Assembly (NCBI RefSeq): GCF_011320115.1
Contig: NZ_JAANOZ010000022.1
Span: 1-33,352, forward strand
Reading direction: 5' to 3'
Source: Croceibacterium segetis
GTDB taxonomy: Bacteria; Pseudomonadota; Alphaproteobacteria; Sphingomonadales; Sphingomonadaceae
Length of the DNA: 33,352 nt
The position numbers and the translations under genes are program-made. Shown in pieces: positions 1 through 33,352 of this stretch. The notes beneath the pieces were generated by a model that saw nothing but the letters and a program-made list of their open reading frames with translations, was not told the origin of the DNA and ran no database searches. Each line of letters starts with the position of its first letter. The first letter of the stretch is position 1.

Positions 1-288
1 ATCTCCAAACCTCGCAACCCTCGTGACGCTGAACATTATGTTGTGCCCACGAATGGCAGCTAACCCCACTGCGGTCATCCCGCCGGGAAAAGCGGACCTT
101 CAAAGCGGCCCGTCTGCACACGACCCAAAGCGGAAGTTCGCTCAGTAGACCTGGGCTCGCTCTATACCTCAAATTAACTCACGAAATTTCTCACCGGCCG
201 GAACTAATGCGCGGCTTCGATCTTGATCAACGCAAGGCTTCCAGGTGGCAGCGATGCTGGCACCTTTGGGAAGACGGGGCGAGGCGTA
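1..288. other. Gene-free left edge with degenerate repeat pieces
   Basis: No convincing coding region. Short pieces such as AAGCGGACCTTC and AAAGCGGAAGTTCGC resemble the dispersed REP-like repeats found elsewhere in the window. A TTG-initiated extension of the following PilZ frame reaches back to 223, but its first 22 codons do not look like PilZ sequence and the ATG at 289 is better placed. Confidence 0.5.
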
Positions 289-612
289 ATGTTTGAGGTG
301 AGCCAACTTCTTGAGACAGAAGACTACATCGGGCGCCGGGCTCAAACGCGGCGTATCGTGGACTTACGGGCACAGGTTCGTTGTGGAAGCGAAACTTGGC
401 GGCCGATTAGAGTCGTCGATCTCTCGTCTACGGGATTCCGCCTAAGCTGGCTTCCGTCCTGTTCGACAGACTGCAGGATTTGGCTTCGCATTGAAGGGCT
501 CGAACCGCTCCCAGCGACGATACGCTGGAAGAACAACGGCGGGGTAGGATGCGAGTTCATACGCCCCCTTAGCGCCGCTGTGCTGGACCATTTGTCCCGC
601 CGGCAGATATGA
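289..612 (+). CDS. PilZ domain protein
   Basis: A 107-residue single-domain PilZ protein, the family that binds cyclic di-GMP and changes motility, surface or polysaccharide behaviour. The RRAQTRR stretch followed by VVDLSSTGFRLS fits the two halves of the c-di-GMP site (RxxxR and [D/N]xSxxG). The rest (ATIRWKNNGGVGCEF) is the usual closing strand pair. The start at 289 is chosen because a GGGCGAGG purine stretch lies just upstream and the domain begins soon after; a TTG at 223 would add 22 unlikely residues. It is followed 49 bp downstream by a CheY-like receiver on the same strand, so the two are probably co-transcribed. It may serve as the c-di-GMP output of the GGDEF/EAL protein at 8661-11645, but that link is only inference. 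Confidence 0.8.
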   Translation: MFEVSQLLETEDYIGRRAQTRRIVDLRAQVRCGSETWRPIRVVDLSSTGFRLSWLPSCSTDCRIWLRIEGLEPLPATIRWKNNGGVGCEFIRPLSAAVLDHLSRRQI

Positions 613-661
613 CATCGGCAAGTGGCACGACGTCGAGTCCTCAAAACCGAGTGGTGGTCCG

Positions 662-1027
662 ATGAAGCACTGTCTTCTGGTTGACGACTCACGAGTGATC
701 AGAATGGTCTCTCGTCACATGATCGAGAGTTTAAGCTTCGCCGTCACTGAAGCCGAGGACGGCCGACAGGCGCTCGACGCATGCAGGCTGTCGATGCCGG
801 ACCTCATACTTCTCGATTGGAACATGCCTGTGATGGGAGGGATGGAATTTCTGCGTGAGCTCCGCAATTCGAAAGAGGGCGACAAGCCCAAGGTCGTATT
901 CTGCACCACGGAATATGATGTGGACTGCATGCGCAGCGGATTTGCGGCCGGTGCCAATGAGTACATAATCAAGCCATTCGATCAGCAAACGCTCGAGATA
1001 AAGCTGCAGCAGATCGGCTGCACCTAA
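662..1027 (+). CDS. CheY-like single-domain response regulator
   Basis: A 121-residue stand-alone receiver domain. The acidic pair D8-D9, the phosphoacceptor D52 in LLDWNMP, the T82-T83 switch position and K104 in IIKPF are all present, so phosphorylation chemistry should be intact. There is no output domain, so it must act by protein contact, as CheY does on the flagellar motor or as a phosphate relay. It follows the PilZ gene closely and probably shares its transcript. No chemotaxis kinase or flagellar gene is in the window, so calling it CheY proper would go too far. The nearest histidine kinase is the HWE protein at 11897-13093, and no link to it can be shown. A mini-element with IS6-like ends begins 25 bp after the stop codon. 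Confidence 0.88.
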   Translation: MKHCLLVDDSRVIRMVSRHMIESLSFAVTEAEDGRQALDACRLSMPDLILLDWNMPVMGGMEFLRELRNSKEGDKPKVVFCTTEYDVDCMRSGFAAGANEYIIKPFDQQTLEIKLQQIGCT

Positions 1028-1051
1028 CGTCGGCTTTCCACCCATTGCGGG

Positions 1052-1235
1052 GGTGTTGTCAGAGCAACTGCACCAGTCGTTGGAGTGCGAGTTTGTCGGC
1101 ACCTTGGCGGTGTGATTGAGCTGAAATCTTGGCCAAGCGCCGCCGTTCCTGGAACTTTGCCGGCGACGAGAGCAAGACTGACAGCGCCACTTCTCTGCCG
1201 CGTAGAGGCTAAGGTGCAGTTGCTCTGACAGTGCC
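1052..1235 (+). mobile_element. MITE-like non-autonomous element, copy 1 (IS6-type ends)
   Basis: A 184-bp segment bounded by 23-bp imperfect inverted repeats (1052-1074 and 1213-1235) whose core is TGTCAGAGCAACTGCACC. It encodes nothing. A second copy in the same orientation lies at 3627-3800; the two share the ends and a strongly conserved internal block (TGGCCAA... to ...GACTGACAGC) while the left interior has diverged. The right end differs from the left end of the IS6-family element at 33221 at about 2 of 23 positions. Flanking octamers (ATTGCGGG, CGCGCGCG) do not form a target duplication. Confidence 0.75.
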
Positions 1236-1449
1236 CGCGCGCGGGATCGCGGGCCATTGTCACGCATGCCCGCGAGGGCGAGGCGTATCGCTCCCCGCCG
1301 CAGCTCCGCTCAGCCCATGCAGTATCCGCCGAAGCGCCGGAAACACGCCCCGCACTCCGTTTCGCATGAACAGCGATGCGCTTTTTCGAAAGCGTTTCCC
1401 TCGCTGACTTGGGTGGGTTATGAAATAGCCAAATTGAGGGGCGACTCAC

Positions 1450-1887
1450 ATGCATCTGCGCAAGTCGTTTTTGCTCGCAATGGTATGCCTCAGCATCTCG
1501 GGGTGCACGATCTTCGCCCCTCGTTTCGATCCATACGTCTCCGAAAAGACAAACTCGGCGTACACCGAGGTGGCTGAACTGTTGTCGGCCGCTGAACTTG
1601 GAAAGTATGCGAAAGCGGACACCTTCAAGGACGCGATTGACAAGTATGCGAGCATTGACGGTCAGCTTGCTGCCGCCGAGCAGCGCGTTACGCTGTTGAA
1701 TGCGCCGAGCAGGCCGAGCCAGACCGCTCGAGACTTGCTGGTGCGCCAGATCGAGAGTTGCCGGACTCAAGTAAAGAACCTCGCTCAAGATCACCGCACT
1801 AGCGGTATTCCGCCTGAGGCCGGCAGAACCGGACCCGTCTTGATTTCATGCGACATGGCGGCACGCGCCGCCGATGCGATGAAATAA
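1450..1887 (+). CDS. Predicted lipoprotein of unknown function
   Basis: A 145-residue protein with a lipoprotein signal peptide: positively charged start (MHLRK), hydrophobic core and the lipobox ISGC with the lipidated cysteine at residue 19. The mature part is mostly helical and hydrophilic (residues about 35-110), with a later Cys pair at about residues 103 and 134 that could form a disulphide. I do not recognise a family. A GAGGGG ribosome-binding site sits 8-10 bp before the ATG. The next gene starts 11 bp after its stop, so it opens a small operon with the unknown protein and, further on, a peptidoglycan-directed peptidase, which suggests a cell-envelope role. The operon lies between two mini-elements, so recent movement is possible. 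Confidence 0.75.
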   Translation: MHLRKSFLLAMVCLSISGCTIFAPRFDPYVSEKTNSAYTEVAELLSAAELGKYAKADTFKDAIDKYASIDGQLAAAEQRVTLLNAPSRPSQTARDLLVRQIESCRTQVKNLAQDHRTSGIPPEAGRTGPVLISCDMAARAADAMK

Positions 1888-1898
1888 GGAACATCGCC

Positions 1899-2288
1899 AT
1901 GGCTGATCTTTCCGCGTTCAATCCGAACAATGTCGATGATCTCGCCAGCAGGATTGTGCAACAAGTGTCGGGGGAGGCCAAGACTTGGTGGGACAAGAAT
2001 AGTGGACTCATGACCGGATATGTCCGGAGCCTGGCAGAGGCTGCCTTCCAAACGACGACTGCCCTGGCAAACGGCACGATTACCGCGGTGCAAGCCAACA
2101 GCGCCACCCGCGCCCAGAAACTTGCATTCGAGCAGACCGTCGAGTTCACGGAGTTCGAGACGCTCGTCCTGGCCCAGCGCATAGTGGACGCTGTCTTCAC
2201 AGTAATTGGCTGGGTCATCTACAACAGGACCGGGATCAACCTCACTCCGGGTCTTGTGCAACCGAAAGCTGCTGCCGGCGGCACCTGA
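1899..2288 (+). CDS. Hypothetical protein
   Basis: A 129-residue protein I cannot assign. It is predicted to be largely helical; residues about 90-112 (LVLAQRIVDAVFTVIGWVIY) form an amphipathic or weak membrane helix, and the tail is Gly/Ala rich. The start at 1899 is preferred because AAGGA lies 8 bp upstream; an in-frame upstream ATG at 1848 lies inside the lipoprotein gene. It follows the lipoprotein gene by 11 bp and precedes the cell-wall peptidase. A holin-like or pore-assisting role would fit such company, but the sequence alone does not show one. Confidence 0.7.
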   Translation: MADLSAFNPNNVDDLASRIVQQVSGEAKTWWDKNSGLMTGYVRSLAEAAFQTTTALANGTITAVQANSATRAQKLAFEQTVEFTEFETLVLAQRIVDAVFTVIGWVIYNRTGINLTPGLVQPKAAAGGT

Positions 2289-2289
2289 A

Positions 2290-2509
2290 CAATGGGGTCC
2301 GACAGGATCAGAGCACTGCACTCCGGTTGTGGGCAGGTCACAGGCGACCGGCACAGCTGCGAGCACACTGGACGCGAGAAGCAACGCCTCCATCCAACAA
2401 ACGTCCATCAAACTGTTCGCGCTTACAACTGCGCAGTCAGAACGCCGAGGCGTATGCAAGGATGGTGTTGCGTTACCAGCGCCTGATACAGGCGGGCGGG
2501 ATTCCATAA
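2290..2509 (+). pseudogene. Possible small frameshifted gene
   Basis: The 260 bp between the hypothetical gene and the peptidase gene hold two protein-like segments in different frames. The first (about 2330-2433) contains SQATGTAASTLDARSNASIQ. The second (about 2433-2509) contains NAEAYARMVLRYQRLIQAGG and ends at a TAA. A one-base slip near 2433 would join them into one short helical protein. No good start codon or ribosome site is visible for either piece alone. It may be a decayed member of the 1450-3250 operon, or simply intergenic sequence. Confidence 0.3.
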
Positions 2510-2548
2510 TGGAACTAACTTCGAGGTGCAGCTGAAGGGAGAGGTACA

Positions 2549-3250
2549 ATGGCAACTGGAGTCCAGATGCTTGAGCTGGCGAGAAGCCGGATTGACCAGC
2601 GCTACGTGAACGTATGCGTCCCCAAGAATAATCCAAACTGGCAAGGGCCCTGGGACTGCGCAGAGTTCATGTCGTGGCTCGTCTACCAGCTCACGAGAAG
2701 ACTTTATGGCTGTGTCGATGATGACGGAGATCCTGCGACCGTCGAGGCCTACACGGGCGCGTGGGAGAGAGACGCAAAGCGGCTCGGTCGGCTTGTTCCA
2801 TGGGAGCTGGCGGCCGGTATCGCGGGTGCGGTCCTGCTTCGGTATCCCCCGGTGCCCGGCAGCATGGGACACATTGTGGTGAGTGACGGCGTCGGAGGCA
2901 CGGTCGAGGCCATGGGGAAAAGATGGGGCGTAACAACGGGCAAGTCCTCGGGTCGGGACTGGGACACGGGAATACTGCTACCCGGGTTCGAGTACGACGC
3001 ACCAAGTCGCCTGGTCCTCTCACCGCCGGGGATCATCTACGCCATCGGGCGGCCAAGGCTGGACCCGGAGGTCACCAAGCGAATACAAACGGCGCTCCTC
3101 GGCTTTGGCGTTGACCCCGGGCCAGTTGATGGCGTTTTTGGCGCGAATACGACCGCCGCGGTGGCAGCGTTCCAGTCCATGAAGGGACTTGTTGCGGACG
3201 GGAAGGTTGGTAGACAAACCGCTCGCGCGCTAAAGATTTCGCTCGTTTAA
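2549..3250 (+). CDS. NlpC/P60- or CHAP-like peptidase with C-terminal peptidoglycan-binding domain
   Basis: A 233-residue predicted cell-wall hydrolase. Residues about 1-150 look like a papain-fold peptidase/amidase: a catalytic Cys37 in the PWDCAEFMSWL context and a His108 in GHIVVSDG, the order and spacing seen in NlpC/P60 and CHAP enzymes. Residues about 170-230 form a PG_binding_1 domain (IQTALLGFGVDPGPVDGVFG, then AVAAFQ and GKVGRQT). No signal peptide is visible, so export would need a partner (holin, type VI or another route) or the enzyme acts on lysis. A GGGAGAGG ribosome-binding site precedes the ATG. The context (lipoprotein, unknown small proteins, a DUF1353 stub downstream) resembles phage-lysis or tail-derived gene sets. 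The exact bond cleaved cannot be told from sequence. Confidence 0.78.
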   Translation: MATGVQMLELARSRIDQRYVNVCVPKNNPNWQGPWDCAEFMSWLVYQLTRRLYGCVDDDGDPATVEAYTGAWERDAKRLGRLVPWELAAGIAGAVLLRYPPVPGSMGHIVVSDGVGGTVEAMGKRWGVTTGKSSGRDWDTGILLPGFEYDAPSRLVLSPPGIIYAIGRPRLDPEVTKRIQTALLGFGVDPGPVDGVFGANTTAAVAAFQSMKGLVADGKVGRQTARALKISLV

Positions 3251-3513
3251 CAAGCTCGCATGAACCTTCTCTTGAGGACGGTCGGGTTGGAACGACTGGG
3301 CGAATCTCGCTGGCTGTTGTGACTCTTCGTGTGTCAACACTTCTGGCCATGCCGTTCTCGAATCAGCCGCGGATCAAGCCGCAGAGCGCCAATTTTTTAC
3401 TCGTTGCCCCTTCTTTCACAGAAGCCGAAAGTCGACTCTGCTTTGCTTGGTGTCGCCGGCACGATAGTGTCTCTGCGTAAGTATATTCGCGACTTCCGGG
3501 GATGTGCGCCGGT

Positions 3514-3626
3514 ATGCCGAATGCCCATTATGGCCATTACACAGGTAAGCTCATCTTTGAGCCCCTCCCCGACGGCAGGCGCATGCGGGTCTTGTGTGCT
3601 TTCGGGTTCATGGAAGCTGACGGCCT
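3514..3626 (+). pseudogene. 5' stub of a DUF1353 gene cut by a mini-element
   Basis: The frame starting at ATG 3514 (or 3502) reads YTGKLIFEPLPDGRRMRVL followed by FGFMEADG, which resembles the N-terminus of DUF1353 proteins, a small family often found among phage or tail genes. The reading runs into the left end of the mini-element at 3627 and then becomes meaningless, stopping at 3723. The remainder of the family (the PAGxxxDGASIP-type region) is not found on the right of the element, so the 3' part was lost as well as interrupted. Family assignment rests on a short stretch. Confidence 0.5.
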
Positions 3627-3800
3627 GGTGTTGTCAGAGCGACTGCACCGAGCCGACTGGGGACGTCATCTTCGTCTCCCGGGAGATGGGATTTTGGCCA
3701 AACGCCTCCGGTCCTGGAACTGAGCCGGCGACAAGAGCGAGACTGACAGCTCGGCCGCTCTGCCAGTCAGAGGTTAAGGTGCAGTTGCTCTGACAGCACC
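3627..3800 (+). mobile_element. MITE-like non-autonomous element, copy 2 (IS6-type ends)
   Basis: A 174-bp segment with 23-bp inverted ends (3627-3649 and 3778-3800), in the same orientation as the copy at 1052-1235. The two copies share the interior block with TCCTGGAACT and GCCGGCGAC. It cuts a DUF1353-like reading frame at its left end, and its right end lies 12 bp from the 3' end of the convergent membrane-protein gene. Flanking octamers (GACGGCCT, GTCTTCTA) do not match each other. Confidence 0.75.
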
Positions 3801-3811
3801 GTCTTCTACTT

Positions 3812-4918
3812 TCACCGCCCCACGATCTTTATGAACTCCGGGTCCCCGCGCAACAGAGCGAGATCGTTGTCGCTGCTCTCCGGATCGGAAATCCGCCACA
3901 GCCGGTCCTTGTAACTACTGGAAAGCGCGACCGCGCGCCGCGCACAGTCGAGCGCGCTCTGCCGCGCCGCGTCCCACTCCGGCGTCTCGGGTTGCGTGCG
4001 GTGGAGCTTCTGGCCAAAGGCGGCGGCGAGATAGAACCAGAAATCGGGGCGTTTGCGGGCCGCGCTGCTGCCAAGCTCGTCGCCGAGACGGATGACCTGG
4101 TCGGGATCGTCCTTGTACAACAAGTCGAACATCAGGTTGAGCGCGTCCTCGACGGTGACCTTGCCCTTGCTGCCGAGCTGCTGGTCGACAAAGCTGGACA
4201 CCTCACCCTCGCGGGCGACCGCACGGACTGTGCGCTGCTCGGATGCCGCCAGCTCCGGCTGGCGGGTGAGCAGGTACTCGACGGTATGGAACATCCTGAT
4301 CAGCACGAGCCGCGAGCTGAGATACATGAACAGGAAGCCGCAAGCGGCGCCGAACACCAGAATGATCGGACCGATAACCGGGAGGATTCCTGCCGATGGC
4401 GGCGACCCCGCCGGGGCAACATTGACCGCCGTCGTTAGAAACGCGCGAAAAGACAGCAGCGCGTCGTTGACGTTGTGCAGTTCGGCGAGCGTGGCGCCAA
4501 TGATCAGCGTCGTGAGCCAATCCGAAATCCGTTCGAGATTGGTATTCGAGCTGAGCAGCCGCGTCGCCGCGGCTGGGCGATGAGCCGTTCCTGCGGCGTC
4601 GTCGTCGCCCTCCAGCGGCTGATCGCTGGCGGAGACCGGAACCACCGCCCCGGTGCGGTCCTCGGCCGACAACACCCGCGGCACCCCGAACAGGAAGCCG
4701 AAAAAGGCTCCGCCGGTAAATGCGGCGAGAAAGATCAGCACCGCGACCCCGGCGGAGACCAGAATGCCCCACATGCTCGCGGCAATCACTGCGATCAGCG
4801 CCAATATTACACCGAGCCACAGCAACGTCTCGAGCTGATCGAGCGCGGTGCGGCTGCCGCTCCCAAAGGCACCGGAACCATCAGCACTTGCAGTGGCGCT
4901 CGCTTCATCAGCAGTCAT
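3812..4918 (-). CDS. Membrane protein with NTNLExISDWLT motif and helical C-terminal domain
   Basis: A 368-residue protein. Residues 31-80 form two adjacent TM helices ending in GFLFGVPR; residues 125-148 hold NTNLERISDWLTTLIIG, and residues 178-203 form a further TM helix. Residues about 235-365 are soluble and helical, TPR-like. The NTNLE-x-ISDWLT-x-x-x-x-G segment following a GFLFG(V/I)PR segment resembles, from memory, TM modules linked to pYEATS domains in predicted bacterial conflict or stress systems. No pYEATS domain is visible here. A strong GGGGAGGA ribosome-binding site precedes the ATG. It is transcribed on the same strand as the patatin-like gene, with the broken mucR gene between them. 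Function is unknown; membrane sensing or scaffolding is an inference. Confidence 0.72.
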   Translation of the reverse strand: MTADEASATASADGSGAFGSGSRTALDQLETLLWLGVILALIAVIAASMWGILVSAGVAVLIFLAAFTGGAFFGFLFGVPRVLSAEDRTGAVVPVSASDQPLEGDDDAAGTAHRPAAATRLLSSNTNLERISDWLTTLIIGATLAELHNVNDALLSFRAFLTTAVNVAPAGSPPSAGILPVIGPIILVFGAACGFLFMYLSSRLVLIRMFHTVEYLLTRQPELAASEQRTVRAVAREGEVSSFVDQQLGSKGKVTVEDALNLMFDLLYKDDPDQVIRLGDELGSSAARKRPDFWFYLAAAFGQKLHRTQPETPEWDAARQSALDCARRAVALSSSYKDRLWRISDPESSDNDLALLRGDPEFIKIVGR

Positions 4919-5207
4919 CGCAGTATCCTCCCCTGAAGATTGTCGATTCTATTTAATCATCACCATTCTTGCGTCCGCGTGCTGACCAAGTATTCCCGCA
5001 ACGAGACGCTTCCTTACTTATTTGGTCTTGTGGATCCGTTGAAGCATGGCTTGGTGATAGTTCGGTCCACTTGTGTCCATGTAGAAAATGCGAACCGTCG
5101 CGGCGGTATGCGCGCTCTGGCAAATCCGTTGCGCCCGTTTGGCCAAAAGCGGCTCGCGCTTTAGGCGCCGTGACGGGTCCCCTAGAAATTGATCGGAGCA
5201 AGCTCTC
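4919..5207. other. Divergent intergenic region before mucR
   Basis: This 289-bp gap separates the divergently transcribed membrane-protein gene and mucR, and must hold both promoters. An A/T-rich stretch near 4945-4965 (TTTAATCATC) is the most promoter-like part. I could not define -35/-10 boxes with confidence, and no coding frame here is convincing. Confidence 0.4.
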
Positions 5208-5648
5208 ATGGTCGACGCCGCTACCTTTGACGATGCACCCACAACACACGCCACGGATATCGGGGTTTCCTACGTTGCGAGCAATTCGTTGGGCGCCAAA
5301 GAGGTCTCCACGCTGCTTCGCAACGTCTATTCCACGCTGGCCGATCTCGGCCAGGAAAGTGCCGCGCCGGAAGTCCGGCCCGAACCGGCAGCGTCGGTGC
5401 GATCGTCGATCAAGCGGGATCACATCGTCTGCCTCGAAGACGGTAAGAAAATGAAGGTGCTCACGCGCCACCTCATGGCCGACCGCGGCATGACTCCGGA
5501 CGAATACCGGGCGCGCTAGGGCCTTTCGTCGGACTACCCGATGGCTGCCCCCGATTATGCGGACAAACGGCGTGACCTGGCCAAGAAGATTGGCCTCGAC
5601 CGCAAGCCCGGCCAGCACCGCGGCCGGCGCAAGAAATCCGCAGTCTGA
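5208..5648 (+). pseudogene. mucR: MucR/Ros-family regulator interrupted by an in-frame amber codon
   Basis: The first 103 codons encode a MucR/Ros-type zinc-finger regulator: an acidic helical N-terminus, then DHIVCLEDGKKMKVLTRHL and MTPDEYRAR. A TAG at 5517-5519 ends translation exactly where the family has the conserved Trp of EYRxxW. The same frame continues for 42 more codons as GLSSDYPMAAPDYADKRRDL and AKKIGLDRKPG, the normal family C-terminus, to a TGA at 5646-5648. TGG-to-TAG is a single-base change. The finger has CLED, with Asp in place of the second Cys, as in several rhizobial Ros homologues. The 103-residue product would keep the zinc-finger core but lose the conserved tail. A nonsense mutation, a sequencing error or an accidental readthrough gene are all possible. 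Confidence 0.85.
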
Positions 5649-5656
5649 GCTTGCGC

Positions 5657-8065
5657 TCATGTGCGCCGGCGACGACGAGGTGGCCGTTCCTCGCCGGACG
5701 GTGCGGCGAGTTCTACCGCCTGAGTGGGCGAGCCCTGCTCTGGCGGCGCGGTTCGTCGCACCGGGCGCCTCGGCAGCGCGGCGTCGACCTTGGCGCGGGC
5801 CTCGGCGTCGTCGCGAAAGCCTTCGCTGCCAGTGACAATCGCCAGGCGGTCTTCGCCAAACAACCCCGACACCATGTGAAAGCCGAGCGCTCGGTACATC
5901 TCGAACTGCTCTTCGGAAAAGAACTGGTCGCCGGTCGTCTCGTGCGGAAAGTCCAGGTTCCGCTCGGCATAGTCAAGGACGTAGTCCTTTTCATCACCCG
6001 ACAGCGATGACTTGACGTACACCAGCAAGCCCTCGCCTCCACCGACATAGGAGATCGTTCCGATCGCCACGTGGGGCCCTTTCATGCAGGGCGCGCAGTG
6101 ATCGGGAAGACCAGTGGATACCGTCCGCGACATGGCCGCGATCGCCTCCCACGGCAGCGTGATGCGGGCGCCGAGGTCTATCCGCGCGTAGCGTTCGACC
6201 CGCAGGAGGGATTCGAAGCCGAGCTCGGGGTCGGCTTCGGCGTCGATGACGAAAATGAGCCGACAGCGCCGCTTGAGCAGGGCATAAACGCCGAGATTTT
6301 CGATATGGCCGCCATCGGTCAGATAGACATTGCGGCGGCGTTCGTGGAGGCGATTGAACATCTCGATGATCAGGTAGAACCGGTCGGCCTGCTCGCCGAG
6401 GTATCGTCGCAGGCGGTTTGCCCAGGTATCTTCCTCACCGACATAATACGGGTTGGTGAGATAATAGCCGAGGCGCACATTGAGGAGCGCGAGCGTCGGC
6501 GAGAGGACCCTGATGGTTTTGCCGCCCATGTTGGCTGACGCCGCCGCACCCGAAATCGCCATCGCACAGGCCAGATCGAGCCGGCTGTCGCGGCGTTCCA
6601 TTTGCTCGGTTTCGGCGTAGCGGGTGAGCTCGCTGCCAACAAAATACGGGCTGAACAGGAAGAAGTCGGCATCACGCCCGCGCTTATTAGCCGCCAGCGA
6701 GCCCTGGACGTTGAGCGCGGCGTTGATCAGCGGGTAGGGCCCGTCGCTCTGTCCCAGCGCGGAAAGCTTGGTGCCGTCGAGCGGCGGCAGATCGCCCATC
6801 GCGCGGGCGCTGCGGGCGAGCTTGCGGTTAGCTAACCCCGATGTGTCGCGCTTCCGATCGGGGCTCACGAGAAACGCCTTGCTAAGGCGGTCGCGGTACA
6901 GCTGGTGCAGCGAATAACCGTTCGAACGCATCCGTCCCATGAGGAGGAGGCTCACAGCCACCGCCATGAGCAGTCTTCGGAAGTCCGGCGTGGCAAGCAT
7001 CTCATCCGCCGGAGGTGGGGAAGGGATGAGCCAGGCGCATAGGATCAGGTAGCTCGCCCATATGAGCAGCGGCACGACCAGAGCGGCAAGGAACACTGTG
7101 CCACGGGTCAGCCACCGCAAGCCGATCGTTTGCCATTTTTGCGAGCGTTTGCTGGTCTGCAGGAATTTTCCGAGTGCGCTGGCGGCTGCCGAGATCGCGC
7201 CCGCAAACGCCAGAAGGGCGCCGGGAATTCCGGTCAGGCTGTCCCACGAAAGCCCCTTGCTCGCGAGCAGATGCGGCCCCTGTGACCTCAACCACTCAAT
7301 AGCGATCGGCTGAAGTTCGAGGAACAGAACCCCGCCGAGCAGGCACAGCAGGCCCAAGCTGGCAGAGAGGAGATTGCTGGCAGTGTCGCTAGTCGTCCGG
7401 TCGAGGGCGGGCACCGAGCGGAGCATCGCCCACGCGAGCAACACCATCCCCAACACAGCTCCCACGACAGTCGTCCAAGCCAAAGACCAAGGTGTCACAA
7501 AGGCCAAGGGAGCGGGAAGGTAGAGTAGCGGACTGGGCAGCGAGAAGCCGATGTAGGTGATCGCAACCGCCAGCAGGATAGTCGCCACCACGCATAGGGC
7601 GTTGGCGAGAAGGCCCCTCAGGAGGATCACCGCCGCTTCGCCAAAATTGCGGACCGCACTTCGGTTTCGCGGCAGCAGATAATTCGAGTAGTTGCGGATG
7701 TGCGCCACGACATCGCTGTCGCGCACATCATCGCCATAGGGGTATTGGCCACCCCCACGCGTACTCATCGCCGCCGAGAGGCAAGCCCCGGCATAGCCTC
7801 CGCCCGAAACGGTAGAGAGGTAATCAAACGAATCGAACCGGCCGGCGACCCGCAGCGCCTGAATCGCGCCGATGCACGTCGCCGCCGACCTGATCCCGCC
7901 GCCAGACAAGGCCAGACCTGTCGGCCGTGGATCCGGGTCCCGGGGGCTGTCGAGTGGGACCGGCGGCGGCCGCATTTCCCGCCGGCGCTCCAATTCGCTG
8001 GCTTCTGTTTGCAGGACTATTTTGAAGTCAACGCTCGGCGTTTCGCCTTTGATTGTCTTGTTCAT
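5657..8065 (-). CDS. Patatin-like phospholipase with integral membrane insertion
   Basis: An 802-residue predicted lipid acyl hydrolase. The oxyanion-hole motif GGGIRS lies at 55-60, the nucleophile is probably Ser87 in STVSGGGYAG (the first Gly of GxSxG is replaced), and the catalytic Asp is D584 in TDGGHIENLGVY. Between the Ser and Asp motifs, about residues 150-400, are some six TM helices, so the two halves of the active site flank a membrane domain. The C-terminus is Arg/Pro rich and probably disordered. The start at 8065 is chosen because the only upstream in-frame start is a TTG at 8146 lying in poorly conserved sequence. The gene converges on the broken mucR, their ends 8 bp apart. 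It could be a housekeeping membrane lipase or a membrane-damaging effector; sequence cannot decide. Confidence 0.85.
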   Translation of the reverse strand: MNKTIKGETPSVDFKIVLQTEASELERRREMRPPPVPLDSPRDPDPRPTGLALSGGGIRSAATCIGAIQALRVAGRFDSFDYLSTVSGGGYAGACLSAAMSTRGGGQYPYGDDVRDSDVVAHIRNYSNYLLPRNRSAVRNFGEAAVILLRGLLANALCVVATILLAVAITYIGFSLPSPLLYLPAPLAFVTPWSLAWTTVVGAVLGMVLLAWAMLRSVPALDRTTSDTASNLLSASLGLLCLLGGVLFLELQPIAIEWLRSQGPHLLASKGLSWDSLTGIPGALLAFAGAISAAASALGKFLQTSKRSQKWQTIGLRWLTRGTVFLAALVVPLLIWASYLILCAWLIPSPPPADEMLATPDFRRLLMAVAVSLLLMGRMRSNGYSLHQLYRDRLSKAFLVSPDRKRDTSGLANRKLARSARAMGDLPPLDGTKLSALGQSDGPYPLINAALNVQGSLAANKRGRDADFFLFSPYFVGSELTRYAETEQMERRDSRLDLACAMAISGAAASANMGGKTIRVLSPTLALLNVRLGYYLTNPYYVGEEDTWANRLRRYLGEQADRFYLIIEMFNRLHERRRNVYLTDGGHIENLGVYALLKRRCRLIFVIDAEADPELGFESLLRVERYARIDLGARITLPWEAIAAMSRTVSTGLPDHCAPCMKGPHVAIGTISYVGGGEGLLVYVKSSLSGDEKDYVLDYAERNLDFPHETTGDQFFSEEQFEMYRALGFHMVSGLFGEDRLAIVTGSEGFRDDAEARAKVDAALPRRPVRRTAPPEQGSPTQAVELAAPSGEERPPRRRRRT

Positions 8066-8105
8066 CAGGCAGCCCCAGTGAATTTCGCTTGTTTCATCGC
8101 GAAAC

Positions 8106-8228
8106 TCAGCCGAGAGGCCGAGCCTCGCACCGCCTGAGCCCGGCAAAGATGATCTTTTCGTCCGGGAGCGACAGGTTTGGGCTGCTAAACAGTGCAGCGA
8201 GATGATCTACCGTGACTGTGAACGGCAT
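8106..8228 (-). CDS. Short ORF upstream of the patatin-like gene
   Basis: A 40-codon frame (MPFTVTVDHLAALFSSPNLS, then LPDEKIIFAGLRR) with an excellent GGGAGGAG ribosome-binding site 3 bp before its ATG, better than that of the patatin gene 40 bp downstream. It has not been described to my knowledge. It may be a real leader peptide coupling translation to the patatin gene. It may also be the true N-terminal segment of a longer protein whose frame was shifted near 8106-8146, since the +1 frame beyond it (LSAEFRDETSEIHWG) reads into the patatin start. No family is recognised. Confidence 0.4.
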   Translation of the reverse strand: MPFTVTVDHLAALFSSPNLSLPDEKIIFAGLRRCEARPLG

Positions 8229-8660
8229 CGGCTCCTCCCACCAGCCTGCCCTTCTTGGCAAGCTAAGGCCCCGCTCTTGAAGCGAAGCGATATTTTAACT
8301 TGGGACTCGTCCGATCTTGTTCAGGATATCTGAAATCGCCGTCTCTACAAATACTTTCGAGACTCAGATTGAATCCTCGTGGGAGTCGGATCCAAGAGAG
8401 TCGCTAATGATGTCCATCCGGCGCACGAATGTGCCCATCTGGATCTACGGGTGAAGATGGCCGGTCTTTCGGCATTGAACATATGGGGCGTTTATCATCT
8501 GCGCTGGCGAATTTCATATATTGCGCGTTATCATCCTGGAAGGCCGCTTCTGGCCGGTTGCAGACTGGCCGCTTTCATTAAGGTTCCGCGGGAAAGCCGA
8601 CGTGTGTACCGCCATTCGATATTCCTGACGCCTCTCACAATAAACTGCCCCCGACTGTCT
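8229..8660. other. Intergenic region, no supported gene
   Basis: This stretch lies between the 3' end of the GGDEF-EAL gene and the 5' side of the 40-codon ORF. An open frame at 8379-8666 (+) has no ribosome site or family resemblance and is not supported. The minus-strand promoter of the patatin gene should be within about 150 bp of 8228, where the sequence is locally A/T richer (TTTTAACTTGGGAC). Confidence 0.4.
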
Positions 8661-11645
8661 CTATGAAGAACTAGTTGCCACCAGGCGTAGCCGCGCTCGA
8701 TCGTCGACTTGCAACTGCTTGGCTGCTCTGTGGGGCAGTTGACCCAACAGCGGCGGGACGCGCGACGCGCCGACCGCTTTCGAGAACAGGAAGCCCTGAC
8801 CGAAGTCGCAGCCGAGCCGCTGCAGCCGTTCGGCCTGGGCCATCTGTTCGATGCCCTCGGCGACGACGGCGATGTTGAGGCTCTTGCCGAGGTTGATTAC
8901 CGCGCGGACGATCGCCTCGTCGCCAGGGTCGATCTCCATATCGCGCACGAAGCTCTGGTCGATCTTGATGATGTCGACTGGGAACTGCTTGAGGTGGCGC
9001 AGCGAGGCATAGCCGGTGCCGAAATCGTCGAGAGCGATCTTGACGCCCTGCGAATTGAGCAGCGCCAGCGCTCGGTGGACGGACTCCGCGCCGCGGCCGA
9101 GGAACACCGTCTCCGTCACTTCGAGCTGGAAGCAGCGGTTGGGGATCTGCGCCCGGCGGAGGCAATCGAGCACTCTTTCGGCGAAATTGTCGCGGCGGAA
9201 CTCGGCCGCCGAGGCATTGACCGCGACGTGGCCGAAAACAATCCCGCGGTCGAGCCAGCCGCGCATGTCGGCGATGACCCGGTCGATCATCCGGTCGCTG
9301 ATCGCTGCGGCGACCTCGAGATCCTCGAACGCCGCCTCCAGCGCGGCGGGATGGCAGATGCGGCCGTTGGTGTTGCGCCAGCGCAGCAGCGCCTCGAAGC
9401 CGTCGATCCGGCCGTTCTGGAGGTCGAGCTTGGGCTGGTAATATGGGATCACCCGGTTGTCATCGATTGCGTTGCGGGCCAGCTGGACCATCGACACGCG
9501 GCGCCGCAGATCCTCGCGCATGTGCGGCTCGTAGAGCGTCACGGTCGCCCGCCCGGCCGCCTTGGCGGCGTAGAGCGCGGTGTCGGCGCACTTGAGGATC
9601 TCCTTGGCGCTGCGCGCGTGATCGGGGAACATGCTTGCGCCCGAGGACACGCGGCAGTCGAGCACTCGTCCGCCGTGGACGAATGGCGCGCGCATCCGCT
9701 CCTGGATCGAGCGCGAGAGGCGAAGCAGGTCGTCCTTGCCGTGCAGCCGGGGGACAACGATCGCGAACTCGTCGCCACCGAGCCGGGCGACAGTGTCGTG
9801 CTGCCGGACGACGCTGCGCAGCCGCTCGCCAAACATCTTGAGCAGTGTGTCGCCGACGTCGTGCCCGAGCGAATCGTTGATCTGCTTGAAGTGGTCGAGA
9901 TCGAGCATCAGCACGCCGACCGCCCCACCGCTCTGCCGCGCTCGACTGATTGCCTGGTCCAGCTTCTCCTGAAACAGCGCGCGATTGGCGAGTCGGGTCA
10001 GCGGATCGTGGCTCGCGCTCCAGCGGACACGTTCCTCGGCGGTCTTCTCCTCGGTCACGTCGCGGCCGGTGATGATGATCCGCTGAGAGACGCGATCGCT
10101 TTCGTGCCCGCGCCAGCCGTTGAACGCGACCCAGCGCTCGCGCCCGTCGTCGGCGCGATTGATCTTAAACGAGGCTTCGAACCGTTCGATATTGCCCGCC
10201 CTGATTTCGTTCAGCTGGCGCATGAAGTCGGCCCGGTCATCAGGGTGGATGCACTGCACGGCCAGCTCGAGCGACGCCGGTGCATCCAGCGGGATGCCGA
10301 AGATTTGGCGCAGCCGACTCGACCAGTCGCGCTGGTCGAGCTCCGCGTCATAGTCCCACACGCCGAGTCCGGCGGCTTCGGCGGCGAGACGGAAGCGCTC
10401 CTCGCTTTCGCGGAGCGCCTGCTCGGCTCGCTTGCGATCGGTGATGTCGAGATGGGCGCCGATGCTTCGCAAGGCATTGCCGTTTTCGTCCCGCTCCATC
10501 TTGGTGCGGCTGTAGATCCATCGCACCTCGCCCGTGATCCCGTGGACGATACGGAACTCGGACTGGAACGTCTCTCGCGTCTCAAGACACGATTCGACTT
10601 CTTGCCGAAAGCGCTCCCGATCTTCCGGGTGCACGTACTCGAGTAATTCCTCAAAGGTGATTGTCTCAGTTCCGGCCGGCAGCCCAAGCTGTTCGACCAA
10701 TTTTCCCGAAACGTACGCCAAACCATCAGCTTCGGCCTCAAAATCGGCCAGTCCGGTCGCCTCCTGAACCAACCTCAGACGCTGTTCGCTCCGACGCAAA
10801 GCATCCTCGGCGGTTTTTCTCTCGCTCACGTCACGCGAAATGCACATGTGCGCCTTGCCCCCGCCTTGAAGCGCAAAGGGCACTGAATGTGCTTCGACAT
10901 GATGCCGGTCGCCGTTCATGCCGACGATTTCGTAATTCCACACCACGGTCTCACCCGCGAGCACGCGGCGGTGAACGTCAACGCAATCGGCCAGGTATTC
11001 CGGCATAACAGGCACGTGGCCCGAGCCATTAAGGGTCTCGAGGTCTGGCGCCTCGAGCAGTTCGAGACCGCGCGGGTTGATGTAGGTGAGCCGTGACTCG
11101 TCGTCGAACAGCTTCACGCAATCGGGCACGGCATCAAGAATCGCTCTAAGCCGTGCCTCGCTTTCGCGTAGTGATTCCTCGGCTCTCTTTCGATCGGTTA
11201 TGTCGAGGTGTGCGCCGATGCTGCTGAGCACGTCACCCGCTTCATTGAAAGTGACCTTGGTATTGCTCGAAATCCAGCGCACCTCGCCGGTGTCTGCCCG
11301 CACGATGCGAAACTCGAATTGACAGCAACCGCTCCGTTCGGTGCTACGTTGGACATGTTGCAGAAATCCGTCGCGATCATCAGGATGCACTAACTTCAAC
11401 CACTCATCGTGCGACAGCAAGGTTGTGCCCGCCGGAAGTCCAACCTGGTCAAGGAACCGTTCCGAAAAGTGGGAAATCCCCTCAACGCTAGCCTCAAATT
11501 CTGCGAAGCCGGTCGCTTCCTGCACAAGCCGTAGGCGCTCTTCGCTGCGCCGAAGTGCATTGTCAGTCGCCAATGCATTGGCGCGAGAATCTCCACGGCT
11601 ATCAATGCCATGCTCCGTTTCTGCTTTATCGAACGGCGGAGACAT
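8661..11645 (-). CDS. Four-PAS diguanylate cyclase/phosphodiesterase (GGDEF-EAL)
   Basis: A 994-residue soluble c-di-GMP enzyme. Four PAS/PAC units occupy about 30-155, 160-278, 284-408 and 410-535; each ends in DITDRKRAE- or DVxExKTAE-type linkers. The GGDEF domain has intact GGDEF at 623-627, preceded by the inhibitory I-site RQHD at 614-617. The EAL domain has EALLRW (751-756), EVTE (842-845), DDFGTGY (873-879), KID (894-896) and EGIE (930-933), so both synthesis and hydrolysis look chemically possible. No TM segment or signal peptide is visible, so the signal is cytoplasmic (redox, light or ligand). PAS 1 and PAS 3 are close copies of each other, an internal duplication. It is transcribed in the same direction as the upstream HWE kinase gene, 251 bp away. 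Confidence 0.93.
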   Translation of the reverse strand: MSPPFDKAETEHGIDSRGDSRANALATDNALRRSEERLRLVQEATGFAEFEASVEGISHFSERFLDQVGLPAGTTLLSHDEWLKLVHPDDRDGFLQHVQRSTERSGCCQFEFRIVRADTGEVRWISSNTKVTFNEAGDVLSSIGAHLDITDRKRAEESLRESEARLRAILDAVPDCVKLFDDESRLTYINPRGLELLEAPDLETLNGSGHVPVMPEYLADCVDVHRRVLAGETVVWNYEIVGMNGDRHHVEAHSVPFALQGGGKAHMCISRDVSERKTAEDALRRSEQRLRLVQEATGLADFEAEADGLAYVSGKLVEQLGLPAGTETITFEELLEYVHPEDRERFRQEVESCLETRETFQSEFRIVHGITGEVRWIYSRTKMERDENGNALRSIGAHLDITDRKRAEQALRESEERFRLAAEAAGLGVWDYDAELDQRDWSSRLRQIFGIPLDAPASLELAVQCIHPDDRADFMRQLNEIRAGNIERFEASFKINRADDGRERWVAFNGWRGHESDRVSQRIIITGRDVTEEKTAEERVRWSASHDPLTRLANRALFQEKLDQAISRARQSGGAVGVLMLDLDHFKQINDSLGHDVGDTLLKMFGERLRSVVRQHDTVARLGGDEFAIVVPRLHGKDDLLRLSRSIQERMRAPFVHGGRVLDCRVSSGASMFPDHARSAKEILKCADTALYAAKAAGRATVTLYEPHMREDLRRRVSMVQLARNAIDDNRVIPYYQPKLDLQNGRIDGFEALLRWRNTNGRICHPAALEAAFEDLEVAAAISDRMIDRVIADMRGWLDRGIVFGHVAVNASAAEFRRDNFAERVLDCLRRAQIPNRCFQLEVTETVFLGRGAESVHRALALLNSQGVKIALDDFGTGYASLRHLKQFPVDIIKIDQSFVRDMEIDPGDEAIVRAVINLGKSLNIAVVAEGIEQMAQAERLQRLGCDFGQGFLFSKAVGASRVPPLLGQLPHRAAKQLQVDDRARLRLVATSSS

Positions 11646-11896
11646 CCCACTTCCTGCGCCAACTGCAGAAAGTTGAACTGCATAAGTTCAGTTTCGATGT
11701 GTTTAAGGAGCGCTAAGGGCTTTCCACGCCTGGTCAACAGCGCTCCTTCCGCGAATGGCCGATAGCCGACCGTCCGGTCATGAGCGGAATGCCCAAAACA
11801 GCAGTTGGACCGCTATCGCCGCTGAACGCGATCGCGCTATGTCTGCAATCGACCGATTGCGGACGTTGACGGTTTTCCAGGAAACAGACCCTCCGT

Positions 11897-13093
11897 TTAG
11901 CTCCCCAAGGCGCGTTCAGCCTCGGTCGGCACCTGTTCCACTTTGGCCCTCGGCAGTACGAGCCGACAGACGAGTCCCTCTGGTCGGTAATCGACGCTGA
12001 CGTCGGCCTGAAACGTCCGCTTGACCATCCCCTCGATCAGCGTGGTGCCAAATCCCCGCCGGCTTGGCGGCTTCACGGGCGGCCCACCCGTTTCGCGCCA
12101 TTCGATCGCGAGCATCGGTTCGTCCTCCTTGCGTGTGCCCTCACAGGTCACGATGACCCGTCCACGGGGGTCGCTCAGGGCGCCGTACTTGGCGGAGTTA
12201 GTCGCAAGCTCATGAACGGCGAGCGCGAGCGGCTGGACCGCTGCCGGGCTCAGCGCCACCGGCTCGCCTTTTATGACGACATTTGCTCCCTGCGAGTCGC
12301 TGAAATGGGCGAGTTCAGCCTGCAACAGCGCGCTCAGGTCGACGTCTTTCCGCTCGCCTCCCCAAAGCAACGTCTGCGTGGCTGCCAGGGCCCTCAGGCG
12401 CTCGTGCAGCGAGTGCGCCAATTCTTCGACACTGGTCGCGCTTCTGGCGCTGAGCGACACGAGGGAGCTGACCACCGAAAGTACGTTCCGCACGCGATGA
12501 TCCAGTTCGTGCGCGATGACCTCGCGTTGCTCTTCCAATTTCTCGCGTTCGGTTATGTCCCGATGCACCACCGTCAGAATGGTCTTTCCGTCGACCGATC
12601 GCCGCGACACTGCTGCCTCGGCCGGGAAGTCTTCACCATTCTTCCGACGGCCCCAAACCTTACGCTGATCGCCCATCAGCCGGTTGGCCAACCCTTCTTG
12701 CGAGGCGAAGTCCCGCAGGTGACCGGCATGCTGCGCGCGGTGGCGCTGTGGAAGCAGCATTTCCACCTGCTGACCCAGCACTTCGTCCGCGCTGTAGCCG
12801 AAGGATTGTTCCGCGGCCTTGTTGAAAAGGAGAATGTGCCCCTCTTCGTCCGTGCAAATTATTGAATCAGCGATTAGCTCGAGAAGGTCAGCACTCATCA
12901 ACCTGTGCTGAGCCGATTCCGGCGCGAACGAAAACGCAGATTTAGACCCTCCCGCTTCGCCCGACAGAAAGGCGGCAAGGCTGGTCCGTTCCTGTTCCAG
13001 CAACGCTTCCAGGCGTGCGAGCTGGTCCGGATCGGTCTCGCTCTCGATCAGCTTTTCAAAACGCTCAATGTTTAGGCGTGTAATCCACTCCAT
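11897..13093 (-). CDS. PAS-domain HWE-family sensor histidine kinase
   Basis: A 398-residue cytoplasmic kinase. A coiled region (residues 10-45) is followed by a PAS/PAC unit at about 68-188 (ILLFNKAAEQSFGYSADEVLG, then VVHRDITEREKL). The kinase core has H199 in ELDHRVRNVLSVV, the N-box HELATNSAKYGALS (N299), and the diagnostic WRETGGPPV and RRGFGTTLIEG segments of the HWE class. Such kinases often feed the PhyR/EcfG general stress response or photosensory pathways in alphaproteobacteria. No PhyR, NepR or EcfG gene is in the window, so its partner is unknown. The ATG start has no strong ribosome-binding site. It may be expressed with the GGDEF-EAL gene downstream. Confidence 0.9.
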   Translation of the reverse strand: MEWITRLNIERFEKLIESETDPDQLARLEALLEQERTSLAAFLSGEAGGSKSAFSFAPESAQHRLMSADLLELIADSIICTDEEGHILLFNKAAEQSFGYSADEVLGQQVEMLLPQRHRAQHAGHLRDFASQEGLANRLMGDQRKVWGRRKNGEDFPAEAAVSRRSVDGKTILTVVHRDITEREKLEEQREVIAHELDHRVRNVLSVVSSLVSLSARSATSVEELAHSLHERLRALAATQTLLWGGERKDVDLSALLQAELAHFSDSQGANVVIKGEPVALSPAAVQPLALAVHELATNSAKYGALSDPRGRVIVTCEGTRKEDEPMLAIEWRETGGPPVKPPSRRGFGTTLIEGMVKRTFQADVSVDYRPEGLVCRLVLPRAKVEQVPTEAERALGS

Positions 13094-13338
13094 GGCCGCA
13101 ACCCCCGAAAAACCGGGCCCTGGCTATCCCCGAGTCGCCAGATATTATCACGGCTCAGTCGGAGTTGCGAAGATTCCGAGTTTAATGACTAAGAGTTACG
13201 CCGTATCCGGCTTTGACACTAGCGTCAGTAAGAACCGGCAGAGAGCCCTACTTCACTCCTCTCGAAGTCGACAAGAACAGCGATTTGGCTGAAGTCCTTG
13301 TTTCTGCTTATAGACATTTGGGTTGGACCAATCCGCAC

Positions 13339-13401
13339 ATGTCCGCGTTCCACCCATTCCGGACATTCAGGGAATGCCCGCTTCGACCCATTGGGGACAT
13401 T
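13339..13401. repeat. Tandem pair of REP-like palindromic units
   Basis: Two 29-bp units, 34 bp apart: 13339-13367 (ATGTCCG ... CGGACAT ends, core TTCCACCCATT) and 13373-13401 (AATGCCCG ... GGGGACATT, core TTCGACCCATT). Each can fold into a short hairpin. The same core appears at 1031-1051, 29105-29170, 30421-30575, 31110-31202 and 32065-32192. They lie in the gap between the HWE kinase and the broken recombinase. Confidence 0.6.
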
Positions 13402-13427
13402 AGCGCCGCCGCGGGAGCGGCGGCGCT
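13402..13427. terminator. Strong GC hairpin after the tyrosine recombinase gene
   Basis: An 11-bp perfect stem (13402-13412 with 13417-13427) and a 4-base loop lie 5 bp beyond the stop codon of the minus-strand recombinase pseudogene. There is no T-run, so it is either an imperfect terminator or part of the adjoining REP-like pair. Confidence 0.4.
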
Positions 13428-13432
13428 GACGT

Positions 13433-14059
13433 TCAAACTTCCGTTGCCTCGGCAAGTTCGAGCGCATCTTCGATGTCCACACCCAGGTAGCGCACGGTGC
13501 TCTCGATCTTGCTGTGCCCGAGTAGTATTTGCACAGCACGTAGGTTGCCGGTCTGCTTGTAGATCATGGAGGCCTTGGTTCGACGCAGTGAGTGCGTGCC
13601 GTAGTCCTGGGGCTTGAGCCCGATCGCGGACACCCACTCATCGACGAGCCGGCCATACTGGCGTGTGCTGAGATGGTTCGCATGATCGATCCGGCTCGGA
13701 AAGACGAAGTCTTCGAGCGCGCCGCCTCTCCGTTCCAACCACGTGAGCAGTGTCGATCGCGCTGGCTCGAGAATTTAAGACTGGACGGGTCGGCCCGTCT
13801 TTCGCTGAACGATCGTCGCGCGGTCACGGATGGCATTCCCGCTCACCAGATCGTCTGTGCGGATTCGGACCAGGTCGCAGCCGCGCAACTTGCTGTCGAT
13901 CGCCAGGTCGAACAGCGCCCGATCCCTGAGGCGCCCCTCCTGATCGAGCCAGAAGCGGATTGCCCAGACCTCCTTTTGCTTGAGCGCCCGCTTCGGCCCA
14001 ACCTTGCGGCCGACATTCCATGCCTGCCTCGGATGACCATCGAATTCTGAGTAGCCCAT
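13433..14059 (-). pseudogene. Tyrosine recombinase/integrase with an in-frame ochre codon
   Basis: A roughly 208-codon site-specific recombinase on the minus strand. The first part (to 13778) reads ALFDLAIDSKLRGCDLVRI and ends RKTGRPVQ-S-stop at a TAA (13775-13777). The same frame carries on as ILEPARSTLLTWLERRGG and then the catalytic part GTHSLRRTKASMIY, VQILLGHSKIESTVRYLGV with the HxLR, LGH and Tyr residues, to the stop at 13433. The family normally reads VQFEI across the join, so a GAA-to-TAA-type change is likely. The start at 14059 has GGAGA 6 bp upstream. As read, the catalytic residues would not be translated unless a downstream start is used. It resembles the short integrases common in sphingomonad genomes. 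Confidence 0.85.
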
Positions 14060-14173
14060 TTCATTTCTCCATTGGGTCGGCATGACCCGCTGGAGGAATG
14101 GTGGCGCTGCCAATGTCAGCTTTCGGTCAGCTGGCCGAGTTCAGCTAACGACCAAAAATGGCGCAATGCCGCC

Positions 14174-14380
14174 TTATCGAACCAAGACTTGAACGGCTTC
14201 GGCTAGCCTATGGATGATCTCAACTGAGCTCGTCAGCTTCACGACCGCCTGAGACCGTTCGTGGCCTTTCAAGCTGCCTATCGTGAGCGCGACCACGCTC
14301 GCGTCTTCCATGATCGCGCCAATGCGCGTGCCGAGAAGGGCTATCAGTTCATCGACGTCGTCGTCCACGTCGGACAGCAC
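14174..14380 (-). CDS. Small hypothetical protein
   Basis: A 68-residue acidic, helical frame (DVDDDVDELIALLGTRIG, then EDASVVALTIGSLKGHE) starting at a GTG. The composition looks like a real protein, but there is no obvious ribosome site. The frame upstream (MKRQTAKLVMDLCGAAR, about 14380-14430) is in another phase, so the gene could be the end of a longer, frameshifted one. No family is recognised. It lies between the broken recombinase and the DUF3489 operon and is transcribed away from that operon. Confidence 0.45.
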   Translation of the reverse strand: MLSDVDDDVDELIALLGTRIGAIMEDASVVALTIGSLKGHERSQAVVKLTSSVEIIHRLAEAVQVLVR

Positions 14381-14482
14381 ACCGCGCTGCGCCGCACAAG
14401 TCCATAACCAGCTTTGCGGTCTGCCTCTTCATTCCATTCGACTTCCTTGTCGAACCGAGCATTGGTGCGTTTGTGAATGACG

Positions 14483-14570
14483 CCGGTTCGAGCCGGCGCC
14501 TGCCCTGACTGGTCTCGACCGGCAGGGCTTCGGGTGGTGGAGCAGCAATGAGCTGCTCCGTTGAAGGAGA
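14483..14570 (+). promoter_or_regulatory. Structured leader of the DUF3489-DUF2924-recombinase operon
   Basis: The 90 bp before the first gene can form consecutive hairpins: CGCCGG/CCGGCG near 14483-14500, CCTGCC/GGCAGG near 14500-14526, and an 8-bp perfect stem GGAGCAGC/GCTGCTCC at 14539-14559. The GAAGGAGA ribosome-binding site follows at once (14563-14570). The last stem ends 3 bp before the ribosome site, so it could modulate initiation. No known riboswitch is recognised. Confidence 0.4.
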
Positions 14571-14576
14571 CCACTC

Positions 14577-14930
14577 ATGGCAGGCAAGCCAACCCGCCGG
14601 TTTGCACGAACTCGCGCGAACACCGATAAATCAACCGAAGCAAATGTCGTCGCGGCGAAGAGCGACGCTCCAGCCATTCCGAAGGCGCATACCAAGATCA
14701 GCAAAGTGCTGATGCTGCTAAACCGGGAAGAAGGTGCCACCGTGACGGAGATCGTGACCGCAACTGGCTGGCTTCCGCACACCACCCGCGCCGCGTTGAC
14801 GGCGCTCAAGAAGAAGGGTCACACGGTAACGAGTACGAAGACCGACGGCGTACGCACCTACCGCATTCTTATGGCGCCGCGGATAGAGACTGAAGCCTCG
14901 ACCGCGTCTGAGAGCACGCCCGACGCATGA
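14577..14930 (+). CDS. DUF3489 family protein
   Basis: A 117-residue protein. The basic, low-complexity N-terminus (residues 1-35) is followed by a winged-helix-like DUF3489 domain at about 38-100: KISKVLMLLNREEGATVTEI, ATGWLPHTTRAAL, KKKGHTVTSTKTDGVRTYRI. This family is typically encoded just before DUF2924 and a large serine recombinase in alphaproteobacteria; a DNA-binding accessory role is likely but unproven. The GAAGGAGA ribosome site is 6 bp before the ATG. Its stop overlaps the next start in ATGA, so translation is coupled. Confidence 0.85.
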   Translation: MAGKPTRRFARTRANTDKSTEANVVAAKSDAPAIPKAHTKISKVLMLLNREEGATVTEIVTATGWLPHTTRAALTALKKKGHTVTSTKTDGVRTYRILMAPRIETEASTASESTPDA

Positions 14931-15382
14931 GCATCGAGCAGCGCATCGTTGCCATCGCGGCGATGTCATCGGCCGAGAAGAAGGCCGAGTGGCATCGCCA
15001 CACTGGCGCCTCCGCCCCGGCGGCGTTCGGCTCGGGTCTGCTCGGTCGGGCCCTCGCCAATGAAGCTCAGCTCAAGGTTTTCGGCGGCGGGCTGACCAAG
15101 GCCGAGCTGCGACGGTTGGCCCAGTGCAATCGTAAGGACGAGAACGTGCGCGATGGGGCGGCGACCGGTGCTGTCAAACCGGGTACCTGGCTGTCGCGAA
15201 CCTGGCATGGAGACACTCACAACGTCGTCGTGCTCGACAGAGGTTATGAGTACCGTGGCGCGCGGTATCGCTCGCTATCGGAAATTGCCCGGCTCATTAC
15301 TGGTGCGCAGTGGTCAGGCCCGCGCTTCTTCGGGCTGCACAGCCCACGGCTCGGAACGTTGAAGGTCAGCAGCGATGGCTAG
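14927..15382 (+). CDS. DUF2924 family protein
   Basis: A 151-residue protein with the DUF2924 pattern: GSGLLGRALANEAQLKVFGG in the N-terminal half, then KPGTWLSRTWHGDTHNVVVL and YRGARYRSLSEIARLITG in the C-terminal half. It is almost always found between DUF3489 and a large serine recombinase, and is thought to be part of the mobile module, possibly DNA-binding, but no biochemical role is established to my knowledge. It overlaps the previous gene by 4 bp and the recombinase by 8 bp, giving a tightly coupled three-gene operon. Confidence 0.88.
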   Translation: MSIEQRIVAIAAMSSAEKKAEWHRHTGASAPAAFGSGLLGRALANEAQLKVFGGGLTKAELRRLAQCNRKDENVRDGAATGAVKPGTWLSRTWHGDTHNVVVLDRGYEYRGARYRSLSEIARLITGAQWSGPRFFGLHSPRLGTLKVSSDG

Positions 15383-17045
15383 CGGAACTGCGAAGCACCC
15401 GCGCTGTGCCATCTACACGCGAAAGAGCACCGAGGAAGGGCTCGAGCAAGCGTTCAACAGCCTTGATGCCCAGCGCGAGGCATGCGCTGCCTACATCCTC
15501 TCGCAGCGTCACGAGGGCTGGACGCTGCATCCCGACCTCTACGATGATGGCGGGTTCACTGGCGGCAACATGGAACGTCCTGGGTTGCGGCGCCTGCTCA
15601 GCGATGTGCGAACGGGCCGGGTCGATGTCGTTGTTGTCTACAAGGTTGATCGGCTGACCCGCAGCCTCGCCGACTTCGCCAAGATTGTTGAGATACTCGA
15701 CAATGCCGGCGCGTCGTTCGTCAGCGTCACTCAGGCGTTCAATACCACCAACTCGATGGGCCGGTTGACGCTTAATGTCTTGCTCTCGTTCGCGCAGTTC
15801 GAGCGCGAGGTCATCTCCGAGCGCATCCGCGACAAGATCGCGGCGTCCAAAGCTCGGGGCATGTGGATGGGCGGGCCGGTTCCGCTCGGTTACCGGGTCG
15901 AAGAGCGCAAGCTCGTAGTTGTACCGGAAGAAGCTGAGCGGGTCCGTCACGTCATGCGGCGCTATCTTGAGTCGGCAAACGTGTTCGACCTGCTCGACAA
16001 GCTTCGGCTGGAGGGCGTGGTCAGCAAGGTGGCGAAGGGCAGAAATGGAACTATTCGCGGCGGCGTCTCATTCACGCGCGGCGCGGTGTACCACCTGCTG
16101 GCGAACCCAGTTTACATCGGGCTGACTAGACACCGCCAGAAGACCTACCCCGGTCAGCACGATGCCATCGTCGAGGCCGAACTTTTCGATGCGGTGCAGG
16201 CCCGCCTTGCCGAACGGACCAATCCCCGCACGTCGCCCCGCGCCAAGCGCTGCGTCAGTCTGCTGGCCGGTCTGATCTATGATGAGAAGGGCAGGCCGAT
16301 GTCGCCGTGCCACACGCGCAACCACGGCCGGCGCTACAGCTACTATGCTTCCAACAAGGCCGACGGATCGAAAGAGTCCGCTCTGCGCCTACCAGCCGGC
16401 GAGCTAGATGCTGCAGTCCGCAACGCGCTCACCTCACTGCTCGCCAACTCCGGAACCTTGCGGTCGCATCTCCCCGAGATCGAGGCATCGGACTATTTCG
16501 CACTTGCTGACCATTGCAACGATCTCGCCGAGCGCCTTCGCGCGATGACCATCTCCGAAGTGCGTAACCTGTTTTCGCAGCTCAGGCTGGAAGCTGTGGT
16601 CAGTCGGCACGAGGTCGCTGCAACCATCAGTTCGCAGGCGCTCCTCGCTCTGGCCGACCTCGAGCATCACGCTGATGCTCGTGTCTCTCTCGCTGTCCCT
16701 ACGATCGCCGCAACCTTCGGTCATGAGCAGCGCCTGCGACTGGACGCCCCAACTTCGGGTGCGATGCCAAGAGATGCGCGTCTGGTCGAATTGGTCGCCC
16801 GTGGATTCGCGAGTCGGGACCAGCTCCTGGCGATGGACGGCCAGGAGCTCGCAGCAATGCGGCTCACCCAGTACCGCCACCTCGAACGCACCGCACGTCT
16901 CGCCTACCTCGCTCCTGACATCATTCGCGCAATCCTCGACGGGCGTCAGCCAAAGTCGCTCAGCGCCCGCATGCTGGCGCGGCTCGGTTCGTTGCCGATG
17001 AGCTGGTCCGAGCAGCGCGTGATGCTAGGGTTCGAGGGCGCCTGA
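15375..17045 (+). CDS. Large serine recombinase
   Basis: A 556-residue site-specific recombinase. The resolvase-type catalytic domain spans about 9-160: CAIYTRKSTEEG with nucleophile Ser18, then VDVVVVYKVDRLTRSLADF and FEREVISERIRDKI. The Recombinase domain follows at about 175-285 (VPLGYRV, GAVYHLLANPVYIG). The region 300-345 (LLAGLIYDEKGRPMSPCHTR, YYASNK) is where a zinc ribbon usually lies, here with few cysteines. The C-terminal 200 residues are less conserved. Gene order with DUF3489 and DUF2924 is the standard module; it may still move an element or be a resident relic. It is full length and undisturbed, unlike the recombinases on either side. A rho-independent terminator follows at 17163. 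Confidence 0.93.
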   Translation: MASGTAKHPRCAIYTRKSTEEGLEQAFNSLDAQREACAAYILSQRHEGWTLHPDLYDDGGFTGGNMERPGLRRLLSDVRTGRVDVVVVYKVDRLTRSLADFAKIVEILDNAGASFVSVTQAFNTTNSMGRLTLNVLLSFAQFEREVISERIRDKIAASKARGMWMGGPVPLGYRVEERKLVVVPEEAERVRHVMRRYLESANVFDLLDKLRLEGVVSKVAKGRNGTIRGGVSFTRGAVYHLLANPVYIGLTRHRQKTYPGQHDAIVEAELFDAVQARLAERTNPRTSPRAKRCVSLLAGLIYDEKGRPMSPCHTRNHGRRYSYYASNKADGSKESALRLPAGELDAAVRNALTSLLANSGTLRSHLPEIEASDYFALADHCNDLAERLRAMTISEVRNLFSQLRLEAVVSRHEVAATISSQALLALADLEHHADARVSLAVPTIAATFGHEQRLRLDAPTSGAMPRDARLVELVARGFASRDQLLAMDGQELAAMRLTQYRHLERTARLAYLAPDIIRAILDGRQPKSLSARMLARLGSLPMSWSEQRVMLGFEGA

Positions 17046-17162
17046 TCCCAAATCGCTTTGTAGGGCGGAATTTCGAACGCGGAGAATCGCTGTTCTTTGC
17101 CGCGTGATTGGCGGCAACCGACCGTCTCGCGACCTACAAATGTGCGCATTACCCCCAGCAAG

Positions 17163-17184
17163 GCCGCGGAAATACGCGGCTTTT
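17163..17184 (+). terminator. Rho-independent terminator of the recombinase operon
   Basis: A perfect 6-bp stem GCCGCG/CGCGGC with loop GAAATA is followed directly by TTTT. It lies 118 bp after the recombinase stop and before the tRNA fragment. Confidence 0.65.
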
Positions 17185-17234
17185 ACGTGGTAATATCGGC
17201 TGTCCTACGAAGTGCGAAATTTCGTACGACTGCG

Positions 17235-17281
17235 TGGTGAATCCTGCTGGATTCGAACCAGCGACCTACTGATTAAAAGTC
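17235..17281 (-). other. 3' fragment of a tRNA-Lys gene, candidate attachment site
   Basis: Read on the minus strand, this is the 3' part of a tRNA: the anticodon loop CTTTTAA (anticodon TTT, Lys), variable region, T-arm GCTGG-TTCGAAT-CCAGC, 3' acceptor strand AGGATTC, then A and CCA. The 5' half (D-arm and matching acceptor strand GAATCCT) is absent from the sequence to the right. tRNA 3' ends are the usual core of integrase att sites, and an integrase N-terminus starts 150 bp away. A nearby inverted pair TACGAA/TTCGTA (17206-17211, 17221-17226) could be part of the site. Confidence 0.75.
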
Positions 17282-17431
17282 TCTCATCCCGCACATTGCT
17301 CGACTTCGGCGCACTTCGCTAGTGCACGTTATCTCTCTGTAGAACTGCGATATTATCTGCGCAATCCACCCCTCAACGATTCACATTTTCGCTCTCTTCT
17401 GCTACCTAGCTGCTACCTGAAAGGAGCGGGA

Positions 17432-17593
17432 ATGAAGCAGAGACTGACCGTACGTTCGCTGAAGGACGCCCAGCCCGGTGACCGAGACTCAGTGCTCTGG
17501 GATGCCGACCTGAAGGGCTTCGGCTGCAAGATTACACCCGCCGGGCGCAAGACCTTCTTCTACTACTACAGGACGAAGTCAGGCCAGCTATGA
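17432..17593 (+). pseudogene. Integrase N-terminus, truncated by a deletion
   Basis: Fifty-three codons read MKQRLTVRSLKDAQPGDRDS, then WDADLKGFGCKITPAGRKTF and FYYYRTKSG. This is the arm-binding N-terminal domain (DUF4102-like) of P4-type tyrosine integrases, normally part of about 400 residues. After residue 51 the frame runs into an unrelated sequence and stops. AAGGAGCGGG gives a good ribosome-binding site. The catalytic domain is missing, so this is a remnant. Its place beside a tRNA 3' fragment marks the end of a former integrative element. Confidence 0.85.
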
Positions 17594-18023
17594 GAAGACG
17601 GGCCAAACTTACGAAGTTTCGATCTTCGAAACCGACCGGTACGAGATCCCGCTCAACGACGCCCTGGAGACGACCAAAAACGTCTACAATTACGTCGACG
17701 TCGATTCGAAGAATGAGCGCAGCTTCGCAAAGGAACTGGAGGCAGCCGAGGAGGTCATCGTCTACGCCAAGCTCCCTCGCGGCTTCACCATTCCGACGCC
17801 AGGCGGCAGCTACAACCCGGATTGGGCAATCGCCCTCGAGGCCAATGGGCATCGTCAAATCTGCTTCGTGGCTGAGACCAAGGCCGACACCTCAGAGGAG
17901 CAACTTCGACTTGCCGAGCTCCAGAGCATCGACAGCGCCGAGTGCTACTTCCGCGACGTCTCTCCCGAGGTGATCTTCAAGAAGATCGAGAGCTTCGACC
18001 AGCTGATGGAGGCCATCTCCTAA
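17589..18023 (+). pseudogene. C-terminal remnant of a type III restriction enzyme (Res) subunit
   Basis: With no start codon of its own, the frame from 17589 reads 144 codons: EKTGQTYEVSIFETDRYEIP, NVYNYVDVDSKNERSFAKEL, then LPRGFTIPTPGGSYNPDWAI and CFVAETKADTSEEQLRLAEL, to a TAA. This is the end of type III Res subunits; NPDWAI followed by VAETK is the PD-(D/E)xK nuclease core. The helicase part and the Mod methyltransferase are absent. The remnant is joined to the integrase stub with a few bases of overlap, so one deletion removed everything between. It is longer than needed for the nuclease fold, but without a start it is unlikely to be made. Confidence 0.8.
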
Positions 18024-18174
18024 GGTGCGCGCAGGCCCCGTGTCGCTTTCGGCCACCTGTAAGCGCCCGTTGGGGCGATTAGCTGGTTGAGGCTGGTTGA
18101 AGCGATCTGAATAGCGAAGCAGTATTGGTGCGCGCATCTCCTCGTGCATGTGAAAGCAATACGAGGAAATTGAA

Positions 18175-18354
18175 ATGTACCTCAATGAAGTAGCAGCTGC
18201 CGACTTGCTCGGTGTTTCCCCCAAGACCCTGAGCCGCTGGCGGTGGGCAGGCAAGGGGCCCGACTATTACAAGTTCGGCGGAGCGGTCCGCTACAAGACT
18301 GACGATCTAGAGGCTTTCGCTGAAGACTCTCGTCAGGAGGTGGCGAGCGCATGA
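18175..18354 (+). CDS. AlpA/excisionase-like HTH protein
   Basis: A 59-residue protein of the HTH_17/AlpA type: LNEVAAADLLGVSPKTLSRW, then FGGAVRYKTDDLEAF. This is the standard winged-helix pattern that binds DNA in excisionases and island regulators. GAGGAAA lies 5-10 bp before the ATG. Its stop overlaps the next start in ATGA, giving an operon with a prim-pol-type gene, as in many P4-like and satellite islands. It is intact, so it may still bind the att region or repress the island promoter. Confidence 0.8.
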   Translation: MYLNEVAAADLLGVSPKTLSRWRWAGKGPDYYKFGGAVRYKTDDLEAFAEDSRQEVASA

Positions 18355-18533
18355 GCACCGCCCAAACTGCCATTTCATATCTGGAACGAGGGTGGCCGCT
18401 GGTACTTCTCCGCCGCAACCAGAAAGTCCCCCTGCAATCCGGCTGGAAGGACAATCCAATAGCCAACCGGCCGCAACTCGAAGCCAGCATGGAATCTGCT
18501 CCGACTGGTCCAAACCTTGGCGGTCGCGAATAA
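18351..18533 (+). pseudogene. N-terminal stub of a primase-polymerase (prim-pol) gene
   Basis: Sixty codons read ISYLERGWPLVLLRRNQKVP and LQSGWKDNPIANRPQLE, the opening of bifunctional DNA primase/polymerase (prim-pol) proteins of islands and phages, which normally run several hundred residues with WW and GxxGxxT-type motifs further on. The frame ends at 18533 soon after SAPTGPNLG, where the family would continue NIGI. The catalytic Asp residues are absent. It is most likely truncated by a deletion rather than a real small protein. Confidence 0.7.
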
Positions 18534-18643
18534 CACCGACAGGTCCGGGGCGGTCTCTCACCTTTGCCGCCTGACGGACCCCCGAACGCGGGGCAAGCGT
18601 GACAGTCGGAGAGACGACACCCATTCTCCAGGAGAAGCTGAAA

Positions 18644-18982
18644 ATGATGAACAAGGCGCTGTCCGCCAACGAAGCCACCGTTACCCTCACCGAGGCGAAC
18701 CTTGACCACGATCACCTCTACATCACCCAAGCTAGGCACCTCCTTCCGCCGGACGTTTACGGCGGAGATCGGAAATCCGACCCCTCATCGCGTCTTCTCA
18801 CGATCACCTTCGAGCCAGGGCAGACCGTCCAAACCGATGTACCGAACGGGCGTAACTTCTTCCGCGAACGTTCCGCAGTGGCCGATTTTTTCCAGCGGAC
18901 AGGCGCCGCGCCGGGAGACGAGGTTCGCATTGTACGGACTGGGCCGTACAAGCTTCGCATTTCCCCGGTAAGCTGCACGTGA
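18644..18982 (+). CDS. Small B3-fold-like protein of a genomic island
   Basis: A 112-residue protein: DHDHLYITQARHLLPPDVYG, then TITFEPGQTVQTDVPNGRNF, then ADFFQRTGAAPGDEVRIVRT and PYKLRI. The order (short helix/strand start, GxxVxTD, FFRxRxAVxxFF, GAxxGDxVxIxRTxPYxxR) resembles small island proteins and looks like a DNA-binding pseudobarrel (EcoRII-N/B3 type), which would make it a DNA recognition module; that is inference. The start at 18644 has AGGAGA 8 bp upstream; a GTG at 18599 is less likely. It is the last gene of the degraded island. Confidence 0.6.
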   Translation: MMNKALSANEATVTLTEANLDHDHLYITQARHLLPPDVYGGDRKSDPSSRLLTITFEPGQTVQTDVPNGRNFFRERSAVADFFQRTGAAPGDEVRIVRTGPYKLRISPVSCT

Positions 18983-19196
18983 CTGAGAAAACACGGTCCC
19001 ATCCGCCGACAGGACCTGATGATCAATGGGGAGCACCAAAACCTTACGGCAAACTGAGTTGATCTACCGCGACCGCTTTGCGCCAATCTCGGCCATTGCG
19101 GTGTTTGCCGTGTTGCCCTGAAAGCCGCCGTTTGTTCAGATTGGCGCCGATGGCCGCCTTGTTGACCGGGAGCGCAGACCGCGGGGGAAACCGGAT
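18983..19196. other. Right border of the degraded island
   Basis: These 214 bp lie between the convergent B3-like gene and the hxlR-type gene. No gene and no second copy of the tRNA fragment is visible, so the right attachment site of the former island was not found. Confidence 0.4.
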
Positions 19197-19526
19197 TCAG
19201 TCCTCGCGAAGCCCCTGGCAGCCATGCTCGCGCGCGATCGATTGCCACTTCTCGATCGCCTCTAAGGCCGGCCCTAACTCCGCGCCAAGCGACGTCAGGG
19301 CGTAGACCTGGCTCGCGGCGGGCGGCGGCAGGAAGTGCCGCTCGACCAGCCCGGCGCTCTCCAACGCGCGAATCCGCTCTGTAAGCACATTGGAGCTGAT
19401 GCGCGGGAGCGCCGACTTCAGGTCCGAAAAGCGGTGTTCTCCGTTCTTGAGGCGAAGCAGTATACGCAAGATCCAGCGACCTTCGATGGTCTCGAGCGGA
19501 TCGCCAGTGATGAGGGGCCGGGGCAC
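19197..19526 (-). CDS. HxlR-family winged-helix regulator
   Basis: A 109-residue HxlR-type transcription factor: LETIEGRWILRILLRLKNGE, then FSDLKSALPRISSNVLTERI, LESAGLVERHF and VYALTSLGAELGPALEAIEKW. These regulators often sense reactive species or quinones; the N-terminal Cys used by redox members is absent, with a single Cys only near the C-terminus. It starts at a GTG 20 bp after the RND pump stop, on the same strand, so it is probably the last gene of the efflux operon. It may regulate that operon together with the TetR protein. Confidence 0.87.
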   Translation of the reverse strand: MPRPLITGDPLETIEGRWILRILLRLKNGEHRFSDLKSALPRISSNVLTERIRALESAGLVERHFLPPPAASQVYALTSLGAELGPALEAIEKWQSIAREHGCQGLRED

Positions 19527-19545
19527 CGAGCCTTCGCCTTCCGGC

Positions 19546-22500
19546 TTACGCCGCCTGGGCTTGCGCTGGCGCCGGACCCGGCCCTTCGGGGCCGATCCGG
19601 TGCCACAGCGCGTAGAGCGCCGGCAGGAACACGAGAGTGAGTACCGTGCCGACCAGCGTGCCGCCGATCAACGTGAATGCCATCGCTCCCCAGAAAACCG
19701 ACTCCGTCAACGGGACGAAGGCCAGCACCGCGGCCAGCGCGGTCAGGATCACCGGTCTGGACCGCTGCACGGTGGCTTCCACCAGCGCATCGAGCGGGCC
19801 GAGGCCGCGCTGCCGGTTTTCCTGAATCTGGCCGATCAGGATCAGCGTGTTACGCATCAGGATGCCCGAAAGCGCGATCAGGCCCAGGATCGCGTTGAAG
19901 CCGAAAGGCTGGCCGAACAGCAGCAGGATCGGCACCACCCCGATCAATCCCAGCGGCGCCGTCAGCAGCACGATCGCCATCGCCGAGAAGCTGCGGACCT
20001 GCAGGATGATGACGATCATCATCAGCAGAAACATGATCGGGAAGATAGGCAACAGGGCGGCATTGGCCTTGCCGGCTTCTTCGATCGAGCCAGCCATATC
20101 GATGTGATAGCCCGCGGGAAGGCTGGCGATCACCGGCCGCAGCTTCACGAACATTGCGTTCGAGACATCCGGCGGCCGCAAACCGTCGGCGATATCGCCG
20201 CGGACGGTGATCGTCGGCACGCGGTCCCGGCGAAGCAGCACCGGATCTTCCATTCGCACTTCGACCTTGCCGACCTGGGTAAGCGGCAGGCGTTCGCCGC
20301 TCGCGCCGGTCAGGGTGAAGTCGCCGAGGCGCGCCGGGTCGAGCCGCATCGATCCGGCCGAGCGGGCCACGACGTCGACGGTCCGGATGTCTTCGCGGAC
20401 CTGCGAGACCGTGACGCCGGAAAGGAAGAACTGAAGCTGTTCGCCGACGTCGGCCGAGGTCAGCCCCATCGCGCGGAGGCGCGCCTGATCGAGCACGAGA
20501 TGAAGCGTCGGGACGCGTTCGCCCCAGTCGGCGTTCACCGTCCGCATCATCGGATCGGCCTGCATGATCGTCTTCACGCGCTGGGCGATGGCGCGAACCT
20601 GGTCAATGTCTGGCCCGCCGACACGGAAGGCTACGGGGTAAGGCGAAGGCGGGCCGAAGACGAGCTGCGTCACCCGCACGCGCGCCGCCGGAGCGAGACC
20701 GTCAGTCACGGCTCGCCGGATGCGCTTTTTCAACGCCGCGCGATCGGCTTCCGAGGGGGTACGCACGACTATCTTGGCGAAGGAGGGATCCGGGAGCTCG
20801 GGCGAAAGCGGCATGTAGAATCGCGGCGCGCCCTGGCCGATATAGGCGGTCACGATCTTGGCCTCGGGCTGCTTAAGCAGCCACGCCTCGACCTGTTGCG
20901 CCGCCGCGCTGGTTTGCTCGATCGCCGTGCCTCTCGGCATCTGGACCTCGACCAGGACTTCGGGGCGGTCCGACGTCGGGAAGAACTGCTTCTTGACCAG
21001 CGCCATGCCCGCACCGGCAACCAGGAACGCAGCGAGCGTCGTCAGCGCCACCAGTCGCTTGCGCTCGACAGCCCAGGCGATGAGGCTGCGCACTCGCTGG
21101 TAGCGCGGGGTCTGGTAGATCGCGTCGCGGCCGCCTTCGACGGGCTTGATCGCGGGGAGGAGCTTGACGCCGAGGTAGGGGGTGAAAACTACCGCGACCA
21201 TCCACGACGCAAGCAAAGCGTAGCCGACGACCCAGAAAATGTTGCCGGCGTACTCTCCTGCGGTCGAGCGGGCGAAGCCAACCGGCATCAGGCCGATGAC
21301 CGTCACCAGCGTCCCGGCGAGCATCGGCGCGGCCGTATGGCTCCAGGCGTAGGCGGACGCCTTGACGCGGTCGAAGCCTTCTTCGAGTTTCACGACCATC
21401 ATCTCGATCGCGATGATCGCATCGTCGACCAGGAGACCGAGGGCGAGAACCAGCGCGCCGAGGGTGATGCGATCCAGCACTCGCCCCGTCGCCCACATGA
21501 TCACCAGCACGATCGCCAAGGTAAGCGGCACCGCGGCCGCCACGACGAGGCCGACCCGCCAGCCGAGCGCGAGCAGGCTTACCGCCATCACGATCGCCAG
21601 CGCCTCGAGAAAAGTCCTCATGAATTGGTCAACGGCCTGGCTGATGTTCACCGACTGATCGGTCACCGCCGTGAATGTCATGCCGAGCGGGAGCTCCGAG
21701 GAAATCGCCGTTACTTCCGCCTGCAGCGACTTGCCGAGGACGAGCCCGTTCCACCCCTCGCGCATGATGACGCCGAGGACGATCGTCGGCTGACCGTGAT
21801 TGCGGACCAGGAAGGTGGCTGGATCTTCATACCCGCGGCGGACGGTGGCGATGTCGGCGAGGCGCAAGGTCCTACCGTTCGCGACGATCGGCAGATCCCG
21901 GATCGTCTGCAGATCGTCGAACGCGCCGTCGAGCCTGACCTGGACCTGCGGCCCGTTCGCTTCGATCGAACCGGCCGGCGTGACCAGATTCTGCTGCGCC
22001 AGAGCGGAGAATATCACCCGCGGCGAGATGCCCAGCGTCGCCAGGCGGTCCTGCGCGAACTCGACGAACACGCGCTCGGGCCGTTCGCCGATAATGTTGA
22101 CCTTCTTGACACCCGGCACATGAAGCAACCGCTGGCGCAGCGTCTCCGCCTCGCGCGTCAGCTGCCGCAGGGGTTCGCCCGTTGCCTTCAGGGCATAAAG
22201 CGCGAAGGTCACGTCGCCATACTCGTCGTTGACGAGCGGACCGACAACGCCGCGCGGCAGCTTCGCAGCCTCGTCCTGCATCTTCTTGCGCGCCTGGTAG
22301 AATTGGTCCGGCACCTCGGACGGGGGCGCCTGGTCGCGTAGCACCAGAGTCGTGAAGGCCAGGCCGGGCCGCGTGAATGTCTCGGTGCGGTCGTACCACC
22401 GCAGTTCCTGAAGACGCTTTTCGAGCGGCTCGGCCACCTGATCCTGCATTTCCTGTGCGGTGGCGCCGTGCCAGGCGGTGAGTACGGTCATCTGCTTGAC

Positions 22501-22653
22501 GGTGAAGGACGGGTCTTCGGCCCGGCCAAGGTTGAGGTAGGCCACAATGCCGGCCAGGCTGATGGCGATGATGAAGAACAGCGTCACCGACCGTTCGCGA
22601 ACAGCGAGGGCGGAGAGGTTGAACTTTCCCTCGCGCTCGGGCGCGGCGGTCAC
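19546..22653 (-). CDS. RND-family efflux pump permease
   Basis: A 1035-residue inner-membrane proton-driven exporter. There are about twelve TM helices in two halves, with large periplasmic loops after TM1 and TM7. The proton-relay pair is visible in LGLLVDDAIIAIEMMVVKLE, and the second half ends MRNTLILIGQIQENRQRGLG and FVPLTESVFWGAMAFTLIGG. It looks most like the MdtB/AcrB-like RND group rather than a metal pump. It starts with GTG, overlapping the adaptor gene's TGA by 4 bp. It works with the adaptor at 22650-23732 and the outer-membrane factor at 25324-26772. Substrate cannot be told from sequence; TetR control and an SDR gene suggest small organic compounds. Confidence 0.94.
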   Translation of the reverse strand: MTAAPEREGKFNLSALAVRERSVTLFFIIAISLAGIVAYLNLGRAEDPSFTVKQMTVLTAWHGATAQEMQDQVAEPLEKRLQELRWYDRTETFTRPGLAFTTLVLRDQAPPSEVPDQFYQARKKMQDEAAKLPRGVVGPLVNDEYGDVTFALYALKATGEPLRQLTREAETLRQRLLHVPGVKKVNIIGERPERVFVEFAQDRLATLGISPRVIFSALAQQNLVTPAGSIEANGPQVQVRLDGAFDDLQTIRDLPIVANGRTLRLADIATVRRGYEDPATFLVRNHGQPTIVLGVIMREGWNGLVLGKSLQAEVTAISSELPLGMTFTAVTDQSVNISQAVDQFMRTFLEALAIVMAVSLLALGWRVGLVVAAAVPLTLAIVLVIMWATGRVLDRITLGALVLALGLLVDDAIIAIEMMVVKLEEGFDRVKASAYAWSHTAAPMLAGTLVTVIGLMPVGFARSTAGEYAGNIFWVVGYALLASWMVAVVFTPYLGVKLLPAIKPVEGGRDAIYQTPRYQRVRSLIAWAVERKRLVALTTLAAFLVAGAGMALVKKQFFPTSDRPEVLVEVQMPRGTAIEQTSAAAQQVEAWLLKQPEAKIVTAYIGQGAPRFYMPLSPELPDPSFAKIVVRTPSEADRAALKKRIRRAVTDGLAPAARVRVTQLVFGPPSPYPVAFRVGGPDIDQVRAIAQRVKTIMQADPMMRTVNADWGERVPTLHLVLDQARLRAMGLTSADVGEQLQFFLSGVTVSQVREDIRTVDVVARSAGSMRLDPARLGDFTLTGASGERLPLTQVGKVEVRMEDPVLLRRDRVPTITVRGDIADGLRPPDVSNAMFVKLRPVIASLPAGYHIDMAGSIEEAGKANAALLPIFPIMFLLMMIVIILQVRSFSAMAIVLLTAPLGLIGVVPILLLFGQPFGFNAILGLIALSGILMRNTLILIGQIQENRQRGLGPLDALVEATVQRSRPVILTALAAVLAFVPLTESVFWGAMAFTLIGGTLVGTVLTLVFLPALYALWHRIGPEGPGPAPAQAQAA

Positions 22654-23732
22654 CGGACCGCTCCTGCATCGATCCGGACCGTTTCGCCCTGATGGAGCAG
22701 GTGCGCCCCGAGGGCGACGATACGCTCGCCGGGCCGCAGTCCCGCGGCAATCTGCGCGCTTTCCTCCCCGACGGAGGCAAGCCGTACGGCCCGCCAGCTC
22801 ACCTTGGGATTGCCCCGGCCGTCGACGACCCAGACGCCCGGGCCGTGTCCGCGGTCGTAGACTGCGCCGAGCGGCACCGAAAGGGCCGCGGGTCGGCCCG
22901 GGATGTCGAGTGCGACGACCACAGTCGAACCCAGCGGCGCGGCTGCGGCCGTTCCTCCAAGAACGAAGCGGGCCTCGAAGGTGCGCGTTGCCGGATCGGC
23001 GGCGTCGCTCAGCTGGCGCAAGCGAGCCTCGCCTGCGAGGCCGCTATAGGTCCGCGCCCGGGACAGCGCGCCCAGGGGTGGGCGCACCGGCTCGGGCAAC
23101 GAAACGATCGCCTCGCGCGGACCGGAGTGGGCCAGCCGGACGACCGTCTGCCCGGCGGCGACGACTTGCCCCGGTTCGGCGAGCGTTTCGACGACGGTTC
23201 CGTCGGCATCGGCGACAAGGACGGTATAGCCGGCGTCGTTGCGGCTGACCCGCGCTTGGGCTTCCGCCGCGGTAAGGTCGGCCCGGGCGGCAAGGGCGGC
23301 CGCCTTGGCCTGGTCGTAGGCGGAAGCCGAGACCGCGCCCGCCGCGACGAGATCGCGGTAACGCCGCTCGTCATTGCCCGTCTGGGTTGCCCGGGCACGC
23401 GCGGCGGCAACCGTCGCCGTCGCTGCCTGCGTAGCGAGCGAGTAGTCCGTGGGATCGATGCGCATCAGCGGTTGCCCACGGCGCACCGTCTGGCCGGCGT
23501 CGACGAGCCGGGCGACGACCTTGCCGGCCACGCGAAAACCGAGATCGCTCTGCACCCGCGCGCCGACGACGCCGGTGAATTCGCGATTTCCCGCTTCGGC
23601 GGCGCCGGTCTGCGCGGTCCGCACCAGCGGCGGCATGGTCCGGGGATCGGCATCCGCCTGCCCGCAACTCGAAAGCAGGCTCGCTAGCAGGGCGAGAGGC
23701 CCTGCGCTCCGCGCGAAGGTTAGTGTCGACAC
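22650..23732 (-). CDS. RND efflux periplasmic adaptor (membrane-fusion protein), lipoprotein
   Basis: A 360-residue adaptor. The lipoprotein signal ends LLSSC (lipidated Cys23). Then come the barrel-sandwich (lipoyl) half at about 60-95 (VVARLVDAGQTVRRGQPLMR), an Ala-rich alpha-hairpin at about 98-160, the second lipoyl half (DGTVVETLAEPGQVVAAGQT) and the beta-barrel and membrane-proximal domains. It starts at GTG with AGGAGAG upstream, 33 bp after the SDR gene, and overlaps the pump gene by 4 bp. It links the pump with the outer-membrane factor encoded divergently beyond tetR. Confidence 0.93.
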   Translation of the reverse strand: MSTLTFARSAGPLALLASLLSSCGQADADPRTMPPLVRTAQTGAAEAGNREFTGVVGARVQSDLGFRVAGKVVARLVDAGQTVRRGQPLMRIDPTDYSLATQAATATVAAARARATQTGNDERRYRDLVAAGAVSASAYDQAKAAALAARADLTAAEAQARVSRNDAGYTVLVADADGTVVETLAEPGQVVAAGQTVVRLAHSGPREAIVSLPEPVRPPLGALSRARTYSGLAGEARLRQLSDAADPATRTFEARFVLGGTAAAAPLGSTVVVALDIPGRPAALSVPLGAVYDRGHGPGVWVVDGRGNPKVSWRAVRLASVGEESAQIAAGLRPGERIVALGAHLLHQGETVRIDAGAVR

Positions 23733-23765
23733 GCAAGTCTCTCCTGATGGGTGTGGCCGGGGACG

Positions 23766-24536
23766 TCAGGCTGCCGCGGCCGGCACGAGCGTCTTCGAGG
23801 CATTCCACAACTGTCGGTTGATGAAGCCGGGTGCGAGGCGGCGCATGAAGGCCAGCAGGTTCGATTGCCCGGGGCGAATCTCCTGCTTTCCCGCCCGCAG
23901 CGCGGCGAAGGTCCGGTCCACCAGTTCCTCGGTGGTGATCGTCTTGATTCCGGCTTGCGCGAACTCGCTGGTCATTTCGGTTCGCACCGCCGGCGGCATC
24001 AGGTCGATGACTTCGACGCCGGACCCTTCGAGTTGGAAGCGAAGCGACTGGGTATAGGAATGCACGGCCGCCTTGCTGGCGCTGTAGACCGGCATCGCCG
24101 GGACCGGGACGAAAGCGAGCGCCGACGAAACGTTGATCACCGTCCCGCGATTGGCGGTGAGAATGTCGATCAGGGCCGAAGTCGTGCGGATCACGCCGCC
24201 GACGTTGATCTCCATCTGGTCCATCAGGGCGGCTAGGTCGCCGGCGGGCTCGGTCAGGTTCTCGGCAACGCCGACACCGGCATTGTTCATGAGCACGTCG
24301 AGCTTGGGAAAGTCGCGCTTCAGCCGCGCGGCTAGGGCGGCGATCTGCGCCGGATCTGCGCTGTCGCTCTGGATCGTGTGCAACTTCGGGTGCCGGATTT
24401 TTACGGCGTCCAGCGCTGCCTGGCGGCGGCCGGTGACGATCACCTCGTTGCCGAGTTCGAGAAATTTGCGGGCGAATGCGAGCCCGATGCCGGCGGACCC
24501 GCCGGTGACGAGAATGGTGCGGCCGGTGAGTCTCAT
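23766..24536 (-). CDS. Short-chain dehydrogenase/reductase (DltE-like)
   Basis: A 256-residue NAD(P)-dependent oxidoreductase. It has the nucleotide-binding TGGSAGIG near the start, NNAG at about 88, catalytic Ser in INVSSALAF and the YSASK pair, all in the right order. The C-terminal tail (IRPGQSNLLAFMRRLAPGFI) resembles the DltE-like group. The start at 24536 has GGAGGAAG upstream; an extension to 24593 would run through the operator. It is the first gene of the efflux operon and lies directly downstream of a predicted TetR operator. Modification or detoxification of a compound also exported by the pump is plausible but inferred. Confidence 0.9.
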   Translation of the reverse strand: MRLTGRTILVTGGSAGIGLAFARKFLELGNEVIVTGRRQAALDAVKIRHPKLHTIQSDSADPAQIAALAARLKRDFPKLDVLMNNAGVGVAENLTEPAGDLAALMDQMEINVGGVIRTTSALIDILTANRGTVINVSSALAFVPVPAMPVYSASKAAVHSYTQSLRFQLEGSGVEVIDLMPPAVRTEMTSEFAQAGIKTITTEELVDRTFAALRAGKQEIRPGQSNLLAFMRRLAPGFINRQLWNASKTLVPAAAA

Positions 24537-24577
24537 AAAGCTTCCTCCAGGTGAGTCGGAAGCTGTAATGACGACGA

Positions 24578-24601
24578 GTGACGAAAATGTCAACTAGTCA
24601 C
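24578..24601. promoter_or_regulatory. Predicted TetR operator A
   Basis: A 24-bp palindrome GTGAC-N14-GTCAC, 42 bp upstream of the SDR start and 15 bp from the 3' end of tetR. The same spacing and arms occur at 25276-25299. It would place the SDR-adaptor-pump-hxlR operon under the TetR protein. Confidence 0.65.
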
Positions 24602-24615
24602 AAACAACCGGATGG

Positions 24616-25236
24616 TCAGGGTGCGAGACTGCGCAGTATCAGGCTGGTGACTTCCGCCTGGGCATCGGACGGGAGATCGAGGCTGCGTTGCAGGAACACC
24701 GGATCGATGAACGGAAGGAGGGCATAGAATATCGAGCGGCAAGTCTCGTCGAGCGCCGTCTTGCGTTCGAACTCGCCGCTCTCGCGACCTTCCTTCAGGA
24801 TGGAGCTGAGCAATTGGTTCAGGCGCTCGGTATAAGCTTGCGCGGGCGCCCAGTTCTCCGACGACGCATGAAGGGCGATCTCGTACAGCCTGGGAGTCGC
24901 GGAGGACAGCTCGGCCCGCGCGGCAGCTGCGGTTTTCGCGAATCTCCGCAGCTTGTCGGTCGCGCTTCCTCCTTGCTCGACCGCTTCGCGGACCTGATCG
25001 AACATCCCGTCCACGCAGCTGGCGCAGATGGCCTCGCCGATGGCCTGCTTCGACTCGAAGAAGCGATAGATGTAGGCCTTGGAGAAGCCGATCTGGCGCG
25101 CCAGGTCGGAGACGGTCGTCTTCGTGTAGCCATAGTGGGCGAAGTACTCGTGAGCGGCCTCGACGATCTGATCGCGAACAGAATGTTCCGCTGGACCGCG
25201 GATGGAGGTGGCCTTGCCGGTTGCCTGCGTCTTCAT
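24616..25236 (-). CDS. TetR-family repressor
   Basis: A 206-residue regulator. The HTH domain is at about 18-65 (RDQIVEAAHEYFAHYGYTKT, TVSDLARQIGFSKAYIYRFF, ESKQAIGEAI). The C-terminal ligand domain resembles the AcrR/TetR_C group (AELSSATPRLYEIALHAS). The start at 25236 leaves an N-terminal arm of about 18 residues; a start at 25329 would cross operator B and the neighbouring gene. It is divergent from the outer-membrane factor gene and lies upstream of the SDR-pump operon, with palindromic sites on both sides, the classical layout of a local efflux repressor that also controls itself. Confidence 0.92.
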   Translation of the reverse strand: MKTQATGKATSIRGPAEHSVRDQIVEAAHEYFAHYGYTKTTVSDLARQIGFSKAYIYRFFESKQAIGEAICASCVDGMFDQVREAVEQGGSATDKLRRFAKTAAAARAELSSATPRLYEIALHASSENWAPAQAYTERLNQLLSSILKEGRESGEFERKTALDETCRSIFYALLPFIDPVFLQRSLDLPSDAQAEVTSLILRSLAP

Positions 25237-25275
25237 GGTCGGACCCTTAGCGCAAAAACTCGCGATTGACAAATA

Positions 25276-25299
25276 GTGACTAATGTGGTCATCCGTCAC
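25276..25299. promoter_or_regulatory. Predicted TetR operator B
   Basis: A second GTGAC-N14-GTCAC palindrome, midway between the tetR start (25236) and the outer-membrane factor start (25324). A TTGACA at 25266-25271 beside it could be a -35 box. Binding here would shut both divergent promoters. Confidence 0.65.
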
Positions 25300-25323
25300 A
25301 TAATTCCACCGCGGGATCCTATC

Positions 25324-26772
25324 ATGCAACCTTCACGTTCGACCCTGACGATATCGGCCATAGCAGCGCTCCTGACAGGCTGTGCGGCTGCACCAACCTA
25401 CGTCCGGCCCGCAATGACGGCTCCGCCCACCTTCGTCGGTGGGACGGCCGTAGACGCACGCGCCGGATCGGAAGCCAAAGTCGACTTGGTGACCTGGTGG
25501 CGATCGTTCGACGATCCGCTGCTTGCCAGCCTGGTGGAACGGGCGCTGGCACAGAATCTCGATCTGCAGCAAGCCAGCGCCCGAGTTGCGCAGGCGCGCG
25601 CGGCCCTGCGTCACGCCAACGCAGACCTGCTTCCTTCGGGGCAAGTCAGCGGTCAGGCGAGCGAGGCTTACCAGTCGCTCGAGACGCCGCAGGGCCGAAT
25701 CGCCAGCGCCCTGCCGGGCTTCGAGAGAGAGGCGCAAGGCTACGAGCTAAATCTCGGCGCGAGCTGGGAGCTCGACTTGTTCGGGGGTAAGGACGCGGCT
25801 CGCGATGCCGCGCGGGCCAATTGGCAGGCTTCGGCGGCGGCGGCCACCGCCGCACGGCTGACGGTCGCGGCACAGACGGCCGACACGTACATTGCCATTC
25901 GCAGCCTGCAGGCGCGGCTCGACGTGGCGCGCGGCCAACAACAGATCCAGCAACAGCTGGTCGACCTGATCGAGCTGCGCTATCGCAAAGGGGTGACCGC
26001 CGAGCTGCAGTTGCAGCAAGCGCAAGGTGCGCTCGCGCGAGTGAGCGCCTCGGTGCCCGAGCTGCAGCAGAACCTCGATAAGGCGATGAACGCCCTCGAC
26101 ATCCTCCTCGGCCTCCAGCCCGGCACGACCCGGCCGGAACTCGCCGCTGCCGCGCCCATTCCGGCTGCGCCGGCCGTTTCGAGCGCGGGAGGCCCCGCCG
26201 CCTTGCTGCGCAGACGGCCGGATATCATCGCCGCCGAACGCACGCTCGCCGCCTCGAACGCGAGGATCGGCGTCGCCATGGCCGAGTATTATCCCAAGTT
26301 CTCGCTCGGTGGGCTCCTCGGCACGGCAACGATGGGGCTCGGCGGCCTGTTCGGCGGCAACGCGACGCAGGCCGGCGGGATCCTCGGCCTGCGTTGGCGG
26401 CTGTTCGACTTCGGCCGGATCGACGCCGAGATCGCCGCGGCCAAAGGCCGCAATACCGAAGCCCTGGCAGCCTATCGCCTGACGGTCCTGCGGGCCTCCG
26501 AAGACGTGGAGAATGCCTTCTCAGCTCTGATCAACCAGCAGCAGCGCGCGCAGATCCTGGTCCAGGGGCATACATCCTGGACCAAAGCCCGCGCATCCGC
26601 GTTTGCCGGCTACAAGGGCGGGGTTTCGACGCTGCTGGACGTGCTCGACGCAGACCAGCATCTGCTCGAAAACCGCGACGCCGAAATCCAGGCCAAGGCG
26701 GCCGCCGCTCGCGCAGCGGTCGCTTCGTTCCGGGCTCTTGGCGGCGGCTGGGAGGCACCATCACAGGCGTGA
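25324..26772 (+). CDS. Outer-membrane efflux factor, NodT-type lipoprotein
   Basis: A 482-residue TolC-like channel protein. The lipoprotein signal ends LLTGC (Cys20). The mature part has YVRP near the start, DPLLASLVERALAQNLDLQQ, two long helical hairpins rich in Ala/Gln (about 75-220 and 290-460), RRPDIIAAERTLAASNARIG and the LRWRLFDFGRI motif before the second hairpin, as in NodT/OprM proteins. The start at 25324 puts the lipobox in place; an upstream start at 25276 overlaps operator B. It is transcribed divergently from tetR and completes the RND tripartite pump. Confidence 0.93.
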   Translation: MQPSRSTLTISAIAALLTGCAAAPTYVRPAMTAPPTFVGGTAVDARAGSEAKVDLVTWWRSFDDPLLASLVERALAQNLDLQQASARVAQARAALRHANADLLPSGQVSGQASEAYQSLETPQGRIASALPGFEREAQGYELNLGASWELDLFGGKDAARDAARANWQASAAAATAARLTVAAQTADTYIAIRSLQARLDVARGQQQIQQQLVDLIELRYRKGVTAELQLQQAQGALARVSASVPELQQNLDKAMNALDILLGLQPGTTRPELAAAAPIPAAPAVSSAGGPAALLRRRPDIIAAERTLAASNARIGVAMAEYYPKFSLGGLLGTATMGLGGLFGGNATQAGGILGLRWRLFDFGRIDAEIAAAKGRNTEALAAYRLTVLRASEDVENAFSALINQQQRAQILVQGHTSWTKARASAFAGYKGGVSTLLDVLDADQHLLENRDAEIQAKAAAARAAVASFRALGGGWEAPSQA

Positions 26773-26877
26773 CTTCCGAAACTGCTGGCCAGATGCAAAC
26801 GCCTGTGACGGCTGCTCTCGAGAAGCTGTAACCAATAGAGGACAGACCGCTTCCGGCCATCAACGGTCGTGTCTGAA

Positions 26878-27087
26878 TCAATCTAGCTCGTAGCCGGGCC
26901 GTCGCTGACCCAGATTTGAAGGTCGCGGTACCCGCTTTCCTTTAGTGCGGCTGGTCAGGTGGAACTGCCAACATCGGTCGCAGCGATAATGCCGCAGCGA
27001 GCCGGGGATGTCGCGAGCGGCTTCGATCGCCGCTGCTTCGGTGCGGTATCTTACCTTCGTCGAGCAGATGCTGAGCCTGGTGCGCAT
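26878..27087 (-). CDS. Small zinc-ribbon-like protein
   Basis: A 69-residue basic protein: KVRYRTEAAAIEAA, then HYRCDRCWQFHLTSRTKGKR. The CxxC followed by HLTSR is a conserved pattern in small alphaproteobacterial proteins of unknown function. With an upstream Cys it could hold zinc and touch nucleic acid, which the basic tail favours. Its start lies 6 bp after the stop of the ABC-F gene, so the two are probably co-transcribed. It converges with the outer-membrane factor gene; the ends are 105 bp apart. Confidence 0.75.
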   Translation of the reverse strand: MRTRLSICSTKVRYRTEAAAIEAARDIPGSLRHYRCDRCWQFHLTSRTKGKRVPRPSNLGQRRPGYELD

Positions 27088-27093
27088 GGACTG

Positions 27094-28959
27094 CTAAGCT
27101 ACCTGCTGTTCAAGGCTTTCGCTTGCGTCGAGCCACTGGCGTTCGGCGGCTTCGAGTTCCTGCACCATGACTGCCCTGCGGCGCGCGAGTTCGCCTGCCG
27201 TCAAGCGGGTCAAATCAGCAGTAGCCGAAGCGGGATCGGCCAGCGCCTGCTCGATTGAGGTAATCTGGCCCTGCAATCGAGCGATCAGCTTCTCCGCGTC
27301 GAGGATGGCGCTGCGAGCCTTTCGGGCCTCCTCGCGCGAATGGGCATCCACACGGCGATCCTTCTTCTTCGGGTTCGACCCCCGGTTCTCTTTGGGCTGG
27401 TTCCGGCCGAGCACGAAGTCGATGTAATCCTCAATGCTTCCTACATAGTCGACGGCGGTACCATCGTCGACCAGCACCAACTTGTCCGCAGTCAGCTCGA
27501 TCATGTGGCGATCGTGGCTGATCAGGATGACTGCACCTTCGAACTCGTTGAGTGCCTGGATCAACGCTTCGCGGGAATCGACGTCGAGGTGGTTGGTCGG
27601 CTCGTCGAGGATTAGCAGGTGTGGCGCCTCGCGGGTGATCAGAGCGAGCGCGAGCCGTGCGCGCTCTCCGCCGGACAGTTGAACCACCTTGGTCGTCGAG
27701 CGGTTGCCTGAAAAGCCGAACCGGCCGAGCTGGCTCCTGACCGCAAACGGCGTCATGCCTTTCATCGCTCGGGTCATGAGCTCGAGCGGCGTGTCGTGCG
27801 AGGCGAGTTCTTCGACCTGGTACTGCGTGAAGTAGCCCACTCGCATTCGGCCCGACGCCTGCATCTCCCCTTCGACAGGGATGAGCTGCGCGGCAAGCAG
27901 TCGGGCAAGCGTGGTCTTGCCATTGCCATTGCGGCCGAGCAGCGCGATCCGGTCGCCGGGGTCGATGCGCAAGTTGAGCCGGCGAAGAATCGGCTCGCCA
28001 CCATAGCCGACCGCAGCAAGGTCGAGCGTTATCAGCGGCGGCCGCATCTCCTCCGGGTTTGGGAAATCGAAGCTGAGGCTCGGGTCTTCCATCAGGGCGG
28101 CAATCGGCTGCATCTTGGCCAGCATCTTGGCGCGCGACTGGGCCTGCTTGGCCGTGGAGGCGCGGGCGCTGTTGCGCGCGACATAATCCTGCAGCCGCGC
28201 CCGCTGGGCATCCTGCGACGCCTTGGCCGCGGCAAGTTGCGCGGCGCGCTGCGCACGCTGCGTCTCGAATGCGTCGTATCCGCCCGGATAGAGCGTGAGC
28301 TTGCCGCCTTGCAGGTGAAGGATGGTGTCGACCACGTTGTTGAGCAGGTCGCGCTCGTGGCTGATCAGGATCAGGGTGCCTGGATAGGCCTTGAGGAAGT
28401 TCTCGAGCCACAGCGTCGATTCAAGATCAAGGTGGTTCGATGGCTCGTCGAGTAAAAGGATGTCGGGCGCAGAGAACAGCAGCGCGGCCAGTGCTACGCG
28501 CATCTTCCAGCCTCCCGAGAAGCTGTCGAGCGGTTGCGCCAGCATGGCTTCGTCGAAGCCGAGCCCAGTGAGGATGATCGCGGCGCGCGAAGGGGCCGTA
28601 TAGGCATCAATAGCCAACAGTCGCTCGTGAATGTCGCCAAGCCTGTCGGGATCGGTGCAATGATTGGCTTCGTCGAGCAGCCTGGTCCGCTCGACATCCG
28701 CCGACAGCACAGCATCAAAAGGGCTGATCGCGCCGCTGGGCGCTTCTTGCGCGATGTAGCCAAGCCGCGTGCGGCGCGGCCTCTCTATCGATCCCTCGTC
28801 CGGCTCGAGCTGGCCGACGAGGACCTTCATCAGCGTCGACTTGCCGGCCCCGTTACGGCCGATCAGTCCGACCCGCCCGCCGGGTGGGATCGCAGCCGAG
28901 GCGCGGTCGAGGATCGTGCGGCCGCCAAGCCGCACGGTGATGGTGTTGATCATAATCAT
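27094..28959 (-). CDS. ABC-F family ATPase (Uup/YheS-like)
   Basis: A 621-residue protein with two ATP-binding cassettes and no TM segments. Cassette 1 has Walker A GRNGAGKST (34-42), signature SFSGGWKMRVAL and Walker B ILLLDEPSNHLD. Cassette 2 has GRNGNGKTT, QLSGGERARLAL and LILDEPTNHLD. The interdomain linker and a basic C-terminal coiled coil (RKARSAILDAEKLIARLQGQ) are typical of ABC-F proteins that act on ribosomes or translation factors. It is full length. An alternative start two codons later (28953) is possible. Cellular role by subfamily: general translation factor rather than drug resistance, by inference. Confidence 0.92.
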   Translation of the reverse strand: MIMINTITVRLGGRTILDRASAAIPPGGRVGLIGRNGAGKSTLMKVLVGQLEPDEGSIERPRRTRLGYIAQEAPSGAISPFDAVLSADVERTRLLDEANHCTDPDRLGDIHERLLAIDAYTAPSRAAIILTGLGFDEAMLAQPLDSFSGGWKMRVALAALLFSAPDILLLDEPSNHLDLESTLWLENFLKAYPGTLILISHERDLLNNVVDTILHLQGGKLTLYPGGYDAFETQRAQRAAQLAAAKASQDAQRARLQDYVARNSARASTAKQAQSRAKMLAKMQPIAALMEDPSLSFDFPNPEEMRPPLITLDLAAVGYGGEPILRRLNLRIDPGDRIALLGRNGNGKTTLARLLAAQLIPVEGEMQASGRMRVGYFTQYQVEELASHDTPLELMTRAMKGMTPFAVRSQLGRFGFSGNRSTTKVVQLSGGERARLALALITREAPHLLILDEPTNHLDVDSREALIQALNEFEGAVILISHDRHMIELTADKLVLVDDGTAVDYVGSIEDYIDFVLGRNQPKENRGSNPKKKDRRVDAHSREEARKARSAILDAEKLIARLQGQITSIEQALADPASATADLTRLTAGELARRRAVMVQELEAAERQWLDASESLEQQVA

Positions 28960-29212
28960 TGCGGCGCGCCCCTAGCAGCGCATCGCAGCAATCCCAACTA
29001 ATGGATCCTAGCACCCCCCCTCTGCCCGTTGGTGATCAGGGTGGGGGCTGCTCTTTTACAAGTTCGTCCTAAACCGGACGGTCTGCTAACGGCCATTCCA
29101 AGCCATTCAAGCGTGCTGCGACGGAATGTCCGCTTAGGGTCGTTTCCAGACCGACCGCTAACGGTGGAACACGGACGTTTTTTGTTCCGTCGTTAGAAGA
29201 GCTCCCCCGTCG
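28960..29212. repeat. Intergenic region with REP-like repeats
   Basis: The ABC-F promoter should lie at the left end. A C-run/G-run pair (GCACCCCCCC and GGGTGGGGGC, 29010-29051) could form a hairpin. From about 29105 to 29175 there are GGAATGTCCGCTTAGGGTCG-type and GACCGCTAACGGTGGAACACG-type repeat pieces of the dispersed family. No gene. Confidence 0.45.
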
Positions 29213-30241
29213 TCAGCGCCCAGGCGGCGCGATCGGTTGGAACATCCCGCCGGTGATCCTGCCGTCGGCGTCAAGCGCGGCCGACATGATCACGCCGCCG
29301 TTAGCGAACACGAGGTCGAAGGCGTCGTCGCCCATCTCGCCTCGCCCGAGGAAAGTCATCGACTTCAGCTGGCCCATCGAGCTGAACAGCGGACGTGTCC
29401 TAGGCAGGTCCTGGCGGACCACTTGGGCGAACTGCGGAGAGAGCTTGCCATAGTCGGGCGAGCCGCTCGCCACCCCCGCGACAAACCCACGCAACGCAGC
29501 TTCGGTGCCGGGGGCTGGCGCCGAGCCGCTCAACGGTCGGAGAATGCCGCCGGCCATCCTGCCGTCGCTGTCGAGCCCGGCCGACATGATCGCCGAACCG
29601 TTGGCAAACACCAAGTGGTAGGCGTCGCCGCCCATCCCGTCGCGCCCGAGGAAAGTCACCGACTTCAGCTCGCCCATCGAGCTGAACATGGGATGCGTCA
29701 CGGGCAGGTCCCGGCGGACGATCGGGGCAAACTGCGGAGAGAGCTTGTCGTAGTCGGGCGAGCCGCTCGCCAGCCCGGCGACAAGCGTTCGCAAGACAGC
29801 CTCGGTGCCGGGGGTCGGCACTGCGCCGGGGGTGAGTGCCGGTTGTCCAGCCGGCGCCACCTGTTGGTTATTGGCCGCTTGCGAGAAGCCTGCGGGCTGC
29901 AAAAGAAAGGCGAGCACAGTAGCTCCAAGCATAATCATGATGGGCACTCCCAGCACTGTTAGACGAGTGACGCCTGAGTGTAGCGGGAGAGGATCAGCAA
30001 CAAGGTCCGGCGATTGGGGTACCGCTTGGCCGTACCCTTCGGCCTCACCGAGCATCCGGGCGGCTTCCAAGGACGAAGTCGCGCCAAGCTTGGTGCGCGC
30101 CATCTTGAGTCGCTTCTCGATTGCATGGTGCGAAACGCCGAGATCTGCGGCGATTTCCTTGGCAGACCTGTGCTGTAGCCATTGCCGCAGGCAAACCTTC
30201 TCGCGCTCAGTCAATCTCGAGAGTGACTCGCCGTCGTCCAT
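29213..30241 (-). CDS. LuxR-type HTH protein with TM helix and duplicated C-terminal domain
   Basis: A 342-residue protein. A GerE/LuxR-type HTH at about 8-62 (LTEREKVCLRQWLQHRSAKE, IAADLGVSHHAIEKRLKMAR) is followed by a single TM helix at about 93-115, then two 100-residue repeats in the probable periplasm (144-243 and 244-342). Each repeat reads PGTEA..., SGSPDY.KLSPQFA, DLP, FSSMG.LKS.TFLGR, LVFANG and DGR..GG. The start at 30241 is chosen because the GTG at 30334 lies in repeat DNA. The layout suggests a one-component membrane-bound regulator with an outside sensor; the C-terminal domain resembles those appended to some secreted hydrolases. No signal or target is known. Confidence 0.8.
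   Translation of the reverse strand: MDDGESLSRLTEREKVCLRQWLQHRSAKEIAADLGVSHHAIEKRLKMARTKLGATSSLEAARMLGEAEGYGQAVPQSPDLVADPLPLHSGVTRLTVLGVPIMIMLGATVLAFLLQPAGFSQAANNQQVAPAGQPALTPGAVPTPGTEAVLRTLVAGLASGSPDYDKLSPQFAPIVRRDLPVTHPMFSSMGELKSVTFLGRDGMGGDAYHLVFANGSAIMSAGLDSDGRMAGGILRPLSGSAPAPGTEAALRGFVAGVASGSPDYGKLSPQFAQVVRQDLPRTRPLFSSMGQLKSMTFLGRGEMGDDAFDLVFANGGVIMSAALDADGRITGGMFQPIAPPGR
29216..29812 (-). repeat. Tandem 300-bp coding duplication
   Basis: Copy 1 (29513-29812) and copy 2 (29216-29512) lie in exactly 300-bp register and remain clearly similar at DNA level, for example around 29256 and 29556 and around 29341 and 29641. Together they encode the two C-terminal domains of the LuxR-HTH protein. 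Confidence 0.85.
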
Positions 30242-30420
30242 TGAAGAAGGGATAAAGACTGTCGCCGTTCGTAGATAGTACGGTCCGCCAGTAAAACGGA
30301 CTAGAAAGGGTCGATCGCGTGTCTGCTTTCCCACTCATAACGGCGGCTCAGCGGCCGCTCGCGGACGACCAGAAGCGGAATGTCTGCTCCATAAGCCTTT
30401 GGCTCACCGCGAACGGCCTG

Positions 30421-30575
30421 AATGGGTCGAAAGCAGACGTTTGGCTGGATTGCCCCGTTTGGGTCGAAAGCAGACATTTGGTGAATGTCGGGTTTGGACC
30501 GTATGCAGACCGTCCGATTTGAAGGTCCGCTTTTGCGGCGGGCACGTCTGCAATGGGTGGAAAGAGGACATTGCC
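30421..30575. repeat. Cluster of four degenerate REP-like units
   Basis: Units at 30421-30444, 30458-30481, 30493-30516 and 30552-30575 share the pattern (A/T)TGGGTCGAAAGCAGAC.TT; the first two are nearly identical and the others degenerate. A related TGTCTGCTTTCCCACTCAT piece lies at 30319-30338. They fill the divergent region between the LuxR-HTH and SnoaL-like genes, so they may affect both promoters. Confidence 0.6.
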
Positions 30576-30620
30576 CTCGCAAACTGCTAGGCTCCTTCTT
30601 CCGTTGCAGGGGATACAGAT

Positions 30621-31103
30621 ATGGCGCCCAGAGAGCTAATCTTGGGAGCTGTGCTCTTATCGTGTTCGGCCGTAGGAGCTGCGCAAGGTGGGGAAGCACA
30701 GGCTCGCCCGGCTTGCACAGGCAGCGAGGAGGAAAACCGAAACATCGTGCTGGCCTTCTACAAAGAGGCGTTAGTCGGACTGAAGCCGCGCCCAGCGTTC
30801 GAGCGCCACATGAGTGCCGGCTTCATTGAGCATAAGCCCGACGTACCGGAGGGTACCCGCGCGGCGACGGCGAGCTTCTTGGAGCAACTTATAGCGAACG
30901 CGCCCCAGCCCAAGTGGACAGTTGAGCGCACAATTGCTGAGGGCGACTTAGTGTTTTTACACGCTCGTTTCAGCCCAGCTGCCGGTGCGGCTGATTATGC
31001 AATCGCCGATGTTTTTAGACTCAGTGGCTGCAAGATTGTGGAGCACTGGGACGTCGTGGCCCCGCCACCGGAGGACCAGCGCAATCCAAACTCGCGCTTT
31101 TAG
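30621..31103 (+). CDS. Secreted SnoaL-like (NTF2-fold) protein
   Basis: A 160-residue protein. Residues 1-25 are a signal peptide (LILGAVLLSCSAVGAA). The rest follows the SnoaL-like cone fold: NRNIVLAFYKEALVG at the start, HMSAGFIEHKPDVPEGTRAA, then VERTIAEGDLVFLHARFS and ADVFRLSGCKIVEHWDVV. The final EHWDVV is the usual closing strand. Related proteins are polyketide cyclases or small-molecule binding proteins; the substrate here is unknown. AGGGGA precedes the ATG. A strong inverted repeat lies 7 bp after the stop codon. Confidence 0.83.
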   Translation: MAPRELILGAVLLSCSAVGAAQGGEAQARPACTGSEEENRNIVLAFYKEALVGLKPRPAFERHMSAGFIEHKPDVPEGTRAATASFLEQLIANAPQPKWTVERTIAEGDLVFLHARFSPAAGAADYAIADVFRLSGCKIVEHWDVVAPPPEDQRNPNSRF

Positions 31104-31109
31104 GTTTAA

Positions 31110-31202
31110 ATGTCCGCAATTGATGTCGTGTCCTCCTCTCCACACTGACCGGCAAAACTGCCGGCCGAATGGAGCGCCGTCCACGACATCAATTGCGGAC
31201 AT
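31110..31202. repeat. Perfect 21-bp inverted repeat with inner hairpin
   Basis: Arms 31110-31130 and 31182-31202 are exact reverse complements beginning ATGTCCGCAATTG. Between them a second hairpin CCGGCA-AAAC-TGCCGG sits at 149-164 (31149-31164). The 93-bp unit lies directly after the SnoaL gene and 41 bp before the CPBP gene. It may be a transcript-end structure, a paired REP (BIME-like) or a tiny mobile unit. The outer arms share ATGTCCGC with the dispersed repeats. Confidence 0.75.
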
Positions 31203-31243
31203 ACGCGAGTCCTGCTTTCCATGGCTGCTCGAGGGGAGCAGCT

Positions 31244-32026
31244 ATGGCTATTGGAGCGGACTTTCGTGAGCGGGCGAACATTGCACGCATCGGGATAGCG
31301 TTCGTCCTTTTGTTTGCGGTCTATCAGATCTCCGAAGGGCTGCAGACGATCATCGCGCCGGCGAGCCCGGCGGGTCCAGCCCTTATGGTGCTCACGCTGC
31401 TGCTTGCTTGGCCTCTTGGCCGCTGGCTTGGATGGCGCGGCTACGATGCCTATGGTCTCGACCTCCAGTCACGCTCGTTTGCGATACTGGGCGCGGGCAT
31501 GCTCATCGCCGCAGTGGCCTTTCTCACTTCGCGTTCACTTGGAACGGCAATGGGAATCTATAGTGCAACGAGCGCAGTTGCAGCTTCGAGCGGAGTGATC
31601 GCTTTCGCGCTCGTCTCGACCTTCATCCCATCCGTTGCCGAGGACATCCTGACGCGCGGCTTCTTGCTTCGAACCCTGCCGGTGAAACTGACTGCTGTGT
31701 CTTACGTCGTGCTCAGCGCGCTGCTCTACACCGCCAATCACGTGTGGCGCTTTGACTGGGGGATCAGCGAGCAGGTGCGTTTGTTCTGCCTTGGGTTGGC
31801 TTATGGCGCTGCTGCGTGGCGTTGGCGTAACTTGTGGGCTGCCGTTGCGCTGCACTGGGGATGGAATCTGAGCAATGTTCTCGTTGAGCAGCTGATGCCC
31901 GCTGACAACCTGTCCATCGATGCTGCTCGCTACCTGTCCGCCGCGGTGAACCTCGCGATGCTTGGCATTGTCGTTCTGCTACCACGCCCCTCAGAACTGC
32001 GAGAGACCAGCGCGCGCCTGGGTTAG
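31244..32026 (+). CDS. CPBP-family intramembrane metalloprotease
   Basis: A 260-residue membrane protein with about seven TM helices. The CPBP (CAAX protease/bacteriocin-processing) motifs are present: motif 1 AEDILTRGFLLR (E133, D134 in place of the second Glu, R138), motif 2 LLYTANHVWRF (H166) and motif 3 ALHWGWNLSN (H204, N208). The Asp in EExxxR still offers a carboxylate, but activity should not be assumed. The start at 31244 has GAGGGGAG upstream; a start at 31169 would cross the inverted repeat. Members process small proteins or confer self-immunity; no bacteriocin gene is visible nearby. Confidence 0.83.
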   Translation: MAIGADFRERANIARIGIAFVLLFAVYQISEGLQTIIAPASPAGPALMVLTLLLAWPLGRWLGWRGYDAYGLDLQSRSFAILGAGMLIAAVAFLTSRSLGTAMGIYSATSAVAASSGVIAFALVSTFIPSVAEDILTRGFLLRTLPVKLTAVSYVVLSALLYTANHVWRFDWGISEQVRLFCLGLAYGAAAWRWRNLWAAVALHWGWNLSNVLVEQLMPADNLSIDAARYLSAAVNLAMLGIVVLLPRPSELRETSARLG

Positions 32027-32064
32027 TCGGATGCCGCTATTGCGCGGCGAATGCGGGCCGAACG

Positions 32065-32192
32065 AAGGTCCGCTTTCCACCGTTAGCCGTCGTCGAACGA
32101 CGCCTAGGCGCCCCATGCCTGATGGTGAGTTCTTCGCTCGCGCAATCCGCAACGCAGAACGACAGCTTTTCCGGGAATTGCGGACATTCCGG
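32065..32192. repeat. REP-like units in the gap after the CPBP gene
   Basis: Two degenerate units: AAGGTCCGCTTTCCACCG at 32065-32082 and AATTGCGGACATTCCGG at 32176-32192, in opposite sense. No gene is supported in the 290-bp gap. Confidence 0.5.
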
Positions 32193-32242
32193 TTTGACGG
32201 CGATCGCCTGCCGCAGAGTCGTTTTGGAATACTTACAATAAC

Positions 32243-32271
32243 TTGACAACCTTGGCGCATTTGAGATTTTG
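32243..32271 (+). promoter_or_regulatory. Candidate promoter of the hypothetical gene at 32317
   Basis: TTGACA at 32243-32248, a 17-bp spacer and ATTTTG at 32266-32271, about 45 bp before the ATG. The -35 box is perfect, the -10 box weak. Confidence 0.35.
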
Positions 32272-32316
32272 CTGTAACAGCGGCGACCGGGGTCGCGCTT
32301 TAGCGGGCGAATTGGT

Positions 32317-32760
32317 ATGGAAGACATTGAACCGTTGCCGGCCGACATGTGGTTTAGGCGCATCGAAGCCATTGCCAGCGGCCAACTGAACGATACCGAG
32401 AGTGCCCTACGCCACGCCTTTCACTTGCTCCAGTTGACACCTCGGGAGTTCCGCCCTCCTGAGTATGCGGCACTTGACGAAAAGGGCTATGAAGCCCTTC
32501 TCGAGGCCGGAAAACTCGAGGCTGCAGCGAGACGCTTGGTCGCAGCTCCCACATTGACTGTCACGACCTCATCCTGCGCACGCGGTGTAAAGGTGGTGAT
32601 CGGATGCAGAGTGCTGAAATCGGCGGTCATCGGAGAAGGAGATTCCGTTGCCTCGGCAATACTCCAGGCATGGGCGGCGTGCTTACTGGCACTCAAATGT
32701 GAGTTCAGCACCGCCGGCGTCGGGAAAGCTATTGCATCCCAGCCAAGAGGCCGATCCTGA
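32317..32760 (+). CDS. Hypothetical protein
   Basis: A 147-residue protein I do not recognise. The N-terminal half is helical (MWFRRIEAIASGQLNDTESA, LRHAFHLLQLTPREFRPPEY); the centre has TLTVTTSSCARGVKVVIGCR and the tail SVASAILQAWAACLLALKCE. No TM segment, signal peptide or catalytic motif stands out. The ribosome-binding site is weak. Its 3' end overlaps the convergent LuxR-HTH gene by 32 bp, so the two transcripts are antisense at their ends. Confidence 0.55.
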   Translation: MEDIEPLPADMWFRRIEAIASGQLNDTESALRHAFHLLQLTPREFRPPEYAALDEKGYEALLEAGKLEAAARRLVAAPTLTVTTSSCARGVKVVIGCRVLKSAVIGEGDSVASAILQAWAACLLALKCEFSTAGVGKAIASQPRGRS

Positions 32761-32962
32761 CGGCGTCGGCCACCGTCCTGGCAGACAATTTCTCTAGTAG
32801 GGCGTCGCGGTCTGACACTACGGATTGCAATGGTAGCGATAACATAGTCGCGATGGACTTTATCGAGCGCCCTTGAACAAGTGCGCATAGAATTTGCCTT
32901 TCCACGACAGTAAGATCAGCAATTAGACTTAGTGACACTCGCCGTTGGCTATCGAGCGACAT
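32729..32962 (-). CDS. Orphan LuxR-type HTH protein
   Basis: A 77-residue protein that is little more than a GerE-type HTH: LTVVERQILCALVQGRSIKS, IATMLSLPLQSVVSDRDALL and VADAVRIGLLAGM. There is no receiver or ligand domain. Such short HTH proteins can act as constitutive or dominant-negative regulators, or be the broken end of a larger one; nothing upstream extends the frame. GGAGG lies 11 bp before the ATG. It overlaps the hypothetical gene at its 3' end. Confidence 0.65.
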   Translation of the reverse strand: MSLDSQRRVSLSLIADLTVVERQILCALVQGRSIKSIATMLSLPLQSVVSDRDALLEKLSARTVADAVRIGLLAGMQ

Positions 32963-33220
32963 GGGAGCAGGGCCTCCAGTTCATTAGGTATCCTTCTCCA
33001 GCAAGCGAAGTGCCCGTGAATGCTGTGAGGCAATAACGACAGCTGGTCTGACGCACAATTGAATTGCGCTACGGAGCAGTGGGCAATGAGGCCGATAGGC
33101 GGCTCGCCTTCTCGGACCATGCGCTGCTGCCCCTTTCACGTCTCCTAATTGATGCTCCAGCGCCGAGCAGTCGACCAGGAAGGCGAGATCCTCGAGAGCT
33201 ACGTTACCAGGACGCGCGAC
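32963..33220. other. Gap before the insertion sequence
   Basis: No supported gene. It must hold the promoter of the orphan HTH gene. The IS6-family left end begins at 33221, so the original neighbour may have been displaced. Confidence 0.4.
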
Positions 33221-33352
33221 GGCTCTGTCAGAGCAAATGCACCACCTGGTAAGGAACTAAGGGCACGGCAGGACCATGCCTCGTCCGAAGAAGCCTCATA
33301 GCCCGTTCCGCTATTTCAACTCCTCGCCGGAGGTGATCCGGCTGGTGGTGAT
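33221..33352 (+). mobile_element. Left end of an IS6-family insertion sequence (partial)
   Basis: The terminal repeat starts GGCTCTGTCAGAGCAAATGC at 33221, followed 33 bp later by the transposase ATG. It shares TGTCAGAGCAA and the closing TGCACC with the ends of the two mini-elements at 1052 and 3627. The element continues beyond the window. Confidence 0.8.
33276..33352 (+). CDS. IS6-family transposase, N-terminal part
   Basis: Twenty-five codons are visible: MPRPKKPHSPFRYFNSSPEV and IRLVV, the start of a sphingomonad-type IS6-family DDE transposase. The catalytic region lies beyond the window. GGCAGGA gives a ribosome-binding site. Confidence 0.85.
   Translation, partial: MPRPKKPHSPFRYFNSSPEVIRLVV

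Follow-up and report, generated by a model that had tools for sequence, protein, structure and literature searches.

We describe a family of short, gene-free elements (minis) that is linked to insertion sequences (IS) of the IS6 family and resembles MITEs, and whose members, as judged from sequence comparison, most likely rely for their movement on the IS6 transposase residing in the same genome, which would act in trans. A simple deletion derivative of the IS would have its two ends on the outside, which is not how the minis are built. Both of their outer ends correspond in type to the left end (LE) of the IS, whereas the IS itself carries one LE and one right end (RE), and in most copies a counterpart of the RE is located in the interior of the mini.

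Results

Two mini-elements in the analyzed window

The window, which denotes the whole stretch of 33,352 nucleotides analyzed here and comprises the entire contig C15 of the host genome, contains two related segments of 184 bp (copy 1) and 174 bp (copy 2), whose positions are those of the initial annotation (Table 1). As described there, both carry near-perfect inverted ends of 23 bp that are built on TGTCAGAGCAACTGCACC, and the claim that they are free of genes fits the list of open reading frames (ORFs), in which both segments are crossed solely by mechanically listed frames. Each copy is thus short, bounded by terminal inverted repeats and devoid of a transposase ORF, as defines a MITE. Across their right-hand 114 bp the two copies share 82% identity. 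With up to four mismatches, the 18-mer TGTCAGAGCAACTGCACC is found at only five sites in the window, namely the four ends of the minis and the left end of an IS at 33226. The 2.4 kb bracketed by the pair contain a gene for a peptidoglycan-binding domain and find matches in at least 12 of 397 genomes including the host (with the best two candidates scored per genome), of which the 11 others share just stretches of 24-60 bases.

Table 1. Location of mini-elements and IS6-related sequences in the window.
Feature	Position	Strand	Basis
Mini copy 1 (184 bp)	1052..1235	+	Six genomic copies aligned, flanks unrelated; 89% identity to C19:18401-18580 of the host genome
Copy 1, left terminal repeat, LE type, GGTGTTGTCAGAGCAACTGCACC	1052..1074	+	Pairs with inverted 1213-1235
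Copy 1, internal site matching RE, facing as right end	1175..1188	-	Local alignment, 14 bases, score 23 (reached by 0/300 shuffles); 46 bp to right terminal motif
Copy 1, right terminal repeat, inverted LE type	1213..1235	-	End comparison
Mini copy 2 (174 bp)	3627..3800	+	86-90% identity to three other genomic copies; boundaries from alignment of copies
Copy 2, left terminal repeat, LE type, GGTGTTGTCAGAGCGACTGCACC	3627..3649	+	Pairs with inverted 3778-3800
Copy 2, internal RE-type site	3726..3750	-	Local alignment to right end of IS, score 26 (0/300 shuffles); spacing 46
Copy 2, right terminal repeat, inverted LE type	3778..3800	-	End comparison
Fragment (57 bp) of second IS6 transposase gene	33164..33220	+	Adjoins LE of IS; 86% (C4) and 89% (C42) identity
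Left part of IS6-family element	33221..33352	+	LE 33221-33243; transposase start 33276; 90% identity to complete copies on C4 and C42

Mini copies in the host genome

A search of the host genome (G000; 3,284,002 bases in 42 contigs) with copy 1 as query has revealed six full minis, the two in the window and those at C19:18401-18580, C4:685-857, C4:3124-3297 (the C4 copies termed C4a and C4b) and C20:1541-1714. In all six, the similarity spans the element from its GG to its CC terminus and vanishes in unrelated flanks. The presence of several copies with exact boundaries at unrelated sites, a further characteristic of MITEs, fits the MITE-like nature proposed in the initial annotation, which had regarded a single copy per genome at a fixed position as an argument against it. 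The copies fall into two subtypes, one consisting of copy 1 and the C19 element (89% identity) and the other of copy 2, C4a, C4b and the C20 element (86-94% mutual identity), with 71-76% identity between subtypes. Since the minis of this genome differ by 6-29%, they do not reflect a recent burst.

A scan of the genome with TGTCAGAGCAAMTGCACC (M at the variable base, up to two mismatches) has yielded 17 matches compared to none for the reversed control. A 25-base match at C11:8426-8450 was considered as a seventh mini and rejected, as there are no end repeats in the surrounding 230 bp. All 12 ends of the six minis start with GG and have a G at position 7, the features of the terminal repeat of IS6/IS26 given in passages of a study of these elements (PMC6807381). 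Departures from GG are found elsewhere, as GA in the loci L065 and L130 and as AG in L041. Matches of a sequence model of the minis to copies of the IS are confined to the ends of the latter.

The resident IS6-family element and its two ends

The IS6-family element placed at 33221 in the initial annotation has the near-identical left end ascribed to it. It is, however, not complete, since it is cut by the end of the contig at 33352, and its other end thus had to be taken from other copies. Complete copies are found on contigs C4 and C42, and others are split at contig ends. The C4 copy encodes a transposase of 238 amino acids, which matches PF13610 (E 1.2e-41) and is of the IS6-type DDE class, and its counterpart in the window shows 96% identity within the first 25 residues. 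The best 80 relatives of this transposase are 83-92% identical and carry names that almost all belong to Sphingomonadales, with three loci from Microvirga, which makes a sphingomonad the probable host. In the 58 loci used from the 80 fetched, a left end resembling GGNNCTGTCARAGCAAATGCACC was found in 53 (none in five), and a right end, whose reverse complement starts at about GGTGCTGTCAGTCT, likewise in 53, with none found in four and a spurious one in another. Complete IS copies are mostly 832-842 bp long. The initial annotation counted a different end on the other side of the complete IS against a relationship with the minis, and this point holds in part, as RE differs from LE, yet agrees with it at 15 of 23 positions, nine of them within the outer 11 as counted by eye.

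An internal right end at fixed spacing

The minis, which have a size of about 160-184 bp across genomes, in most copies share a plan that reads LE→ … ←RE, followed by 34-35 or 44-46 bp and a terminal ←LE. The same arrangement is found in G000, G004, G017, G224, G127 and G253, which belong to five genera. In the right half of the mini, CGGCGACAAG-AGCG-AGACTGACAGC aligns to the right end of the IS, CGGAGACAAGTTGCGATTAGACTGACAGC. For 15 of 19 minis, none of 300 shuffles of their own interior reaches the score of this alignment, and the site does not clearly stand out in the other four, where its score was reached by 8 (C19), 6 (g17_43), 35 (g4_36) and 1 (g224b) of the 300 shuffles. In ten representatives from three genera (G000, G004, G017 and G224; mean identity 63%), conservation across 112 internal windows peaks at the one that holds RE, with 1.87 bits vs a mean of 1.06. 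The spacing between RE and the outer repeat is 44-46 bp in G000, 46 in G004, 34-35 in G017 and G224, and 34 in G127 and G253, and a weak match in G258 combines a spacing of 46 with a degenerate outer repeat. These values leave aside second, spurious pairings at 36 bp in G253, 53 in G224 and 40 in G258, as well as duplicate strand readings and the plus-strand row of L039, a slicing artefact. In the minis L041, L130 and L141 and in the match L193 of G138, the ends are paired and no RE was detected by the searches used.

Distribution and association with the transposase

The minis have a patchy distribution. A sequence model built from 19 copies matches at least 10 of 397 genomes of the taxonomic family, the host included, and at least nine of 96 genera; as the best seven candidates were scored per genome, copy numbers and absences constitute lower bounds. 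Three of these ten genomes (G086, G316 and G138) rely on weak single matches with E between 2.6e-4 and 5.7e-4. There are nine mini places in G004 and, by the same model and number of candidates, no match in G001 and G003 of the host's own genus. With copy 2 as DNA query, at least six of 397 genomes match (best two candidates each), G156 and G276 in short parts only. G156 also shows a neighbourhood of nested IS6 pieces, similar to the setting considered in the Discussion for the origin of minis. Searches for the mini in plasmids and in phages gave no match, the 18-mer TGTCAGAGCAACTGCACC has a single match in viral contigs without partner repeat nearby, and an exact-pattern scan for paired ends across genome contigs gave none.

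Among 28 hand-chosen genomes, a transposase related to the resident IS6 protein is present in eight of the ten that bear minis (absent in G127 and G316), in all four picked for end motifs or partial matches and in two of 14 comparison genomes that match neither the mini nor the end motif, in G018 as fragments and in G021 as a relative with 40% identity. The two mini-bearing genomes that lack the resident clade and the LE-like character of both outer repeats would fit a scenario where the minis were moved by, or derived from, a different IS6-type transposase flanked by a left-type end on either side. Such an arrangement appears in G156, where inward-facing LE-type repeats that are identical for 36 bp surround a distant IS6 transposase (51% identity). 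However, the second LE at this locus is part of an inverted piece from the start of an IS, which lies beyond the right-end-like sequence of the first element, and it thus looks like a nested rearrangement instead of a true LE/LE element. Since the minis also track the resident clade and their inner site matches the right end of this very clade, we consider this scenario improbable.

Insertion sites and rearrangement

The 8-bp target duplications and empty sites that were suggested as a check on mobility did not emerge. Duplications of this size are absent in 18 minis (0/18, leaving out L063, which has no coordinates) and in complete IS sequences (0/81). Around the 18 minis, there is neither a direct repeat of 2-12 bp next to the element nor one of at least 6 bp if slack is allowed. 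The 81 IS sequences, defined as distinct LE-RE pairs that are 740-900 bp apart, a few of which may pair the ends of nested copies, show no exact flanking repeat of 7 bp or longer even with 4 bp slack, and shorter repeats are near expectation save for one 5-bp match (0.06 expected). Minis and IS thus alike lack duplications, and the flanks of the 18 minis do not prove that each arose by a single insertion event. According to passages of a 2021 review, IS26 need not carry flanking repeats, which are lost in intramolecular transposition (PMC7986276), and we therefore did not treat the 8-bp duplication as exclusive criterion. A search with the joined flanks of four copies in 59 genomes including the host, with the best six candidates scored per genome, found no clean empty site. 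In four genomes of the same genus, the flanks of the window copies match only a response-regulator gene (67-69%), with no match in G002 (73% complete).

In three of the six minis of the host (C4b, C19 and C20), the edge of the element truncates a conserved gene, with unrelated DNA on the opposite side, whereas C4a and the two copies in the window offered no comparison of this kind. We take the cut genes to be superoxide-dismutase-like (C4b), SRAP-like (C19) and VirB2-like (C20). The left flank of C4b contains the start of a gene whose relatives on C23 of the host and C53 of G004 continue through the site, while its right flank matches, from base 49 on, other loci in G004 and G031. Similarly, C19 has on its left the start of a gene with a relative on C21 of the host that continues through, and the right flank of C20 is a gene whose relatives extend past the edge of the element. 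In all three cases, the opposite flanks (up to 700 bp) show no match to the remainder of the cut gene, as would be expected from a replicative rearrangement of the IS6 type. On contig C54 of G004, a mini is found beside a relative of the right flank of C4b in opposite orientation, and the place may thus be an old, shared or favoured site. Among the positions matched by the sequence model, neighbouring minis that are up to 12 kb apart are in direct orientation in seven of seven pairs, three of them on one contig of G224.

The location of minis at rearrangement breakpoints without target duplications, together with the IS6 fragments that adjoin IS ends in the window (33164-33220) and in G156, could also be accounted for if the minis were scars, the immobile remains of nested IS6 insertions and deletions. 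Yet the plan of about 160-184 bp, the internal sequence and the spacing of RE recur in five genera and at nine places in G004, and it is this common internal sequence that argues against independent scars and makes their assignment as such quite unlikely. The view that minis represent genes for structured RNAs, terminators or fixed repeats of another kind that resemble IS6 ends by chance, for which the strong hairpin formed by their inverted ends might speak (z -4.7 for copy 2 as DNA, -4.2 for copy 1 as RNA), is already disfavoured and in our opinion very improbable, as the fold is accounted for by the inverted ends themselves, the copies cut genes and find no match in G001 and G003 of the same genus, the two window minis contain no promoter- or terminator-like site and a comparison of four of the six host loci with Rfam gave one match, which is outside the mini and below the gathering score.

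Discussion

Much genome rearrangement is driven by IS6-family elements, and to our knowledge it is not settled how their transposases use the ends of the element. In passages of the 2021 review, one IS6 pathway is described as at present unknown (PMC7986276). The view of the initial annotation of minis as MITEs that are cross-mobilized by the IS6-type transposase is strengthened by their multiple copies, exact boundaries, LE-type ends and the presence of a related transposase in eight of ten mini-bearing genomes, but they are not built with both IS ends on the outside.

Mobilization by the resident transposase would likely involve a pairing of the two outer left-type ends, with the mini moving in one piece along the replicative route of IS6 elements, in which cointegrates are formed. 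The outcome would be deletions, inversions or fusions instead of clean insertions. Less confidently, the inner RE may have been retained because the transposase binds there, in which case the right side of the mini would act as a tandem end that consists of outer LE and inner RE, and the two spacings, which are about one helical turn apart, might place the two sites on the same side of the helix. As possible origin, an IS with an internal deletion could have acquired an inverted left end next to its right end. Based on these considerations, we tentatively put forward a tripartite mini-transposon, a model that we find conceivable rather than probable, where the outer LEs would be cut and joined and the inner RE at its two fixed spacings would serve as accessory transposase-binding site. 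The resulting asymmetric tandem end might compete well with LE and RE of the parental element, and the mini would constitute a mobile rearrangement point that acts without target duplications. The arrangement of a LE/LE mini with inner RE suggests which DNA sites suffice for mobilization and offers a small test substrate. Gene-free IS6 derivatives are easily overlooked in annotation and can mark the breakpoints of rearrangements.

The statement that non-autonomous IS6 derivatives are rarely described appears fair, as the consulted passages of the 2021 review record two IS6 MITEs of 227 and 336 bp, which contain both IS ends and no ORF (PMC7986276). The minis resemble them in being short, devoid of ORFs and linked to IS6 ends, but do not have both IS ends at their termini, and instead contain LE on either outside and mostly RE inside within about 160-184 bp. 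While gene-free IS6 MITEs are thus known, a double left end combined with an inner RE at fixed spacing was not found described in a limited literature search that included parts of PMC4390865, PMC7986276, PMC6807381, PMC9769881 and PMC3281130. In the Sulfolobus plasmid pTC1, a MITE of 142 bp is found beside the IS6-family element ISSte1, although in an archaeal context and, in the sections consulted, with no stated link to the ends of ISSte1 (PMC4390865). MITECca01 of Cardinium is similarly non-autonomous, about 240 bp long and believed to rely on its parental IS in the same genome, but it is derived from IS982, and excerpts of its description do not refer to a copy of the opposite IS end in its interior (PMC9769881). 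With IS26-like IS and pseudo-compound transposons, the minis share ends that, in the host copies, start with GG and have a G at position 7, and the occurrence of pairs in direct orientation. As the same review passages indicate for IS26-like elements after intramolecular events, the minis do without flanking repeats (PMC7986276), and they differ from these elements by encoding nothing and by their association with a resident clade whose ends of about 23 bp are asymmetric.

IS6-family copies with additional left-type ends nearby

Left-type ends in inverted orientation are also found next to IS6-family elements themselves. A complete IS6 copy (L115) is accompanied by an inverted left-type repeat located at most 56 bp beyond its right end, which is similar to the right part of L130 and L141, two minis without a detected right-end motif. 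Beyond the right side of another IS6 copy (L060, G156:C3) lies an inverted fragment of a further IS6 start, which produces inward-facing left-type ends that are identical over 36 bp. In the window, the IS that begins at 33221 has part of another IS6 transposase gene immediately adjoining its left end, so this element either inserted into another IS6 copy or became joined to one.

A mini (L174) adjoins the G004 relative of the right flank of the C4b mini, one of the two G000 copies in contig C4; L174 has the opposite orientation to this G000 copy.

Other repeats and features of the window

A second dispersed repeat with a core of approximately GTCGGCTTTCCACCCATTGCGG is present in both orientations within the window. 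One of its copies extends a few bases into the start of mini 1, and the C4b mini has a related stretch in its left flank. Two adjacent copies of a longer unit are located within an ORF bearing a LuxR-type regulator domain, and an inverted repeat has its second arm overlapping the position listed as the start of a CAAX-protease-like ORF. The ORF of a large serine recombinase may mark an integrated element.

Coordinates of features (window positions unless a contig is given)
Feature	Position	Properties
Large serine recombinase ORF	15375-17045	resolvase and recombinase domains
GTCGGCTTTCCACCCATTGCGG-type repeat copies	1026-1055, 13339-13364, 29152-29179, 30543-30572, 32065-32092	both orientations
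295-bp unit, two adjacent copies	29234-29828	81% identity between copies
Inverted repeat	31110-31202	33-bp arms, 85%, loop 27 bp
Second IS6 transposase gene, piece	33164-33220	57 bp
Mini L174	G004:C54:12861-12970
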